A DNA stretch of 62,222 nt from a virus. Location of the stretch: positions 1 through 62,222 of the IMG/VR virus record IMGVR_UViG_3300009124_000012; one strand, written 5' to 3'. The position numbers and the translations under genes were made by a program. Below the pieces are notes generated by a model. That model was not told the DNA's origin and did not search any database. It saw only the letters and a list, made by a program, of their open reading frames with translations. How positions within the stretch are numbered: the stretch's first letter is position 1; each line of letters opens with the position of its first letter. Shown piece by piece: positions 1 to 62,222 of this stretch.

Positions 1-14
1 TTCCACTGTGCCAT
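1..14 (-). CDS. start of terminase large subunit (gp17), cut by window edge
   Basis: Only the first codons (Met-Ala-Gln-Trp) are visible before the window ends. The ATG lies one base downstream of the stop codon of the 80-residue gene at 16-258. In T4-like cyanophages the large terminase (packaging ATPase and nuclease) follows gp16 and a small gene at this place. The identity therefore rests on gene order alone, not on sequence. Confidence 0.4.
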
Positions 15-15
15 T

Positions 16-258
16 TTAGTATCCTACTGATGTTGCCCAGATTTCGGTTGCCGTATGACCAGGAGCATCAATTGTTTCATCGGGTAATTTCTCGATCAAT
101 ACTCTTTCTCCAGCAGCAATGTATAGAGTAGCTCCGTTACCCAAAGCAATCAATACAGGAGCAGTGTGGATATTAACTACAGAGCAAACTGTTGCTCTAC
201 TTAGATCCACGGGATTACTGGCAATATCTGTTGCTGTCCCTTTTACTTTAAGTAGCAT
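16..258 (-). CDS. small conserved cyanophage protein between gp16 and gp17
   Basis: An 80-residue protein with no recognised catalytic motif. It is rich in short hydrophobic and Thr/Val stretches (for example TVCSVVNIHTAPVLIALGNG), which suggests a compact beta fold, and it has no signal peptide or membrane helix. Its ATG abuts the end of gp16 (a shared base at 258), so the two are probably translated together. Its place between the terminase subunits suggests a structural or packaging accessory role, but I cannot assign a function. Confidence 0.75.
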   Translation of the reverse strand: MLLKVKGTATDIASNPVDLSRATVCSVVNIHTAPVLIALGNGATLYIAAGERVLIEKLPDETIDAPGHTATEIWATSVGY

Positions 259-683
259 TACTCTCCTGACTCTTCTTTCTTATTTATCTGCTTGAGCATT
301 TTCTGTAAGTCTGCCGTACTACCCACAAACAAAGAATTGTTGACCGTTGATGGACCTGTTTTAGTTGGTGCATCTAGATCTTTCATCTTCTTCTGCAAAT
401 CAATTAATTTATCTGCGGTGTCTGCTACCTGCTTCATGGCGTTCACAGCGACTTCATACGCTCTTGGGTGCCCACTCTCCTGAGCAACCTCTAACGCCCC
501 GTCTAGCGCCTCCTGACCCTTGCTGATAAGGTTGTAGAGTTGCCCACGGGTATATTCGTAGTCGTCTTTCTGATCATCCTTCTCCTTCTTCTTAGGAGCA
601 GCAGGTTTTAGTTGTTCAGTTGGAACTTGAGTATCGATTTCGATATCAAAGATCTCCTCCATATTATCTTCAAAAGTGCTCAT
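258..683 (-). CDS. 16: terminase small subunit gp16
   Basis: A 141-residue protein, close to the size of T4-type small terminases (T4 gp16 is 164 residues). The first ~45 residues are acidic and then Lys-rich (KKKEKDDQKDD). The centre (about 45-110) is strongly helical and should form the coiled-coil oligomerising core. The C-terminus repeats Lys/Gln/Glu. The family recognises concatemeric DNA and stimulates the gp17 motor. Order gp13-gp14-gp15-gp16 supports the call. It overlaps gp15 by 4 nt (ATGA type), indicating translational coupling. Confidence 0.85.
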   Translation of the reverse strand: MSTFEDNMEEIFDIEIDTQVPTEQLKPAAPKKKEKDDQKDDYEYTRGQLYNLISKGQEALDGALEVAQESGHPRAYEVAVNAMKQVADTADKLIDLQKKMKDLDAPTKTGPSTVNNSLFVGSTADLQKMLKQINKKEESGE

Positions 684-1480
684 AGAATTTCAATCCCTTC
701 GTTAAATCCAAAATCATCTGTAGTGATCAGCAGAGCATCATCCGCTGCATTGATAACACCATCACTATTCTTATCCTCAAGTGCTTTTGGTGAATATGTA
801 AACGTAGCGTTTCTTCTTGATATATTGGCATCGCCAATAGTTTCGTGAATAATAGACTTTGTAATAATATCTTTGGTACTGAATGGACCATAGATGTAAG
901 ACTTTGCTGTAAAATTTAATGTCCAAACAATGCTTCTTCTTTCTAAGAAACTATCATCCCAATCATCTTCATAATTAATGTTGTTTAGAACAATAGCAAC
1001 ATCTTTCTTTTCATCCATATCTGGAATCATATTGATTGTGATGTTGAAGTTTGGTTGGAAGTATGGTAAAATTTGTTCTAAAATTTGTAAACCATCGTCA
1101 CTAGACTTAGCGATAATTCCTAGTTCAAAATCAATGTTATATGGAACAGGAACGTATTGTACCTTTACTTCATCACCATTATCATTGATAACAGTTTTGT
1201 ATTTTTGAATAGGACTTACTTTTCTAGCAGCATCATAAGTAATATTATTCATCTCAAAGTACAATCTTGGAAGTGTGATAGCAACCTTTTGTGTACTTGG
1301 AGATTGCTCTAAGCGTACTAAGAATTTTTGCTTGGGACCATATGCTAAAGGAACTTTGCTTTCTTCTAGGACACCACCATTGTCGGGGTCAATCTTCTTT
1401 AATGTAATATTATTAAAGAGAGTACCAAACGCAATAATATTTTTGCGTATGATCTCGTTGTAAAAATGTGATCCTAACAT
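680..1480 (-). CDS. 15: tail sheath stabilizer and completion protein gp15
   Basis: A 266-residue protein, near T4 gp15 in length (272). The N-terminus begins GSHFYNEIIRKNIIAFGTLFN, the typical opening of this family. The middle holds mixed beta strands and a VPVPYNIDFEL segment conserved in the tail terminator. It forms the hexameric ring that caps the contracted sheath and joins the tail to the neck. Its ATG shares one base with the end of gp14. Synteny with gp13, gp14 and gp16 makes the call firm. Confidence 0.9.
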   Translation of the reverse strand: MLGSHFYNEIIRKNIIAFGTLFNNITLKKIDPDNGGVLEESKVPLAYGPKQKFLVRLEQSPSTQKVAITLPRLYFEMNNITYDAARKVSPIQKYKTVINDNGDEVKVQYVPVPYNIDFELGIIAKSSDDGLQILEQILPYFQPNFNITINMIPDMDEKKDVAIVLNNINYEDDWDDSFLERRSIVWTLNFTAKSYIYGPFSTKDIITKSIIHETIGDANISRRNATFTYSPKALEDKNSDGVINAADDALLITTDDFGFNEGIEIL

Positions 1481-2604
1481 CAGAAGCTATCCGTTTTATT
1501 TCCATATTCACCGAAAGGATTACCTTCCGTCCAATCAATAATATCGTCAGCAGTATCTTCGATCTGTCTATTCTGATCGTAAGTGCTGTTCGTATTATTT
1601 AGAGTGTCAAATGTATCAGGAGACCACTTAGCACCTGAGGTTAGACCAGTAATTACTTCAGCAGTAGTAAAGGTTCCTGTTCTATTGATGATTTGTAGTT
1701 CTCTAGTTGTGGAGTTCCAGGACTTGACTTCTGCTCGATTATCTTTTGGTGAGTAATCGATTTGAACAGTAGGAGCAGTGCTGTAGCCTGTGCCCCCACT
1801 AGTAATAGTAACACCAGTAACAAGACCCGAGGAATTAACCGATACCGTTCCTGTTGCTCCATTTCCTCCGCCTCCAGTAAATGTAACACTTGGTGGTAAT
1901 GTAGAACTATAATACAATCCAGCATCTGTAATAACTACCGCGTCTACAGCATCACCACTAATTGTTGCTGTTGCTTTAGCATGGAATTCATCACCAACAA
2001 CTTCTTCTCCAACGATGAAGTTTCCTGTACCACCAGGATCCATAAACAGTTGGATAGAAGCACCAAAGATTTCTTCCACCGCATCGATTTCTGCAACTCC
2101 AGTCTCGATGCTTTCACTGCCTGCTTCATACAATTCAGCAGTCATAGAATAAAATTGAATTTTACCAAACTGATAGAATGGTGTTTCGCGTTCTACGTAT
2201 TTAATTTCGTATAAATTTTTAGTCAGTGGGAAGTATAACAAATCACCTTCGTTGGGTCTTCCAGTGACTGTCAAGGTTGGATTATTTGAAGCAACTTCCT
2301 GATCCCACCTTCGGGTAGAAACACGGAATACAACTTCATCACTGATACGCAATCCAAACTTACTGATAAATTCTGACGTATCTCCAAACCCCGTTACATT
2401 TTCAAGAAGCATTTCAATCTGAAATTGCTCCTCAAATTTTGAGTAAATGATATCATCAAGAGTTTCTTCTCTTAAAATTGTTCTTGGCATGTAGTAGATA
2501 TCTGTGCCAAACAATTTAATTTGTTCGTCAGCAAGATCCTGGTAGAGACCTTGCTCACCAGAATCACCTTGATAGTATGTTGGAAAATAAGGACTAGTAG
2601 GCAT
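1480..2604 (-). CDS. 14: neck protein gp14, with inserted GxGY-type beta repeats
   Basis: A 374-residue neck protein, clearly longer than T4 gp14 (256). The N-terminal ~165 residues match the gp14 opening (SPYFPTYYQGDSGEQGL, then YMPRTILREE). Residues ~168-288 contain two repeats of the type found in this phage's fibres (GLYYSSTLPPSVTF and GGTGYSTAPTVQI), which look inserted before the conserved C-terminal tail. gp14 with gp13 joins the head portal to the tail. It lies one base from gp13. Confidence 0.88.
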   Translation of the reverse strand: MPTSPYFPTYYQGDSGEQGLYQDLADEQIKLFGTDIYYMPRTILREETLDDIIYSKFEEQFQIEMLLENVTGFGDTSEFISKFGLRISDEVVFRVSTRRWDQEVASNNPTLTVTGRPNEGDLLYFPLTKNLYEIKYVERETPFYQFGKIQFYSMTAELYEAGSESIETGVAEIDAVEEIFGASIQLFMDPGGTGNFIVGEEVVGDEFHAKATATISGDAVDAVVITDAGLYYSSTLPPSVTFTGGGGNGATGTVSVNSSGLVTGVTITSGGTGYSTAPTVQIDYSPKDNRAEVKSWNSTTRELQIINRTGTFTTAEVITGLTSGAKWSPDTFDTLNNTNSTYDQNRQIEDTADDIIDWTEGNPFGEYGNKTDSF

Positions 2605-2605
2605 C

Positions 2606-3421
2606 TTATCCGATCATGTCTAGTGGTGGAAGTGAGTAGTCTGAAATCATCTTCGATTCCAATTCTTTAACTTCATTGTTACCATCCTCCCAGATCTGAC
2701 GACCATTGAGAGTGATGCCACCAGGAAGTTGGACATTATTATACTTAATCAAGTTTGCTCCCCACTGTCTCTTCATTAGTGCGGTAGCATATCTCTTTAA
2801 GAAACTATCATTGTATACCTGCGACCAACTGCCAGGGTCTAAAGCACGATTACAATCAATCAATAAGTAAATATCTTCTTGGATACCTTTACTTGCTCTA
2901 GTATCTACATCAACATAGAGACGATCCTGTCTCTTATTGAAACGAAATTCAATTAGAGATCCACTGTTTAGCACCATGTCTAAAGTAGACAGGTATTGCT
3001 TTGTCATAAAGTAATTTAAGATATCGAGTGATCCAAAAGCATATAAATCATTCAAGAAAATTTGGTACTCGATACCAAATAAATCATTTCTTATAGAACT
3101 TGATACTAAACCAAAAACTTTCGAGATGCCAACAACATGATCTGGGATGGTTAAGTAATTATCTCTTTCTTCCCACTCATCACCATTAGAACCTGTTGAT
3201 GTTTGATTTGATGACTGAAATCTTGTTACTTCAGCAGCAGTCATCTTATGCTTGAGATACATTCTCTCAATTCCATCATAGTGAAATTCCTGATAGAACT
3301 GAATAGCATCATCAATAACATTGTTTACCTGCTCATCATCAATATTAACTTGTAGTACAGGTTCTCCCAACTGCCTCTTGCAGTATGTTATTAGTTCTGC
3401 TCTTGTAGATGGCTGTGCCAT
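2606..3421 (-). CDS. 13: neck protein gp13
   Basis: A 271-residue protein of typical gp13 length (T4: 309). The N-terminus (TRAELITYCKRQLGEPVLQVNIDD, then DAIQFYQEFHYDGIER) is the recognisable signature of the T4-like neck protein that binds the portal vertex. It is the first gene of the neck-packaging run 13-14-15-16. A terminator-like hairpin whose loop carries a late-promoter sequence lies just upstream at 3440-3468, so the run may start its own late transcript. Confidence 0.9.
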   Translation of the reverse strand: MAQPSTRAELITYCKRQLGEPVLQVNIDDEQVNNVIDDAIQFYQEFHYDGIERMYLKHKMTAAEVTRFQSSNQTSTGSNGDEWEERDNYLTIPDHVVGISKVFGLVSSSIRNDLFGIEYQIFLNDLYAFGSLDILNYFMTKQYLSTLDMVLNSGSLIEFRFNKRQDRLYVDVDTRASKGIQEDIYLLIDCNRALDPGSWSQVYNDSFLKRYATALMKRQWGANLIKYNNVQLPGGITLNGRQIWEDGNNEVKELESKMISDYSLPPLDMIG

Positions 3422-3434
3422 TTAGATACACAAT

Positions 3435-3468
3435 AAAAATTCCCTACCTGTATTTATCAGGCAGGGAA
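3435..3468 (-). terminator. hairpin terminator with late-promoter-like loop
   Basis: An 11-bp stem (3440-3450 with 3458-3468, one G-U pair on the minus strand) is followed by a U run (A tract 3435-3439 on plus). It should end the accessory-cassette transcript from 3669. The 7-base loop reads ATAAATA on the minus strand, the core of a T4-like late promoter aimed at gp13. Confidence 0.7.
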
Positions 3469-3474
3469 CTAAAG

Positions 3475-3669
3475 TTATTCAGCAGGTGCTTCTTCTGGTG
3501 CTGCTGCTTCTTCTGCTGGTGGTTCGAGAAGATCTAGAGTTTCTAATCCACCAAGAAGTTTGGTTCGGTATTCTTCAGTCTTTGTTAATTGTGCTTTCAG
3601 TTCTGCAATTTGCTTATCTGCAGTTTCAATTTGTTCTTTGAAATTCTTTCTGAGGGTATCTACTTCCAT
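3475..3669 (-). CDS. small coiled-coil protein with acidic Ala/Pro-Glu tail
   Basis: About 64 residues from the ATG at 3669; an in-frame TTG three codons upstream is a weaker start. The first ~40 residues form heptad-like helix (LRKNFKEQIETADKQIAELK), and the C-terminus is an Ala/Pro/Glu-rich disordered tail. Its likely role is oligomerisation or scaffolding, not an enzyme. A CTAAATA late-type promoter (3696-3702) lies 26 bases upstream and the terminator at 3435-3468 follows it, so it may be a single-gene unit. Confidence 0.7.
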   Translation of the reverse strand: MEVDTLRKNFKEQIETADKQIAELKAQLTKTEEYRTKLLGGLETLDLLEPPAEEAAAPEEAPAE

Positions 3670-3695
3670 GATTATCAATGAGTGATGTGTATATC

Positions 3696-3702
3696 TATTT
3701 AG
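3696..3702 (-). promoter_or_regulatory. late promoter candidate CTAAATA
   Basis: CTAAATA on the minus strand, 26 bases upstream of the ATG at 3669. It fits the -10-only late promoter type used by T4-like phages with a phage sigma factor. Confidence 0.45.
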
Positions 3703-4232
3703 TCTATATCTCCACAGGAGTTGAACGAAATTATGGTTTTCCGAACATCATTCTGCATAGGGGGAGATCTGTGAATAACAAAACTTGGCAAGGATAATAT
3801 GTCTCCTTCCTCCACTTCAATCGTGCTAACTTTTTTTGTTATAGGATCTTTTACTTCCAAGAAAGGAGATCCTTCTGGTATGTCAACATAGTAAACATTT
3901 GTCCACTGACAATCCATATGGATGTGCCACATATGTCCACTACCTTTTTCATATTGCTGAAACCAGCAATTGTGGATGTTTATTCTCTTGAAACCATAAT
4001 GAGAGTAAACATCTTCCATATGATATCCTAGATCAGGAAACAAGTAATCCATGTATTCCCGATGGAAATCTTTACCTTTATTCCAGTCAGACTTTGTGAT
4101 TATAGATGAACCATAATCAACAGATGGGCAGTCTAATTTATTGATAGCAGATAAAATATTATCTTTTAACTTTAAATGTGATTGAAACTTCGATTTAAAT
4201 ATAGGACATGATAAAGAAATCGTTTCGATCAT
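3699..4232 (-). CDS. 2OG-Fe(II) oxygenase family protein
   Basis: A 177-residue protein with the iron-binding pattern of the 2-oxoglutarate/Fe(II) dioxygenase fold: His105-Met-Asp107 (HxD), distal His154 in LPSFVIHRSPP, and Arg164 nine to ten residues on as the 2-oxoglutarate-binding basic residue. These families hydroxylate proteins, nucleobases or small molecules; the substrate is unknown. It shares an ATGA overlap with the 224-residue gene upstream and belongs to the halogenase operon. Confidence 0.78.
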   Translation of the reverse strand: MIETISLSCPIFKSKFQSHLKLKDNILSAINKLDCPSVDYGSSIITKSDWNKGKDFHREYMDYLFPDLGYHMEDVYSHYGFKRINIHNCWFQQYEKGSGHMWHIHMDCQWTNVYYVDIPEGSPFLEVKDPITKKVSTIEVEEGDILSLPSFVIHRSPPMQNDVRKTIISFNSCGDID

Positions 4233-4903
4233 ACTTTATAATAATTTTCTGCGTTAGGATCTGGATTTACTAGTGCAACGTCTGCTGGAACTTGACCTTC
4301 AGTAATAGCACCGATTGTTTCTTCTGCATTCTCTCCTCTTGCTAAAGAAAGATACATTCCAGGTTCTGGAAGGTTTGCGGCATTTTCTAAAACAAATGAT
4401 TTAATTTCTTCTAGAGATCTTCCAGACTTTTTCATTTGAGCATGAATGCTCATGACAAATGTGCTATCAATTGGTTTAGTTACTAGAGGCTTGAGTGCTT
4501 CAAAAATTTGAATACACTCCTTTTCATTTGTTGATAAAATATAATTTGGTGCCTGATCTAGTTTCTCTTCTGGTGCTTCATCAGCAAGTTGGAATGCAAA
4601 AGATGCAGGTCTTGGTTCTCTAGTAAGTTGTTCAATCTTTTTCTCTACCGCACTTTTTACTTTGTGCTCGTCTACGTAGTTTTCAATTAGTTGAACTACT
4701 TCTGCCTCTGTAAAGTCCGAGAAACTTCTAAACCCAACAATAGTCTCTGTGAGTTCAAAAACAATCTCACGCTGTACACTTGCAGCAACTCCAGTCTCAT
4801 GCTCACCCAAGTAGGTAAACCTAATCTTAGTTAATACATCTTCATGATTTTCTGTAGTTGTTACGAATGGGACAATACTCGTAATGCTGTACTTAATAGA
4901 CAT
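4229..4903 (-). CDS. unknown protein of halogenase cassette
   Basis: A 224-residue protein. The N-terminal ~110 residues look like a beta domain (YSITSIVPFVTTTENHEDVL) followed by a helical, Glu/Lys-rich region and an Ala/Pro-rich C-terminal tail. No catalytic motif was recognised. It overlaps the end of the halogenase gene by 11 nt and the start of the oxygenase by 4 nt, so the three are co-translated. The N-terminal pattern recalls small beta proteins common in cyanophage structural clusters, but the function is unknown. Confidence 0.7.
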   Translation of the reverse strand: MSIKYSITSIVPFVTTTENHEDVLTKIRFTYLGEHETGVAASVQREIVFELTETIVGFRSFSDFTEAEVVQLIENYVDEHKVKSAVEKKIEQLTREPRPASFAFQLADEAPEEKLDQAPNYILSTNEKECIQIFEALKPLVTKPIDSTFVMSIHAQMKKSGRSLEEIKSFVLENAANLPEPGMYLSLARGENAEETIGAITEGQVPADVALVNPDPNAENYYKV

Positions 4904-6260
4904 ATTTCTTTCTGAAATTGGGCGAATTTTCTAAAGGACCTTCGATTAGAGGGGTCTCCAGAGTGTTGAATGCATGTACTCCTAATTTATTTAGGATCAT
5001 ATCAACTCCCTCTACATATGTATAATCATTTTCTTCTATGAAATCCCAGAACATCTTGTCTAAGGTTTCTTCGAGTTCCAATCCTCTAACCGCAAGCAAG
5101 AAATTGTGGGTAGCATAATTTCCATACTCATTATCAATTGGGTAGAATGTGTTGGACTTATGAATATTAATTACATACTTCAGGAACTGTAGATCGTCCT
5201 TCAAGAAATTATATGCTTTTTCTTTTGCATGTTTCCAGAAAGGAGTATCATAAACAGATCCTGCCAGATAATGCATAGCAGTAACTTGTCTGATATGGTT
5301 TACACGATCAACAATTTCAATAGAATACATTTCTTTCTTGTATTCTAAATCCGAATCATCGTTTGGATTTAAAATTTCAACATACATTTGGTTAGCGAAG
5401 TTAACCATCTGTAAAGTATTTGCCTCCATTGGTTCAATGAAGAACAAAGAGTTACCATTATAGCAAATATTCCCTTCAATGGGATTTCTTCTCATTCCCG
5501 ATCGGAATGAAAAATCAACCGTGTCATATTCTAGTAAGTTGAGACCATAATTTTCCTCAACATACTTCACCATATTATCTTTTGCTTCATGAATATTAGT
5601 GATAGTATTATTGAACAACCAACCAATAGATGTCTCGTTTGCTAATGGAATTTCAAAACACCAACCATCAGGAGTTGCTGTATGTTTCGTTGCACCATAA
5701 TGTGGATTTGCATGGGGGATATGTGCAACCACGACATGGTTGATCGGAACCTCATCAAACTCTACATAGTCCTCAATCTGATCTTCTGAAAATCCCGTGC
5801 AATCATAAACAAAATCATATTGATCCTTAATTTCATCAATATCTACTCGTTCTTCGTAAACATTAATTTCTGTATTCTCACTTAGCATCTCCATAGCAAG
5901 TTTTCTAAACTTGCTATTTTTGAAATGACATGCAATTCTTTCTCCACTGAAAGGAGAGAAATGTTTTTTGCCGTTTTGTCCCCATCCAACAAATTCAACT
6001 GCATGTTTGATAGTAGCTTCACATTCTTTAAAACTATCATACACAGGATTAAACCCTAGAGTTTTCCACAACAATGCCATAACATCATGCGTGGTTGATT
6101 CTCCAACGGTAGAAATAGCACCTTCGGGATCACCAGTGTAATAATCAATAATTGTGTCTTGAATTTCTTCTTCAGGAACAGATGATTTTAAATTTACTAA
6201 TGACAGTGCAGTTAGGATACCAGATGTACCACCGCCAACAACACACAATTTATAGGTCAT
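4893..6260 (-). CDS. flavin-dependent halogenase (VirX1-like)
   Basis: A 455-residue protein with the landmarks of flavin-dependent halogenases. The dinucleotide-binding GGGTSG is at residues 9-14 and GEST at 53-56. A lysine (about Lys85, in IKHAVEFVGW) aligns with the catalytic lysine of PrnA/RebH. A GWCFEIP segment near residue 198 replaces the usual WxWxIP and is followed by SIG. FIEPMEANTL near residue 275 corresponds to the EPLESTGI motif with its catalytic Glu. Such enzymes use FADH2, oxygen and halide to halogenate substrates. The cyanophage Syn10 enzyme VirX1 is the known viral precedent and prefers iodide; substrate here is unknown. It has no reductase partner in the window, so reduced flavin must come from the host. 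Confidence 0.85.
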   Translation of the reverse strand: MTYKLCVVGGGTSGILTALSLVNLKSSVPEEEIQDTIIDYYTGDPEGAISTVGESTTHDVMALLWKTLGFNPVYDSFKECEATIKHAVEFVGWGQNGKKHFSPFSGERIACHFKNSKFRKLAMEMLSENTEINVYEERVDIDEIKDQYDFVYDCTGFSEDQIEDYVEFDEVPINHVVVAHIPHANPHYGATKHTATPDGWCFEIPLANETSIGWLFNNTITNIHEAKDNMVKYVEENYGLNLLEYDTVDFSFRSGMRRNPIEGNICYNGNSLFFIEPMEANTLQMVNFANQMYVEILNPNDDSDLEYKKEMYSIEIVDRVNHIRQVTAMHYLAGSVYDTPFWKHAKEKAYNFLKDDLQFLKYVINIHKSNTFYPIDNEYGNYATHNFLLAVRGLELEETLDKMFWDFIEENDYTYVEGVDMILNKLGVHAFNTLETPLIEGPLENSPNFRKKYVY

Positions 6261-6982
6261 GATTTATCAAACAAAAAACTAAAAGGACATTTAGAAGATT
6301 TTTCTTGCCTCTCCTGTCTATTTAATATAGTTTTCCAGGAGAGATTTTTACCAAAATTCTTAAGGGTTAGATGTTGGTTAATCTTATATATGACATCATC
6401 GGGAGGGAACTTTTTAGTCATAGTTACGGTATCCCGAAAAGATTTCGTATGAAATCTTAGGTAGTGAATAGGATCACCACGTTTCAATGAAACAGTTTCA
6501 TTGTGATCTACAACTCTAAATCCCAAAGAAGTAGTTCTTTCCCATGCTGATAATGGAAAATGTGCAGAGACTACTTCCATATTATTATTGATAGTAGTTC
6601 TTGAATATGGTAGACATTCAAAAATAACATCTTTTGAATGTGTCCACATACAAATTGCATTTGCCACCTGAATTAATGGCTCATTTCCATGACACCATCC
6701 TTCGGTAGTCAAAACCATTTCTGGTTTACTAGAAACCCAGTCAAAATCTTGTTTGTTTACAGTAACATCTATATCATATTGCATTCGATATAAAAATGTC
6801 CTTTGTGCCCAGTTCTTCCAAGCAGGGCATTGATAATATTCGTATTGTTTATGCTCTTCAATTTCTGATACTTTTTCTGGTTGAAGATATACATCTTCCA
6901 TAGAAAGGGGATGATGCAACATCCCCTCATCCATCCAGTTAAAATTGAAAACGGGATAATAAAAAATTTCAACGTTACTCAT
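6257..6982 (-). CDS. unknown protein upstream of halogenase
   Basis: A 241-residue protein rich in aromatic residues (for example YEYYQCPAWKNWAQRTF near the N-terminus). Its middle is a mixed alpha/beta segment with ECLPYSRTTINNN and a later YLRFHTKSFRD. No membrane helix or signal is apparent and no family was recognised with confidence. It overlaps the halogenase start by 4 nt and opens the cassette, so it is probably a functional companion, for example a substrate-binding or target protein. That role is inferred from position only. Confidence 0.65.
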   Translation of the reverse strand: MSNVEIFYYPVFNFNWMDEGMLHHPLSMEDVYLQPEKVSEIEEHKQYEYYQCPAWKNWAQRTFLYRMQYDIDVTVNKQDFDWVSSKPEMVLTTEGWCHGNEPLIQVANAICMWTHSKDVIFECLPYSRTTINNNMEVVSAHFPLSAWERTTSLGFRVVDHNETVSLKRGDPIHYLRFHTKSFRDTVTMTKKFPPDDVIYKINQHLTLKNFGKNLSWKTILNRQERQEKSSKCPFSFLFDKS

Positions 6983-6998
6983 AATTATTCAAAAAAGA

Positions 6999-8018
6999 TC
7001 ATTCATCAATCTGTGCAATTTGTACTGTTCCATTTCCTCCACCAGATCCATAGGGTCCATTACCCCATCCACCACCGCCACCATTGGCAGAGATAGATCC
7101 ATTGTTCGTGTAAGATCCTGCATACATGATCAAGATTTGACCACCACCTGATCCTCCACCACCAGCGTTTTCACCGCCAGCCCAACCGTTTCCAGCATTA
7201 CAACCTCTAGAACCCTGACAAGTAATTGTACCACTATTATAGAAGTTTCCGCCAACAAGAATGACAATTAGACCACCTACACCACTGTCAGTGCAGCTGT
7301 GACCATAAGGACCTGATCCGCCACCATTGCCATTTCCAGCACCACCTCCAGCACCACAACCACCACAGTTTCCGCTGCTATTACCACCTCTACATCCCCA
7401 TGCTTGTCCTGCACCACCTGTACTAGCTCTAGCACCGCCGCCACCAGCACCGCCAGACCATGGAGCACCATAACTACCCCAACCACCAGATCCGCCACCA
7501 TTCCAAGCAGTCGCGCCGCGACCACCGCCACCAGTCTGGTTTCCGCTACCATTTGACTGGTTTCCAGCACCAGTTCTATTTAAAGTAAAGGTTCTCCAAC
7601 CACTACCTTCACCAGTAAGAAGATCTGAGTTGGCATTAATAATATTCTGTACACTTCCACTTGCCTGGCTCATGTTACTTCCTTGTGTGGAAGAATAACC
7701 TTGAGCTTTTGCAGTCCATGTAAGTTGTCCGTTAGAAGAAGCACATGCTCCTTTACTCTTCATGTTGATGGTTCCACGATTATCAAAGTTACCCGAAACC
7801 ATGATGAACATACCTCTACAATAGTTGTTTGTAGATAATGTTCCGCCACCTCTATAAAAACTAGAGAACTGGCGAACAACCATTTCTCCATTATATCCAC
7901 TAGCACCAGGAACACCCCAGTTATCATTACTGTTGGTGCTATAAGATCCGTTGGATTCATCTCCAAAAAAATTACCGCCGCCACCTGCTGCGGCTGCTAG
8001 CATTTCAGCATTTAACAT
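6999..8018 (-). CDS. glycine-rich adhesin-like structural protein
   Basis: A 339-residue protein. Residues ~10-110 are a beta-type domain (MVVRQFSSFYRGGG, GMFIMVSGNFDNRG). From ~150 onward there are dense glycine runs separated by Ser, Asn, Trp and Ala (GGGGSGGGQILIMYAG, GGGGGWGNGPYGSGGG). T4-type tail-fibre tip adhesins use polyglycine motifs in this way for receptor contact, and its place at the end of the fibre cluster fits. The repeated phrases SGNFDNRGTI, GGNFYNSGTI and AGSYTNNGSI suggest beta-helix turns. The receptor is unknown. Confidence 0.72.
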   Translation of the reverse strand: MLNAEMLAAAAGGGGNFFGDESNGSYSTNSNDNWGVPGASGYNGEMVVRQFSSFYRGGGTLSTNNYCRGMFIMVSGNFDNRGTINMKSKGACASSNGQLTWTAKAQGYSSTQGSNMSQASGSVQNIINANSDLLTGEGSGWRTFTLNRTGAGNQSNGSGNQTGGGGRGATAWNGGGSGGWGSYGAPWSGGAGGGGARASTGGAGQAWGCRGGNSSGNCGGCGAGGGAGNGNGGGSGPYGHSCTDSGVGGLIVILVGGNFYNSGTITCQGSRGCNAGNGWAGGENAGGGGSGGGQILIMYAGSYTNNGSISANGGGGGWGNGPYGSGGGNGTVQIAQIDE

Positions 8019-8027
8019 AATTAAACC

Positions 8028-8567
8028 TCAACCTAGATTTAGTGTGGGAACAATAACGATTCTTCTGCTACCATTTGATGGATCAGTTTGAACATAATAT
8101 GCTAACATGTTCAAAGTATTTCCAGAAAATGATGGAGCAGTTGCTTCACCAAAGACATATGTTGATCCTGCAAAGTTCAAGTTTGAAGAAGATCCTAGTC
8201 TAACCATAATAATACCAGACTTTCCATCGTGCTGGTTACTTGGAGATCCTAAAGTATAGGTATTACTATTAGGAACGTTTACATAAAAGTTTTGACCAGT
8301 ATTTAAGTTCCATGTAATTGTGCTACCACTCAGGGAGTTGTTCATATTTACTGGTTCTGCATATGCAGCAATAACTCTAGTTTTTGCTTCTAAAGTTACT
8401 AGATCGCTTGCATCATCAAATGCAATCATGTTCGTTCCGCCAGAATCCTGCAGTCCTACAGTTCTGATAGGATTGTTTTGGGACCTAAGAGTAGCCCCAG
8501 AAGCAATATCAAGAATATAAGATGCTGAAGATGGTCCTGCTAGACTACCTACTGTGAGTGTACTCAT
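8028..8567 (-). CDS. virion structural / tail-fibre-associated protein
   Basis: A 179-residue beta-rich protein. It opens with STLTVGSLAGPSSASYILDI, typical of cyanophage fibre proteins, and has no enzymatic motif. The middle (GSTITWNLNTGQNFYVNVPNSNTYTL) is the pattern of a small beta sandwich seen at the ends of marine phage fibres. A CTAAATA late promoter lies at 8590-8596. Position between the giant fibre and the glycine-rich adhesin suggests a connector or fibre-tip part. Confidence 0.65.
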   Translation of the reverse strand: MSTLTVGSLAGPSSASYILDIASGATLRSQNNPIRTVGLQDSGGTNMIAFDDASDLVTLEAKTRVIAAYAEPVNMNNSLSGSTITWNLNTGQNFYVNVPNSNTYTLGSPSNQHDGKSGIIMVRLGSSSNLNFAGSTYVFGEATAPSFSGNTLNMLAYYVQTDPSNGSRRIVIVPTLNLG

Positions 8568-8589
8568 TTTTTTACAATCTCTTTTTTAC

Positions 8590-8596
8590 TATTTAG
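8590..8596 (-). promoter_or_regulatory. late promoter candidate CTAAATA
   Basis: CTAAATA on the minus strand, 23 bases upstream of the ATG at 8567 and just downstream of the stop of the 3044-residue gene. It suits a separate late transcript for the last two fibre-tip genes. Confidence 0.5.
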
Positions 8597-8598
8597 TA

Positions 8599-11500
8599 TC
8601 AAATAATAGTCCAACTTCCGCCAGGTTCAATTGTAACCGAATTTCCACTAGCGATCGTAAGAGGACCATTACTACTTGCAGATGTTCCAGCAGGAATTGT
8701 GACATTCTCTGTAAGGACGTTTCTGGTAACTTTGATGATGCCGTAAGTATCTAACCAAAGTGGATCACCGTTTACACGTTGAACACCTGATATGTTGATG
8801 TCTCCACCAACATCAAGAGTATATAGAACATTAGATGTGTTGATACCTACTTTAGAAATTCTGTAGATATCCGAACCAGATTTAGTCCAGTTAGAACTTG
8901 TTAGAGTTTGACCGCCCTGGGTAATGGTTCCCGTAAAGTTGACATCACCATTAACATCCAAAGTATATTGTGGATTGTTGGTATTGATACCAACACGGTT
9001 ATTAGAACCATCGATTGCAATTGCAGATGTTCCGTTCCAAGTTGTTCCACCACCAGTAGTGGATCCCTGAATAGTGAACAAATTATTAGCAACGAGTTGG
9101 TTACCAATTCTGAAGTTTCTATAGTTTGAAGAACCAAGGAATACCAGTGGAGCACCAGAGTTATCACCAGCACTATCAATTGTGACGCTATTCTGTACTG
9201 TTAGAGTATCAGAAACATATGCCTGACCAGAAACATATAGTTCATATGTTCCAGGGTTCTCTGTATTGATACCAAGACGACCATCACCAGTGATGATCAT
9301 ATTAGTCCTTAGTGTTCCATTATTAGTCATTCTGAAGCGGAACGATGTGTTCGCTTCATCGTCATCACCAAAGTCTGTATCGTTTACAGTGACTGCTTCG
9401 ATATAACCTTCGTTGGCAGCATTGTTTCCATCCTGGTTTTTGAACATGATGGAAGCACCACCAGGAGCAGTTCCAAAATCAGATCTAGTAGTTTCAAGGC
9501 GGAGTAGTGCTGGAATATCACCAGTTGATACGTTTGGACTGTAGATATGTAATTTAGATCCACTGTTTGGTCCTGTGGTTCCAATACCAACGTTATTTGC
9601 AGATGCATCAACAAACAGTGTTCCACTATCAACATTCAGGTCATCCGTCATGGTGACAACACCTGTCAGACCTGTAGTTCCCGCAACAGTTAGATTTGAA
9701 CTACCACCAGTAATTGCTAGCGAACCAGTCATGGTATCGCCAGACTTCAGTACGTTTGCTGTTGCGGCACCAGATAGAGAAGCGGTGATTGTTCCAGCAG
9801 AGAAGTCTCCGCTAGAATCTCTTTGTACAGCAGCATTTGGTGTGTTTGCACTTGCAAACGAAATGTTACCTGCGTTCCAAATAATATTGTTGTTGACGGT
9901 CAAAGAATTAGGACCGCTAACAATAACATTCAATCCACCACTTCCATCAGAAGCATTACCACCACTTGCTATAATTGCAGCGTTGTAGTTAGATGCTGCT
10001 AGAGCACTGGATCTGAAGTAAATTGCAGGATCGGTTGCAACACCATTGTTTCTACCGAGGATCATCCTTGCAGTTCCACCTGCAGCACTCTCAATCTTCG
10101 CTACCTGATATGTACCAGCAACATCTAACCAGTAATCATCAAATAGAACGCTAACAGCAGTAGTACCAACTCTTACCGCACCACCCTGTGCAGTAAATCC
10201 ACCTGAAGTTAGAACAACGTTCAGGATAGTGTAGTCTTCTGTATTGTCTGTAACATTATTAACAGTAACAGAGTTAATTGTTAGGTTACCAACGTTCTGA
10301 TCAAGAGAGTTATATAGGTTGATGCTTGAGGTTGCTAGGAATGGAGCGGTGGTTAGTGTTTGACCAGAAATATAGATGTTATAAACTGGTTGACCACTGA
10401 TCTCTCTAACGGTAATAGAATCTTCAAACTGCTTAGATTCCTGGAAGTTTGGTAGGTGGTTCTGAGAAATAGTTCCAAAGTTAATGTTTAAAGCATTTCT
10501 GTACCAAGTTCCTTGGCGACCATCTAATCTATCAGCGTCTAGTCCAGAACCAGCTCCGTGGTTGTTTGTAGACCAGACTTCATGCCAACTTCCGAAGGAA
10601 GATACACCAGATCCAGAACCACGGATGTACATATTGTTATCATCCGCAAATGCCAACTGGCGTACACCACCATAACTTCCATCGGTACTAGCACCACCAT
10701 TTCTTAGTGTTAGGACTAAGTGCTTACTACCAGCGACGTTTAGACCGTCAGCAGTGTTGTCTCTAGTTGCAGACGTAGTACCTTCAGCAAAATCACTAGG
10801 AACAGGACTGCTACCAGAGTTTGTGGTTAGTGTTGTAAGTCTATCTGCACCACCCTCTGCAGTACCAGTAATAGAAATTCTGTATGTTCCAGAAAGTCTA
10901 TCTACAGGAACTGTACCTGCATTTAGGTTTGTAGCATTGAGGTAGTATGCACCTTCCTCGTTATCTAGTTTGTCTGCATCTAGTCCAGAACCAGAACCAG
11001 TTTTCAGTTCAACAGAACCATCACCATCAACACCAATGTTGAACTGATTTTTCTTAAATCTTGCAATACCACTCTTACCATAAGGGTTGGTGCTATCAGT
11101 AACTTGGTCAACTCTTCTGATATCAAGACCAACATTTGCATAATACTTAGGTGTAGTGTTGATCTTGACTAGCAAGTTGACATTGCTGCTTCCCGTTGGC
11201 AGAGCAACAGGAGCGGATGTAACAGCAAAGTCTTGAACATATCCAGAACCAGTGTTAGTTACTTCAACATCGGTGATTGTTCCACCAGTGATTGTGAAGT
11301 TTGCGAATAGATCGTTTCCACTTCCACCTTGAATTTGAACATTATAGAATTGTCCGTCACTAGCAAAACCAGTACCACCATTCTGAACAACAATTTCTGA
11401 AACGAAAGCACCTTGTGTCTGATTACTATCAAATAGCAATGGAGATACAGGTCTTCCAAATTCAATAACTGTTCCTGATGGAACAGCAGCAGTAAGAGGA

Positions 11501-14500
11501 TTACTGATAGAAACAGAAGTTATACCTCCCGCTGTTGTAACACCAGTGACAGTAGTGTTTGCTGGAATACCTGCAACATTATTGACAACATCATGACCGA
11601 TGAGTGGATTGCCAGTCGTATCGAAGCGTAGAACTTGGTCACTAGAAGAAGCAGCAGAGTTTGTAATTTCAAAGTATCTCTCTTCAGTACCTTTGATTGA
11701 CTGTACTGCAGGAGCATATGTAGTATCTCCTCTCAAGAAAGTAAAGGAGTTTGCTGATCCTGTACCAAGCAAGGAAGAACTAATAACGTTTCCTGCCGTT
11801 GCAGTCAGGTCGTTAATGTTAATGCTCTGTGCAGTAAGAGAAATCCAGTTACCATCATCATTTGCTGAAGTATTGATTACTCTTGTTAATGTAACTGTTA
11901 CTGAAGGAACATCACTGGATTGTACAGTGTCAGTATCTTCAATCTTGACATTGTTAACGATGTCGCCATATACTCTACTTTCAATTAGAGCACTAGCAAC
12001 TGCCTGAGTACCACCTGTACCAGGAGCAGAGATATTAACTGTTGGTTGTGTGGTGTAACCTTTACCACCGACATATCCACCAAAGTCTGTTAGAACAATG
12101 GTTGTGATTTGACCATTAGCAATGGTAGCCACAGCGTTTGCAGCAACAGAACCTGCACCAGGGTTACCACCAGTAATAGTGATTGTTGGTGGAGATTGAT
12201 ATCCAGCACCAGGGTTTGAAATGTTGATTTGATAAACAACACCTTTTCTGTGCTCTGTAACTTGTAGTTGACCACTAGTTCCACTACCAGTTACAATATC
12301 ATTGACATTGAAGTCTGTTGTAGTGTCAGTAGCATATGCTAGGAACAAACTATCGTTATCATTGTTTAGAATGAATGATGTTTGTGTATCCTGTTGGATT
12401 GCAATATCACCAGCAAGTGCTCCTTCTAGTGCCAGTCTTTCTGTCTGGTCTGCTACGGTGTAAACGTCAAATGGTCTTAGTGCTGGGATCTGGTCAATAG
12501 AAATCTTACCACTATCGGTAAGTTCGACTAGAGATCTAGGAACAGCGTTTGTGGAGTATGGTTTGTTGATGTATTGACCTAAGTTGTTAGTGATGTAATC
12601 TCTAACTGCTTTCTGTGTAGGTAGTTTTTCATCGGTAGCAAATGCTCCACCCAAAGTAGCAGAAGCATCGAAACCAGTAACAACAACGTCACCACCTTTC
12701 AGTTTCAAGAATTCAACTTCGGAGATTTCAACAGTACCTGTAAAGGTAATAGCACCAGTTCTGTTTTCGATCTTAGCGAATGTACCAACCTTGAAGTCAC
12801 CAAGTTCATCAGTACCAGAGACGTAAACACGACCATATGACTGAGAAACTTGCTCGTTAGCTTCGATCTTAGTACCACCGTTTTCTGGTAGTGCATTATA
12901 GTCTGTACCAGCACCAGCAAATTCCCAAGTGTGGGAAGAAGAGTTAACAATAGATGGTCTGTGTAGATTGATTACTTTACCGCTAAGTTCTGCTGTAGAA
13001 ATTGGAGCAGATTGACCATCCGATTTTCTGGTCAATAGCATTTGAGCATTGACCGTTACTGTTGCAGTAAATGGAGCACTAACGGATACACTATTTGGAT
13101 CAACAGATTCGATGAAGTATTCGATGTCTGAGTTGGTGTTATCATATTCTGGGAGTTTGATAACATAATGCTCAAGAGGTGGTCTTCCCAATCCAGAAAT
13201 CGTGAAGATTGTGAGACCAGTTGGAGTAGAACTTACATTAGAGATAGAACCAACGTCAAAATCATATGGATCTTTTCTGAAACCAGTTGCTCTTAGAGCA
13301 TAGATACCAAAGTTTGTAGCGGAGTTTGTGATGGATGCATAACCACCAGTTTCTGATAGAACACCATCAGCACAGAAGATAACAAAGACTGAAACCAACT
13401 GGGTGTAACCATCGTTGATAACTCTGTATCCAGTACCATTGAACGAGACAATCGTGAATGCCGATGCAACCATCGACTTACCCTGGTTGGGGAACGACGC
13501 TCTAGGTGGTCCTGATGGGTTTGCGGGATCTTCTTCTAGACCTGCTTTTGGAGAGTTTGGTGTTTGGATCTTGTCTCCATCAACTTCACAACCACTACCA
13601 CCAGCAAATGAGATGATAGAAGAGTTCTGAATATATGGCGATGCTTCAATAATTGGAAGATCGTCATAGAATGCTCGTGGAGTAATGAAGTTTCCACCAT
13701 TATCAGAAATAACACCATCTGGATAGGTAGGTTCGATTACCTTAAGTGTTCCATACGTCTTGACAGTTGCACCTGGAGCAATTGTTCCATCAAGAATGTC
13801 CTCAAAGAGAGCAAATGATGTTGTGATAGTAGAAGCAACGTTTGCACAGAGAGGTGTGGTTGCATATAGAGCAATATTCCAATCTACAAACTGAGGAACG
13901 TCGGAGTTGGCAACAGTTACAGGATCGTAGATAAGAACTGTTGCACCTGCAAGCGCACTTACAAATGTATGTGCTACACCAGTAGCAGATCCTGCGTCTC
14001 CAACATTAGTGGTGATTGTGGTTATTCCGCCAGAAGAAACAACGCTTGAAATGGGAAGGCTCTTACCATAGTTTCTATCACGATCAGTTGGACTTGCAAG
14101 GTTTCCACCACCGTTAGATGCACATGAGAATGTTAGTGCTCCTTCTTGGAAAGCAATTCTATCGGTATTAGTGATTGGTGTTGCTGGATCTGGGAAACTA
14201 ACAGATAGAGCACCAGTCGTAGAATCGTAAGTTGCGTTTGTTGGTGTTACACCAACTGCAGTTCCATCTGTCCAGTTTCTGATTGCTTGAATAGCTAGAT
14301 CTCTTGCTTTTTCATATGCAAAGATTGTTGCAGCAAGTTCGGATTGAGGAATACCTGTAAGTTGGTTTCCAGTAAAATAAGTCTCAGCATTGGTGACAAT
14401 ACCAGCATTTCCGCCAAGAACCAAGTCTCTTCTAAGACCTCTTAGTACGTACTTAACGTCCCTCTTACACTTAAATCTATTTTGATCATTCAGTCCTAAA

Positions 14501-17500
14501 GATGGATATTGTGCCTCTGCGAGTAACAGTGCTTCATCAGCAATAACTTCAATGTTTCTTGCAATCAAATACGCAGCATCTAGATACGTACCTGTTGCAT
14601 CATTTGTGAGAACATCAGCAAAGGTGTAAGCAAGGGTATCGATAGCAGATACTACGTCAGCACAAACCGATCCATCAGAAGCGGTGCCATCTGCATTTTG
14701 AGTTGCAGTGGATGTGATAATTGTACTATCAGTAAATAGTGGGATACTAGAATACTTAGGTACATACGTTGGATTTTGTACTGTTCCGTCACCAGTAATC
14801 CAATTACGTACTGCAAAAATTGCAAGTTGTCTTGCTAGTTCATATGCACGAACAGTTTCAGCAATTTGATTGTCAACATAACCAATTTGTGTTGCTTCTA
14901 CATAACGTTCTGCTGCTTCGATGACATTATAGTTGCCACCAAATTCAAGGTCCATGATGATGGCATTTAAATAGTGCTTAACATCTCTGTAGCACTTCTC
15001 GTCGCCATTGGGGATGTTAAATCCAGGATAGATTTTTTGTCCCTGAGTGCAAGAAACTACGAGACCTTCAACCTTGACGGTATCTCCATCAGTGAGACCA
15101 GGGTTTGTTGCCGTAGTAATTGTGCCAACACCAGTTACATTGTTGTATGTAAGACCGTTTACAACGTAATCAGTTCCATTAAATGTAACTGTACCACCAT
15201 TTACATACGTGTGAACAAAATCATTTGGAGTTGTGTAAATATCAAATGCATTATTTGCACCATTTACATTTGAAACAGTGAAATACTTTTGTGCGAATTC
15301 ATCATTAATCTGCTTGACAACTTCATCAGCAATAAAATCTGTGTTATTTCTGATGAGATTACAAGCATCTTGGAAACGTCTCTCAACAGGTTGTGACAGA
15401 CTAAACTTGTTGGGAGAGTTTAGCAAGGTCATAGTTACATGCTTAGTGTAACCAACTGCTGTTACTCCAGTGGGTTCAGATGTTCCTGTAAAGGTAGGAA
15501 TTTTCTTTGGAATTACAAATCTTCTAGATCTACCATCATCATCTCTAATGATTTTATAAATCCTTTGCTTACCGTTTAAAGGACTTAAGTTTCCAGTAAG
15601 ACCTGAGATGGTAATTTCTTCTCCCTCTTTGAATTCATGGAAACCTGTTCTACCAGGGAGAAGCGTGCTAGTGTAGAAAACAATACCACCGAGATCTTCA
15701 CTGTTTCCATAAAGATCAGACTGAAAACCATCAGTGAATGTTCCTTGAAGAGAACCGTCAACTTCAGTAATAGAGTAACTTAGTGTTGGAGTTTCGTAAT
15801 GAGAAGTAACTTCACCTTCTGCTCTAATAGAAACTACCTTGCCAGTAGTAAATTCGTAGATTGCTGCTGCATATACAACTGCATTTGTTTCTGCACGTAC
15901 AAAAGTATGTGTAGAAAGGTCTGTAGAAGTTCCAACTTGAATTTCAAATGTATTTGTGGTAACATTTGAAATACCTAACCATACATCATATGCAGGGTCT
16001 GTATTTCTTGGATATGCGTGCTCTGTAGCGTTGTTATCTAAACTACAAGTGAATACTAAAGATTCTTTTGCAAGTTTGATCTTATCTCCATTAGCAAATC
16101 CATGATTATTGATGGTGATTACAGATACACCTGTTGCTGGATCATACGTTGCATTTGTTGGAGTAAAGTACGTAGGAACGTAGTAATCTACAGGTTCAAC
16201 GTCATTAAAAGCATCTTGAGTTTTTACTAATGCTTCTAATGTACCAGATTGATATGCAGTAGTTCCTGTAGTAGTATCAAATACCACACTGGTAACTGTA
16301 CCTCTAGCAAAACTGTTTGTTCCAAAAAGATCTAATCCTGCTACAAGAGCAGATAATCCCGTGTTTGATGAGAATGGAACACTAACTTTGTTTTGACCTT
16401 TGAACTGATATCCAATTGGGAAGTCGCGTTCAAAATCTCCACCAGAATTTGGATCGTAATAAATTCTTTGCTTGTCATCAAATACAACAGCATAGTTCCA
16501 AGTAAATTGTGGATCGCCATTGTTATCAACTTCATCTCGGAAAGTAATACCAAAAATATAGTTTTTATCAGCAACCTTGAACATATGCTTGTTAGCATTT
16601 TTAGGTCTGATAATTACTAGACGAAGGTTGTCACCAACAATCGAACAATCTGGTGGAATTGAGATTGGGTTATCTTCTCGATATTCACCACCCGCAATGA
16701 TAACAGTTTCTTTTACGCCAACTGTTGCTTGTGCAAGTTGACATGCCCTTTTAATAGATCTTACAGGAGCAACTGCAGAACGACCATCATTATCATCACT
16801 ACCAATAGTTTCGGAAACGTAAATACGACCACCAACGTCATTCGTTGCTAGGTTGAGGACGTATTCCGTGGTAGCAATCTTGTCTGATCTATCACCTTGT
16901 AGAGGAGTGATAGAACGAGGGAAGATACCAGATTCTCCAGATGTACCGTAGAAACTTTCTGTTGGTCTATCTACTCGGAAACCAATATGCTTGAACTGGA
17001 CCCCACCGTTGGTAACAATACCATCAGTATGTGTTGGAGGGACGCTACTGGTAGTACCAGTGTTTAGTGCTTGGTATACATTATCTAGATAGTAACGATA
17101 TGGAGTTCCATCGTCAACATTGACGATTACGTTTCCAACAAATTCTGTGCCCGTATTGTTTGCAAATGTCTTGAGGTTTGGAGCCCTCATGTTGACATCA
17201 GGGGTCACAAAGTTATCAATATCTAGGTTTAAAACCCTAGCAGTATCAGAAATGATAGATGTTGAGGTTCTTACAGCACCATTAACGTCAAGTTCGTACT
17301 CAACCGTATCAAGTAATGCTTCAGCCGAAGCACCAACACCATTGTCTCCTTGTTGTGCAGTGATAGTTACAGTTGGAGGGTTATCATAACCACTTCCAGG
17401 TTCATCAACAATAATGAATGTAACTTGTCCTGTAAGTTGGTTGATGACAGATGATGCTAATGCCTGAACACCATCTGATCTATTAGGAGCACTAAGTGTT

Positions 17501-17733
17501 ACTGATGGTTCTGTTGCATAAAGAGAACCGCCTGCAGTAACATTAATTTTTTCTACTCTTTCTCCAGTTCGGTTAACACCAACCCTAGGTAAGTTAGTGT
17601 CCGAAAGTTGCATCCTAAGAACTTCTTTCTGGTTGGAACCCTGACCCGACCTTACAGTAAATTCTGTAGTTCCTACTACCTTAGGGGTAGTACCCTGAAT
17701 AGTTTGTTTATCCGAATTAAACTGTAAACTCAT
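8599..17733 (-). CDS. giant tail fibre protein (3044 residues)
   Basis: A 3044-residue virion protein. Near the N-terminus are GxGY-PTVTI beta repeats. A segment at ~300-390 (RIYVSETIGSDDNDGRSA, then IKRACQLA and YREDNPISIPPDCSIVG) has the look of a pectate-lyase-type right-handed beta helix. Two copies of a helical module with CxRDVKxxL...DL..GGN lie at ~911-984 and ~1085-1156. More GxGY repeats follow. The C-terminal third holds repeats of GIGTTGPNSGSKLHIYS and VGINTNNPQYTLDVNGD type, usual in trimeric fibre shafts. No chaperone autoprotease motif was seen. AAGGAG lies 10 bases before the ATG. It probably forms the long or side fibre that contacts the host. Confidence 0.8.
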   Translation of the reverse strand: MSLQFNSDKQTIQGTTPKVVGTTEFTVRSGQGSNQKEVLRMQLSDTNLPRVGVNRTGERVEKINVTAGGSLYATEPSVTLSAPNRSDGVQALASSVINQLTGQVTFIIVDEPGSGYDNPPTVTITAQQGDNGVGASAEALLDTVEYELDVNGAVRTSTSIISDTARVLNLDIDNFVTPDVNMRAPNLKTFANNTGTEFVGNVIVNVDDGTPYRYYLDNVYQALNTGTTSSVPPTHTDGIVTNGGVQFKHIGFRVDRPTESFYGTSGESGIFPRSITPLQGDRSDKIATTEYVLNLATNDVGGRIYVSETIGSDDNDGRSAVAPVRSIKRACQLAQATVGVKETVIIAGGEYREDNPISIPPDCSIVGDNLRLVIIRPKNANKHMFKVADKNYIFGITFRDEVDNNGDPQFTWNYAVVFDDKQRIYYDPNSGGDFERDFPIGYQFKGQNKVSVPFSSNTGLSALVAGLDLFGTNSFARGTVTSVVFDTTTGTTAYQSGTLEALVKTQDAFNDVEPVDYYVPTYFTPTNATYDPATGVSVITINNHGFANGDKIKLAKESLVFTCSLDNNATEHAYPRNTDPAYDVWLGISNVTTNTFEIQVGTSTDLSTHTFVRAETNAVVYAAAIYEFTTGKVVSIRAEGEVTSHYETPTLSYSITEVDGSLQGTFTDGFQSDLYGNSEDLGGIVFYTSTLLPGRTGFHEFKEGEEITISGLTGNLSPLNGKQRIYKIIRDDDGRSRRFVIPKKIPTFTGTSEPTGVTAVGYTKHVTMTLLNSPNKFSLSQPVERRFQDACNLIRNNTDFIADEVVKQINDEFAQKYFTVSNVNGANNAFDIYTTPNDFVHTYVNGGTVTFNGTDYVVNGLTYNNVTGVGTITTATNPGLTDGDTVKVEGLVVSCTQGQKIYPGFNIPNGDEKCYRDVKHYLNAIIMDLEFGGNYNVIEAAERYVEATQIGYVDNQIAETVRAYELARQLAIFAVRNWITGDGTVQNPTYVPKYSSIPLFTDSTIITSTATQNADGTASDGSVCADVVSAIDTLAYTFADVLTNDATGTYLDAAYLIARNIEVIADEALLLAEAQYPSLGLNDQNRFKCKRDVKYVLRGLRRDLVLGGNAGIVTNAETYFTGNQLTGIPQSELAATIFAYEKARDLAIQAIRNWTDGTAVGVTPTNATYDSTTGALSVSFPDPATPITNTDRIAFQEGALTFSCASNGGGNLASPTDRDRNYGKSLPISSVVSSGGITTITTNVGDAGSATGVAHTFVSALAGATVLIYDPVTVANSDVPQFVDWNIALYATTPLCANVASTITTSFALFEDILDGTIAPGATVKTYGTLKVIEPTYPDGVISDNGGNFITPRAFYDDLPIIEASPYIQNSSIISFAGGSGCEVDGDKIQTPNSPKAGLEEDPANPSGPPRASFPNQGKSMVASAFTIVSFNGTGYRVINDGYTQLVSVFVIFCADGVLSETGGYASITNSATNFGIYALRATGFRKDPYDFDVGSISNVSSTPTGLTIFTISGLGRPPLEHYVIKLPEYDNTNSDIEYFIESVDPNSVSVSAPFTATVTVNAQMLLTRKSDGQSAPISTAELSGKVINLHRPSIVNSSSHTWEFAGAGTDYNALPENGGTKIEANEQVSQSYGRVYVSGTDELGDFKVGTFAKIENRTGAITFTGTVEISEVEFLKLKGGDVVVTGFDASATLGGAFATDEKLPTQKAVRDYITNNLGQYINKPYSTNAVPRSLVELTDSGKISIDQIPALRPFDVYTVADQTERLALEGALAGDIAIQQDTQTSFILNNDNDSLFLAYATDTTTDFNVNDIVTGSGTSGQLQVTEHRKGVVYQINISNPGAGYQSPPTITITGGNPGAGSVAANAVATIANGQITTIVLTDFGGYVGGKGYTTQPTVNISAPGTGGTQAVASALIESRVYGDIVNNVKIEDTDTVQSSDVPSVTVTLTRVINTSANDDGNWISLTAQSININDLTATAGNVISSSLLGTGSANSFTFLRGDTTYAPAVQSIKGTEERYFEITNSAASSSDQVLRFDTTGNPLIGHDVVNNVAGIPANTTVTGVTTAGGITSVSISNPLTAAVPSGTVIEFGRPVSPLLFDSNQTQGAFVSEIVVQNGGTGFASDGQFYNVQIQGGSGNDLFANFTITGGTITDVEVTNTGSGYVQDFAVTSAPVALPTGSSNVNLLVKINTTPKYYANVGLDIRRVDQVTDSTNPYGKSGIARFKKNQFNIGVDGDGSVELKTGSGSGLDADKLDNEEGAYYLNATNLNAGTVPVDRLSGTYRISITGTAEGGADRLTTLTTNSGSSPVPSDFAEGTTSATRDNTADGLNVAGSKHLVLTLRNGGASTDGSYGGVRQLAFADDNNMYIRGSGSGVSSFGSWHEVWSTNNHGAGSGLDADRLDGRQGTWYRNALNINFGTISQNHLPNFQESKQFEDSITVREISGQPVYNIYISGQTLTTAPFLATSSINLYNSLDQNVGNLTINSVTVNNVTDNTEDYTILNVVLTSGGFTAQGGAVRVGTTAVSVLFDDYWLDVAGTYQVAKIESAAGGTARMILGRNNGVATDPAIYFRSSALAASNYNAAIIASGGNASDGSGGLNVIVSGPNSLTVNNNIIWNAGNISFASANTPNAAVQRDSSGDFSAGTITASLSGAATANVLKSGDTMTGSLAITGGSSNLTVAGTTGLTGVVTMTDDLNVDSGTLFVDASANNVGIGTTGPNSGSKLHIYSPNVSTGDIPALLRLETTRSDFGTAPGGASIMFKNQDGNNAANEGYIEAVTVNDTDFGDDDEANTSFRFRMTNNGTLRTNMIITGDGRLGINTENPGTYELYVSGQAYVSDTLTVQNSVTIDSAGDNSGAPLVFLGSSNYRNFRIGNQLVANNLFTIQGSTTGGGTTWNGTSAIAIDGSNNRVGINTNNPQYTLDVNGDVNFTGTITQGGQTLTSSNWTKSGSDIYRISKVGINTSNVLYTLDVGGDINISGVQRVNGDPLWLDTYGIIKVTRNVLTENVTIPAGTSASSNGPLTIASGNSVTIEPGGSWTII

Positions 17734-17772
17734 CTCGGGAGAGCTCCTTGAATATTCTTATATTTCTATACT

Positions 17773-17784
17773 TTTATTTATTTA
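17773..17784 (-). promoter_or_regulatory. late promoter candidate TAAATAAATA
   Basis: TAAATAAATA on the minus strand, about 40 bases upstream of the ATG at 17733, with a good AAGGAG ribosome site in between. It overlaps the gap after the upstream stop codon. Confidence 0.5.
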
Positions 17785-18294
17785 CTAAGCGTAGGCAACT
17801 GTAGTAATTGTGGTATGTGCAATCCAAGTTACAGTCTGTACTCCGCCAGATTTAGTAGCACTATAACTAAATTTATTTACATCTCCAGCATCATATGGTT
17901 CAATCGACCAAGTTTGCGCTGCGGGAATTGTATCCTTAATAATAGTATTCAAACTGGATAAAGCACTAACATTTCCTGCTCCATCAACATATACAGCAGT
18001 TTCAATCTTAATAACATACTGCCCAGAACCAGAATTATCATCTGCAGCAACAATTTGTGCTGTGACAAAATTCATCGTATTATTTTGTAGAGTAATCAAT
18101 TCTGTACCATCAAGAGTTAGAACCTCGGTGTTGGATCCTCTCAAGATGTAAACTCTAGTGAAACCATCCGTGTGGTTTCTATTTTGAACGTGGAGAGTAT
18201 TTACGTTCTGAACATCACGTTGATCACTGATAACATTTACATCATCAATTGAAAATCCACCTGTTGAACTAAAATCTTTGTTTGTTACTGCCAT
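17785..18294 (-). CDS. virion structural protein, unknown
   Basis: A 169-residue beta-rich protein between two giant fibre genes. It starts AVTNKDFSSTGGFSIDDVNV and has alternating strands with few charged residues, as expected of a virion protein. No motif identifies a function. It starts one base after the end of the 1635-residue gene, so the two are one transcript. It may be a fibre connector. Confidence 0.6.
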   Translation of the reverse strand: MAVTNKDFSSTGGFSIDDVNVISDQRDVQNVNTLHVQNRNHTDGFTRVYILRGSNTEVLTLDGTELITLQNNTMNFVTAQIVAADDNSGSGQYVIKIETAVYVDGAGNVSALSSLNTIIKDTIPAAQTWSIEPYDAGDVNKFSYSATKSGGVQTVTWIAHTTITTVAYA

Positions 18295-18295
18295 T

Positions 18296-21200
18296 TTACT
18301 TAGTTAGTTGAGTGATTACCGCAGTAATATTTACTACGCCATTTGCCGAAACATCACTAGTTAGAGTAGGAGTTAGAATAATATCTCCAGTAGCACCATC
18401 AATAGTAAACGCTGTTGTAAACAGATTATTGCCTGTCAGGATATTTCCATACTCTGTGTGGAAAATATCAGATCCTTTATGTGTAATAGTAAATTCAATG
18501 ATCTCTCTATCATCATTGGTAGTATTTTCAGCAGAAAGAACTACTTTAGCACCATAATTTGTAGCAGGAGAGTAAACAGAAATAGGTAAGAAGTCTGTAG
18601 TTCCTTTTACAAGTTGGATATCAGATGAAGTAATTGCTACATCTCTAAGAGCAAATTGATTTAGATCATTATTAAAGAGAGTAATAAAGTTTGGAGATCC
18701 TGTTCCAAAGTTATTATTATATAGAAGTTCTCCTTGATCGTTCATCTTCAGGAGAGTATCTGCATTCAAACCTGTAGAGATTGCAAACTCAAGACTATCA
18801 GCAGAAGTTGTTAGTTTTGTAGTAGTTCCATCGCTTGTCAGAACTACATTTGTGCCATCAATATTTAAAGTATTTACGTTTAGAGTAAGAGCAAGACTGG
18901 TGCTATCAACAGTATCAATGCCATTAAACAAGAAATTACTATCAGTAATTTGAATAGTGCTTAGTCCATTGTTTTGGAAATATAATGTATCTTCATCAGT
19001 ACCAGCAGCAGATTCTGCTTTGATTAGAGTATCTTGGTCTACGTCTTTAACGCCACCAAGACCTCCCCACTGGGTTCCATCGTAACCTTCAAACTGAGTA
19101 TCATCAGTGTTATATCTAATAGATCCTCTCTCGGGAATACCTCTTTCAAGGGTAGTTCCTGAAGGAATAACTAGTGTCGTTACAGAATCTACTTTTACTT
19201 TCTTTCCTGTAAATGGGGTGATTGTTAAATCATTTACAAGAGTGCTGATGTCTGCACCAAGAATACGAATTTCTTCTGAGATTGTTAGAGGAACATCACC
19301 AAATGGTCCAACCTTTACATCATTGATACCATCAAAGTTTAATGTATCTACAGCGAGACTATGCCAAGTGAAGTCTGCTGTACCGTTTGCTTGTGTTCCA
19401 CTTGTATGTGTAGGTGGCGCGGTAGGACCATCTGTAACTCCGCTAATAGCAACTTGATAGATGTTATTTCTGTATGCGATGTAATCACCAGCAGTTACAG
19501 GAACATTCTCAGACCATACAGTAAACGAAACAGCAGAAGTATTTGGAGATGAAATATTCTTCATCTGCCAGAATTGTAACTGGTTTTGTGTAAGTCTTAA
19601 GGTGTTTACATTGTTATTATAGAAGTACAATGTATTGTCATTGGCACCAGGAGATGCTTCTGCAAGAATATAAGTGTTGCCATCCTGGTCTCTAATTCCA
19701 CCTAGAGAACTCCAGGAAGTAGTAGATTCTACATAACCTTCATACTGACTAGTAGTCGTATTAAATCTGATAGTACCGTTTTCCGACTGGAGTACATTAG
19801 GTCTATCTAAGGTGCTACCCGCTGGGATGGTTAGACCGCTAACCATATTAAACTTAGCAATCGAAGATCCTTGAGGAGCAAAAAGAAGATCTGTGTTTGT
19901 TGCTGTACTAATTGTATTTCCTTGTAAGAATAAAGTAGAATCTACATTTAGTCTTGCAGTAGAACCATTGAGAAGAAGATCACTATCGTTAATAGTTACT
20001 GGAGACGATGTTGTTACTTCTCCAGATCCCAGTAAATTGAAATTGCCTACAGTAAGTTGTCTTGTATCGAGAATAATATCTGCTAGAGCACTAGTATTAA
20101 TCTGTAAATTATTATTACCATTAACTTGAACAGTTGCATCTTGGATATCAATCAAGTCTGCAGTCAACTGACTGGTGAATACGCCTGTAGTTGCTGATAC
20201 AGCACCAGTAGTTACAGAAGCATCAGCAGTGATTGCACCTGTATCTACTTCGATATTTACAGTTTCTGTTTTTGTTGTGGTATTAACTCTTAGTTCATAT
20301 CCAGTTCCAGACAAATCTTCTGAACCAGTAATATTGATTGTATAAGGATCTCCTAGGAAACCATTAATATTATCTGGAGATGGAATAGATCCCGATACCT
20401 CAGCAGAAAAATAAAGAGTAGTTGGCGTTGTGCTATCTGGTTGTAAAATTACTCTATCATTTGCATAATCATATGTAATATAGTCTGCTTCTAATTTTGC
20501 GGTAGCAGTATCACTGTCTTTGAATACAAAATTATATCCAGTGTTTGATGGGTGAGATATATTAAAATAATATCTTCTATTTGTATTGATATTAATACTT
20601 TCTAAGAAAACATCATTATCTTCATCATTGACAGTAATTGTTCCATACATCGCAGAAGGATGATTGGAACAAACATAATAATATGTTCCCGCATTAACTG
20701 AAGAAGTATCAAAAGTTACAGGACCACTAGTAGCACCATTGTTTTCTACAATTCCTACATTGTTTCCTTGATCATAAGTAGTCGTATCAAAAGCATCTGT
20801 TTGAATATAAAAAGGATGTGTGCCAGTGTTGACATTGAACACTAACTTATCACCTTTATCTACAACAATTGTTGGATCATTTTCCGATGAATGTGTAGTA
20901 GTGCTATCTGCACCTGTAATTACAAAGTTAGTGTTAGCACCATCTTCTCCAACAGATAAAGTATATGTTGGAAAGTTGCCATCGTTTAGATAATATTGTT
21001 TTGATTCTGTTAATGTATCAACAATAGGTTGTACAAGATTATCAACCGCAGATTCTAACGCAGTTGAAGGAGCAAAGGATACAGTTCCACCTTCATTGGA
21101 AACAACAACAGCAGAAATAGGAGTAACATTTTGTGTAGTCGCAACTGTTAGTTCTAAGTCTATAAAAGCAGTAACTTGTAGAGTAAATGGTGTTCCTGTT

Positions 21201-23203
21201 CCACCAGTAGAAGAAACTGGAAGAGTGATGACATCTCCAGTTGTATATCCACTTCCCTCAGATGTGAGTGTAATTAAAGCAGTACCATCTGCTGATACAT
21301 TGACACTAAAAGTTGCACCAGCACCTGTTCCACTACTAGTTCCAGTTACACCACTGTTAATAGATGGAGTTCTATTTGGATCTGCCGCACTAGTATCTAC
21401 AAAACCCTTTACAGGACCAACATTACTTCCGATATTTGGACCAACAAAAGTGATGGTGTCTGTAGCAATATAATCAATACCAGGATTGACAATCTGAATG
21501 TCATTTACCGATAATGCTCCTCCACCAGAAGCGGTGACAGTAACAACAAACTGATATCCACTTCCAGAAGTTGATGTTTGGGATACTGCGGTGTATGTTC
21601 CTGCAATGTGTGAAGTTCCTTGAGCACTAATTGTAAATGTTCCAACTCCACTATTTTCTGCTGGAGCATTAATATGTCTCTTAATTAGTGGTGTTACAAG
21701 ACTATATGTTGGTGAAGTTCCGATTGGAAAATAGTATGAAGATTGAACATTATCAAACTCTAATAAGAAATGATCAACCAAATATAATTGCCAGAAACTT
21801 CTTAGTGGCAATTTAGATTGAAGAACACCTAGAATATCATTTGGTTCATAACCATTTCCAACACTAGTAATATTAGTAGTTGTAATTACACCTTCACCAT
21901 CAATTGTTCCAGAGAATTGTGAGGTAATAGTTCCAGCAGAAATTGCTGTAACAACGTCATCGCTTGAAATACCAAGAACATCTCCAACTTGATATCCAGA
22001 ACCATAGCTATTAATATCAAGTGATGTTATTGAATTGTTAGATACTTCTGCAGTAAGGACCGCTCCAGAACCATAAGATCCTGCGGTGCCTGTTAAAATT
22101 TGACAATTAAATTCATCAACAATTGCCTGAGCAGCATCACGAACAATATTGACAACAGAAGTTGTTGGGAAAGTTGGTTTGATAACTAACTGAATAAATG
22201 CTCCAGGATCACCAAAATTACCAAATTTCTCAAATGCAATTATATCTGGATCTAAGTAAGTATTATTATCTACTTCAAAGTGGAATGGTTGCGAAGACAT
22301 TCCAACAACACCAATTGAAATTGTTAAATCGCTACCAGTTCCACCAACAGATGATGCGGGAACTGTAAGATCTTCTGCGTTTACATAATTAGCACCAGGA
22401 TTGTTGATGGTAAGAACAGAAACTGCACCAGTACCATCAATCGTAATATCAAAGGTTGCATTGGTTCCTGAACCACCAGTAGCAGCAACATTAGTATAAG
22501 TTCCTGCAGTTCTAGTAGCATCTGCTCCTGTAACTTCTGAAGACGAGTTTACAGGACCAGAGTTTTGACTGATGTCAAATGTATAAGTATTTCCTCTTGT
22601 TAAGTTTAAGTTTTGATTTACTCCATCAACTAGATACTCATATTCTGGTGGAGAGAAAGTAGCAGGGTTTGCTGGAACAGTTTCATTCAGTGAAACTACA
22701 AATGTTTGTGTCGCAGCGTTTACAAACCTTACAGCGAGAGAACCATTAGTATAACCAGCACCAGCAGTTGTTATATTTACATTAAACTCGGAAACAACAA
22801 TAGTTGCCACCGCACCATCACCAGATCCACCTGTTAATGGTACTTCTTGATATGTTCCTGGATAATAATCAACACCTCTTGCATTTACAGTAGTTCCTGT
22901 AATCTGAGACTTAAAGAGATTGATGTCTCTTAGAGAATTGATAGAAGTATTATCAATATCAAAAATTTTCTTGGCAGTATTAACAAACGTTAGTTTGTTG
23001 CCTGCTTTGTAAATACCTGTTCTAGATTCCGACGCGAATGCTAGAGATGGTGCTTCTTTTGTACCATCTGCTAATTTTAGATTTGAAAAGGAAGATGAAC
23101 CAGAACCACCAGTTAGTTCAAAGAGATCATTAGCAATCGTGTTGATAATCTGTCTTTGTCTTTCTAGTGTATCGGTTTTTGCTACGGACCTAAGAACTGC
23201 CAT
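18296..23203 (-). CDS. giant virion protein with cupredoxin domain (1635 residues)
   Basis: A 1635-residue fibre-like protein. Residues ~1-760 contain at least six GxGY or related beta repeats (GAGYTNG, GSGYQVGD, GNGYEPND, GSGYTTGD). Residues ~757-860 form a cupredoxin-like domain with all four type-1 copper ligands in order: His796 in THPFYI, Cys845 and His848 in YYYVCSNH, and Met852 in PSAMYG. The 49-residue His-to-Cys distance is near that of plastocyanin. A following segment (YYFNISHPSNTGYNFVF) looks like a degenerate copy lacking Cys. The C-terminal half has repeats with RGSIRYNTDDTQFEGYDG and FEGY, as in fibre shafts. Whether it binds copper in the virion is inferred. Confidence 0.75.
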   Translation of the reverse strand: MAVLRSVAKTDTLERQRQIINTIANDLFELTGGSGSSSFSNLKLADGTKEAPSLAFASESRTGIYKAGNKLTFVNTAKKIFDIDNTSINSLRDINLFKSQITGTTVNARGVDYYPGTYQEVPLTGGSGDGAVATIVVSEFNVNITTAGAGYTNGSLAVRFVNAATQTFVVSLNETVPANPATFSPPEYEYLVDGVNQNLNLTRGNTYTFDISQNSGPVNSSSEVTGADATRTAGTYTNVAATGGSGTNATFDITIDGTGAVSVLTINNPGANYVNAEDLTVPASSVGGTGSDLTISIGVVGMSSQPFHFEVDNNTYLDPDIIAFEKFGNFGDPGAFIQLVIKPTFPTTSVVNIVRDAAQAIVDEFNCQILTGTAGSYGSGAVLTAEVSNNSITSLDINSYGSGYQVGDVLGISSDDVVTAISAGTITSQFSGTIDGEGVITTTNITSVGNGYEPNDILGVLQSKLPLRSFWQLYLVDHFLLEFDNVQSSYYFPIGTSPTYSLVTPLIKRHINAPAENSGVGTFTISAQGTSHIAGTYTAVSQTSTSGSGYQFVVTVTASGGGALSVNDIQIVNPGIDYIATDTITFVGPNIGSNVGPVKGFVDTSAADPNRTPSINSGVTGTSSGTGAGATFSVNVSADGTALITLTSEGSGYTTGDVITLPVSSTGGTGTPFTLQVTAFIDLELTVATTQNVTPISAVVVSNEGGTVSFAPSTALESAVDNLVQPIVDTLTESKQYYLNDGNFPTYTLSVGEDGANTNFVITGADSTTTHSSENDPTIVVDKGDKLVFNVNTGTHPFYIQTDAFDTTTYDQGNNVGIVENNGATSGPVTFDTSSVNAGTYYYVCSNHPSAMYGTITVNDEDNDVFLESININTNRRYYFNISHPSNTGYNFVFKDSDTATAKLEADYITYDYANDRVILQPDSTTPTTLYFSAEVSGSIPSPDNINGFLGDPYTINITGSEDLSGTGYELRVNTTTKTETVNIEVDTGAITADASVTTGAVSATTGVFTSQLTADLIDIQDATVQVNGNNNLQINTSALADIILDTRQLTVGNFNLLGSGEVTTSSPVTINDSDLLLNGSTARLNVDSTLFLQGNTISTATNTDLLFAPQGSSIAKFNMVSGLTIPAGSTLDRPNVLQSENGTIRFNTTTSQYEGYVESTTSWSSLGGIRDQDGNTYILAEASPGANDNTLYFYNNNVNTLRLTQNQLQFWQMKNISSPNTSAVSFTVWSENVPVTAGDYIAYRNNIYQVAISGVTDGPTAPPTHTSGTQANGTADFTWHSLAVDTLNFDGINDVKVGPFGDVPLTISEEIRILGADISTLVNDLTITPFTGKKVKVDSVTTLVIPSGTTLERGIPERGSIRYNTDDTQFEGYDGTQWGGLGGVKDVDQDTLIKAESAAGTDEDTLYFQNNGLSTIQITDSNFLFNGIDTVDSTSLALTLNVNTLNIDGTNVVLTSDGTTTKLTTSADSLEFAISTGLNADTLLKMNDQGELLYNNNFGTGSPNFITLFNNDLNQFALRDVAITSSDIQLVKGTTDFLPISVYSPATNYGAKVVLSAENTTNDDREIIEFTITHKGSDIFHTEYGNILTGNNLFTTAFTIDGATGDIILTPTLTSDVSANGVVNITAVITQLTK
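20635..20950 (-). other. cupredoxin-like domain coding segment
   Basis: This part of the 1635-residue gene codes for a ~100-residue domain ending YYYVCSNHPSAMYGTITV. Cys, His and Met are arranged C-x2-H-x3-M, one residue shorter than plastocyanin (C-x2-H-x4-M), and the first His sits in THPFYI. Upstream VVDKGDKLVFNVNTG matches the second strand of cupredoxins. Confidence 0.75.
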
Positions 23204-23390
23204 TTCTTATAAACTCTTTGAGAAGTTGTTTAATTTCAGATATTTCTGCTTTCAAAGTATTTATGTCTTCTAAAGCAGCGTTAAAATTCTGTGATGCACT
23301 CCTTTTAGGAGCGTCCGCATTTACAATCGCACCAGTACGAGGGTCACGATAAAGATTATTGTGACCCTCAACTTTTAAATAATTTTTCAT
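23190..23390 (-). CDS. small coiled-coil protein conserved beside fibre genes
   Basis: A 66-residue protein. The first half reads KNYLKVEGHNNLYRDPRTGAI, a well-defined motif, and the second half is a helix with heptads (LEDINTLKAEISEIKQLLKEF). It overlaps the downstream giant gene by 14 nt and shares a base with the DUF4815 gene upstream, so it is coupled to both. Probably a virion assembly factor or fibre linker; function unknown. Confidence 0.7.
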   Translation of the reverse strand: MKNYLKVEGHNNLYRDPRTGAIVNADAPKRSASQNFNAALEDINTLKAEISEIKQLLKEFIRNGSS

Positions 23391-26300
23391 CAGTAAGAAG
23401 CTACAGCGCGGAGGTCTTGTAGTTTTGGAACATAAACAGGATCATCTGACTTCATAACAACTTTAATTGCAAAGGATGTAAACTCTGGTAGTTCAGAAAC
23501 ACTATAGACTAATTCTTGATAGTCCTGTTGCTTCTCAAATAATCCAGATGCGCTATTTGTTTCTGTTGCCAGAACATCAACATCTGGAGCACCAGTTTCA
23601 TTGAAGTAAGACCACTCAATGTTCTCGAAATCAACGTCAGAACCTGCTTCTTTAATCTTATAAAGAAGTCTTACATTTTCAACATCTTTCACATTGACTG
23701 TAGTTCTTACATCAATCGAAGTTCCTGGAGAATTGATAGAAACCTGCTTTGTAATATACTTTGCTAGAGCAGATGAATCTTTTGCGCCAAGATCAGAAAC
23801 ATAATCAACACCAGTAGTAAACTCCATTGAATTAACTCTAATATACTTCTCTTCGCCAGATGGAATATTAGTATAGAAAATGATATCACCAACTCTAAAG
23901 ATATCTGCTGTTTGATCAGCAACATTTGCTTGTCTAGTAAATGCACTTCCTAGAGTAATTCTAGAAGTATAATCATTGTTGATAGGATTCTTATCATTTT
24001 CAACTGTCAACTCTTTTGCAATTGGATCCCATTCAACAATCTTACCAGAAATCTTGTTATCATATTTCTGTGTAACATCGTTTGGATTGAATGCTACGAT
24101 TGTAGATCCAATATCAAAGGAAACGGATTTTGGAGTTAGACCTACAACTCTAACAGTGTCACCAGATAAGTTACCACCAGCAGCAGACTGAAGAGCAAAT
24201 TTCAGTTCTTCATTTTGAATGAGATTGCTTTCAGATGTAACTTGAATGACTGCTCTGCTATTTGCAGAATCGTATGCAAGAACTGTACCTGTTGTTCCAG
24301 AAGCAACTCCTTCTACACTTTGATTTGCATCAATATCTTGACTGTTTCCAGAAACTGTAACAGTAAACAGTGGATTGAACTTGAGAACTTGATTTCTCTT
24401 TGCATATCTACCTTCAACTCCAGTAGAGTTTTCAATTCTATTGGTAGCAGTCTTGACTGAAGATACGCGAAGGTCAATTAGTGGAGACAGATAATCAACA
24501 TCAGAAGATAGAGCAAACTTGTACTCTAGCGAGTTGTTAATATTATTAGAAATTTCATTAATTCTCGAAGCAACAACCTTCTGGTTCAAGAAGAAATGCT
24601 CCTCATTCAAGAAAGTCTTTTCATATTGTTCCTGAGAGTATGAAACATAGTTAGTAGTATTAGAATCTACAGGAACAATGTTTGTAGTCTTAACTGATGT
24701 GCTGATAGAAGTATTTGGAGATTGGATGTAACCAACCTGAGCAAATAACTTCTCATACTTTCTATTATAAGATGTTAGAGCACCAGATCCACCACCAACA
24801 GAATTGCTGCTAGCTCTATTTGGTCCTACGATAGTGTAACTATCAACACCATTGTTAGATACTGTATACAATCCAGCATTTAAATTAGCACCAGTAAATC
24901 CACCAACATTTTCTAAAGACTTATAGAATACAAACGATCCACCTTTCTGTTCAAAACCATGGTCTCTATGAGAAACTCTAATGATAGAATTGTTGTTCTT
25001 GAATAGAGTAGAGGTAGCATTAGTGTTCGCTAATGCATATGTCTCAATAGGATCTTCTGCAAGTGCTTCATAACCTAGATTTTCATTGACTGCAACAAAT
25101 GTTCCAGATCTGCTATTATCAAACTTAGCACGATATAGAGTAAACTTGATATCTTCTGAAACATCTTCTTCCCACTTTGCGGTATTCTGAGACTTATAAA
25201 CAGAACCTAGTAGTGGTTGTGTGGTTACAGAAGCACCAGTAGTTACATCAGATTCTGACAATCTTGATGCCCATACTGCATAATCGGAACTATCTGTTTC
25301 AATAACGAGAGTGTACTCAGCATCATTTTGTAGATATACTGGATGCTCAAACTCGAAGAACGTTGGGACTGTTGATTGTGTGACACCTGCTACATCTGTA
25401 GCAACACCCATTCTCACAGCATACGATGTAATCTCGATGAATGATTGAATGCTTGCTCCTGCAGCAGCAGTTCCTGTTCCTCTAATTGTGACAGATGGTG
25501 GTTCTGTATATCCATTTCCATCGATCTGAATTTCTGCATTATAAATCTTACCACCAGAAACATATGCAGTTCCTGTAGCGGTACTTGATCCAGGCAGTTG
25601 AGGACTTTCAATAGTAATTACTGCACTATCATATCCACCACCAAGATTTGTAACCTTCAAATCTGAAACTCTACCAGAGTTCTTAGCAATGGTGATTGCA
25701 TTTGCAGTTCCATTAGTAGCATTAAATGAAGTGAGGCTAGCAATGATAAGTTCTTCATTTGGTAGGAAAGAAATACCATTGTGGTTAGATAGAACCAAGG
25801 TATAAACCTGATCTGGTGATAGGTCTACAGTGGAACTAGAAGATGCTACGATTTCAGTATCGTTTTTGTCGAGAAGTTTCAACAAAGGACCGACTGCACC
25901 AGAACTCTTGCCAGTGATATTTTCACCGATAGAAATTGTTAAATCGGCATTAGCAGTTACTTTCAGATACGTGTTGGAGTTCTTGACAGATACAGAACCA
26001 GGAACAATAAACTTGCCTGGTTTGCCAACATCAGTATTTGTGATGTAAACTCTAACTGGAGTATTGGTATCTTTCTTGCTGAAGAATAGATCAACACCTG
26101 TAGCAAATACACCACCATCAAAGTTTTCAACTTCAAACGTTTGTGCAAGAGGATTTGGTTTTTCTACATTCTGTGTTGTATTATCTACAGTCTGTCTACC
26201 CTCATTCGCTTTGAACTGAGCAGGAAGAGTGGAAATAATAGATGATGGATTTTCAGGAAGAGCACCAGTTGCGTAGTATTTTACTTCTGCATAACTGTCA

Positions 26301-29300
26301 ACACTATCTTTAGAAGCATTATCAACACTGGTTGTAAATCTGATAGTTTTGATACCAGTTGTAAATCTAATCTCTTCGGAATTTTCATCATATAGCATGG
26401 TGTTTACATCACCAGTCCAAGAAGTTCCTGATTGTGGAGCATGACCAGCAGGAATTAGAATGATGCCACTTGCATTTCCATTTTCATCTGTAGTGATAGT
26501 TTTGCCGAAAGATGATGGAGAGTTACCAGCAATACCACTATACTTGATATCGGGGTTTACCCATCTTCCAATATCTCTACCTTCCATGTAAACATAGAAT
26601 TTAGTAGATGCTTTCAGTCTAGTTAGGTTATACTTGACTGGAATAGATCTTACAAAATACTGTACTGAAGAAACAATAGTATTTCCATTTACAGTGGATA
26701 CTGCAGCACCTTTAGCAGTCTCGTTGTTTAGAGGACTGATATTTGAACTGCTGTTTGTTAGAGCAGCAACTACTTTAGATTGTGCTGCAGCAGTTGCAGT
26801 TTCGGAAAGAGGAGCAATATTAAAGAACGATCTGTTAGATCCAATCCAATTTACAATGAAAGAATTATAATAACTGGAGATTGCTTCTTTAGCATCAGTC
26901 TTTGCTGTATAAATGTTATACAAGCTGGTGTTGCTATCTCTAACTAGAGGAACTTGTGTAGTGTCATACCACTGATCTACGGATGGTGATAGTTGTGCAT
27001 CACCAACATATTGAATGAGAACAAATGGATTTGGATTGATTGTCTTCGTCGCAAACGAATTACCTAGAAGCTTAGTATTTGTGTAAGGAAGAGTAACTAC
27101 TCCATTTGTATTTGCATAATGGTTAGCAATTCTCTCATCAGTTCTAGTATTCAGTTCTACAAGATCAAAACTATCTTCTTTCGTTGTAGGTCTTAGAACA
27201 GATTGTTGACTGTCAATAGCAGCCTGATAATCGTTCGATCCTAAGTTTCCATATAGATGACCCTCAAAGTTGTCTGCAATAAATCCACTCTTAAATCTGT
27301 CAAAACCAACACTGTCCTTGATTTGCATGTTTAGAGTTTGCTGCTCAAGGATGCTGAGCGTAGTGTAATACTCAAGGCGCTCGATACGCTTCTCAAGTTT
27401 ACCAATGTCACGCATAGTATAGCGACGATTATCTACACTGATTACACGAACATCCTTTTCGCTGTCTGTGTAGGAAGGAATGTGAATGTAGTAAAGTGCA
27501 ATTGCATCGTCAACTAATTCTGGTTTAGATGGATTTAGAGAAGAATTGCCTTCTTTGATAATGAAGTTTCCTTTTTTATCCAAGAAAACGCCATCAATTC
27601 TATCCATATACTGCGATTCACTAAACGAGAATGTATATGAAAGGTTGCTATCTGGTGCAGGTGTACTAGAAGTTACACCACCATCACCAATAAACTTCGC
27701 ATAATCTGTAGTATTCAATGTTGTTGCACCTTGGAAACCAGGAACAACTACATCATTGTCAACTTTTGGTCTGTAATCAATAACATCTTTTAGTGAAATG
27801 TTGCCATGAACGCTTGAGTTGAAATTAGGAACTTCGCCAGGTCCAACACCTGCTTCGTGGATATAACTATCAACCGTACAGAAATCTCCTTGAGAATGCT
27901 CGAAGTAATCAAATGCAATTACTAATTGTCCTGTTGGAGCAGACTTTCCTGGTTTTAGAATAATTCTAGAAACATCATAGAAAGTATCTCTTTGACCATC
28001 ATCAAATGTGAAGTTATTAGTTATATCAGTACCAGAGATTAATCTTCCATTTGTATCAACCTGAGGAGGATTTGTAGTAGATCCTTCGTAAATATATCTT
28101 AGTTTGAATACATCGGAGTAGGAGTAGCTCTCTACTTCTTCGGTGTCATAGTCTCTACCACGGAGAGGAATAATTCTATCTCCAGCAGAGATAACAGTAA
28201 TTCTTTTATTGCGAACAGCAGTCTTAAGTCTTGGTCTTGCTTTGGTTACTTCAATGGTTGCAGATAACTTTAATTTAGGGAAACCTGATGAAATAGAACC
28301 AAAGTAATCATTTGGAAGGGTGATAGAAACACTACCCGCAGTAAGACCGCTAGTAGTATCAGTAGATGTTTCGATATTTACGTAACTAGGATCAATATAA
28401 ACTACATCACCATTTTCAACTGTAGTAGAATTACCTTTGTCTAGTACAGTAATAATATAATTTTGCTCAGTATAATCAACAAATCTTTGTGTGCCGAAAG
28501 TTAGTTGAGCGATGAAGGTTAGTTGACCACCACTAGAGGAACCATCGATAACAAAGTCTCTACGAATGTGTGTTCTGATTTTTGAATCTGTCTCATTTTT
28601 AATTAGAGACTGAACTTGCTTACTTCCTGTTGGGAATACTAGAGAAGATTTGTCTGTATTTGAAACTACAGGACGTAATCTTACAACACTAACATTAGTT
28701 GCTGCAGCAGGAAGAGACCTGTCTAGATAAATTCTGGACTTGTTTGATCCAAATGGTGCAGTGGCATACTGAACGATACTTCTAACCACCTCACCATCAT
28801 CGTCCGTAAACTGCACGATATCGCCCTGTACGAGGAGTTTAGACACGTCACCATCAAATGTATTGCTGACTAGGTACTTCGTGTGTACAGCGCCAGAGAA
28901 CGTCCCCTGAGTGAGTGGTAGTGTCTCGGTATCAGTATTGCTGTCTAGTTGAACATCTGCTGTAAACTTATAAGAGTTTCCAGATCCAAATGTTGAGTAG
29001 AGAGACTTAATATTTTGTGCTGTATATGTAAATATAACGTTCCTGTTCATTACAGGAGTTACTTGAACAGTAGTGCCAGGAGTGGTGGATGAAGAAAGAG
29101 TTACCGAAGGGGGTTTGTTGTATACAGTTTGAACTGCATCTCTATCAACGATAGCAACTTTATATACATTTCCTCCATTTGTTGATGCCAAAATAGCATT
29201 AGTGTCAAACTCCACACCATCTAGAGAAACTGTGGGTGAAGTATAATTTGTTCCTCTATTAGTTACAATGAAGTGAGATACAGTATTTTCGTTAGCAATT

Positions 29301-31495
29301 CTTAGTTTATTGCCACTTTCATCAGAAATAGATTCTCCAGGAACAAATGCTCCAGAAAGCATTCTTACGAATAACTTATTACCAAATGAATATGTGTATG
29401 TGCTAGCACCTTCAACAACAGCATATGCACCACTCTTTGAACCGTAGATATACTGTCCAGGAGAAAATACCGTTGATGAAAGATTGTTTTCTGGTGCAAC
29501 ACTATCGAGTGTTAATCTAGTAAAGAAAACAGGGTTGAAGTAGTTGTAGTTAAATGTTGCATTGTATGCTGCAGCACCAGCAGCAGTCTTTCCTTTAGAA
29601 ATAATTTTATCTGTGTTCTGATTGAAACCACTACCTCTAGATGCGAAAGAAATATTTTTTGGTTTCGACAGTCCGACTACAGAAGTAATGGTTTCATTGT
29701 AGTCCACAATGACGCCCATTTCATTAGAGAAGTTCTCAGCGTCGCTTTCTGTTAGGAAAAGACTTCTCTGTCCAGCAGAACCCGCTTCATCATATTCTAC
29801 CAAGAAATTATCCAGAAGATCTCTAGATCCTTTCACGGTCATTTCAATAACATCTACTGTTGCATCATATTCTGCTCTGCGGACTTTAGAGAATGAAACA
29901 GTCTCAGCATAATCCCAAGTTGCTGGATCAGTTCCAATTCTGGTCTTAATAAACCAAAGTCTTCCCCAAACTGATTGGAAAGTAGAATCATCTAAAGAAG
30001 CAAGAGTTGCTGGACTTGTATTCTTGACCTGAATATAAATGGTTTTAAATGCGTCTTTTGGAGTAGCACCAGTTCCTCTTTTATTAAGAGTTTGTTTTCT
30101 TGCAGTAGATGCTTCAGTGTTGTTTAGACCAATGGATCCATCATTGAACAGTGAATTTAGATATACTGTTGGATATGCCGTCAACTCTGCACCTTCACTG
30201 TTTAGAGGTACAGTACCAAAGACATTGGTAACCTTGAACTGAGAAGTTCCACTAGTCTTGAGAGTAATGTTGTCTCTGGTTAAAACTTCTCTTGCTTTGT
30301 TAAAAGGAAGATACTTTGTCTCATTGTTAACAATCTCAAATCCTCTTACATACGCTTTGCCAGGACCAATGCTGGCAATTAGCTTTTCACTTGCTTCTTC
30401 GGGGGTTAGAGAATTTACAAGATTTGTTGTTTGATTTAATTGATATAGACCGAGGTTATTATTTTGCTGGTAATATTCTCTTACTTCTAGGGAGAAATTG
30501 TCAACAATATAATCTCCAGATTCATCATATGTTCTTCTTGCTAAAGTGCTTTCTAGGAGTGAGTAATCTGCAACAACAATTTTCTTCTGGATCTCACCAT
30601 TCTTGATGGAGAGAAGTTGGATGAAATTATTGTCGGTAGTAGCATTTAAAGGGTACTCCTTCAAAAGCAAAGTAATTTTTAAACGATGCGAACCAGGAGC
30701 AGAAGTGTTTGAAAATCCTCTGGAGTTATCAAAGAGAGATGCATCTTCTTCTGGTGTTACAATGCTCTCTACAATCTCAAAACCAACTTTCGCTGATGGT
30801 TTATCATAATACTTATCGATTACTAGCAATTCTGCGTCGCATCTTACAAAGTAACCATTGGCAAAGTAGATACCTTCTTCTACCTTTACAGCAGAACCAT
30901 ATCCCATTGCAGGACTTTCTAGGACAGATACTTCGTCTGTATCTGGATCTGTAATGTTAATGCTAGTTGGGAGGACACTTCCATCAGTTCCTACGACCAA
31001 CAAAGGAGTATTGACACCGTTAATAACTTCTAGCGTTTCACCTTGTCTAAAAGATGCTTCGGTATTTGAACTACCGCTATTTGTATAGTTAACAAATAGT
31101 GTATCGGAATCGGTAGTAGTAGCATACTCTGCTGCCACAACAGATGCTACTACTCCCGACGTTACACCTTGTAGTTGTTGTCCTACAAGATTTTTAATAT
31201 CGTATTGTTTATATACGATTTGACCACCTTCGTTAATTGCCACCTCAGAAATAGATGACAGTTTAACGTAGTCCAAACGTTTGTTTAGACCTACTTCCCC
31301 AGGAACGACAAGATCGCCCTGTTTAAATTGATACTTTCCGTAACTTTCAATCTGGTTCTGTAGAACCGACTGTAACGAAGTTAACTCTCTCGTCTGGATA
31401 GAATATCCAGGACGAAAGAGCAACTTGTAAAAGTTTTTAGATTGATCGAAATCGTCGTAATAAGGAGCTACATTAAGATTGGTCTTTTGTGGCAT
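23390..31495 (-). CDS. giant DUF4815 baseplate/fibre protein (2701 residues)
   Basis: A 2701-residue structural protein. The N-terminal ~600 residues (opening NLNVAPYYDDFDQSKNFYKL, then LFRPGYSIQTRELTSLQS) match the DUF4815 domain, usual in cyanophage proteins that sit where T4 has gp9/gp10. GxGY-type repeats occur at ~738-800 and ~1940-2022. A region near residue 1380 (YTMRDIGKLEKRIERLEYYTTL) is a short coiled coil likely to trimerise the chain. The C-terminus ends in a beta domain with SVSELPEFTSFAIKVVM. It probably links the baseplate periphery to the fibres. It follows gp8 after a ~30-base gap. Confidence 0.8.
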   Translation of the reverse strand: MPQKTNLNVAPYYDDFDQSKNFYKLLFRPGYSIQTRELTSLQSVLQNQIESYGKYQFKQGDLVVPGEVGLNKRLDYVKLSSISEVAINEGGQIVYKQYDIKNLVGQQLQGVTSGVVASVVAAEYATTTDSDTLFVNYTNSGSSNTEASFRQGETLEVINGVNTPLLVVGTDGSVLPTSINITDPDTDEVSVLESPAMGYGSAVKVEEGIYFANGYFVRCDAELLVIDKYYDKPSAKVGFEIVESIVTPEEDASLFDNSRGFSNTSAPGSHRLKITLLLKEYPLNATTDNNFIQLLSIKNGEIQKKIVVADYSLLESTLARRTYDESGDYIVDNFSLEVREYYQQNNNLGLYQLNQTTNLVNSLTPEEASEKLIASIGPGKAYVRGFEIVNNETKYLPFNKAREVLTRDNITLKTSGTSQFKVTNVFGTVPLNSEGAELTAYPTVYLNSLFNDGSIGLNNTEASTARKQTLNKRGTGATPKDAFKTIYIQVKNTSPATLASLDDSTFQSVWGRLWFIKTRIGTDPATWDYAETVSFSKVRRAEYDATVDVIEMTVKGSRDLLDNFLVEYDEAGSAGQRSLFLTESDAENFSNEMGVIVDYNETITSVVGLSKPKNISFASRGSGFNQNTDKIISKGKTAAGAAAYNATFNYNYFNPVFFTRLTLDSVAPENNLSSTVFSPGQYIYGSKSGAYAVVEGASTYTYSFGNKLFVRMLSGAFVPGESISDESGNKLRIANENTVSHFIVTNRGTNYTSPTVSLDGVEFDTNAILASTNGGNVYKVAIVDRDAVQTVYNKPPSVTLSSSTTPGTTVQVTPVMNRNVIFTYTAQNIKSLYSTFGSGNSYKFTADVQLDSNTDTETLPLTQGTFSGAVHTKYLVSNTFDGDVSKLLVQGDIVQFTDDDGEVVRSIVQYATAPFGSNKSRIYLDRSLPAAATNVSVVRLRPVVSNTDKSSLVFPTGSKQVQSLIKNETDSKIRTHIRRDFVIDGSSSGGQLTFIAQLTFGTQRFVDYTEQNYIITVLDKGNSTTVENGDVVYIDPSYVNIETSTDTTSGLTAGSVSITLPNDYFGSISSGFPKLKLSATIEVTKARPRLKTAVRNKRITVISAGDRIIPLRGRDYDTEEVESYSYSDVFKLRYIYEGSTTNPPQVDTNGRLISGTDITNNFTFDDGQRDTFYDVSRIILKPGKSAPTGQLVIAFDYFEHSQGDFCTVDSYIHEAGVGPGEVPNFNSSVHGNISLKDVIDYRPKVDNDVVVPGFQGATTLNTTDYAKFIGDGGVTSSTPAPDSNLSYTFSFSESQYMDRIDGVFLDKKGNFIIKEGNSSLNPSKPELVDDAIALYYIHIPSYTDSEKDVRVISVDNRRYTMRDIGKLEKRIERLEYYTTLSILEQQTLNMQIKDSVGFDRFKSGFIADNFEGHLYGNLGSNDYQAAIDSQQSVLRPTTKEDSFDLVELNTRTDERIANHYANTNGVVTLPYTNTKLLGNSFATKTINPNPFVLIQYVGDAQLSPSVDQWYDTTQVPLVRDSNTSLYNIYTAKTDAKEAISSYYNSFIVNWIGSNRSFFNIAPLSETATAAAQSKVVAALTNSSSNISPLNNETAKGAAVSTVNGNTIVSSVQYFVRSIPVKYNLTRLKASTKFYVYMEGRDIGRWVNPDIKYSGIAGNSPSSFGKTITTDENGNASGIILIPAGHAPQSGTSWTGDVNTMLYDENSEEIRFTTGIKTIRFTTSVDNASKDSVDSYAEVKYYATGALPENPSSIISTLPAQFKANEGRQTVDNTTQNVEKPNPLAQTFEVENFDGGVFATGVDLFFSKKDTNTPVRVYITNTDVGKPGKFIVPGSVSVKNSNTYLKVTANADLTISIGENITGKSSGAVGPLLKLLDKNDTEIVASSSSTVDLSPDQVYTLVLSNHNGISFLPNEELIIASLTSFNATNGTANAITIAKNSGRVSDLKVTNLGGGYDSAVITIESPQLPGSSTATGTAYVSGGKIYNAEIQIDGNGYTEPPSVTIRGTGTAAAGASIQSFIEITSYAVRMGVATDVAGVTQSTVPTFFEFEHPVYLQNDAEYTLVIETDSSDYAVWASRLSESDVTTGASVTTQPLLGSVYKSQNTAKWEEDVSEDIKFTLYRAKFDNSRSGTFVAVNENLGYEALAEDPIETYALANTNATSTLFKNNNSIIRVSHRDHGFEQKGGSFVFYKSLENVGGFTGANLNAGLYTVSNNGVDSYTIVGPNRASSNSVGGGSGALTSYNRKYEKLFAQVGYIQSPNTSISTSVKTTNIVPVDSNTTNYVSYSQEQYEKTFLNEEHFFLNQKVVASRINEISNNINNSLEYKFALSSDVDYLSPLIDLRVSSVKTATNRIENSTGVEGRYAKRNQVLKFNPLFTVTVSGNSQDIDANQSVEGVASGTTGTVLAYDSANSRAVIQVTSESNLIQNEELKFALQSAAGGNLSGDTVRVVGLTPKSVSFDIGSTIVAFNPNDVTQKYDNKISGKIVEWDPIAKELTVENDKNPINNDYTSRITLGSAFTRQANVADQTADIFRVGDIIFYTNIPSGEEKYIRVNSMEFTTGVDYVSDLGAKDSSALAKYITKQVSINSPGTSIDVRTTVNVKDVENVRLLYKIKEAGSDVDFENIEWSYFNETGAPDVDVLATETNSASGLFEKQQDYQELVYSVSELPEFTSFAIKVVMKSDDPVYVPKLQDLRAVASY

Positions 31496-31526
31496 CGTAC
31501 ATTAACCTAAAGAATGTCCTAACTAA

Positions 31527-33332
31527 TCAGAATTCAATAACCAACTTGATATCTTCAATTTGGTCAGCAGCACGAGTGATTAGTCTTCTATTCTCTATGT
31601 ATATGAGATCTCCAGAGTTATTTGCAAGTTCGGGATTTGCAAGACCACTAGAGAAGTTCATACCGAGTAGACCGTTAGCATTTTCGGTAGTATCTACATC
31701 AGCATCTGCCGAAGATAGAGCACCAACGACACCGTTTGCAGTACCACCAACAAATGGTCTTACAACACCGTTGTCGGTGTGCTGAGCAGGTGTTTGTAGA
31801 TACTTAAGAACACCAGCGGTTGTAGAACCACTGTCTAGTGTCCAAGAAACAACCTTACCCTTTGCTGTACCACCTGTTACAGTCTGTGTGATTTCTTCGT
31901 CAACTTGGTAATCTGCGGTAGCATTTTCCAACTTAACGCCATACAGGCACTGTCTGGTATCGTCAACTGCAAAATCGGTAGTTCCGAAGTTGAATGGATC
32001 TTTGATGAGACCAAGGCGGCGGAAGTCGTTGTCAACAGGGAAGTCACCAGAACCTTCAGCGAAGGTGAGGCGGATGTTGAGCATTACACGCTTACCGTTG
32101 AGCTCTTGCTCGAAGTTTGAACCATGACCACCCTGAGGAGGAAGAACAACTTCAAGAGCAGCAACACCACCAGAGTTGGTTGCAGATGCGGTTAGTGCTT
32201 GATCGCTGAATAGACCATATGCAGAAGCACCAGATCCAGTACCAGTTACAACAGGTACACTTGCGTAAGTATAACCACTACCAGCAGTAACAACCTCGCA
32301 GGTATCAACAGTTCCACTGGAGACTACGATTTCTACAACACCACCAGTACCATCACCGATAATTGGAGCGTAGAAAGTGCCGTTTGGCATACCAGAACCA
32401 GCATCCTCGACTAGAACAACGTCAATTGCACCAGCAACAGCAGCTGCTTCTACAGTAGTACGGGTTGCTTCGCCAGCAGCGGCGATTGGCATGAAGTCGG
32501 TAGAGAGGAAACGTAGTACATCATCAGTAGGCATGGTGTACATGTACTTCCAAATATAGGTGTTATTTGGTTCTTTGTACAGACCATTAGCATACGTACC
32601 TTGACCAGCAGAAGGTGAAGTGGATGGTTCGTATGTTACGTTTGCGCCATTACCGTTGTAGAGGCACTTGAATACTTGATAGTTTCCGTTGACAATGTAG
32701 AACTTAGCATCTGCGATTGATGATGCACCAGTTGCAGTTTGCTTACCAACTTGACCACCACCACCAGGAGTAGCAGAGTAGTCAGGCTTCCACATGTCGA
32801 AGATTGGGTTAGCAATCGTATCCCAGTTGTAGCGACGGATGACACTTCTTGCATATTGATCGGTTACACGCTTTGCAGCGATCATGTCATCATAGATATC
32901 AAACTTTTCAGTTTGGTTATCTAGAGGAACTGGGGGAGCGTTTTCTGTAGCATAGCGATATACGCCAGAAGTTGCTTCTGCGCCAGTATCTGCTGTGCCG
33001 TTGTAACCTTTGAGAGTAGAACCTACTGAAGGAGTTGAAGTAACCGAGGGTCCTACACCGTAAACAAGAAGACTATTCTCAGTGACTGCTCTGATAGTAC
33101 CCTTCCAAGTTGCGGATCCGTAGTTGGCACCAACATAAACTTCGTTGCCAGCAACGAAAGAGGTGGAGTTGGCATTGTAGATTTCTACGTATGCATCCCA
33201 CTGTTGAGGACGACCAACGAAGAAGTACATTCTAGTACGGTCAGGATCAGTCTGAGAAGCACCTTCTGATAGCGACTCTAAAAATTGTGTCGCATTAAAA
33301 ATGCGAAATTTTTCTGAAATAATAGCAGCCAT
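31527..33332 (-). CDS. 8: baseplate wedge protein gp8
   Basis: A 601-residue protein, longer than T4 gp8 (334). The N-terminus (ISEKFRIFNATQFLESLSEG, then RTRMYFFVGRPQQWDA) and YIWKYMYTMPTDDVLRFLS near residue 260 are characteristic of the cyanophage gp8 family. Residues ~284-377 carry a GxGY-type repeat insertion (EVVTAGSGYTYASVPVV), as in gp14. The protein is a dimeric wedge component that holds gp7 and the peripheral proteins. A double late promoter lies at 33369-33382. Confidence 0.85.
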   Translation of the reverse strand: MAAIISEKFRIFNATQFLESLSEGASQTDPDRTRMYFFVGRPQQWDAYVEIYNANSTSFVAGNEVYVGANYGSATWKGTIRAVTENSLLVYGVGPSVTSTPSVGSTLKGYNGTADTGAEATSGVYRYATENAPPVPLDNQTEKFDIYDDMIAAKRVTDQYARSVIRRYNWDTIANPIFDMWKPDYSATPGGGGQVGKQTATGASSIADAKFYIVNGNYQVFKCLYNGNGANVTYEPSTSPSAGQGTYANGLYKEPNNTYIWKYMYTMPTDDVLRFLSTDFMPIAAAGEATRTTVEAAAVAGAIDVVLVEDAGSGMPNGTFYAPIIGDGTGGVVEIVVSSGTVDTCEVVTAGSGYTYASVPVVTGTGSGASAYGLFSDQALTASATNSGGVAALEVVLPPQGGHGSNFEQELNGKRVMLNIRLTFAEGSGDFPVDNDFRRLGLIKDPFNFGTTDFAVDDTRQCLYGVKLENATADYQVDEEITQTVTGGTAKGKVVSWTLDSGSTTAGVLKYLQTPAQHTDNGVVRPFVGGTANGVVGALSSADADVDTTENANGLLGMNFSSGLANPELANNSGDLIYIENRRLITRAADQIEDIKLVIEF

Positions 33333-33368
33333 TTAAGAATTCTCTCTGTGTGATTAATTTTCTTAAGT

Positions 33369-33382
33369 TATTTATATTTATA
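33369..33382 (-). promoter_or_regulatory. two overlapping late promoters TATAAATATAAATA
   Basis: The minus strand reads TATAAATATAAATA, containing the full T4-like late consensus TATAAATA twice (33375-33382 and 33369-33376), about 37 bases before gp8. It is the strongest late promoter seen in this window. Confidence 0.75.
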
Positions 33383-33386
33383 CGGA

Positions 33387-36300
33387 TTAACCGAAAGTTC
33401 TGAGGTAATCACCCGCAGTATGAGAACTTGCGGTAGTACCATTTGCGCCTCTAATTAGTCCTGTTAGAGTAGTAGCAGTCTTACTACTGTAAGTAATCTG
33501 CTCATACCCAATCATGATAGTTCCCGTGGTTGGGAAGTTTGCAGTGGACGTAATACTTAATGTTACGTCACTATCACTAATATTGGATCCTAGAGTTGCT
33601 CCCAACTCGTTTGTTGTTGGTAAACCTAGGTTCCAAATTCTTCTACTCTGCGTGATTGCGGAGTTCGCTCTATCAATAAAATCTCCTAAAGTGAGACGCG
33701 GATAAATTGATGTCAAATCATCGATAGACATAGTTCCAACATCTAGACTTCCTCCAGAAATAAATGCATTGGTGTTGTACATTCCAAGAGTATTGCCAAG
33801 ATTTCCTTGACTATATGATAAGAAGAAGTCCGAACTACCAAATTGCTGGTTAGTTGGAGTGAATGTAGAACCATCTCTTAGATTGACAATTCTGTCAACC
33901 AAGTAGTATTCCGTACCGTCTCTCAATGTGATTGGGTTGGGGAAGACTACGCTCTCCTGATATCCATCTAGAATACCAGTCTTATAGAACTTCTCTATGC
34001 TAAATTCTATGTCAGTTACTGCAATACTTTGAGTAATGGTAATAGCAGAATTTACTGCTACAGAAGTTTCAACAACAGAATTATGATAGATTTCTGTTTC
34101 AATATTAACCTGAGATGAAATTGATAGTAAAGAAATATCAGGACTATCAAATTCTAAATCTCTGTAGATAATTCCCTGTACACCCAATGTCGAAACATCT
34201 CGACGTAAATCTTCATCTACAAGACGGATATTCGACTTCTTGGAAGATTGAATATCCTTAACATCAGCAACTCCCGAGAATCTAGAAGTTGTCAGAATGT
34301 CAGCAAATCCTGCTCCAACAACTGTAATCTCTGGAGATACAGTATATTCTGGAGATTGTGTTACGGGAGTAACAGTGATGCTAACCGTGCGATCGAAAGA
34401 AACATTAGAAACAGTTACTACACTGCTTTCCGCTCCACCAATAACATGTGTAGATGTAACAGAGACAGATTGTACTGAATTCGTTGTGAGAATAGTCTCA
34501 ACATTGAGTTCAGGAGCAAGCGAAGCATAACTTACAAACTCTGGTACAGTTCTTAGATATGTTCCAGCTGGGTGGTTCTTTTCTTCTGTTCCAGCAAGAG
34601 CTCTGGTGACATTCTTGAGAGAATTGAACCCTTTGCTGTAGAATGCAACAACTTCTCCACCAACAATAAGTTTTCCAGTTCCAGCAAAAATATCCGAATT
34701 TGGAATATAAATGATGGTGTCTCCGATATCAAAGTCGGCATCAAGGAATGTTCCTGTCTCGCTACTAGATGGTACTGGAATATAATCTGTTGGTTCATTA
34801 ATAACATCAACAATAGTGGATGTAATTTCAATTGTTGATGGATAATCAATAAACGTCGAATTTGCCTGTACATCCTGAAGAGTTGGTGATATCTCCGTAT
34901 AAACTTCAGAATTAACTTCACTGATAGTGACAACTCTAGGAGTGATATTATCAAGTCTAGATTGTGTGTAGATTGTTCTATCATTAATTACAGGGACAAC
35001 AAGTGGTGCAGGTTCAACAATTATTGTAGGTTCTCTAGAAATACTAGAATCGAGGAAAGTATTACCAAAAGTAGCAATCGATTCTACTCCAGCAGTGTTG
35101 CCAGAACCAGAGAAAGTAATCTCTGCACCAGGAGAAATCATAGTAAAACCACCAGATTTTACTGATTGTATAGTGAGATTTAGAATAGTGTCTGCTTTTC
35201 TGTTGTGTTTAACTCTATAGTATCCTCTAGATACCTCTACTCTTGGTGTCTCAGTGTATCCACTTCCAGGATTTGTTAGAACAACATCAATAACCTGACC
35301 ACCAAAAACAATAACTTCTGCTTTTGCACCACCGCCTGCTCCATTCGTAGGAATGAAATTGAGGAATGGAGTTGTAAAGTATTGATATGCTGTAGGTTGT
35401 AATAGGATATTATTTCTGAAGAACAGAGTGAGATCTCTTCTATTCCAATCTAGTTTTGTTACCTCACCATTAGTAATAGTTGCCTGTACACTCAGACCCT
35501 CTCCACGAGTAATATCGTTGTAATCTGTTGCATCAATTTGAGCATAGATGTCTTCACCAGGAACTTTACCATCTCTAAATTCTGTAGATCTTGCATTATA
35601 TGGAGTAGAAATGATAGTTCTGAACTCACTTTCTCCGTCAATCTTAATACGATCACCTTTTAGTAGGTTAGCAAAACCTCTCGCAGTGTCATACCAATGA
35701 TCGTCATTCCATGTTGTTCCAATAAATCTTCTTGGTCCTCTTCTAACTAGAATTCTATTTCCTTCATTATCAATAATATATGCTAGTGTAGCAGCAGAAT
35801 ATCTTAGTGAAGTTGCACTCGATCCACCAGATGATTTGGAGATCGTTATTTCTGGGAAATACTTATCTACAGTTCTGAAATAAAGTTCATCACTACTATC
35901 AAGAGGAACAGGATTGTTTCCAATCAGACGAATTTCAATCTCATCTGGATTGCTAGTTTGGCGAATATTAACATATTTTCCTAAAGGATATTGAACACCA
36001 CCATCAGTCTTGTATACAATAATTTCATTTTCGCTATTGTTTCCAATAAATCCAACTAGTTGATTGTATACAGTATCAGCACTTGTAGGATTAACTGCAG
36101 TGAATGTAAGATTTAATTCGTTGACATAAGTATTTGGTTCAAAATCGTAGAAGGTGAGTGTGTTTGGAATAGTTCTTCCAAACATCATGATAACAGTTAC
36201 CTTCTGATAAGTCTTCTCGCCATTATCATTGAAGTAATAATTTAGAGGTTTCTTGAACGTTAGGTTTGGACCAGAAATCGTATAAGATTTACCTTCAACC

Positions 36301-39300
36301 TGAAGAACACCATCAACAAAAACCAGTGCATACTTAGGATCTGTAAGACCTACAACTTTTCCGCTATTCTCATCTTTCAATAAGAAAGTTCTCACATAAG
36401 GACTTAAATTTTCATCAATCTTGAGACGTTTATAACTACCAAGACTGAACAAGAATGATGTTTCTGCTCCAGCAAGTTGATCTGCTAGAGGGAATGTATT
36501 AGTAGCATAATAATCATCATGATTGATGGGTGAATGTGTAAACTTAATCTTATCACTTGTGTTCGCATCATCAGATCTTACAATTTCATATGCATTACCG
36601 AATGGAGCATATGTATTGTTGTACAGTGATTTTGCATCCTGCAAAACACCATTTAGTGTTACAAATAGATTTTCGTCAACATCAGTCTTGACAATACTAT
36701 TGTCATCATATCTTAATTCATACTCAGTAGAAGTTCCATCAAACTCCAATGATTTCAATTTCTTGAAATACTTGGCATTCAAAACATTATCTTTGAACTT
36801 AATTGTTCTACAATAGAACTTTTGATCTGCTAGAGGTGCTTCAGCAAATGTGATTTGAGATCCAGATACTGTAAATGCTTCTCCAGGTTCTTGTAAAATA
36901 CCATCTAAAGTAACAATCAACTGATTTTGATTGTATGGAGTATAAGATGTCTGAGACTTTTTCTCTCTCAAGGTGAATGATCTAGTTCCTGATCTCTGTC
37001 CAGTGCTGTAAGTGTTTAACTGTCCATCAAAATCTGCAGTCAATTCTAGTTCATATACTAGAGTTTCAGACGCATCAAACGTGTCAACCTTAACAGAACC
37101 TAGACCTCTTTCAAGATTTAGATTTTCTAGTTTTACAATACTATTAGTAATAGTACGTTTTGTGTCAATAACAGTAATCTGTTTTGGTGTCAGATTGATC
37201 TGAGTAATACTATTGAACGATGGTTGCTGTGCTGGCATCTCGACAGCACCATTTACTTCAGAAACTACCTCACCAAATACATTGAAACCTGCAGGGTGAA
37301 CAGTTTCTTTGATCAGATCTCTCCAAGTGTTAATTGCAGTCTTGGATTTGATTACATATGAATAGTCTTGATAGAAATAAGAATCTGTAATTCTTTGAGT
37401 TCTAGCACTAAGTTTTCCTTTATCTGAAGTATACTTACCTAGATTATCGTATACACCCTTTACGTCAGGTGTATATCTGGAATACAATACAGAAGAAATA
37501 TCTGCAGATTTTCCAGAAGGACTGATAATAGGAAGACTTGAATTTAATACACCAACAGATTTTTCTAAACGTAGGATATTAGAACCAGATCTCCAACCAT
37601 TTTTAGATACAGATGCAGAAAATACAATATCATTATTAATTTTCTGTACTACAGTTTGACCTTGAGCAAAATAATCAAACTCTTCTGCATTTGTCTCCGA
37701 ATTATTTGGAGATACTAGGAGAGCATAGTGTGATGTATAATCAGGTAATAACGTATTGTCATTGTGATATGATCCACCATTTTCGACAATTGTCAAACTC
37801 TGTGGGGAACCTACATCAGTAGAATTTGCAAATAGTAGGTTATCAGTTTCGATAATCTCTACAGTTGGTTTGTAGGTAAAACCAGATCCACCTTTAACGG
37901 TATTGATTGCAGTAATAGATCCATTTGCAACTACAATCTTAAACTCTGTTCCTGTACCACCACCATCTGAAATTCTTACTTTTGGTTTAGAATATCCAGA
38001 ACCACCAGAAATAATTTTGATACCATAGATCTTTTGACCTAAAGAATCGTAGATAACTTCAAATGATGCAGATTTTGAAGGATGAACTTGATATCCAGTG
38101 ATAACAGGAATTCTCTTATATTCTGCTCCAGGATTTTCTACAGTAACTTGATTGATCTTTCCAACTGCAAAATTTGATGTAGTTATATATGAGATAGTTC
38201 CACTTCCATCATATTGTGGATTTTTTGCATACTCATATAAAAATCTATCAGAAGTTACATAGGTAATATTCTTAAATCCTTGTAATGGATCATCAATAAC
38301 ACTCAAGTAAGAATTTTCGGTATTAATATTATCTTTCTTATCGTAATAGTAATACTTCAAATAGCGAGTTGGAGTTTTCTTTCCATCCTTGATTTGTGGA
38401 ATGAATGTTAGACTTGCTCCTGGTTGTCCAGGAGTTGTAATAGACCTTACAGCCTCGGGTGCAATAATTCCTCTAGTGATACTTGGAGAGAGATCGAAGA
38501 ACACTCCAGACATGGAGGAGTGACTGCAATCAAATCTATACTCATAATATTTCTGAACATCAATAACTGGATTGATATCAAAATTAACATTATCTTTAGA
38601 GAACTCGAATTGATACGATACATCACCAACAGAACTTAACTTAACTAGTTTTGTTGGAGTGCTGTTGTCAAAGAACGTGTTACTGAGAACGAGATTGTTT
38701 GAACTTGTCGCTGTATAATCAAATTCTAGAATTAATTCTTGGGTGCTTGTATCATATGATCTGATATAAGGATCATTAGCACCAGTTCCTAAGAATTGTG
38801 ATCCTAAATTAAAATTGTATACTGTGCTCTTGAAATTAACTTCTTTGCCATCAAAGTAATTTCCTGGGGTAGTAGAATTATACCCTCTGGTGACTGTAAT
38901 AGTTTTTGCGGTAGTATCTACAGAAGCAACTAATAAGTCTTCCTTACTAATAGTGAGAACATCACCAGATGAGAGACCAGTTACACTATCAAGATCGATA
39001 ACAGTATCAGAAGATCCAACACCAACATGATCGACACGAATTTTTAGTGCTGTTGTATTTGGAGGAGCACCAACTTGTTTTGCCAAAGAAATATCAGCAC
39101 AACTCAAGATATCGTCAACTTTATATCCACTACCTTTCTTGGTGATAGTGTATCCACTTACAATTCCAGTTGGACCTACAACAACGGTAGCTTCTGCTCC
39201 TGTGCCACTTCCACCAGTTAGAGGAACATCTTGATATGTATCGGGGAAGTAATTATCTCCACTGCATAACAAAGTAGATCTACCAATACCAGTGGTTTTA

Positions 39301-42300
39301 ATTTTTGCACCAAGAACTTGTTGCTTGATCGTAACTTTTTGGAAATATCTCTTCCTTACATAATAAGTAGTCGTTTTTGCAGAAGAAGGTAAGATGTCCA
39401 TGATAACATCATCACCAATCGTAAGATTGTGATCTTCGCTTGTTTGAACAAGAGCAACATTTTCTTTAATAGATGCAACATCAATATCTTCACTCAAAGA
39501 AGAAACTGAAGAAATTTTGATTCCAGTGCTATCATTCAAGTCGTCACTCTTCAAAAACAGAGTTGAACTTGGAGTAAATGAACCACTTACAACCTTTACT
39601 TTTAAGGTGTTTTGATTAACGATTTTTTCTAAAATTTCACCTGTAGAGGTAGGTGTATTGATACCATCGGTTAAAATAATATTAGCATTTTTTGTGAAAG
39701 AACCATTTTCCTCCAAAATTAGAGTTTTGACTACTGTAGATGATGTGACATTATCAGTAGTGTTGAATGTTCCAGAAACATTTCTAAGTACAATTCTCGT
39801 ATCATTGAAAGAATTTCCAACTAATGTTCCAGATGCATTCGTGTTTGCTTGAGTGATTGTATCACCATCAAACATGTAAACAGATCTGACAGTAGAAATA
39901 TCTAAAACTTTATCTTCAAGTGCTTGAACTGATGTTACACTCTTTCCTTCAACAGAAGATACTTTTGCAGTTACACCAGATCCACCAGTTTGAGCATTAT
40001 CAAAAATCAAAGATGATCCAACGTAAGCAGTGTCATGTGAACTTGATACGCTTACCGAAGAAACAGATCCGCCTTTAACCTGACGAACTTGTACAAAAGA
40101 TTCTGCGCCATTGTTATCAGATCCTGGTAAGAACAGTCTCTTAGCATTTCTTGGAAGATCATCTTGAGAGATCTCGGAATTGTAATTAGAATCAACAGGC
40201 AGGGAATAATAATTCTTGCCTAGGATGTATGGGAAGACTGGATCGTTATTTACATCAACAGTAAGGAAATATGCATAAACACCTTCTGGATATTCTGGAG
40301 TGACACAATATCTTCCGTTGTTTTGATCTAGGGTAGTTTTACCATAGAAAGTATTTGCTGTCCAAGTATAGTCATCAACAAAAGTACCTACTGGATATGT
40401 TACCGTGCTAGGTCCGTCAGGTCTAGAAGTATTCTGTAGGTAACCAGAATTCATTTTAGTGATATAAGATCCAGAATTTAAAGGATCTGAATATCCATAA
40501 GGACCATAGATTGGATTGCCATCATATGCATATCCAAGAATAGGAGAGTGAGATACTGGTAGTTGAACATTAAAAGTGGAAGTTATATTATCTCCTGCTC
40601 TGTAACGAAGACGTAGTGGATTTGCTACAACACCATATCCATAATCTTTATCTGCTCTAGATGAAGATTCATAAGTCTCAAATACATAACCACCATTGTC
40701 GTCAAGAACAGACGCTAATTTTGTATAACGATCTTTATACCATCTTCTCAAAGACGCAGTTACCTGTGCCTCTTTGCCATTAGCATCTTCAACAATAGTT
40801 ACACGTACATTTCCTGCTGTGTAGAACTTACCTTCTTCTACTTTCTCAAATCCTGTAATTTCACCATCAGAAGAAATTTGTGCAGTATAATTAGCAAACT
40901 TTCCTCTTCCCGCCAAATCACTAATAACAACAGTTGGAGGACTGGAATAGTATTCTCCAGGATTATCAATAACTAAACTTGTAATTCTGCCATTAGTAAC
41001 AATCGCAGATGCCTCAGCATTTCTACCAGCAGTAATAGTTACTGTTGGAGTGGAAGAATAAATGTCTTCAGTTAAAATTTCTACACTCTCTAGTGTTTCA
41101 CCAGCAAGAACTGCTCGTGCTCTATTTCGAGTGTTATCGATGAGAACATATGGAGGTCGTTTGTAACCAGAACCATTCTTTGTTACTGTGGTCTTGACAA
41201 TTTTTCCACTGTCAATATATTCACTATCTTTATTGCCAAATGCAAGCGTACCATCCAGGAAGATACCAACATCTCTAGAAGTAGTTTCATATACTTCTGT
41301 TGTTGTAATAGGTTGCTTGCGAATTAGACGTAAAGACTTTAGATCTTCTGGTGTTAATGAAGTAGTTGCACTTAAAATTCTAGATGATGGGAAACCAGAA
41401 GAACAAATATAGTAATACTGCTCATCTTCATAAATTGCTGATACATCAGCAACTAGATCTCCAATAGCATCTTGAATACCCTGATTTGTAGGAACTAGAG
41501 GTCTAGCAACTGTAGTGTTAATAAACCAACGAATGCGATCATTTGGTTGATCATACAGAATTCTATCTGTAGTTTCAAAACCAGGACTTGATACTTGAAT
41601 TACATCTCCTTCTTCTGAGTAAGGAGCGGCGTTATCGACGTTTAGGTTGTATAAAACACCTAGGACTAAAAATTTTACTCCAGATCCTTCTACTGTGGAA
41701 AAACTATAAACACTGCTACCATTTGCATGTGTAGTTGCAGCAGATCTTTCTTCAATCACAAATTGATTGACGTTCTTGTCATCAAACTTGATTTCTTCTC
41801 CATTGATGTATACTCTGCCCTTGGTATCTTTCCAACCTTCGGTAGAATACACATCAATTCTGTCTCCGACAGTTTTTGATGCTGCAATACTTGATTTTAG
41901 TGTAGTTTTTGATGCAACTTCAAATGTTCCATTAACAGATGATGGATCTAATACGATTTCATAGATCTCTTCACCATCAACAGAACCTCTAGAAATTACA
42001 TTTTCTACATATGACGACGCATATACAAGATCCTCGTTATATGGGTCTAATGCCTGTACAATCTGCTTACCAATGAGGTCTGTAACGTTCCCAGAGAGGA
42101 CTTTTACCTTCAGGGAGGTAGTTGTCTGCCAATCAGATACAGACGCTTTTAGGGTGTAATCCTTAGGGTTGTATACTTCAGGAATATCACTTGCTTCCTT
42201 TGCAATAATCGAGTTAAAAATAAACTTGATTGATTGACTGGTTCCTTTCGCTTTATAGAATTGACTAATATTCTTGATAAGATTTCTCTTATCAATATCA

Positions 42301-42839
42301 CCCTTCAGATACTTCTCTGGAATACCAGACAGATACTGATTTTCAAAACTCTTGATAAGAGCATAGAGGAATAGATTGCTAATATTGTAAACTTCAACAC
42401 CACTGGTGTGGTCTGCTGCCTGTGTAGTTACAAAAGTAGATTCTGTATACAGATCACCTAGAGTTGTATTACCACTAACTCCTCTCGATACTTCTTGAAA
42501 TTGAGTAGCAGTTCTCTCTTTGTAGAAACAAATTTCTTCACCAATCCTGATGTATCCATTCTTTTCTGGGAAAAAAGATGCATCAGATACAGTGATTGTT
42601 GTATCAGAAGATGAAATATTGCCACTAAGAGTAGTAGACTGTTGTAAAAGATTTTTTTCATAAAAATTGATATCACGGTATGCTTCAATGTTACCGATAA
42701 TATCAAGAGTGTTTCCACGATTTTCTAGATGCTCGTAGTATTTCTCTACGAACTTAGAAAAATTTTCGTACTCGCTGGATATAAACCCTGGTAATTGAGT
42801 TTCAATCAGGGTTGAAATTTTTCTAGTATTCGTCTGCAT
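33387..42839 (-). CDS. 7: giant gp7-like baseplate wedge protein with YHYH domain (3150 residues)
   Basis: A 3150-residue protein in the gp7 position between gp6 and gp8; T4 gp7 is only 1032 residues. The N-terminus (STLIETQLPGFISSEYENF, then KFVEKYYEHLE) is conserved in cyanophage wedge proteins. Residues ~745-875 carry a YHYH domain: GYAYDGNPIYGPYGY followed by NGRYCVTPEYPEGVYAYFLT. GxGY-PTVTI repeats occur at ~543-700, ~1558-1666 and ~2503-2538. The C-terminus has repeats of the type SFTLREKK and ILDYFN, ending SSHTAGDYLRTFG. It would be the backbone of the wedge. The gp7 name rests on order and N-terminus, not on full alignment. Confidence 0.75.
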   Translation of the reverse strand: MQTNTRKISTLIETQLPGFISSEYENFSKFVEKYYEHLENRGNTLDIIGNIEAYRDINFYEKNLLQQSTTLSGNISSSDTTITVSDASFFPEKNGYIRIGEEICFYKERTATQFQEVSRGVSGNTTLGDLYTESTFVTTQAADHTSGVEVYNISNLFLYALIKSFENQYLSGIPEKYLKGDIDKRNLIKNISQFYKAKGTSQSIKFIFNSIIAKEASDIPEVYNPKDYTLKASVSDWQTTTSLKVKVLSGNVTDLIGKQIVQALDPYNEDLVYASSYVENVISRGSVDGEEIYEIVLDPSSVNGTFEVASKTTLKSSIAASKTVGDRIDVYSTEGWKDTKGRVYINGEEIKFDDKNVNQFVIEERSAATTHANGSSVYSFSTVEGSGVKFLVLGVLYNLNVDNAAPYSEEGDVIQVSSPGFETTDRILYDQPNDRIRWFINTTVARPLVPTNQGIQDAIGDLVADVSAIYEDEQYYYICSSGFPSSRILSATTSLTPEDLKSLRLIRKQPITTTEVYETTSRDVGIFLDGTLAFGNKDSEYIDSGKIVKTTVTKNGSGYKRPPYVLIDNTRNRARAVLAGETLESVEILTEDIYSSTPTVTITAGRNAEASAIVTNGRITSLVIDNPGEYYSSPPTVVISDLAGRGKFANYTAQISSDGEITGFEKVEEGKFYTAGNVRVTIVEDANGKEAQVTASLRRWYKDRYTKLASVLDDNGGYVFETYESSSRADKDYGYGVVANPLRLRYRAGDNITSTFNVQLPVSHSPILGYAYDGNPIYGPYGYSDPLNSGSYITKMNSGYLQNTSRPDGPSTVTYPVGTFVDDYTWTANTFYGKTTLDQNNGRYCVTPEYPEGVYAYFLTVDVNNDPVFPYILGKNYYSLPVDSNYNSEISQDDLPRNAKRLFLPGSDNNGAESFVQVRQVKGGSVSSVSVSSSHDTAYVGSSLIFDNAQTGGSGVTAKVSSVEGKSVTSVQALEDKVLDISTVRSVYMFDGDTITQANTNASGTLVGNSFNDTRIVLRNVSGTFNTTDNVTSSTVVKTLILEENGSFTKNANIILTDGINTPTSTGEILEKIVNQNTLKVKVVSGSFTPSSTLFLKSDDLNDSTGIKISSVSSLSEDIDVASIKENVALVQTSEDHNLTIGDDVIMDILPSSAKTTTYYVRKRYFQKVTIKQQVLGAKIKTTGIGRSTLLCSGDNYFPDTYQDVPLTGGSGTGAEATVVVGPTGIVSGYTITKKGSGYKVDDILSCADISLAKQVGAPPNTTALKIRVDHVGVGSSDTVIDLDSVTGLSSGDVLTISKEDLLVASVDTTAKTITVTRGYNSTTPGNYFDGKEVNFKSTVYNFNLGSQFLGTGANDPYIRSYDTSTQELILEFDYTATSSNNLVLSNTFFDNSTPTKLVKLSSVGDVSYQFEFSKDNVNFDINPVIDVQKYYEYRFDCSHSSMSGVFFDLSPSITRGIIAPEAVRSITTPGQPGASLTFIPQIKDGKKTPTRYLKYYYYDKKDNINTENSYLSVIDDPLQGFKNITYVTSDRFLYEYAKNPQYDGSGTISYITTSNFAVGKINQVTVENPGAEYKRIPVITGYQVHPSKSASFEVIYDSLGQKIYGIKIISGGSGYSKPKVRISDGGGTGTEFKIVVANGSITAINTVKGGSGFTYKPTVEIIETDNLLFANSTDVGSPQSLTIVENGGSYHNDNTLLPDYTSHYALLVSPNNSETNAEEFDYFAQGQTVVQKINNDIVFSASVSKNGWRSGSNILRLEKSVGVLNSSLPIISPSGKSADISSVLYSRYTPDVKGVYDNLGKYTSDKGKLSARTQRITDSYFYQDYSYVIKSKTAINTWRDLIKETVHPAGFNVFGEVVSEVNGAVEMPAQQPSFNSITQINLTPKQITVIDTKRTITNSIVKLENLNLERGLGSVKVDTFDASETLVYELELTADFDGQLNTYSTGQRSGTRSFTLREKKSQTSYTPYNQNQLIVTLDGILQEPGEAFTVSGSQITFAEAPLADQKFYCRTIKFKDNVLNAKYFKKLKSLEFDGTSTEYELRYDDNSIVKTDVDENLFVTLNGVLQDAKSLYNNTYAPFGNAYEIVRSDDANTSDKIKFTHSPINHDDYYATNTFPLADQLAGAETSFLFSLGSYKRLKIDENLSPYVRTFLLKDENSGKVVGLTDPKYALVFVDGVLQVEGKSYTISGPNLTFKKPLNYYFNDNGEKTYQKVTVIMMFGRTIPNTLTFYDFEPNTYVNELNLTFTAVNPTSADTVYNQLVGFIGNNSENEIIVYKTDGGVQYPLGKYVNIRQTSNPDEIEIRLIGNNPVPLDSSDELYFRTVDKYFPEITISKSSGGSSATSLRYSAATLAYIIDNEGNRILVRRGPRRFIGTTWNDDHWYDTARGFANLLKGDRIKIDGESEFRTIISTPYNARSTEFRDGKVPGEDIYAQIDATDYNDITRGEGLSVQATITNGEVTKLDWNRRDLTLFFRNNILLQPTAYQYFTTPFLNFIPTNGAGGGAKAEVIVFGGQVIDVVLTNPGSGYTETPRVEVSRGYYRVKHNRKADTILNLTIQSVKSGGFTMISPGAEITFSGSGNTAGVESIATFGNTFLDSSISREPTIIVEPAPLVVPVINDRTIYTQSRLDNITPRVVTISEVNSEVYTEISPTLQDVQANSTFIDYPSTIEITSTIVDVINEPTDYIPVPSSSETGTFLDADFDIGDTIIYIPNSDIFAGTGKLIVGGEVVAFYSKGFNSLKNVTRALAGTEEKNHPAGTYLRTVPEFVSYASLAPELNVETILTTNSVQSVSVTSTHVIGGAESSVVTVSNVSFDRTVSITVTPVTQSPEYTVSPEITVVGAGFADILTTSRFSGVADVKDIQSSKKSNIRLVDEDLRRDVSTLGVQGIIYRDLEFDSPDISLLSISSQVNIETEIYHNSVVETSVAVNSAITITQSIAVTDIEFSIEKFYKTGILDGYQESVVFPNPITLRDGTEYYLVDRIVNLRDGSTFTPTNQQFGSSDFFLSYSQGNLGNTLGMYNTNAFISGGSLDVGTMSIDDLTSIYPRLTLGDFIDRANSAITQSRRIWNLGLPTTNELGATLGSNISDSDVTLSITSTANFPTTGTIMIGYEQITYSSKTATTLTGLIRGANGTTASSHTAGDYLRTFG

Positions 42840-42844
42840 CTAGA

Positions 42845-44641
42845 TTACTCTTGGTATGCTGTAATTTTACTATTCTGTAGATCAACATCTAGGAATACTT
42901 CCCTAGTTGAAATGATATCATTCTTCAGTGGTTTTACTCTAACTTCCACACGATTATCAAAGAAACTTCCTTTAATGATCGTCAAATCATATAATTTTGT
43001 CTCACCTTTTAGATAATCAATATCACCAACATATTCGTTGACAACAACTTTATCATTAGTCAAAGGATCTAGTCTATATAGGACGATTTTGCCATCCCTA
43101 TCTTCGAGATACACTCTAAAATTGGGGTATTCGCTAACTGTAAATCCAGTTGACGAAAGAGTTGGACCATCACAATCTTTATCGAATGCATTCTGATAGC
43201 AAAGTTCATAATAGAACTTAGAATTCAACTGAGGATAGAAGTCCTTTCTCATCATTACTGATGTTTCGTTTGAATTGATAGAACGATCAGCACCATCAAT
43301 TACGGCAATTGCTTTACTGTATCTAAACTTACCATTAAACTTCTCTGTATCAGATAAATCAATATAATCTTGTAGAGAGGTGAGAATTTTGTTTCTGATC
43401 TGTAGGGGAGTTTCTGTGGTCTTCAGTTTGTTGTAATATGCACCTGTAGTTAACTCGACATACAAAATCGAAGGGTCAATAATCTCTGGAGTTACAGATG
43501 CAACCATATAAGGTTTCAGAGCATCTCTAATCTGGTTCTTGGTAACACTAGAAAGAGTATTCACGTTCTCGCCCTTAATAGCAATCTTTACTTTACCGTA
43601 TTCAGGGGGATCTGCTTCTTCGCCACCAAATACAATAATATCTGCTGTAGCAGGATATACATTTCTAATGATACTCTCAAAATCACCAGCAGTAACTGCT
43701 CTGTTCTGTGCTCCGAAAGTTTTTGGAGCATTCTTCTTGATCTTACTGATGCTTTCAATTTCTTCTCCACCAGAAGCAATAGAATTTACTACGATGTTAA
43801 CAGGGTTTGCTGCATAACTAGAAACACCATTTACGTCTTCGATAACACCGTTGTAAACAAAGTTTCTTGCGCCATTGCTTTCAGGACCATTTGTTACTAG
43901 GTAAGTAATCTCGATATACTCACCATTTTCTAATTTACGACCAATAACACCATCGCCAAAGAAGATCTCATATCTTTCGTCTTCAATTTCTTCTAAGAAA
44001 AATACTTTCTCAGTTGGACCAACATTGAGAATATTAGTAGAAACATCATAAGTTTCGTATGATGTTGATCCTTGAGATTGATAAACACGTACACGAACAG
44101 TGCTGGTGTCAATACCAGCATTATCTAAAACAAATCTTTGACTTTTCTGTGCAGTATTTACTGTATGATAATTCTTAATAAACGTTCCTTCATACACATC
44201 AACAGTAAATGATGCAGTAGAACTACTAATAGTTTGCTTTACATCTTCAATAACAACATACTGATACAGAGATCCATCAAATGAAGTAACAAAACCAGAT
44301 CCTCTTTTCAGGAAAATTGAATCTGGTGGCGTAGAAACAAAATTTAGATCAAAACTGATGTTTGCTTTTGCTGCAGTTTTCGACTGGGGTCTGTACCCTA
44401 ATTGCTTCGCAATCGATACTATATTGTCCCTCAAGGACGCTGAATCCAAGAACAGTTCATTTACCACCATATTGGTGTTAAACGCTGTATAATACGTATT
44501 ATACGCAAGGACATCTAACAAGGTTGCCCAAGTAGATCCATCAAAATCAAAATCAGTAAATTCTGTCTGTGCCCTTAGATATTCCTTCAGAGCAGTTTTT
44601 ACATCTTCAAAATCTAAGTTTTGTAACTGTGTATATGGCAT
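42845..44641 (-). CDS. 6: baseplate wedge protein gp6
   Basis: A 598-residue protein near T4 gp6 length (660). The N-terminus (LQNLDFEDVKTALKEYLRAQ, TWATLLDVLAYNTYYTAFN) and the central GDGVIGRKLENGEYIEITYL with TAGDFESIIRNVYP are the family signature (baseplate J-like). gp6 dimers form the continuous ring that drives the baseplate shape change on contraction. It starts right after gp25 (no gap), the usual T4-like order. Confidence 0.92.
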   Translation of the reverse strand: MPYTQLQNLDFEDVKTALKEYLRAQTEFTDFDFDGSTWATLLDVLAYNTYYTAFNTNMVVNELFLDSASLRDNIVSIAKQLGYRPQSKTAAKANISFDLNFVSTPPDSIFLKRGSGFVTSFDGSLYQYVVIEDVKQTISSSTASFTVDVYEGTFIKNYHTVNTAQKSQRFVLDNAGIDTSTVRVRVYQSQGSTSYETYDVSTNILNVGPTEKVFFLEEIEDERYEIFFGDGVIGRKLENGEYIEITYLVTNGPESNGARNFVYNGVIEDVNGVSSYAANPVNIVVNSIASGGEEIESISKIKKNAPKTFGAQNRAVTAGDFESIIRNVYPATADIIVFGGEEADPPEYGKVKIAIKGENVNTLSSVTKNQIRDALKPYMVASVTPEIIDPSILYVELTTGAYYNKLKTTETPLQIRNKILTSLQDYIDLSDTEKFNGKFRYSKAIAVIDGADRSINSNETSVMMRKDFYPQLNSKFYYELCYQNAFDKDCDGPTLSSTGFTVSEYPNFRVYLEDRDGKIVLYRLDPLTNDKVVVNEYVGDIDYLKGETKLYDLTIIKGSFFDNRVEVRVKPLKNDIISTREVFLDVDLQNSKITAYQE

Positions 44642-45034
44642 TTATCGAGATCTCTCTAGAAGGAAGTTGATGTTTGATGGGAAATCGCTTCTGCCTACAA
44701 TTCTGAATGTTAAATTAACTTCAAAAGCATTTTCTTCTTCAACTGGTGTTGCAACAACACTCTCAACCTCAATACGTGGTTCGTATGACCTCAGTGTATT
44801 GTAGATCTCATTCTGAATTAGAGAAGCAGTACCATAATCTAGAGGTTCAAACAACAGTCTAGGAATACCACATCCTAGATCTGGATTGAAAAATCTTTCA
44901 CCTTTACTTGTAAGTAATAAATTAACAATTGCCTGCTTCACTGCAGCATCATCTTTAACTGAAATCAAATCTCCAGTTACTGGATGCGGCTTAAATGTTA
45001 CACTCAAATCTTTGAACGGTGTAAATGAAGGCAT
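44642..45034 (-). CDS. 25: baseplate wedge protein gp25 (lysozyme-like fold)
   Basis: A 130-residue protein, equal in size to T4 gp25 (132). Landmarks are the VKQAIVNLLLTSKGERFFNP segment and LGCGIPRLLFEP, followed by IQNEIYNTLRSYEPRIEVE. It forms the core bundle of the wedge with gp6 and gp7 and starts sheath polymerisation. Despite the fold name, no lysozyme catalytic role is expected. A CTAAATA promoter lies at 45058-45064. Confidence 0.92.
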   Translation of the reverse strand: MPSFTPFKDLSVTFKPHPVTGDLISVKDDAAVKQAIVNLLLTSKGERFFNPDLGCGIPRLLFEPLDYGTASLIQNEIYNTLRSYEPRIEVESVVATPVEEENAFEVNLTFRIVGRSDFPSNINFLLERSR

Positions 45035-45057
45035 TTGTAGCAGATTACATTACTAAT

Positions 45058-45064
45058 TATTTAG
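45058..45064 (-). promoter_or_regulatory. late promoter candidate CTAAATA
   Basis: CTAAATA on the minus strand, 24 bases before the gp25 ATG. It overlaps the gap after the 69-residue gene and would drive gp25-gp6-gp7. Confidence 0.5.
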
Positions 45065-45065
45065 A

Positions 45066-45275
45066 TCACTTTCCAACAAAACCATCTGCCCACTCTAGGT
45101 CACCAGGAAGTGGTTCGGTGCCATACTCCCAGGTATCATAATCTTCATCGTTACGTGGATCTACTTTTGCTTTCTCTTTTGCCGCTCTCCTCAAATGACG
45201 CTCGCTGTCAACTTCGGTGATAAGTGTCATTCCAGATTTCTTGAAGTCTTCACCTTTGTCTACGCGCTTGTCCAT
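45066..45275 (-). CDS. small charged protein upstream of gp25
   Basis: A 69-residue highly charged protein. The N-terminal half is Lys/Arg/Glu-rich (VDKGEDFKK, RHLRRAAKEKAKV); the C-terminal half is acidic with aromatic residues (NDEDYDTWEYGTEPLP). No family recognised. Conserved position between the small basic gene and gp25 suggests an assembly function. GGGAGT lies just upstream of the ATG as a ribosome site. Confidence 0.65.
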   Translation of the reverse strand: MDKRVDKGEDFKKSGMTLITEVDSERHLRRAAKEKAKVDPRNDEDYDTWEYGTEPLPGDLEWADGFVGK

Positions 45276-45304
45276 TGGTTTTACTCCCGTTACTTAATAT
45301 CTAT

Positions 45305-45336
45305 AAAAAAAGCACCTACTTGGTGGTAGGTGCTTC
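45305..45336 (-). terminator. rho-independent terminator
   Basis: A perfect 10-bp stem (45310-45319 with 45326-45335) and a 6-base loop, followed on the minus strand by a run of seven T. It lies 9 bases after the stop of the 47-residue basic gene and before the 69-residue gene. Confidence 0.85.
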
Positions 45337-45344
45337 AAAGTTAT

Positions 45345-45488
45345 TCATCGTCCTTGACCACGATATGCTTTCCTAGCATTATTACGACTGGTTGCTGCAT
45401 ATTTGGTGTTTTTCCCAGACCCTTGACGGGTGGACTTGGGCTTGGACTCAACTTTTTGTCTGCCAGTGAGAGAAGGACGCTTTGCCAT
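45345..45488 (-). CDS. 47-residue basic protein
   Basis: An ATG-started 47-residue frame with about a third Lys/Arg (opening AKRPSLTGRQKVESKPKST, closing RNNARKAYRGQGR). The composition suggests nucleic-acid binding. A terminator follows directly and the PAAR gene precedes it by 29 bases, so it is a packed, real gene. I recall similar short basic proteins in other cyanophages. Function unknown. Confidence 0.7.
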   Translation of the reverse strand: MAKRPSLTGRQKVESKPKSTRQGSGKNTKYAATSRNNARKAYRGQGR

Positions 45489-45517
45489 GATGTTTCTTCG
45501 TTTACTTGTAAATTATA

Positions 45518-45877
45518 CTACGGTCCTTTACTACTGTCAACCTTTACGGTGACTGCTGCTTCTGCAGCAACCTTACCAGCAGGACCAAATGGACTGGTAA
45601 GTAGACTTCCAATTGTTGCCATCGGTGTCCCATTCACAAACACCGTAGGAGACCCTGTTGAAATCGTGTCAGAGTGCAGATCTCCCCCAGGTGGTGGTGA
45701 AGGCAGTATTGCAAAGTGAGGTAACGTTGTATCCCCTACTCGATGGACTGGTTTACCCTCGATAAACACGTCTGCAGAGTACCCCTGAGGCGGCGTAAGG
45801 TATCCTACAGGGTTCCAGGGTCCATGACCCGTTGTAACGTCTGTAGGGACCGCTAACGCTGGTTCTGTGTTGATCAT
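45518..45877 (-). CDS. PAAR-domain tail spike tip protein
   Basis: A 119-residue protein with PAAR-type features: an FIEGKPVHRVGDTTLPH stretch, a His in DLHSDTI, and VFVNGTPMATIG, the repeating turn of the cone. PAAR proteins cap the central spike (the role of T4 gp5.4) and pierce the cell envelope, with a metal held by His and Cys side chains. It overlaps the 288-residue gene by 4 nt, which fits a baseplate-hub module. Confidence 0.85.
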   Translation of the reverse strand: MINTEPALAVPTDVTTGHGPWNPVGYLTPPQGYSADVFIEGKPVHRVGDTTLPHFAILPSPPPGGDLHSDTISTGSPTVFVNGTPMATIGSLLTSPFGPAGKVAAEAAVTVKVDSSKGP

Positions 45878-46740
45878 ATCGGTAGTAGGTTACCAAATGT
45901 TCTTCTATTTAATGCAAATTCTAATCTCTGCTCAGCATACTTCTGATTTACTTGAACAGTAGTGTGTGCAGTGTAAGGAAAAAGTCCCTCGTTACTAGTT
46001 ATAGTACCTGCAAAGAAAAATCTGAGTTTCTTGATTTCAGATGGTTTGTACGAAATTACATTGTTCGCCGCGTTGATATAACCCTGCATGATCTCAGGAC
46101 CCCATTGCTGCGCCGCAATTTGCGTAATAGGATAAAATGTATTGACATTTATACTACTACTCAGCGTTTTGGTCAGAGCGGAAAGCGCAAAGTTCCGCAA
46201 AATATTCGGAGAATCACTGTAACTAATACCCTCCGACGTAAATCTCATAATACCATTGTCGTATCCTAAAACCCACTCACGGTCATAGAAGTTCCTTTCA
46301 CTGAAATACCCCGAAATCGTTGCAACATTACCGAAACCTCCTATAACACTTACAGTAGGTTCCATAAACAACGGTGCTACCCAGTATGGTGACACAGAAA
46401 TATCCAACCCCTCCTCTGCCCCTGTTCGAGAAGGATCTGCCCCTGGCAATGGATCCTCTAATATACAGTGGGTCATGGAAAGAGCGTGATTGGTGATTAC
46501 CTCGCCTGGTAATGTTGGTATCGCCTCGACAGACATCGAAAACCCTTGATACGTTCCGATGAAATCATCACCACCAGTTAATTCACCATTCTTAATAGCA
46601 TTCGCAAGTGCCGTTGCCCCTAATCGTGGGAAGAACTCATAATCACCCTGTGACAATAACGATACTCCACCTATAGAACGTAGAGGTGGAACAATGTAGG
46701 GTATACCTACCTCATACTGGTCTACTAGCAGTGCTGCCAT
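45874..46740 (-). CDS. unknown baseplate-associated protein
   Basis: A 288-residue protein with no recognised family. It opens ALLVDQYEVGIPYIVPPLRS, contains a glycine-rich VSVIGGFGNVATISGYFSE in the middle, and ends in a helix with QKYAEQRLEFALNRR. There are no membrane or signal features. The 4-nt overlap with the PAAR gene suggests a hub or spike part. It shows no clear likeness to T4 gp48, gp53 or gp5, so I leave it unnamed. Confidence 0.65.
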   Translation of the reverse strand: MAALLVDQYEVGIPYIVPPLRSIGGVSLLSQGDYEFFPRLGATALANAIKNGELTGGDDFIGTYQGFSMSVEAIPTLPGEVITNHALSMTHCILEDPLPGADPSRTGAEEGLDISVSPYWVAPLFMEPTVSVIGGFGNVATISGYFSERNFYDREWVLGYDNGIMRFTSEGISYSDSPNILRNFALSALTKTLSSSINVNTFYPITQIAAQQWGPEIMQGYINAANNVISYKPSEIKKLRFFFAGTITSNEGLFPYTAHTTVQVNQKYAEQRLEFALNRRTFGNLLPI

Positions 46741-46741
46741 A

Positions 46742-46948
46742 TCAGCGTAACGCTAAGTTCCTCACAGCACCTTTCAATCCTTCCACATTATTATGCAAAT
46801 AATCTAAAGTATTTGCTACACTTTCATAATCTTCGCTTTCTGGACGCTTATACATTAATTTGAAAGGTATTGGAAGCTGTTCGACCTGGCGTTCCAGCGT
46901 CTCAATCCTACTCTCCAAGGAATTCAGTTTCTGTAATATCTCTTCCAT
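46742..46948 (-). CDS. small coiled-coil protein
   Basis: A 68-residue protein with a strong N-terminal coiled coil (EEILQKLNSLESRIETLERQ) and a second helix at the C-terminus. It overlaps the 76-residue gene upstream by 41 nt in another frame. Probably an oligomeric assembly or chaperone-like part of the baseplate module; function unknown. Confidence 0.65.
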   Translation of the reverse strand: MEEILQKLNSLESRIETLERQVEQLPIPFKLMYKRPESEDYESVANTLDYLHNNVEGLKGAVRNLALR

Positions 46949-47138
46949 TTGTCACTCGCTCCTGTTTGATAATTTGATCGTTATAAATGGTCTCTACATT
47001 ATACTGAGGTGTATCGACACCATGAGCATAATAGTCTAGTGCTAAATCCTGTACACTATCGGCAAACTCGTTGAAATCATCAAAGAGTTGCTCTTTAAGA
47101 GTACCATCCTTAGTTTTGTGTGTAAGTTTGTGTTTCAT
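46908..47138 (-). CDS. small unknown protein opening the hub module
   Basis: A 76-residue acidic protein (KDGTLKEQLFDDFNEFADSV, then LALDYYAHGVD). No motif recognised. It is the first gene after a ~190-base gap that holds a late-type ATAAATA (47204-47210), so it probably heads the hub/PAAR transcript. Its 3' end overlaps the coiled-coil gene by 41 nt. Confidence 0.65.
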   Translation of the reverse strand: MKHKLTHKTKDGTLKEQLFDDFNEFADSVQDLALDYYAHGVDTPQYNVETIYNDQIIKQERVTNGRDITETEFLGE

Positions 47139-47203
47139 CTTGAAAGACCTTTTTGGGCAATTTTTACCTGGGGAAATTTTTTTATATAGAGGGACCCGTT
47201 AAA

Positions 47204-47210
47204 TATTTAT
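47204..47210 (-). promoter_or_regulatory. late promoter candidate ATAAATA
   Basis: ATAAATA on the minus strand, 65 bases upstream of the ATG at 47138, in an A/T-rich stretch. Two copies of GAGGGACCC flank it (near 47189 and 47238). The leader is longer than at other late promoters. Confidence 0.4.
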
Positions 47211-47276
47211 CGCTCGTCTGGAAACGTTTGTAGGTTAGAGGGACCCTTCGATTTTCGCTTGGCGCTTCGCCCCATA

Positions 47277-47304
47277 CAAAAAAGGGGGCAACTAACTGCC
47301 CCCT
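47277..47304 (-). terminator. rho-independent terminator
   Basis: A 7-bp G/C stem (47284-47290 with 47297-47303), a 6-base loop, then a T run on the minus strand. It lies 23 bases past the stop of the nuclease-like gene and ends the early transcript before the late module. Confidence 0.88.
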
Positions 47305-47326
47305 AGTACATCTGTGCTGCTGAGGG

Positions 47327-47929
47327 TCACAGACCCTTCTCTGCTAGGATGGGTGCGACGACCTCACGGAGGAAGGCGAAATACTCAGCAGAGGTGAACG
47401 GTGCTTGAATGCGAGCGAGCAGGTCATCCACACCCATGACGGTCATGCCCTTGCCCTCGTAGCGTGTGACCTCTGCCTGTGGGACAGTGGCAACGACAGG
47501 CACGAAGTAAGCAGCGATGCACCCACCCACTGCATCTGCCACTGCGTTGATCTTCTCGTTCGATGCCCTGATCTTCTCGCTGTCAAAGTTCAGGTTGCAC
47601 TTGCTTTCCAGGTAGTATGTGATGGAGGCGGGGTCGTTGGTGGAGAACAGGTGATCGATCTGCCGCTGACGGTTGCCCACGGTGATGAGGTTGCTATCCT
47701 CAATGAGGTTGGTCACGCTGCTGTCATCACTGAGCACCTTATTCCAGAACTGCTCGATACGCTCACCGAAGGCGATCAGGATGGAATGAGGGGAAACCCG
47801 ATTGTTCATACCCAAGGCAGAGAGGATGTGGGATTCAGTCTGCTTAGGGTTGATGGACATGATCAGGGGGAGCATGGTCTCCTCCAGGTAAGCGGCGCCG
47901 ATGGTGGTGGTGGTGAGGGTCACGGTCAT
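47327..47929 (-). CDS. PD-(D/E)xK nuclease-like protein
   Basis: A 200-residue protein. The centre has Gly55-Glu57 in FGERIEQFWN, Asp92 in RQIDHLF, and Glu108-Ser-Lys110 in YYLESKCNLNFDSEK. The arrangement E, D, ~15 residues, ExK, then N-x-(L/F)-D-S-E-K resembles type II restriction endonucleases of the PD-(D/E)xK fold. No methyltransferase is adjacent. The gene is G+C-rich and has a near-consensus sigma-70 promoter (47950-47978) and its own terminator, so it is a self-contained early unit. The target is unknown, and host DNA degradation or defence against other phages are possibilities. Confidence 0.6.
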   Translation of the reverse strand: MTVTLTTTTIGAAYLEETMLPLIMSINPKQTESHILSALGMNNRVSPHSILIAFGERIEQFWNKVLSDDSSVTNLIEDSNLITVGNRQRQIDHLFSTNDPASITYYLESKCNLNFDSEKIRASNEKINAVADAVGGCIAAYFVPVVATVPQAEVTRYEGKGMTVMGVDDLLARIQAPFTSAEYFAFLREVVAPILAEKGL

Positions 47930-47949
47930 GTGGTTGTGTCGTTGGTGAA

Positions 47950-47978
47950 ATTATAGAGGATCAGGGGACAGGAGTCAA
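47950..47978 (-). promoter_or_regulatory. sigma-70 type early promoter
   Basis: Minus strand TTGACT (47973-47978), a 17-base spacer, then a perfect TATAAT (47950-47955). The ATG follows 20 bases later after a CA-rich leader. The -35 box overlaps the stop codon of the upstream gene. It would be read by host RNA polymerase. Confidence 0.85.
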
Positions 47979-48175
47979 TCCCTGTCGCTGATGTTCCAGG
48001 TGCCATAGGTGCCCTGGTCGATAGGTTGCCCATCACGGAAGGCGGCACGGATGAGGGCACGGCGTCGCTCTTCCTGACGGAGGGTCTCCATATAGGATGC
48101 CATGGCAGACTGACAGATGGGGTCGTTGGCGGCAGTCTCGTTAACCAGGAAAGCGCCGTTGTGTTGTTTGATCAT
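47975..48175 (-). CDS. small unknown early protein
   Basis: A 66-residue protein from the ATG at 48175. The frame is open further upstream, but TATAAT (48182-48187) sits exactly six bases before this ATG, so the transcript should begin at or near it. The chain is helical with RQEERRRALIRAAFRDGQP near the C-terminus. Function unknown; G+C-rich like its neighbours. Confidence 0.6.
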   Translation of the reverse strand: MIKQHNGAFLVNETAANDPICQSAMASYMETLRQEERRRALIRAAFRDGQPIDQGTYGTWNISDRD

Positions 48176-48181
48176 GTGCTT

Positions 48182-48187
48182 ATTATA
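48182..48187 (-). promoter_or_regulatory. TATAAT box, leaderless promoter candidate
   Basis: TATAAT lies six bases upstream of the ATG at 48175, so the expected +1 falls on the start codon. The same TATAAT-N6-ATG arrangement occurs at 49828. No good -35 was found. Confidence 0.6.
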
Positions 48188-48207
48188 GGGGGTCAGGTGG
48201 GCAGATC

Positions 48208-48420
48208 TCAGGCAGCGGTGGACACCTCGTCCGCTGTCACACGAACCCACGCCATGGGGTCACCTTTGGTGGGACACTTCCAGATGATCATATCCTCTCC
48301 ATACTTTGCCAACCACACAGAGCACAGGCGATAGGCGTGATCCATGTTCGATGCCCAGTCGCAACCGTGAGGGTCAAAGGTGCCCCATGCTGAGGGTTGG
48401 ACTGCGATGGCGTGGGTCAT
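48208..48420 (-). CDS. small unknown early protein, Trp-rich
   Basis: A 70-residue protein with five Trp (HAIAVQPSAWGTFDP, HAYRLCSVWLAKYGEDMIIW). No known family. The leader before the ATG is nearly identical to that of the nuclease-like gene (TTCACCAACGACACAAC), preceded by TACAAT at 48443-48448. This suggests a duplicated promoter-leader unit. Confidence 0.6.
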   Translation of the reverse strand: MTHAIAVQPSAWGTFDPHGCDWASNMDHAYRLCSVWLAKYGEDMIIWKCPTKGDPMAWVRVTADEVSTAA

Positions 48421-48442
48421 GTGGTGTTGTGTCGTTGGTGAA

Positions 48443-48448
48443 ATTGTA
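48443..48448 (-). promoter_or_regulatory. -10 box TACAAT with shared CA-rich leader
   Basis: TACAAT 22 bases before the ATG at 48420, followed by TTCACCAACGACACAAC, the same leader as at the promoter of the nuclease-like gene. A run of nine G just upstream is unusual. Confidence 0.55.
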
Positions 48449-48468
48449 GCACGGGGGGGGGCGACCCC

Positions 48469-48741
48469 TTAGAGGTCTGCCATCATCTCATTCATCTCGT
48501 CTGCATCGATGGCGACGCTATCCCATGCCACGCCGTCGCCAGTCTTGACAAGGTGGCGTCCGATCTGCCCATCAGTCATGCAGCGCACGAACTTCTCCCA
48601 AGGGGTCTCGTCATCAGAGCAGAACTCCACACACGCCTTAGCGGTGTTGTAGAGGAATTCATCGTTGCCGATCCAGAGGGAGGCATTCCAGGTCTCGTAG
48701 TTTGCCCAACCGTTGTAGGTGGTGTCGGTAGCGGTGCTCAT
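48469..48741 (-). CDS. small NGWxNYETW-family protein
   Basis: A 90-residue protein with the N-terminal signature YNGWANYETWNASLW, found in a family of short proteins on phages and plasmids (listed, as I recall, as DUF7249). The rest is acidic and ends DADEMNEMMADL. The family's role is not established. A TAGAAT box lies upstream, and an AAAGGA ribosome site is five bases before the ATG. Confidence 0.7.
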   Translation of the reverse strand: MSTATDTTYNGWANYETWNASLWIGNDEFLYNTAKACVEFCSDDETPWEKFVRCMTDGQIGRHLVKTGDGVAWDSVAIDADEMNEMMADL

Positions 48742-48789
48742 GTGTCCTTTGTTTGGTATGTGAGAATTCTACAGGGTCAGGGGTGCCGA

Positions 48790-48999
48790 TCAGGCGAGGC
48801 AGTGACGGTTTGCCCACTGTCCTTTGGAGGTGTCGCCGCTGAACCACAGCATCTTAAGGATCTCCCAGCGGTTAACGTGGGTGTGACGGTACTCCACCAG
48901 GCAACCCTTAAACCAGCGAACCCGAGCGGTGCCCGTGATGGGGTTCAGTCGCAAGGTCCAAACGCTGGTGCTGTCGTTGCAGTTGATGGGGAATCGCAT
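48790..48999 (-). CDS. KTSC-domain-like small protein
   Basis: A 69-residue protein whose pattern fits the KTSC domain: STSVWTLRLNP, then a strand ending RVRWFKGCLVEYRH and SKGQWANRH near the C-terminus (family: S..V, FxxGxxYxY, SxGxxxN). KTSC domains are short and often linked to RNA-binding or nucleic-acid proteins; the role here is unknown. Repeated ATTC units lie before the ATG. Confidence 0.6.
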   Translation of the reverse strand: MRFPINCNDSTSVWTLRLNPITGTARVRWFKGCLVEYRHTHVNRWEILKMLWFSGDTSKGQWANRHCLA

Positions 49000-49028
49000 G
49001 TGATTTAGTGAATGAATGAATAAGTGAA

Positions 49029-49199
49029 TTAGTCTCCCAATTCGATAACAGTATGTCCGAGGTAATCTTCAACCCAGACAGTGGAATTAGACTCACTATA
49101 CATCGAATAGGCAACATCGATAGCATGATCCTGAGAAGCACAATTCTCAGTTTCGTTGAGTGCTGGACAGTGAACTGTGTAGACCAAAATCGAACTCAT
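49029..49199 (-). CDS. small conserved cyanophage protein
   Basis: A 56-residue protein from the ATG at 49199 (SSILVYTVHCPALNETENC, then WVEDYLGHTVIEL). The frame stays open 32 codons further up, but that stretch contains one copy of the recurrent palindrome (49250-49275) found elsewhere only between or at the ends of genes, and GAAGGG lies before this ATG. I therefore use the short form. It resembles small cyanophage proteins of unknown function. Confidence 0.65.
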   Translation of the reverse strand: MSSILVYTVHCPALNETENCASQDHAIDVAYSMYSESNSTVWVEDYLGHTVIELGD

Positions 49200-49249
49200 T
49201 TCTTTGACCCTTCTACAATACACGATTTTGAGGTCTGTGCCGTGTGCTT

Positions 49250-49275
49250 GTGCCACTTTGACCAACTGTCCACTG
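49250..49275. repeat. recurrent palindrome, copy A
   Basis: An imperfect inverted repeat with TTTGACCAACTGTCCACTG. It belongs to the family that reads AGTGGACA...AAACTGTCCACT and lies upstream of the gene at 49029-49199. Function unknown; an operator or mRNA-processing hairpin is possible. Confidence 0.6.
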
Positions 49276-49329
49276 GCGGCTGACCTGGGTATCATTTAGT
49301 GATACCACAGTTAGTGTTAATTAGTGCCC

Positions 49330-49497
49330 CTAATTCTCCTCCCTCACAGTGTGAATGTGGAAGTTAGGATTGAGGCGCTGGCATGTCTCAATTGCCTCCT
49401 TTTTACTGGGGCTAATGTATGCTAACTCATCTCTCATTAACCAACCATTAGCACGTTCAAATCGTCCGCTGATAATGAATTTAGTCTCTTCAATCAT
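49330..49497 (-). CDS. small unknown protein
   Basis: A 55-residue protein from the ATG at 49497 (IEETKFIISGRFERANGWLM, then SPSKKEAIETCQRLNPNFHIH). Its ATG overlaps the stop of the 50-residue gene (ATGATTGA), so it is coupled. A strand-helix-strand pattern suggests a small ferredoxin-like or ribbon fold; function unknown. Confidence 0.65.
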   Translation of the reverse strand: MIEETKFIISGRFERANGWLMRDELAYISPSKKEAIETCQRLNPNFHIHTVREEN

Positions 49498-49642
49498 AGG
49501 GAAAGAATGCAGAACGGGTTGAATCTGTTGTGTAAGGAATATCAAAATCCTCACCAAACATTTGATAGTAGAACTCACTGAAGATAGCGAAATCGTCTGG
49601 CGTTTCGCTATTCCAGACCTTGAGAATTTCAGAGTACATCAT
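49490..49642 (-). CDS. 50-residue unknown protein
   Basis: An acidic, aromatic-rich 50-residue frame (SEILKVWNSETPDDFAIFSE, then YYQMFGEDFDIPYTTD). It starts on the stop of the 59-residue gene (TGATG) and overlaps the following gene by 8 nt, so three small genes form one coupled run. Confidence 0.6.
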   Translation of the reverse strand: MMYSEILKVWNSETPDDFAIFSEFYYQMFGEDFDIPYTTDSTRSAFFPYD

Positions 49643-49821
49643 CACTGATCAGCAAACATTCCGAAGTGTGCATCCAGCACGAAGTCCACCACGTCATCAG
49701 TGGCAGACACGTTGAAGCGGTCGCAGAACCAGTCCAGTGCCATGTCACCAGAGCACATGGTATCAAACATGAAATCTTGGAGTTCAGTCAGGCGATCAGT
49801 CATCAGTTCGTTTTGTGTCAT
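49642..49821 (-). CDS. 59-residue unknown acidic protein
   Basis: A frame of 59 codons and a stop (TQNELMTDRLTELQDFMFDT, then DWFCDRFNVSATDDVVDFVL). Helical, acidic, with two Cys. TATAAT lies six bases before the ATG, suggesting a leaderless message, and the next gene begins on its stop codon. Confidence 0.6.
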   Translation of the reverse strand: MTQNELMTDRLTELQDFMFDTMCSGDMALDWFCDRFNVSATDDVVDFVLDAHFGMFADQ

Positions 49822-49827
49822 GTAGAC

Positions 49828-49833
49828 ATTATA
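49828..49833 (-). promoter_or_regulatory. TATAAT box, leaderless promoter candidate
   Basis: TATAAT six bases before the ATG at 49821, the same spacing as at 48182. A palindrome copy lies about 30 bases further upstream. Confidence 0.6.
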
Positions 49834-49858
49834 GGCACAGGGTTTGGCGATCTGGGGT

Positions 49859-49900
49859 CAGTGGTGGACAGTCTGCCAACTGGTCAGGCAGCTGACCAGT
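49859..49900. repeat. recurrent palindrome, copy B, with extra 9-bp hairpin
   Basis: GTGGACAGTCTGCCAACTGG of the recurrent family, followed directly by a perfect 9-bp inverted repeat (49879-49887 with 49892-49900, loop 4). It lies directly after the stop of the 71-residue gene. Confidence 0.6.
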
Positions 49901-49905
49901 TTGTG

Positions 49906-50121
49906 TTACTTTGCGTCAGGAATGAGGTCGATCAATGTATCTTCATCATATAAATCTACGATCTCTTCAGTGATCTCATCCCATGTCATCTTTTCATACT
50001 CTCGTGTCAACAAATCGAAGAGCATTTGATCAGCAGATTTGTGATCCAAACCGTCGATAATATGCCAAGCATAGTTCTCAACGAGACCTTCGAGATCTTG
50101 CTGGTTTGGTGATGGTTGCAT
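49906..50121 (-). CDS. small acidic unknown protein
   Basis: A 71-residue protein from the ATG at 50121 (QPSPNQQDLEGLVENYAWHI, then a highly acidic TWDEITEEIVDLYDEDTLID). A longer form from a GTG at 50202 is possible, because that GTG overlaps the upstream stop. But the extension covers a degenerate palindrome (50181-50205) and a TATGAT box, so the short form is preferred. Function unknown. Confidence 0.6.
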   Translation of the reverse strand: MQPSPNQQDLEGLVENYAWHIIDGLDHKSADQMLFDLLTREYEKMTWDEITEEIVDLYDEDTLIDLIPDAK

Positions 50122-50198
50122 CGTGTTGTTTGTTGTTGACACAATCATAAGAGGATTTGATCCCTGTTGTGCTGCTAACTGTGTCACTTTAGAAACTG

Positions 50199-50342
50199 TC
50201 ACTGTTGAGTGGTGTATTCTACTTCGATAGTGATATTGTTAGTAATATCATCGTAGATATCACTATCGATATATCCATTCAAGATATCTTCAAGGATTTG
50301 TTCATTCATCTCTTGATACATTTCATGAATAGTCATAGTCAT
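50199..50342 (-). CDS. 47-residue acidic unknown protein
   Basis: A 47-residue frame (TIHEMYQEMNEQILEDILNG, then many Asp, Ile and Tyr). It may start at ATG 50342 or at the in-frame ATG 50336. It is helical and acidic like its neighbour at 49906. A/T-rich codons contrast with the G+C-rich island nearby. Confidence 0.55.
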   Translation of the reverse strand: MTMTIHEMYQEMNEQILEDILNGYIDSDIYDDITNNITIEVEYTTQQ

Positions 50343-50411
50343 CTTAGAATACCATTGGTATTATAACATAGACTATTTAAATAGTAAATTCTTAAATTTG
50401 AAGTTTTTTAA

Positions 50412-50455
50412 AAATATGAAAAATCCCACTTTCTCAAATTAATGAAAAAGTGGGA
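50412..50455 (-). terminator. hairpin terminator
   Basis: An inverted repeat with arms CCCACTTT and AAAGTGGG around 50426-50453 and an A/T-rich loop, followed on the minus strand by ATTTTTCATATTTTT. It lies just past the stop of the 115-residue gene. Confidence 0.75.
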
Positions 50456-50465
50456 AATTTGTAAA

Positions 50466-50813
50466 TCAAGCAAAACAGTAACCGTTGGAGAATTCCTTAG
50501 TCGTGAAAACATTCTTGCCGTTGATTGCACCAGTGAATACACGAACGAACCACTGATAGTTCTTTTGGAATACACCCTCGCCTGCAATGCAATGCTCACT
50601 GCAGATAGCATTCAGACGAGATTTGGTGGTGGTGGATTGCCAACCACCATCATAAATCATCACGTAGTCATCACCCACAGTAGCAATGTGGTTGCCATGA
50701 AGAAACACATCGGAGGTGCCATCTTCCTTGTTGTATACCACTTCAGTGTTGGCAGACTTCCAGTTGATGTTGCTGCTGATAGCGGCGTTCATCTGCTGTT
50801 CGATCTTACGCAT
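50466..50813 (-). CDS. conserved phage hypothetical protein
   Basis: A 115-residue protein from the ATG at 50813. The longer frame would start inside the TACTAC promoter box, so it is rejected. Landmarks are NTEVVYNKEDGTSDVFLHGN and GGWQSTTTKSRLNAIC, a pattern I recall in uncharacterised phage proteins. The C-terminus is beta-rich with an aromatic NYQWFVRVFTG. A CA-rich leader lacking a Shine-Dalgarno sequence precedes it and a terminator follows. Confidence 0.68.
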   Translation of the reverse strand: MRKIEQQMNAAISSNINWKSANTEVVYNKEDGTSDVFLHGNHIATVGDDYVMIYDGGWQSTTTKSRLNAICSEHCIAGEGVFQKNYQWFVRVFTGAINGKNVFTTKEFSNGYCFA

Positions 50814-50876
50814 GGTTTGGTGTGGTTGTTTGATCTGTACGTAGTATGGCACCCCTGCAGGTCAATTGCAAGGGGT

Positions 50877-50899
50877 AGTGGACACTAGGTGGACTGTCA
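50877..50899. repeat. recurrent palindrome, copy D
   Basis: AGTGGACACTAGGTGGACTG plus GTC, an imperfect copy. It covers the gap and the stop codon of the 60-residue gene. TTGACC and GCCATACTAC follow toward the start at 50813. Confidence 0.6.
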
Positions 50900-51079
50900 C
50901 CCTCCGAACTGATCATCCATAAATGCACTATCCTGTCCAAACATTTCCTCAAAGAGGTTCATAACCTTGGCATCAGTTTCTAATGCTAACTGGCAAGGAT
51001 CTTTGATGTCATTAATGGCAAGCAATTCTTGACCAGAGAGTGTAGAATGCATTTTGCCGTTAGGACCAGTGAAAAGCAT
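50897..51079 (-). CDS. 60-residue unknown protein
   Basis: A 60-residue acidic protein (FTGPNGKMHSTLSGQELLAI, then EEMFGQDSAFMDDQFGG). Predicted helical, no motif. It stands alone between two palindrome copies, with GTATTGTATATAC upstream as a possible promoter. Confidence 0.6.
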   Translation of the reverse strand: MLFTGPNGKMHSTLSGQELLAINDIKDPCQLALETDAKVMNLFEEMFGQDSAFMDDQFGG

Positions 51080-51134
51080 GTGAATTCCTGAACTTGTATA
51101 TACAATACAGGATATCGGTGCCAGTGGGGTGATT

Positions 51135-51160
51135 AGTGGACACTACAGAAACTGTCCACT
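51135..51160. repeat. recurrent palindrome, copy E (perfect arms)
   Basis: A perfect 8-bp inverted repeat, AGTGGACA (51135-51142) and TGTCCACT (51153-51160), around a 10-base loop. The best example of the family, in the gap before the 60-residue gene. Confidence 0.75.
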
Positions 51161-51178
51161 GATGTCACCAAATATTAG

Positions 51179-51340
51179 TTAACTACGATAGTCTTCAATT
51201 TCGTCGTGGTCTTTAAACTTTGCAGTCTTTTTAGAGCGGTTACTGTATCGTTTCCGATTTTGGACTGCATAACCAAAGTCTTCGTAATCATCGACGAACT
51301 CTTGATACTTTGGAGACGAATATTTGTTGTTTTTGGACAT
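51179..51340 (-). CDS. 53-residue basic/acidic unknown protein
   Basis: A 53-residue frame (SKNNKYSSPKYQEFVDDYED, then QNRKRYSNRSKKTAKFKDHD). Highly charged and probably disordered; the basic middle may bind nucleic acid. It is the gene just downstream of the KTSC-like gene at 51383. Confidence 0.6.
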   Translation of the reverse strand: MSKNNKYSSPKYQEFVDDYEDFGYAVQNRKRYSNRSKKTAKFKDHDEIEDYRS

Positions 51341-51382
51341 GATCAACTGAAAATTACTTGTTATTAGTAATATTATACAATT

Positions 51383-51613
51383 TTATTTAGATTCAGTCAC
51401 TAATTGACTGATTTTTTCTGTTTTGATTGCATTTGTAATGAATTTACCAATACTTTCTTCATTCTGAATAGTATTCTGTAAATCTTTTACAAAATCAGTA
51501 TCGATAACACTATAATTGTACAATTTATCAGAAGAATTAAACACAATACTAACTACTTCTTCTTTAATAGTTAATTCTTTAATTGCTGAAGACTTGAGAT
51601 TAGTGAAATTCAC
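51383..51613 (-). CDS. KTSC-domain protein
   Basis: A 76-residue protein starting at GTG. Its pattern is that of the KTSC domain: SSAIKELTIKEEVVSIVFNS, then LYNYSVI and a C-terminal ESIGKFITNAIK. The second KTSC-like protein in the window. Its leader follows the 22-bp inverted repeat (51649-51728), which may control it. Confidence 0.7.
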   Translation of the reverse strand: MNFTNLKSSAIKELTIKEEVVSIVFNSSDKLYNYSVIDTDFVKDLQNTIQNEESIGKFITNAIKTEKISQLVTESK

Positions 51614-51648
51614 AGTTTTTTAAAAAAATTAAAAGTTGAGTTTTTTAA

Positions 51649-51728
51649 GTTTTCTGAATTTCTCAAAATCTCAAAAAAGTGAAAAAGTGAAAAATAGCAA
51701 AAACACGATTTTGAGAAATTCAGAAAAC
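51649..51728. repeat. perfect 22-bp inverted repeat
   Basis: Arms 51649-51670 and 51707-51728 are exact reverse complements; the 36-base loop contains GTGAAAAA repeats. It ends 35 bases before the GTG of the KTSC gene. It lacks a T run right after the stem and so is not a simple terminator. It could form a long mRNA hairpin or a DNA cruciform. Confidence 0.85.
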
Positions 51729-51758
51729 CCGCCGTTATGCCCCCTTGAGGACCTCTGT

Positions 51759-51764
51759 ATTATA
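51759..51764 (-). promoter_or_regulatory. TATAAT box reading into the inverted repeat
   Basis: TATAAT on the minus strand, about 30 bases upstream of the 22-bp inverted repeat and 145 bases before the KTSC gene. No clear -35. It would transcribe the hairpin as a leader. Confidence 0.45.
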
Positions 51765-51897
51765 CTGTAGGTACTGAGACCCTCGGAGGACCTTTGTGCC
51801 ACCTTAGAGACTGTCATAGAGGCACTTGACAATCGATGCAGGGCGGGCTAAGACAACAACTCCTCCGCACCTTACCTATATTTTTTTAACCATTTCT

Positions 51898-51939
51898 TTT
51901 TCCACAGGTTTTTCCACAGAGTTTTCCACAATCTCCACA
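51898..51939 (+). promoter_or_regulatory. cluster of DnaA boxes (TTTTCCACA)
   Basis: Three exact TTTTCCACA boxes at 51898-51906, 51910-51918 and 51922-51930, each 12 bases apart, and a degenerate fourth (ATCTCCACA, 51931-51939). TTTTCCACA is the DnaA box reported for cyanobacteria. An A/T-rich tract lies immediately to the left, as in origins. Confidence 0.7.
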
Positions 51940-51974
51940 AATAGTGTTAAAGAACCCTGACAGGCACTAGAGAG

Positions 51975-52157
51975 CTACTCTGCGGATACTATGGAGTTAC
52001 TATGTCTAATGATTAGTTTTTGTTGTTGTCGTTGGAGTTCGTATTTAACTGGGATGAGGTGATTACGAATGAACTTATTGTACTGATTTGTACTTGTCAG
52101 TTTAAGTAACTCGTTAATGTGTATGAGTGCTATGTCTAGTTGTTGTTGTTCTATCAT
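51975..52157 (-). CDS. 60-residue unknown protein
   Basis: A 60-residue protein from the ATG at 52157 (IEQQQLDIALIHINELLKLT, then Gln/Lys-rich YELQRQQQKLIIRHS). A longer form from a TTG overlapping the upstream stop is possible. Helical, hydrophilic; function unknown. Confidence 0.55.
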   Translation of the reverse strand: MIEQQQLDIALIHINELLKLTSTNQYNKFIRNHLIPVKYELQRQQQKLIIRHSNSIVSAE

Positions 52158-52204
52158 TGAGAGAGACGTAGACGATAATCTTCTAATTTTTGTTGGGGAA
52201 CAGT

Positions 52205-52501
52205 TCAATCTTCCTTGAGTTCATTATCTTGATACTCTCGGATTGCTTCTTCTTTGACCTTGTACCAGTCGTAGATTTTGTTGCGTTCTTTGTAGATTTC
52301 TTTGAGACGCCTGCTGATTGCTTTACTTTTATCTGAGTGCTTGTTGTTTTTCTTTTTGGGTGTACAATGAGCAGCATCATAGAGATGATCTAAGATGACA
52401 CCCAACTCATTATAGCGTGTGGTGTTCATATGTTGTAGTGCTTGTACTTGTTCTTTACGAACAATTGCCTCAACTTCTTGCCACTGTCGTTCAGTCAACA
52501 T
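52205..52501 (-). CDS. helical Lys/Glu-rich unknown protein
   Basis: A 98-residue protein with long helices (TERQWQEVEAIVRKEQVQ, then KSKAISRRLKEIYKERNKIY). Probably a nucleic-acid-associated or coiled-coil protein; no family recognised. It overlaps the zincin-like gene by 11 nt. Confidence 0.65.
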   Translation of the reverse strand: MLTERQWQEVEAIVRKEQVQALQHMNTTRYNELGVILDHLYDAAHCTPKKKNNKHSDKSKAISRRLKEIYKERNKIYDWYKVKEEAIREYQDNELKED

Positions 52502-53171
52502 AGTTGTTCTCCTGTAACCACTTGTATGTAAGAGGGGTCGGTTTGTAATCCGTCCACATAGATTTATTAGCGCAGGACTTTAATGCTTTCATGGTCATTC
52601 CTTCAGTATATCCTGCCCATGCTGCTTCTGCTTCCCAAGGTACAGCAGACTTTGGATATGTACGTTCTGCCATTACTCTCCAGATCATAGGAACATCATC
52701 CTCTGGTTTAATAATAGCAATCATAGAGTTCTTGATAGAACCTGCCATACAATCTTGTGCGGCGTGCCATCCTTCATGACGCATTACTTTCATCAACGTA
52801 CCAGGATCATCCATATACCTCTTGTTAAGGAAGAAGTTATTACCTACAGTATGATACACACCACGGTGCATCTCGGGGAAATAACGCTCATCAGCAAGAA
52901 ATACTTTCACACCAATAGTATTCAAACTGGAGAGCATGTTATTGAACTCCAGTGCCACTGGTGTATACTCTTCAGTGTTAGGATACTGTGAGGAGATATC
53001 AAGCATAGAATATACTTGCTTCACATCTTTTGTACACTCACGCATCAACATACATCCCATAGCATCCATACTATAGAAACCTTTGGTGATCTTGTCCTCA
53101 TTGGCAAGGGCAAGACTAGACATCGAGAGTGATATTGTCGTCAGGATTGCGGGGATTAGCGAACGTATCAT
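52491..53171 (-). CDS. secreted zincin-like protein (HEGWH)
   Basis: A 226-residue protein from the ATG at 53171. Residues 1-23 are a classical signal peptide (IRSLIPAILTTISLSMSS, ending ALA). The motif His132-Glu-Gly-Trp-His136 in MRHEGWHAAQDC fits the HEXXH zinc site of metallopeptidases, and an acidic EAEAAW segment downstream could supply the third ligand. Cys40, Cys46, Cys141 and a C-terminal Cys suit disulfides in the periplasm. The target is unknown; cell-wall or envelope protein cleavage and superinfection control are possible. Confidence 0.65.
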   Translation of the reverse strand: MIRSLIPAILTTISLSMSSLALANEDKITKGFYSMDAMGCMLMRECTKDVKQVYSMLDISSQYPNTEEYTPVALEFNNMLSSLNTIGVKVFLADERYFPEMHRGVYHTVGNNFFLNKRYMDDPGTLMKVMRHEGWHAAQDCMAGSIKNSMIAIIKPEDDVPMIWRVMAERTYPKSAVPWEAEAAWAGYTEGMTMKALKSCANKSMWTDYKPTPLTYKWLQENNYVD

Positions 53172-53292
53172 AGTTGTATGTGTAATAAAGGAAGTTGTTG
53201 ATGCTGCGCTCAATGCCCAGCGATGCTTTCACATCCAACCATGATTGATACTCTAGTTGGAGATCTTCACCTAATTCAAGAGTGACTTTCAT
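53116..53292 (-). CDS. 58-residue unknown protein overlapping the signal peptide gene
   Basis: A 58-residue frame (KVTLELGEDLQLEYQSWLDV, then RSINNFLYYTYNYDTF). Its start overlaps the upstream stop (ATGA), and its last 56 bases overlap the 5' end of the zincin-like gene in another frame. The tight coupling supports a real gene; function unknown. Confidence 0.6.
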   Translation of the reverse strand: MKVTLELGEDLQLEYQSWLDVKASLGIERSINNFLYYTYNYDTFANPRNPDDNITLDV

Positions 53293-53504
53293 TCTGGGTC
53301 AGCAAAGAGTTCATTCTCATTGAAGAACAACAGTTCCTCACTGTCAATGTCTGCCAACCACTCATACAGTTCATCTGCAAGGGCAATAGCATCATCAACA
53401 CGATTGTCTTGCATCAATTCGATGAAACGCTCGTGTGCTTGATCTACAATCAGATCGACCTGACGAGAGACGGAGTTTGCTTCAGTTGAGGTGACGTTTT
53501 TCAT
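53289..53504 (-). CDS. acidic helical small protein
   Basis: A 71-residue acidic protein (DLIVDQAHERFIELMQDNRV, then DELYEWLADIDSEELLFF), all-helical by composition. It overlaps both neighbours by 4 nt, so it is in the coupled run 53116-53946. Function unknown. Confidence 0.65.
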   Translation of the reverse strand: MKNVTSTEANSVSRQVDLIVDQAHERFIELMQDNRVDDAIALADELYEWLADIDSEELLFFNENELFADPE

Positions 53505-53728
53505 GATTTGACGGTGACGAGGTTTTGCAGGTGATCGTACTGAACAAATTCTACTTCAGTAGGCAGTGATTGCACTACTGCTGCGGCAAATTCGTTAGGA
53601 AACTTACCAAAGTAACGCCAGAACTTTTCGATCTCTTCATCAGACAGACTTTCCTTAGGTTTTGGTTGCAGATCTTGCACAGACAACGGTGCAAGCAATT
53701 CTTTTACATGATCAGTGATAAAATTCAT
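53501..53728 (-). CDS. small unknown protein
   Basis: A 75-residue protein (NFITDHVKELLAPLSVQDLQ, then EIEKFWRYFGKFPNEF). Helix-turn-helix-like composition but no clear DNA-binding motif. It overlaps its neighbours by 4 nt on each side. Confidence 0.65.
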   Translation of the reverse strand: MNFITDHVKELLAPLSVQDLQPKPKESLSDEEIEKFWRYFGKFPNEFAAAVVQSLPTEVEFVQYDHLQNLVTVKS

Positions 53729-53946
53729 TTGACAAATACCGTGGAGGGTGAATAGGTTTGCAGGAAGTCAACAGCAGTCTTGTACATTTTATATTCTTCT
53801 GGGAGCATATCATCCCATTCGAGTGTGTCACCTGCTGTCCAATCAATAGTGCCGTCGTCATCATCTACGAGATACGATACGGGTGCTCCGTTCTCAAGCA
53901 TGATTGCCTCACCATTGATGACGACATACATGAGATCGTGGTTCAT
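53725..53946 (-). CDS. acidic small unknown protein
   Basis: A 73-residue acidic protein with a beta N-terminal half (NHDLMYVVINGEAIMLENGA) and an Asp-rich linker (LVDDDDGTIDW). The charge could mimic DNA, but nothing proves that. First gene of the coupled run to 53116; AGGAGA lies before the ATG. Confidence 0.65.
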   Translation of the reverse strand: MNHDLMYVVINGEAIMLENGAPVSYLVDDDDGTIDWTAGDTLEWDDMLPEEYKMYKTAVDFLQTYSPSTVFVK

Positions 53947-53997
53947 GGTTCTCCTGAAGTGTGAATGAATGTAGTGTACTATGTATGACGCGGAATG

Positions 53998-54423
53998 TCA
54001 ACGCTGGTAGAGATAACCGCCTGCCCAATCAGCATTTGCAAGCAACCACTCACGATCTTTGATCAGGAGCAGATTGTAACGAACATGCTTAGCAGGCGCT
54101 TTGGTGTTAGCGGGTTTGTACACATCACCAGTCTTCTTGTCAATGAAGGCGTGGATGCTATCACGACGACCGTTGATGGTCATGAAGATCTTGTGATACT
54201 TACGACCAGAACTATCAAGTTCATAACCGTAATTGTACCCAACAGAAGTAGGAGCAACTTGGGTGAGCGCATCACACAGCATCAGACAATACTTGACGAT
54301 GTTGAGGTGAATGGTGTTGCGGGCGGTTTGCTCGGAAGCGAACTGGGCGAAGGTGGCGGTCATGTCGTTGTCTGAACTGATGTCAGTATAGATGGTCTTG
54401 GTGGGGTTTGGGAGACTGATCAT
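53998..54423 (-). CDS. conserved phage protein of unknown function
   Basis: A 141-residue protein. The first ~19 residues may be extra, but ATG 54423 overlaps the upstream stop (ATGA), which supports the long form. Landmarks are MTATFAQFASEQTARNTIHL and HAFIDKKTGDVYKPANTKAP then KHVRYNLLL, a pattern I recall in phages of many hosts. Mixed alpha/beta; possibly nucleic-acid-related. Function unknown. Confidence 0.7.
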   Translation of the reverse strand: MISLPNPTKTIYTDISSDNDMTATFAQFASEQTARNTIHLNIVKYCLMLCDALTQVAPTSVGYNYGYELDSSGRKYHKIFMTINGRRDSIHAFIDKKTGDVYKPANTKAPAKHVRYNLLLIKDREWLLANADWAGGYLYQR

Positions 54424-54641
54424 GCCACTTCCTCAGCTGGCACACGGGACACGGTGAGACGCTTGAACTCATACTGACGCCATGCATCACATGCCTCATT
54501 GACCATACGATTGTGCTGACGATCCATGCCCTTGGCAGTGGTGCAACGCTTGCACTTGCGGAAATAGATGATGGGGATCTCGGTCTCGGGCATGTCGATC
54601 TCGATCTTGTAGAAGGAGTGCTTGACGACGGTGGTGGTCAT
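54420..54641 (-). CDS. small unknown protein with CxxC
   Basis: A 73-residue protein with RKCKRCTTAKG (one CxxC), followed by a helix (DRQHNRMVNEACDAWRQYEF). The single CxxC could be half of a zinc ribbon. G+C-rich codons. A promoter (GCCATACTAT) and a terminator lie upstream. Confidence 0.6.
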   Translation of the reverse strand: MTTTVVKHSFYKIEIDMPETEIPIIYFRKCKRCTTAKGMDRQHNRMVNEACDAWRQYEFKRLTVSRVPAEEVA

Positions 54642-54679
54642 GGGGTGTTCCCTCGATTGCTATGAACATAGTATGGCAC

Positions 54680-54702
54680 AAAAAAACCGCCTCTGGGGCG
54701 GT
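54680..54702 (-). terminator. rho-independent terminator
   Basis: A 6-bp stem (54686-54691 with 54697-54702), 5-base loop, then a T run on the minus strand. It lies between a palindrome copy and a GCCATACTAT promoter-like box. Confidence 0.85.
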
Positions 54703-54728
54703 CAGTGGACACTTTGCCAAACTGGCAC
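54703..54728. repeat. recurrent palindrome, copy F
   Basis: CAGTGGACACTTTGCCAAAC, then TGGCAC: an imperfect inverted copy of the family, adjacent to the terminator. Confidence 0.6.
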
Positions 54729-54806
54729 ATCATCCCCAGTTTTCCATCCATTCATCTGTAATCATGACAGTCAGGATGTGGTTGTGGAAGTTGAGAACAA
54801 ATTCTC

Positions 54807-55049
54807 TCAGCAGTAGGCTGGGGAGTAGTCTTTACCAGTGTACTCATCAAGGTTAAAGTCAACAACACTAGCACCATTGGCAATGTAGCAGTTAACATCA
54901 TAGATCATGTCAGATTTGATACGAGTGGAGAAGGAAGTCATTTGTTGGGAGATTTCCTCGGTAGGATGCCAGATGACACGCTTAACGAAACGCTTGCCAG
55001 TGCCAACGGGATAGAAGTCAACCTGGGTGGCGGAGGTGTGGAGACGCAT
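54807..55049 (-). CDS. small unknown protein
   Basis: An 80-residue protein from the ATG at 55049 (RLHTSATQVDFYPVGTGKRF, then SDMIYDVNCYIANGASVVDF). The open frame runs further up, but TATAAT (55074-55079) lies inside it, so the short start is used. Beta-rich; function unknown. Confidence 0.6.
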   Translation of the reverse strand: MRLHTSATQVDFYPVGTGKRFVKRVIWHPTEEISQQMTSFSTRIKSDMIYDVNCYIANGASVVDFNLDEYTGKDYSPAYC

Positions 55050-55073
55050 TGGGTGTCTGTCGATTACCTTGTA

Positions 55074-55079
55074 ATTATA
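55074..55079 (-). promoter_or_regulatory. -10 box TATAAT
   Basis: TATAAT 25 bases before the ATG at 55049, directly after the stop of the 43-residue gene. No good -35. Confidence 0.5.
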
Positions 55080-55084
55080 GGGCG

Positions 55085-55216
55085 TCAGAAGTCCTCCAGG
55101 AGGTCTTCGGGGACAGTTTCCACACTGTCCCACAGTTCACGCTCTGCCATCTCGCGGATCACTGCCTCGCGAGCGTCAAAGTCGTTGAAAATGTCGATTT
55201 GATCAAGTTCATGCAT
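55085..55216 (-). CDS. 43-residue acidic unknown protein
   Basis: A 43-residue acidic helical frame (HELDQIDIFNDFDAREAVIR, then ELWDSVETVPEDLLEDF). It overlaps the gene upstream by 8 nt. It carries an 8-bp palindrome (55110-55131) of the recurrent family inside its 3' end. Confidence 0.5.
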   Translation of the reverse strand: MHELDQIDIFNDFDAREAVIREMAERELWDSVETVPEDLLEDF

Positions 55217-55400
55217 GTTGTTGATTACCAGATAAGAGTTTAATTTTGTCGTAGTCATAGGAATAGACTACAATGTGTACGTTACGAGATTTGTCAGGGA
55301 ACTCCCTGACACAAATTGAGAGTGATCGTTCGCAATAGAATACGATTGGACCTTCGTTATTCTTGTAGCGAACGTAGAGACCTTCCGCAAGTTGCATCAT
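55209..55400 (-). CDS. small unknown protein
   Basis: A 63-residue beta-rich protein (QLAEGLYVRYKNNEGPIVFY, then NVHIVVYSYDYDKIKLL). Coupled by ATGA overlap to the 49-residue gene upstream and by 8 nt to the 43-residue gene downstream. Function unknown. Confidence 0.6.
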   Translation of the reverse strand: MMQLAEGLYVRYKNNEGPIVFYCERSLSICVREFPDKSRNVHIVVYSYDYDKIKLLSGNQQHA

Positions 55401-55546
55401 ACATCATAAATTTTGTTTTGCATATCATGTATTTGTTGTTGTAGTTCCATAATCTCTCTTTCTTTGTCCTTGATTATTGCAGCATGATCCGCAACTAGAT
55501 CTTGCAATTCCGCAATTAGTGCTTTCGCTTGTTCTATACTGTGCAT
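55397..55546 (-). CDS. 49-residue coiled-coil protein
   Basis: A 49-residue single helix with heptads (SIEQAKALIAELQDLVADHA, then KEREIMELQQQIHDMQNK). It overlaps the next gene by 4 nt. Function unknown, probably an oligomeric regulator or assembly factor. Confidence 0.6.
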   Translation of the reverse strand: MHSIEQAKALIAELQDLVADHAAIIKDKEREIMELQQQIHDMQNKIYDV

Positions 55547-55580
55547 GTTTGAGTGTTTGAACGCGACATCCTATTTACCA

Positions 55581-55712
55581 TTAGAACAAACATAGTTGTT
55601 CAAAATCTAGAGCGGTGCAGATGCTATCATCATCACTCAGATCAATCTCTTCCATGTCAACATGTTTGACAAGTTTACCAAACAAAAAGTCAACAAATTC
55701 TTCGTTGGTCAT
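55581..55712 (-). CDS. 43-residue acidic unknown protein
   Basis: A 43-residue acidic frame (TNEEFVDFLFGKLVKHVDME, then IDLSDDDSICTALDFEQLCL). A TATACT box lies 23 bases upstream (55736-55741), followed by a CA-rich leader. Confidence 0.55.
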   Translation of the reverse strand: MTNEEFVDFLFGKLVKHVDMEEIDLSDDDSICTALDFEQLCLF

Positions 55713-55735
55713 GGTTGTGCTGTTCAGATGATAAT

Positions 55736-55741
55736 AGTATA
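55736..55741 (-). promoter_or_regulatory. -10 box TATACT
   Basis: TATACT 23 bases before the ATG at 55712, with a palindrome copy 27 bases further up. The layout matches other small early genes here. Confidence 0.5.
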
Positions 55742-55767
55742 GGGCGTCGAACTTAGGCATGTGGTAA

Positions 55768-55791
55768 CAGTGGACACCTAGCGGACTGGTC
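55768..55791. repeat. recurrent palindrome, copy H
   Basis: CAGTGGACACCTAGCGGACT, then GGTC, an imperfect copy. It overlaps the stop codon of the 60-residue gene at 55778. Confidence 0.55.
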
Positions 55792-55960
55792 TATCACATC
55801 GATCTATTTGATAACCTTCCTTGATAGCATGGATGATAATGTTATCGTATGAATGTGACATCAATGGAATATTTCGATGAACAAGATAGTCCTCACAATC
55901 TTCTGCTAATGCCTCCTTTTGTTCATGTGATAGTTCTTCCAGAAATGCACGATCGATCAT
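55778..55960 (-). CDS. 60-residue helical unknown protein
   Basis: A 60-residue protein (DRAFLEELSHEQKEALAEDC, then IIIHAIKEGYQIDRCD). It overlaps the 65-residue gene upstream by 4 nt. No family recognised. Confidence 0.6.
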   Translation of the reverse strand: MIDRAFLEELSHEQKEALAEDCEDYLVHRNIPLMSHSYDNIIIHAIKEGYQIDRCDRPVR

Positions 55961-56154
55961 TGTTGTAACTCCGCTAGAGCAGCATGTAGATAGTTATCAA
56001 GGTGATTATAGAGAGAACTATCATCAACACCATGCTGATATGCATGGTCTTTAGTATATCCAAAAGGACATCCCATCATGAGATCTAAAATGAATTTGAT
56101 CTGCTGGGTGTCTAGGGGCACCTCTGTGGTGCAGGCAGGTAGTCGGTACGTCAT
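55957..56154 (-). CDS. 65-residue unknown protein
   Basis: A 65-residue protein (TYRLPACTTEVPLDTQQIKF, then GYTKDHAYQHGVDDSSLYNH). Helical C-terminal half. Coupled to the 60-residue gene. The ~40 bases between it and the methyltransferase hold no clear signal. Confidence 0.6.
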   Translation of the reverse strand: MTYRLPACTTEVPLDTQQIKFILDLMMGCPFGYTKDHAYQHGVDDSSLYNHLDNYLHAALAELQQ

Positions 56155-56193
56155 TAGGTGTAGAGGGGCATTAGAGGCGCTTCTAGGGGTCTC

Positions 56194-57039
56194 TCAGATG
56201 ATAAACGCTTCTAGTGGGGAGCGGTTGGTCTTGAGTGACGGTGTATTTACTGTCACATTTGAGATGTACAAATGATTAACAGCAGCATTACTGTGGTTTT
56301 TGTTTTTACCCCAGCGTTGTGAGTAGGTGAAGTCCTTCTCGGAGATATTATACTCCATGTAATGCTCTTGGTAGAACGGATCGTCACAATGAATTAACAA
56401 CCAAGATGCGTCGCATGTGTCTACTGCTTCATACAATTTCTTGTGCAGTTCCATGCCACCATCACCAGTGGTGTAACCAAGACGATCAAGATAAGGAGGA
56501 TCAATGAACACAAAGTCCTGCTCATTCACGTCCTTGAACACTTCAATAGCGTCACCATTGCGGATCTCACACTCATTCAGGAACAGGTAATGATCCTTGG
56601 ATAGATTGCACGAGAACTTTTTATAGTGACCGAAAGGTACATTGAACTGTCCTTTGGCATTGTATCTCTCCATGCCCGAAAAGCACAGTTGTCTGACAAT
56701 CAGATATGATATTGCGAGTTTGAATTCATTGGTCTCATCACTGTTGATGACCTCACGGGCAGCATAATACTGTTCCTCTAGAGTATCATGATCCTGATGT
56801 TTCAACCAATCAACAATACTCTGCAGTTCACAGTAATGATCGTAGTATGCGACAGTCTTGTAAAGATTGATAACCAGTTTGTTAGTATCATTCAGCAATG
56901 CAGGAACTTCTACATCAAAAGCAACAGCAGCACCACCACAGAATGGTTCTACTACGCGATTAAAGTTCTTGAGATTGTAGTTGCGGATGATGGGAAGTTC
57001 TTTGGTCTTGCCACCTTGATACTTGATGATTGGTTTCAT
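56194..57039 (-). CDS. dam: Dam-type DNA adenine methyltransferase
   Basis: A 281-residue class D12 N6-adenine methyltransferase, near T4 Dam length (259). The N-terminal KYQGGKT (residues 6-12) is motif X, EPFCGGAAV (31-39) is the S-adenosylmethionine motif I, and FIDPPY with Asp180-Pro-Pro-Tyr183 is the catalytic motif IV. The target is probably GATC by family, not shown here. No partner nuclease lies beside it, so it may protect phage DNA from host enzymes or act in regulation. Its ATG overlaps the stop of the 59-residue gene (TAATG). Confidence 0.9.
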   Translation of the reverse strand: MKPIIKYQGGKTKELPIIRNYNLKNFNRVVEPFCGGAAVAFDVEVPALLNDTNKLVINLYKTVAYYDHYCELQSIVDWLKHQDHDTLEEQYYAAREVINSDETNEFKLAISYLIVRQLCFSGMERYNAKGQFNVPFGHYKKFSCNLSKDHYLFLNECEIRNGDAIEVFKDVNEQDFVFIDPPYLDRLGYTTGDGGMELHKKLYEAVDTCDASWLLIHCDDPFYQEHYMEYNISEKDFTYSQRWGKNKNHSNAAVNHLYISNVTVNTPSLKTNRSPLEAFII

Positions 57040-57218
57040 TAGTCTTGTTGTTTTTGGAGGTGCTTACGGCACTTTTTTACGTCTTTTAGTTCATCTTTGA
57101 TCATCTGATAAGCATCTTCTGCGGATATCTTCCGCGCCATTTCCAAAGCGGTGATGATTTCAACGCGAGTGCCGAAATGTTTGAGTGCTTCTTCAAAACA
57201 ATTTAGTTCTTCGTACAT
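57039..57218 (-). CDS. 59-residue helical protein
   Basis: A 59-residue helical protein (YEELNCFEEALKHFGTRVEI, then QMIKDELKDVKKCRKHLQ). I recall similar small proteins in cyanophage genomes; function unknown. It directly precedes the methyltransferase and begins just after the 2OG oxygenase stop (57221). Confidence 0.65.
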   Translation of the reverse strand: MYEELNCFEEALKHFGTRVEIITALEMARKISAEDAYQMIKDELKDVKKCRKHLQKQQD

Positions 57219-57220
57219 AG

Positions 57221-57712
57221 TTATGTGTAGTTGAGATTGATTACAACACGGGTGTTTTGATCTGTAGATGTGACACTGGAGTGCCTCACACTACCATCAA
57301 AGAATAGCATACGATTACGTACACAATCTACTTTATCACCATTCTCAAATATTGTATACCCATTATTAGTGTTGATGTACAATATGCCCACTCTGTGTGG
57401 GTTCAGATCATCAACGTGGTATCCTGACACAATATTATTTGCAGTGCGCGGGATTAGGTTTGCTTTGACGCGAAGAACCTCATTCCATGTGAAAGAGTGA
57501 ATAAAATCCTCAATCAAATCGCAATAACCACTATTCCATGGATCATCTTGCAAATAGTGATAGAACCCATGTGTGAACTGTCCATGCTGGCGTTCTTCAT
57601 CAGGAGTGTTTACATAATTGTGCCAGTACCAAGGAAACTTCTCCCCAAGTAGAGTTTCCTCGATCTGGGAGAAGTATTTCTCTGGTAAAAAATCATCAAT
57701 AACCTCAATCAT
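57221..57712 (-). CDS. 2OG-Fe(II) oxygenase family protein
   Basis: A 163-residue protein from the ATG at 57712. The iron triad His99-Val-Asp101 and His144 (VRHSSVTST), plus Arg155 ten residues on for 2-oxoglutarate, fit the dioxygenase fold. The segment with NRMLFFDGSVRHS is typical of proteins resembling prolyl hydroxylases. Substrate unknown. It overlaps the helicase by 8 nt, and the frame upstream of 57712 is rejected because it lies inside the helicase gene. Confidence 0.8.
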   Translation of the reverse strand: MIEVIDDFLPEKYFSQIEETLLGEKFPWYWHNYVNTPDEERQHGQFTHGFYHYLQDDPWNSGYCDLIEDFIHSFTWNEVLRVKANLIPRTANNIVSGYHVDDLNPHRVGILYINTNNGYTIFENGDKVDCVRNRMLFFDGSVRHSSVTSTDQNTRVVINLNYT

Positions 57713-58955
57713 TGGTTGTAGTGGAGATAGCGGGCAGACCTTTGACAAAAATAGTGTCAACAATGCTCTGCAGACGCTTGATAGTGGTAGCACCGTAGTT
57801 CTTGAACACAGGCACAGTCACATAACCAGTAGGTTTGCGATACATCTCAAACTTACCAGGAGTGATAGAACCAGTGGCAATATCAGCAGCATCATCGCTG
57901 TTGAGGCGAATAACGCGACCGATAGTCTGTGCCATCTCAATCACCTGCAGATTGCGGAGAAGAATAGTATGAGTAAGACCGTGGACGTTGATACCTTCAG
58001 ACAGAATGCTGTAGTGGAAGATCACAAACTTGCGGTTAGGATCTTTGCCCCAAGCATTGAAGGTGTCGAAGAACTGCTCACGGTTGACCTTCTTATCATT
58101 GATATATGCACCATATTTAGAAGTGATATGCAGCACATCATAACCACGCTGAGACATCTCATGCAGAATAGGAGTTTTAGTCAGCAATCCCCACATAACT
58201 TTGCTGCTAGGTGCAGCAACCAAGACTTTCTGACCTTGCTCACTGTTGAGATCATCAACAATACTGATCAGCATGTCATGATCACTCTTGGCAGCATCTG
58301 CACCTTTCTGGCGAGTATAATCAATCTCGTAAGGAACAACAGTGGGAGGAAGAATGCTACCGTTGTTGATCAGTTCGGGAGCAGGAACACTCTCGATAAC
58401 ATTACCATACACAATAGAATTGTTCATGCCACGACCCCATGCTTTGCGAGAGTGACGAGGAGTAGCAGTAAAGTAGAAGTAGTTCTTGGCGTCAAGATTT
58501 GCAACCTCAGGGAAGAAATCACTACGGGTGCTGTTATGTGCTTCGTCAAAGTATGCAACATCAACACGCAGACATGCATCGTTGATGCGACGCAGAGAGT
58601 GATAGGTAGTGAAGATAATCTGGTGACGATCTGCGCTACGATATACACTGCTACGAGCAGAGATTTTGTGTGGTTTAGTGGTGCTGTAGTGGTGTGTCTC
58701 ACCACTGTGAACATGCATCACCTCAACATTATCAATGTGCTCAAGAAACTCGGAAGAGAGTTGATTAGCAAGCAGAATGCGAGGAGCAACAACAACAGCA
58801 GTAATAGGTTGATCTGTATCAGCAAGACGACGCAGAAGATCCCTGATCATGATGAGGGTCTTACCACCACCAGTAGGAACAATAACTTGACCACGCTCAT
58901 GATGCTGCATAGCGTCGAGAGCACGTTGCTGGTGCGGGCGAAGCGTAAGGGTCAT
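57705..58955 (-). CDS. SF2 DNA/RNA helicase
   Basis: A 416-residue helicase with the SF2 set: Walker A PTGGGKT (27-33), motif Ia VVVAPRILLANQL, DEAH (137-140), motif III TATP (163-166), and motif VI QTIGRVIR (~339). The layout resembles the type III restriction / UvsW group; T4 UvsW resolves recombination and replication intermediates. A terminator, a palindrome copy and a GCCATACTATATTC promoter-like sequence lie upstream. Confidence 0.88.
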   Translation of the reverse strand: MTLTLRPHQQRALDAMQHHERGQVIVPTGGGKTLIMIRDLLRRLADTDQPITAVVVAPRILLANQLSSEFLEHIDNVEVMHVHSGETHHYSTTKPHKISARSSVYRSADRHQIIFTTYHSLRRINDACLRVDVAYFDEAHNSTRSDFFPEVANLDAKNYFYFTATPRHSRKAWGRGMNNSIVYGNVIESVPAPELINNGSILPPTVVPYEIDYTRQKGADAAKSDHDMLISIVDDLNSEQGQKVLVAAPSSKVMWGLLTKTPILHEMSQRGYDVLHITSKYGAYINDKKVNREQFFDTFNAWGKDPNRKFVIFHYSILSEGINVHGLTHTILLRNLQVIEMAQTIGRVIRLNSDDAADIATGSITPGKFEMYRKPTGYVTVPVFKNYGATTIKRLQSIVDTIFVKGLPAISTTTND

Positions 58956-58974
58956 GGGTGTCGTTTGAATGAAT

Positions 58975-58980
58975 ATAGTA
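58975..58980 (-). promoter_or_regulatory. early promoter candidate GCCATACTAT
   Basis: TACTAT within GCCATACTATATTC on the minus strand, 19 bases before the helicase ATG. The same GCCATACTA stretch precedes the genes at 54641 and 50813, and CTATACTAT precedes 55712. Confidence 0.5.
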
Positions 58981-58986
58981 TGGCAT

Positions 58987-59010
58987 GAAAAAAGGGGTCC
59001 TGAGACCCCT
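58987..59010 (-). terminator. rho-independent terminator
   Basis: A perfect 7-bp stem (58993-58999 with 59004-59010), 4-base loop, then six T on the minus strand, 20 bases past the stop of the 101-residue gene. Confidence 0.88.
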
Positions 59011-59033
59011 AGTGGACAGTTTGTAAACTGTCA
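59011..59033. repeat. recurrent palindrome, copy I (perfect arms)
   Basis: GACAGTTTGTAAACTGTC is a perfect palindrome (59015-59032) and extends to AGTGG on the left. It ends on the stop codon of the 101-residue gene. Confidence 0.75.
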
Positions 59034-59336
59034 GTATCGCTCAGGAATATCTTCTTGCAAAAATTCTTTCTTACTAATATTACTCAGATCAATGGGACGA
59101 TGACCTAAAAGAAGTTCTTTCAAATTAATTGCTTTATCCATGAACTTCTTATGGTATTCTATCCAACCATCAATCTCTGCTAGCATTTCTTCATAACATT
59201 GTCGTGCATCTGTGTCCTCACATGTCAGATAGTCTCCAACTGCATCAGCAAAACGATCACGTCTTTGTTGTTCATAAGTTTTATTCCAAAACTTTTCGTT
59301 TGCTTCAGTGAAATGTGGGCGTCCTTCAATAGTCAT
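59031..59336 (-). CDS. conserved unknown helical protein
   Basis: A 101-residue helical protein (HFTEANEKFWNKTYEQQRRD, then CYEEMLAEIDGWIEYHKKFM). No family recognised. It overlaps the 83-residue gene by 4 nt. Function unknown. Confidence 0.65.
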   Translation of the reverse strand: MTIEGRPHFTEANEKFWNKTYEQQRRDRFADAVGDYLTCEDTDARQCYEEMLAEIDGWIEYHKKFMDKAINLKELLLGHRPIDLSNISKKEFLQEDIPERY

Positions 59337-59584
59337 ACAAAAAACTCGTCAATAGAGGAAAACAATTTACCTTTTGGTTTACGCTTGAGTGTTTTAACCT
59401 TTTTAGGTTTATACACTTCTTTCTTAACATTAACCTTACACTCTTTAGGAGTGAGATTATGTCTGGTGAGATATTTTTCAAGATGCTCTATACATTGAAA
59501 GTGGCACACTTTCTTAGTCTTACCATCTTTATGTTCCAGTCGCACTGGAAACATATCATATGGGAACATCTGTTCTTCTGTCAT
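59333..59584 (-). CDS. basic small protein
   Basis: An 83-residue protein. The N-terminal half has aromatic residues and Cys (DMFPVRLEHKDGKTKKVCHF); the C-terminal half is strongly basic (KKEVYKPKKVKTLKRKPKGK). A basic tail suggests nucleic-acid binding. Coupled by 4 nt to both neighbours. Confidence 0.6.
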   Translation of the reverse strand: MTEEQMFPYDMFPVRLEHKDGKTKKVCHFQCIEHLEKYLTRHNLTPKECKVNVKKEVYKPKKVKTLKRKPKGKLFSSIDEFFV

Positions 59585-60264
59585 GGAGCGATGATAATGG
59601 GTTTAGTTGGAAGTTTGTTTTCGAGACTGTTAGCAGCATCAATGAGGCGCTGCTGGTCTGTAACTCCCATGATCTCTAGTATATCAGTAGTCACCCATCC
59701 TGTCAAGATGTATTTTTCATGTGTCTCGGAAATCTGACCTCTGTGAACGTATGCGAAGTTAGCAGGGAAGATCAATAGTTTACCTTTTTCTGCTTTGCAT
59801 GTATAGTTTTGGTTCTTAAATTCTGTACCACCATCAGGAACATCATTCAAATAAAGAATGTGTACAAATTGACGTTCAATAAATCCATTTACATTGTCAA
59901 CGTGCCACTCTTTAAATCCACCGCCTGGTTTGTAATATTGGATCTGTGGTGGATCTTTCATTTCCAAATAACCAAAGAAATATAGTTCTACATCCAGACA
60001 ATATTGTCTGAACAGTTCATTCATCTCATCAACTATTGCATTAAATCCACATGTATCTGGATTTGGTAACAGTGGAACTATGTCAGGTGGAACACTAATA
60101 GGGATGAAGTCTTCACTATCTTTGATATCACGATTTACAGTGCCAGTATCAATAATACCAGGCATTGTTGCTTTGATGCTCTTTGCGTAATGAAAGAGAT
60201 CAATAATCTTGTCGCATAGCGAAGTATCTTTTAGTTTATATTCTCTAATAAAATGATCAGACAT
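59581..60264 (-). CDS. prolyl-4-hydroxylase-like 2OG-Fe(II) oxygenase
   Basis: A 227-residue protein from the ATG at 60264; an earlier in-frame GTG is less likely. His121-Val-Asp123 in EWHVDNVNG, His174 in YVHRGQ, and Lys184 in EKYILTGW form the iron and 2-oxoglutarate site of the P4H class, where Lys replaces Arg. GGGFKEWHVDN matches the family signature. Substrate unknown. It overlaps the 266-residue gene by 8 nt. Confidence 0.82.
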   Translation of the reverse strand: MSDHFIREYKLKDTSLCDKIIDLFHYAKSIKATMPGIIDTGTVNRDIKDSEDFIPISVPPDIVPLLPNPDTCGFNAIVDEMNELFRQYCLDVELYFFGYLEMKDPPQIQYYKPGGGFKEWHVDNVNGFIERQFVHILYLNDVPDGGTEFKNQNYTCKAEKGKLLIFPANFAYVHRGQISETHEKYILTGWVTTDILEIMGVTDQQRLIDAANSLENKLPTKPIIIAP

Positions 60265-61057
60265 CTTCAAAATCATGTACACAAATGCTCTCTAGTTCTC
60301 TCTTTACGATAGAATTAGAGGACCATAACCATTTTATCATAGTTTTCTGCATTCTGGGAGAATTTTCTAAAATATAATCACAATCCTCCTGACTAATTGC
60401 ATTATTATCACACATATCTTGATAGTATTTTACTTTATTTTGTCTATGAGTTTCTTCTGTAACTTTTTCATAAACATCTAAACTTCTTAAACGAGGAGGA
60501 AGTTGATCAACAATACTTACTGAAATATTGTCATGATTAGTAAGATCAAACCAATATCTAGCGTGAAATACAGTTGTAGACTTAAGTAGACTTTCTCTAA
60601 TACTATGGAAGTTTTCTAATTTTAATAGGGGTTCAATAACTGGCAAATGTTTTGTTTTCATTTTAAGTCCAAAATACTTTGGAGTGCCATCTTCTGAAAA
60701 GTAAACAGAACACAGAAACATTTGAATACCAGATTCTCGAAGATCTCGTAAAGTTTCTGGTTCTTCCCCAAAAATACCCTCAAATGGATCAAGTCCAGTA
60801 TAAGGAATTAGATTAGTGTCTATTTCATAACCATAGGTCTCAGTACCATCTACAGTGGTATGTGTTGTCAATCCTACACACTGTTTGATGGGATCTGATA
60901 ACTTGGACATAAAAGCATTTATTTCTACTGCTGCCGCTGGAGAAACAAATTTACTATCCAACGACATGTACTGAATAGGAATATTTGTTGATTTTGCAAT
61001 CTGTTCTTTTGCATCAACATCAAATGTATTTGATCCGCGATAAAAATCTCTAATCAT
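60257..61057 (-). CDS. unknown protein within oxygenase run
   Basis: A 266-residue protein from the ATG at 61057; a TTG six codons upstream is in frame. It shows mixed alpha/beta (DSKFVSPAAAVEINAFMSKL near the N-terminus, GIQMFLCSVYFSEDGTPKYF in the middle) and a charged helical C-terminus. It has no 2OG-oxygenase triad or other known motif. Its start overlaps the stop of the gene at 61054 (ATGA). Because it lies between two oxygenases it may be a substrate or partner; that is inferred. Confidence 0.65.
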   Translation of the reverse strand: MIRDFYRGSNTFDVDAKEQIAKSTNIPIQYMSLDSKFVSPAAAVEINAFMSKLSDPIKQCVGLTTHTTVDGTETYGYEIDTNLIPYTGLDPFEGIFGEEPETLRDLRESGIQMFLCSVYFSEDGTPKYFGLKMKTKHLPVIEPLLKLENFHSIRESLLKSTTVFHARYWFDLTNHDNISVSIVDQLPPRLRSLDVYEKVTEETHRQNKVKYYQDMCDNNAISQEDCDYILENSPRMQKTMIKWLWSSNSIVKRELESICVHDFEDV

Positions 61058-61629
61058 TTTACTCTTAGTTTCCAAGCAACAGTTTGTCTTAATCCACCAA
61101 AGGTTCTAGTAGTTTCTTCAGCAAAATGAGGGATTATAGAAGAAAAATATACACCAGAATTAAATTTAGGAACAACAAAATGGTTTCCACCTTCTACGTA
61201 AAAACACGTTTTACCATTCCATTTAACATCCCATGGATTAGCATACCACAAAAATGTTTTACAATCAGGTTCATGATTATCGATATGTGGCATACCAGAT
61301 TGACCATAGGTTTGACCATTGGCATAAACAGTCAAAAGATGGTGTTCAACTCCAGTGATCTCATTGATTTTATTTAGCAAAATCTCAGTAAAAAGTTTGT
61401 CCTCAATTAATCTCATAGACCAAAATGGAGGAGAATTAGCATACTGTGAACTAGAAAAATGACCGTATCTCCACTGAGCTCTACCCAGAAGTGCTTTAAT
61501 TGCTAATACACGTTGCTCTTCAAAAATATCATCATACGTAATGATATCTTCCTTTTTAAAATGAGATGAAGCTTCAATCCAAATTTTTAGTTTATCATTT
61601 ACTTGAATTTTTTTATCAAAGTTGTGCAT
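61054..61629 (-). CDS. 2OG-Fe(II) oxygenase family protein
   Basis: A 191-residue protein. His115-Ile-Asp117 in MPHIDNHEP, His168 in SSIIPHFAEE, and Arg181 thirteen residues later form the dioxygenase site. NPWDVKWNGKTCFYVEGG is typical of phage oxygenases in which the metal site sits on the second jellyroll strand. It overlaps the next oxygenase by 14 nt. Substrate unknown. Confidence 0.82.
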   Translation of the reverse strand: MHNFDKKIQVNDKLKIWIEASSHFKKEDIITYDDIFEEQRVLAIKALLGRAQWRYGHFSSSQYANSPPFWSMRLIEDKLFTEILLNKINEITGVEHHLLTVYANGQTYGQSGMPHIDNHEPDCKTFLWYANPWDVKWNGKTCFYVEGGNHFVVPKFNSGVYFSSIIPHFAEETTRTFGGLRQTVAWKLRVK

Positions 61630-62222
61630 AATCTCTAATCAATTGATATCTAGTTCTTTCAAGTTCGCCCATCCATGGTTTTAAATCTCCAGCATAGTGT
61701 AAAAGTGTTTCACTATATTGAGCTAGAATTTCTCTAATTCTTCTATCTGAAATAATACTTTCCAACCAGAAAACAACCACTCTACGTTCTCCAGAAATTA
61801 CTGGATTTACTTTATGAAGAGTGCCTGTAGGATATACAATTCCCTTACCAGCAGGAAGTTTAAAACTTATTTCTTGATCTTCACTGTTACCCATCCTGAG
61901 AACTAATTCTCCACCTTCATATTCATCAGGTTCACTAAGAAAAATACTAACACTATAATCAGATCTTATTTCATTATTCATCACATAAAAATCATTATGA
62001 AATGCATAATGCATACCTTCCGTGTATTTAAGGAAGAAAGGAGTTGTTGTTGATCTTGGCAACATCACATATTTAAAATTAGAAGCATTATGTAAGATTT
62101 TATCAGTATATTCTATTAAATCTTTACTGTGACATGGGTCAGAAAGTTCTTCGTTCCATTTTTTATCTTTATCAGGAGATCCTGTTTTAGACCCATCAAC
62201 AAAACTACAAAATGTATAATAT
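61616..62222 (-). CDS. PKHD-type 2OG-Fe(II) hydroxylase, 5' end outside the window
   Basis: At least 150 residues are inside a clear frame, and it stays open to the window edge: upstream of an internal GTG at 62068 the frame reads FVDGSKTGSPDKDKKWNEEL without a stop, as in PKHD proteins of ~220 residues. The iron site is His-Asn-Asp in AFHNDFYV, with the distal His in GTLHKVNPV and Arg in ERRVVVFW. PKHD enzymes hydroxylate proteins; the substrate here is unknown. The true start is beyond 62222. Confidence 0.78.
   Translation of the reverse strand, partial: YYTFCSFVDGSKTGSPDKDKKWNEELSDPCHSKDLIEYTDKILHNASNFKYVMLPRSTTTPFFLKYTEGMHYAFHNDFYVMNNEIRSDYSVSIFLSEPDEYEGGELVLRMGNSEDQEISFKLPAGKGIVYPTGTLHKVNPVISGERRVVVFWLESIISDRRIREILAQYSETLLHYAGDLKPWMGELERTRYQLIRDYAQL

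What the first reader, a model, noticed from the sequence alone, without database searches (positions are those of the whole stretch)
51898..51939. Phased cyanobacterial DnaA boxes in a T4-like phage: a possible host-type origin
Three exact TTTTCCACA boxes stand 12 bases apart, with a degenerate fourth, beside an A/T-rich tract and a plus-strand TTGACA. T4-like phages do not normally use DnaA. If real, this phage may recruit host DnaA, either to start replication or to titrate it away from the host chromosome.
Basis: partly seen in the sequence, partly recalled or inferred. Interest (0 to 1): 0.8.

Follow-up and report, generated by a model that had tools for sequence, protein, structure and literature searches.

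The report
DnaA-box origin-like site in T4-like cyanophages
Many T4-like viruses of marine cyanobacteria carry, once per genome in every complete genome checked for it, a conserved non-coding site, and in most genera examined it bears the host's DnaA replication-starter boxes, which suggests that these viruses borrow the host initiator, most likely to start copying their own DNA.

Summary
Three exact TTTTCCACA boxes stand at 51898, 51910 and 51922; the "fourth" is a poor, unconserved match. They lie in a 361-nt intergenic element conserved across T4-like cyanophages (Kyanoviridae).

The element consists of an AT-rich hairpin, a palindrome, a TTGAC-N16-GCTAAGMC core, a T-tract and then the boxes. 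The core occurs once in each of six complete genomes scanned. Of 58 distinct core loci, 34 have a close DnaA-box pair within 220 nt to its right and 17 have one to its left. None has one further right, and reversed or shuffled 9-mers score about zero.

Box number, orientation and offset change between phages while the 9-mer is kept. Distances between parts change mostly in roughly 10-nt steps. Cyanobacterial oriC regions beside dnaN carry the same 12-bp tandem pairs. T4 oriE has no such boxes.

Best reading: a host-DnaA-binding site that serves as a phage replication origin (about 0.5). DnaA binding itself is much more likely (about 0.85). Rivals are DnaA control of divergent promoters, or DnaA titration. 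A clade including S-RSM4 lacks the boxes, so DnaA is not universally required. No paper found in the held library describes this.

The parts
51599..51679 (.). AT-rich, thermally least stable tract (candidate unwinding region)
   Evidence: Nearest-neighbour stability is at the 0.6 percentile of the window at 51600-51620; AT-rich tract conserved in relatives.
51649..51728 (.). Perfect 22-nt inverted repeat, arms 51649-51670 and 51707-51728 (hairpin or cruciform)
   Evidence: single-strand DNA fold z = -6.2 in the window, -3.1 in Syn1, -4.9 in S-RIM32.
51759..51764 (-). Leftward -10-like TATAAT (candidate promoter for the minus-strand small genes)
   Evidence: Read from sequence; S-CAM1 and S-CAM3 carry TTGACA-N17-TATTAT here. 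No transcript data.
51795..51818 (.). Imperfect palindrome TGTGCCA-N10-TGTCATA
   Evidence: In relatives TGTGACA/TGTCACA and TGTGCCA/TGGCACA, i.e. paired changes.
51826..51873 (+). Conserved core: TTGACA 51826-51831, N17, TAAGAC 51849-51854 (promoter-like), then AACAACTCCTCCGCACCTT; faces the boxes
   Evidence: TTGAC stands 21 nt before GCTAAG in 53 of 60 loci; one copy in each of six complete genomes.
51874..51897 (.). Conserved T-rich tract ACCTATATTTTTTTAACCATTTCT next to the boxes
   Evidence: T-tract and boxes stay together (gap 3 or 14-16 in most) while the distance to the core varies 29-102, mostly in ~10-nt steps.
51898..51906 (+). DnaA box 1 TTTTCCACA
   Evidence: Exact; conserved in relatives.
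51910..51918 (+). DnaA box 2 TTTTCCACA
   Evidence: Exact; conserved in relatives.
51922..51930 (+). DnaA box 3 TTTTCCACA (inverted in S-PM2, S-RIM32 and S-CAM3)
   Evidence: Exact; orientation flips with the 9-mer kept.
51383..51613 (-). Flanking small gene, phrog_4357, unknown function
   Evidence: E 1.5e-23.

Best explanation
The boxes are binding sites for the host initiator DnaA. They form part of a conserved, single-copy, non-coding element that most likely acts as a replication origin of T4-like cyanophages. Proposed steps: (1) host RNA polymerase transcribes from the promoter-like core toward the boxes, making a non-coding RNA antisense to the neighbouring gene (inferred); (2) host DnaA binds the tandem or inverted boxes in helical phase next to the T-tract, sometimes also at a second set of boxes on the left (sites shown by sequence, binding inferred); (3) DnaA, the transcript or both open the A/T-rich DNA (inferred); (4) the phage gp41/gp59/gp61 primosome, or host DnaB, loads and the first round of replication starts (inferred from T4). 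Later replication would be recombination-dependent as in T4. A clade around S-RSM4 keeps the core but has other inverted repeats in place of the boxes, so DnaA looks like an exchangeable module.
For: The 9-mer is exactly the cyanobacterial DnaA box: consensus in Synechococcus PCC 7942, confirmed in Anabaena 7120, DNase I and EMSA with Cyanothece DnaA domain IV (PMC4674748). Tandem pairs with 12-bp offset occur in 88 of 390 Cyanobacteriia genomes, with 0 for the reversed control. Most of the fetched host loci lie in box arrays, many near a dnaN start motif, one confirmed as dnaN by Pfam. In 58 core loci, close DnaA-box pairs occur at the core in 34, to the left in 17 and to the right beyond 220 nt in 0; the reversed 9-mer gives 0/0/0 and shuffled 9-mers about 0. 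Close box pairs are nearly unique to this site in Syn9, Syn19, S-PM2 and Syn1. Boxes flip orientation and change offset while the 9-mer is kept. Part distances vary mostly by helical turns. The core is single-copy in six complete genomes. DSL-LC03 has 8 boxes (one with a mismatch) in one 605-nt gap. A review reports a single theta origin predicted for Syn9 (PMC2984593).
Against: No binding, transcript or replication-start data were available. S-RSM4, S-H9-1, S-WAM2 and ACG-2014e/j/h lack boxes at the core, and P-SSM2, S-SSM7, S-CRM01 and P-HM1 show no cluster. GC skew shows no switch at the element. The -10 (TAAGMC) is a poor sigma-70 match. The least stable DNA lies about 220 nt left of the boxes, not beside them. 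Two or three boxes are fewer than most host oriC loci seen here hold.
Confidence: 0.5

Rival explanations
1. DnaA acts here as a transcription regulator. The element is a control region between two divergent promoters, and host DnaA tunes early phage transcription according to host growth or light state.
For: The region holds a leftward -10/-35 (TTGACA-N17-TATTAT in S-CAM1 and S-CAM3), a covarying palindrome and a rightward TTGAC-N17-TAAGMC motif. The boxes stand about 135-165 nt upstream of the leftward -10.
Against: The distance from core to boxes varies by tens of nt, unusual for a fixed promoter operator. The T-tract moves with the boxes. No coding gene lies downstream of the rightward motif. 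Box pairs can sit about 1 kb away.
Confidence: 0.24
2. DnaA titration: as phage DNA multiplies, the boxes soak up host DnaA and stop host chromosome initiation.
For: The boxes are exact consensus sites, and several hundred phage genomes would supply many hundreds of boxes (inference).
Against: Titration needs neither one fixed place next to a conserved core and T-tract nor helical phasing, and dispersed boxes would serve. Isolated boxes elsewhere are at roughly chance level.
Confidence: 0.12
3. The 9-mers are sites for some other phage or host protein, or part of an RNA hairpin or terminator, and DnaA is not involved.
For: In some phages the boxes form inverted pairs that could fold. The box-less clade has other inverted repeats in the same place.
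Against: Direct tandem copies cannot fold into a hairpin and are the commonest layout (28 of 43 close box neighbours are 12-bp direct). The sequence and 12-bp spacing are those of host oriC. No Rfam family matches.
Confidence: 0.12
4. Chance repeat or artefact of one contig.
For: None beyond the short length of the motif.
Against: Conserved in dozens of independent genomes and contigs, with controls near zero.
Confidence: 0.01

Closest known systems
Cyanobacterial chromosomal oriC (dnaN-linked DnaA-box cluster)
   Same: Same 9-mer TTTTCCACA and the same 12-bp tandem pairs; DnaA domain IV binds the box in Cyanothece (PMC4674748).
   Different: Phage site has 2-3 boxes (8 in DSL-LC03), no dnaN or dnaA known beside it, and a phage-specific core (TTGAC-N16-GCTAAGMC) and palindrome.
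T4 oriF/oriG (R-loop origins: middle promoter plus A+T-rich unwinding element)
   Same: Promoter-like motif followed by A/T-rich DNA in a T4-type phage whose replisome genes are conserved (PMC2984593).
   Different: The review of T4 origins (PMC3016281) does not mention DnaA; no shared sequence is known; R-loop not tested here.
T4 oriE
   Same: 12-bp-period direct repeats, early-type promoter, primer RNA antisense to the local gene, baseplate gene neighbourhood (PMC3016281).
   Different: The repeats found there are GTTGAAGGTAAT-like units inside gene 5, with no TTWTNCACA in the surrounding 10 kb. No sequence relation; repEA/repEB not sought here.
datA/DARS-type DnaA-binding loci of E. coli (from own knowledge)
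   Same: A non-oriC cluster of DnaA boxes.
   Different: Known from the E. coli chromosome; the phage site sits in a conserved, promoter-like element. Titration was not tested.

Membership tests
DnaA-dependent replication origin | Cluster of at least two consensus DnaA boxes of the host's type | tested here: met
DnaA-dependent replication origin | Box spacing and helical phasing as in host oriC | tested here: met
   12-bp tandem offset dominant in both (28 phage, 41 host pairs). The host loci were fetched by that very spacing, so the host count is biased; opposite-strand offsets differ (13-14, 23-24 and 31 in phage; 18-20 in host).
DnaA-dependent replication origin | Adjacent low-stability unwinding region | tested here: inconclusive
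   T-tract directly beside the boxes, but the least stable stretch is about 220 nt left.
DnaA-dependent replication origin | DnaA binds and replication starts there | not testable with these tools
   Needs footprinting and nascent-strand mapping.
T4 R-loop origin (oriF/oriG type) | Promoter directed into an A+T-rich unwinding element | tested here: inconclusive
   TTGAC-N17-TAAGMC conserved, followed by the T-tract, but the -10 is weak; S-SM2 has a strong TTGACA-N17-TAGAAT instead. No MotA box sought.
T4 R-loop origin (oriF/oriG type) | Persistent R-loop primes the leading strand | not testable with these tools
   No transcript data.
T4 oriE | Iterons of the T4 sequence | tested here: not met
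   Different sequence; no DnaA boxes in the T4 region.
T4 oriE | repEA/repEB initiator genes nearby | not tested
   No search was made.
datA-type DnaA titration locus | Sequesters DnaA and delays host initiation | not testable with these tools
   Needs infection experiments.
tRNA genes (S-PM2 GenBank annotation over the element) | Cloverleaf tRNA detectable | tested here: not met
   ARAGORN finds none in S-PM2 or 11 relatives nor in the window.

The most novel reading that the evidence does not exclude
T4-like cyanophages evolved a hybrid origin: a promoter-linked T4-style start site onto which an exchangeable initiator module is docked. In most genera tested the module is the host's own DnaA system, so phage replication timing is coupled to host DnaA. 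In another clade the module has been swapped for another binding site (TTCTCAATA/TATTGAGAA repeats).
Probability: 0.35. Interest if true: 0.88.

Novelty: new variant of a known kind. Interest (0 to 1): 0.74.

Why it matters
T4-type phages are the model for replication that depends on phage proteins and promoter RNA, not on host DnaA. [quoted passage not shown] It would also give a direct molecular link between phage DNA replication and the host's own initiation system. The prediction is precise to a few dozen bases and can be tested in cultured pairs such as S-PM2 or Syn9 with Synechococcus.

Tried and rejected
Cumulative GC and TA skew (GC only for Syn9 and Syn19) of S-PM2, Syn1, S-RSM4, ACG-2014e, Syn9 and Syn19: raw GC skew is close to monotone and no switch marks the element. 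tRNA reading of the S-PM2 annotation rejected. Rfam search of the window: nothing at gathering cut-off. 'Fourth box' rejected. T4 oriE homology rejected by sequence. Weigele 2007 and the Syn9 transcriptome paper are not in the held library, so where the Syn9 theta origin was placed could not be compared. The whole-collection host scan for the tandem pair was too unspecific; the class-level scan replaced it. In picocyanobacteria only 7 of 61 genomes have direct pairs with gaps up to 16, so dense direct pairs are not the rule in the hosts' own family. Structure prediction was not used: the question is about DNA sites.

Full report
What is there. The window is an IMG/VR fragment of a T4-like cyanophage (Kyanoviridae; relatives, record type). 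Three exact TTTTCCACA boxes stand at 51898, 51910 and 51922, 12 bp start to start. Six exact copies in the window against 0.93 expected (no shuffle of 100 as high) come from this cluster plus three singles. One-mismatch copies are not in excess. The claimed fourth box is ATCTCCACA with two mismatches at a 9-bp offset and is not conserved.

Surroundings. The boxes lie in a 361-nt gap between minus-strand small genes, none with a known function. From left to right: an AT-rich tract among the least stable stretches of the window (51599-51679); a perfect 22-nt inverted repeat (fold z -6.2, and -3.1 and -4.9 in two relatives); a leftward -10 (TATAAT on the minus strand at 51759-51764); an imperfect palindrome TGTGCCA-N10-TGTCATA; TTGACA-N17-TAAGAC (51826-51854); a conserved stretch AACAACTCCTCCGCACCTT; a T-tract (51874-51897); the boxes.

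Conservation. BLAST finds the element in 35 phage records from the window's own sequence, and in 29, 33 and 144 records from diverged copies, all cyanophages. Box clusters at the element were read in Syn1 and S-RIM44 (Vellamovirus), S-RIM32 (Bristolvirus), S-PM2 (Nodensvirus), S-CAM3 (Charybdisvirus), S-CAM1 (Anaposvirus), Syn9 (Ormenosvirus), Syn19 (Pontusvirus), S-SM2 (Nilusvirus), P-SSM7 (Palaemonvirus), the Sf- phages and the freshwater phage DSL-LC03. TTGAC precedes GCTAAG by exactly 21 nt (start to start) in 53 of 60 loci. The core occurs once per genome in Syn9, Syn19, S-PM2, Syn1, S-RSM4 and ACG-2014e.

Are the boxes selected? I collected 58 distinct core loci, mostly without reference to boxes (core patterns; BLAST). 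The exceptions are the window itself and Syn9, Syn19 and S-SM2, which were reached through boxes. Thirty-four of 58 have a close pair of DnaA boxes (offset 9-40, at most one mismatch in the pair) within 220 nt to the right of the core, 17 have one to the left, and none further right (two false core matches removed). The reversed 9-mer gives 0, 0, 0, and about 40 shuffled 9-mers average 0, 0 and 0.05. Scans of 23 complete phage genomes show exact-box clusters only at or near the element, and isolated boxes at roughly chance numbers. In Syn9, Syn19, S-PM2 and Syn1 most close pairs genome-wide are there.

What changes and what stays. The third box is inverted in S-PM2, S-RIM32 and S-CAM3. Other phages have inverted pairs 13-14 or 23-24 bp apart. 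The distance from core to T-tract takes values near 29, 39, 49, 59, 69, 72 and 102, and from T-tract to first box mostly 3 or 14-16. The inserts look like 10-bp-period repeats. Keeping the 9-mer while flipping it and moving it mostly by helical turns is what protein binding sites on DNA do. It does not fit a coding or RNA-hairpin explanation.

Link to the host. TTTTCCACA is the DnaA box of Synechococcus PCC 7942 and Anabaena 7120, and Cyanothece DnaA domain IV footprints on it (PMC4674748). In 88 of 390 Cyanobacteriia genomes the 12-bp tandem pair occurs, with none for the reversed control. Most of the fetched loci sit in box arrays, many near a dnaN start motif, including a genome of the picocyanobacterial family whose dnaN was confirmed by Pfam. 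In that family such pairs are rarer (7 of 61).

Counter-evidence. A clade including S-RSM4, S-H9-1, S-WAM2 and ACG-2014e/j/h keeps the core but has other inverted repeats, for example TTCTCAATA and TATTGAGAA, where the boxes should be. ACG-2014e still has a box pair about 1 kb to the left. DSL-LC03 carries both kinds of repeat. P-SSM2, S-SSM7, S-CRM01 and P-HM1 show no cluster. GC skew is uninformative.

Mechanism. Shown here: conserved single-copy element, DnaA-type boxes, phasing, promoter-like core. Inferred: DnaA binding, transcription toward the boxes, opening, primosome loading. The T4 analogy is a promoter directed into an A+T-rich unwinding element (oriF/oriG), or 12-nt repeats with an antisense primer (oriE) (PMC3016281). 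T4 oriE itself has no DnaA-like box within 10 kb and the repeats found there lie inside gene 5, so this is resemblance in logic, not membership. A review notes that a single theta origin was predicted for Syn9 (PMC2984593); its position could not be checked.

Literature. Searches of the held library for cyanophage with DnaA box or DnaA found no description of this element. The library lacks most subscription papers.

Verdict. Host DnaA binding is likely (about 0.85); origin function is the best single reading (about 0.5).

Noticed in passing
L374 (DSL-LC03, OR003938.1) 972-1576: Freshwater Synechococcus phage with 8 DnaA boxes (one with a mismatch) in two groups (5 and 3) inside one 605-nt intergenic gap, plus TTCTCAAT/TTATTGAGAA repeats: the most oriC-like example seen.
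   Followed up: partly
About 975 nt left of the core: L003 ~758-780, L004 747-768, L012 ~517-538: A second DnaA-box pair about 1 kb left of the core in Syn1, S-RIM44, S-RIM32, ACG-2014e and several contigs; the window lacks it but has a GTGGACA/TGTCCAC hairpin around 51135-51170.
   Followed up: partly
L010, L011, L371, L397 right of the core: Box-less phages carry repeats TTCTCAATA/TATTGAGAA (or close variants) in place of DnaA boxes, often with a further TTATTGATTCTCAATA-like copy some tens of nt on: possibly sites for another initiator or regulator.
   Followed up: partly
L009, L136, L005, L008 between core and T-tract: 10-bp-period repeats (ACATTACCNN or ACATTCTCTA) in varying copy number, in helical phase; unknown binding protein.
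   Followed up: partly
L007 (S-PM2 AJ630128.1 19177-19333): GenBank tRNA-Leu and tRNA-Asn annotated over the element are not found by ARAGORN and look spurious; so do Syn1_073 and Syn1_074, which lie inside the conserved non-coding element.
   Followed up: yes
window 46001-50000: G+C rises to 0.47-0.51 against about 0.38 for most of the window; possible recently acquired block of small genes.
   Followed up: no
L423 4927-5070 (T4 gene 5): The direct repeats found at T4 oriE are 24-nt-period repeats inside the gene 5 coding sequence, so they may be under protein-repeat rather than origin selection.
   Followed up: no
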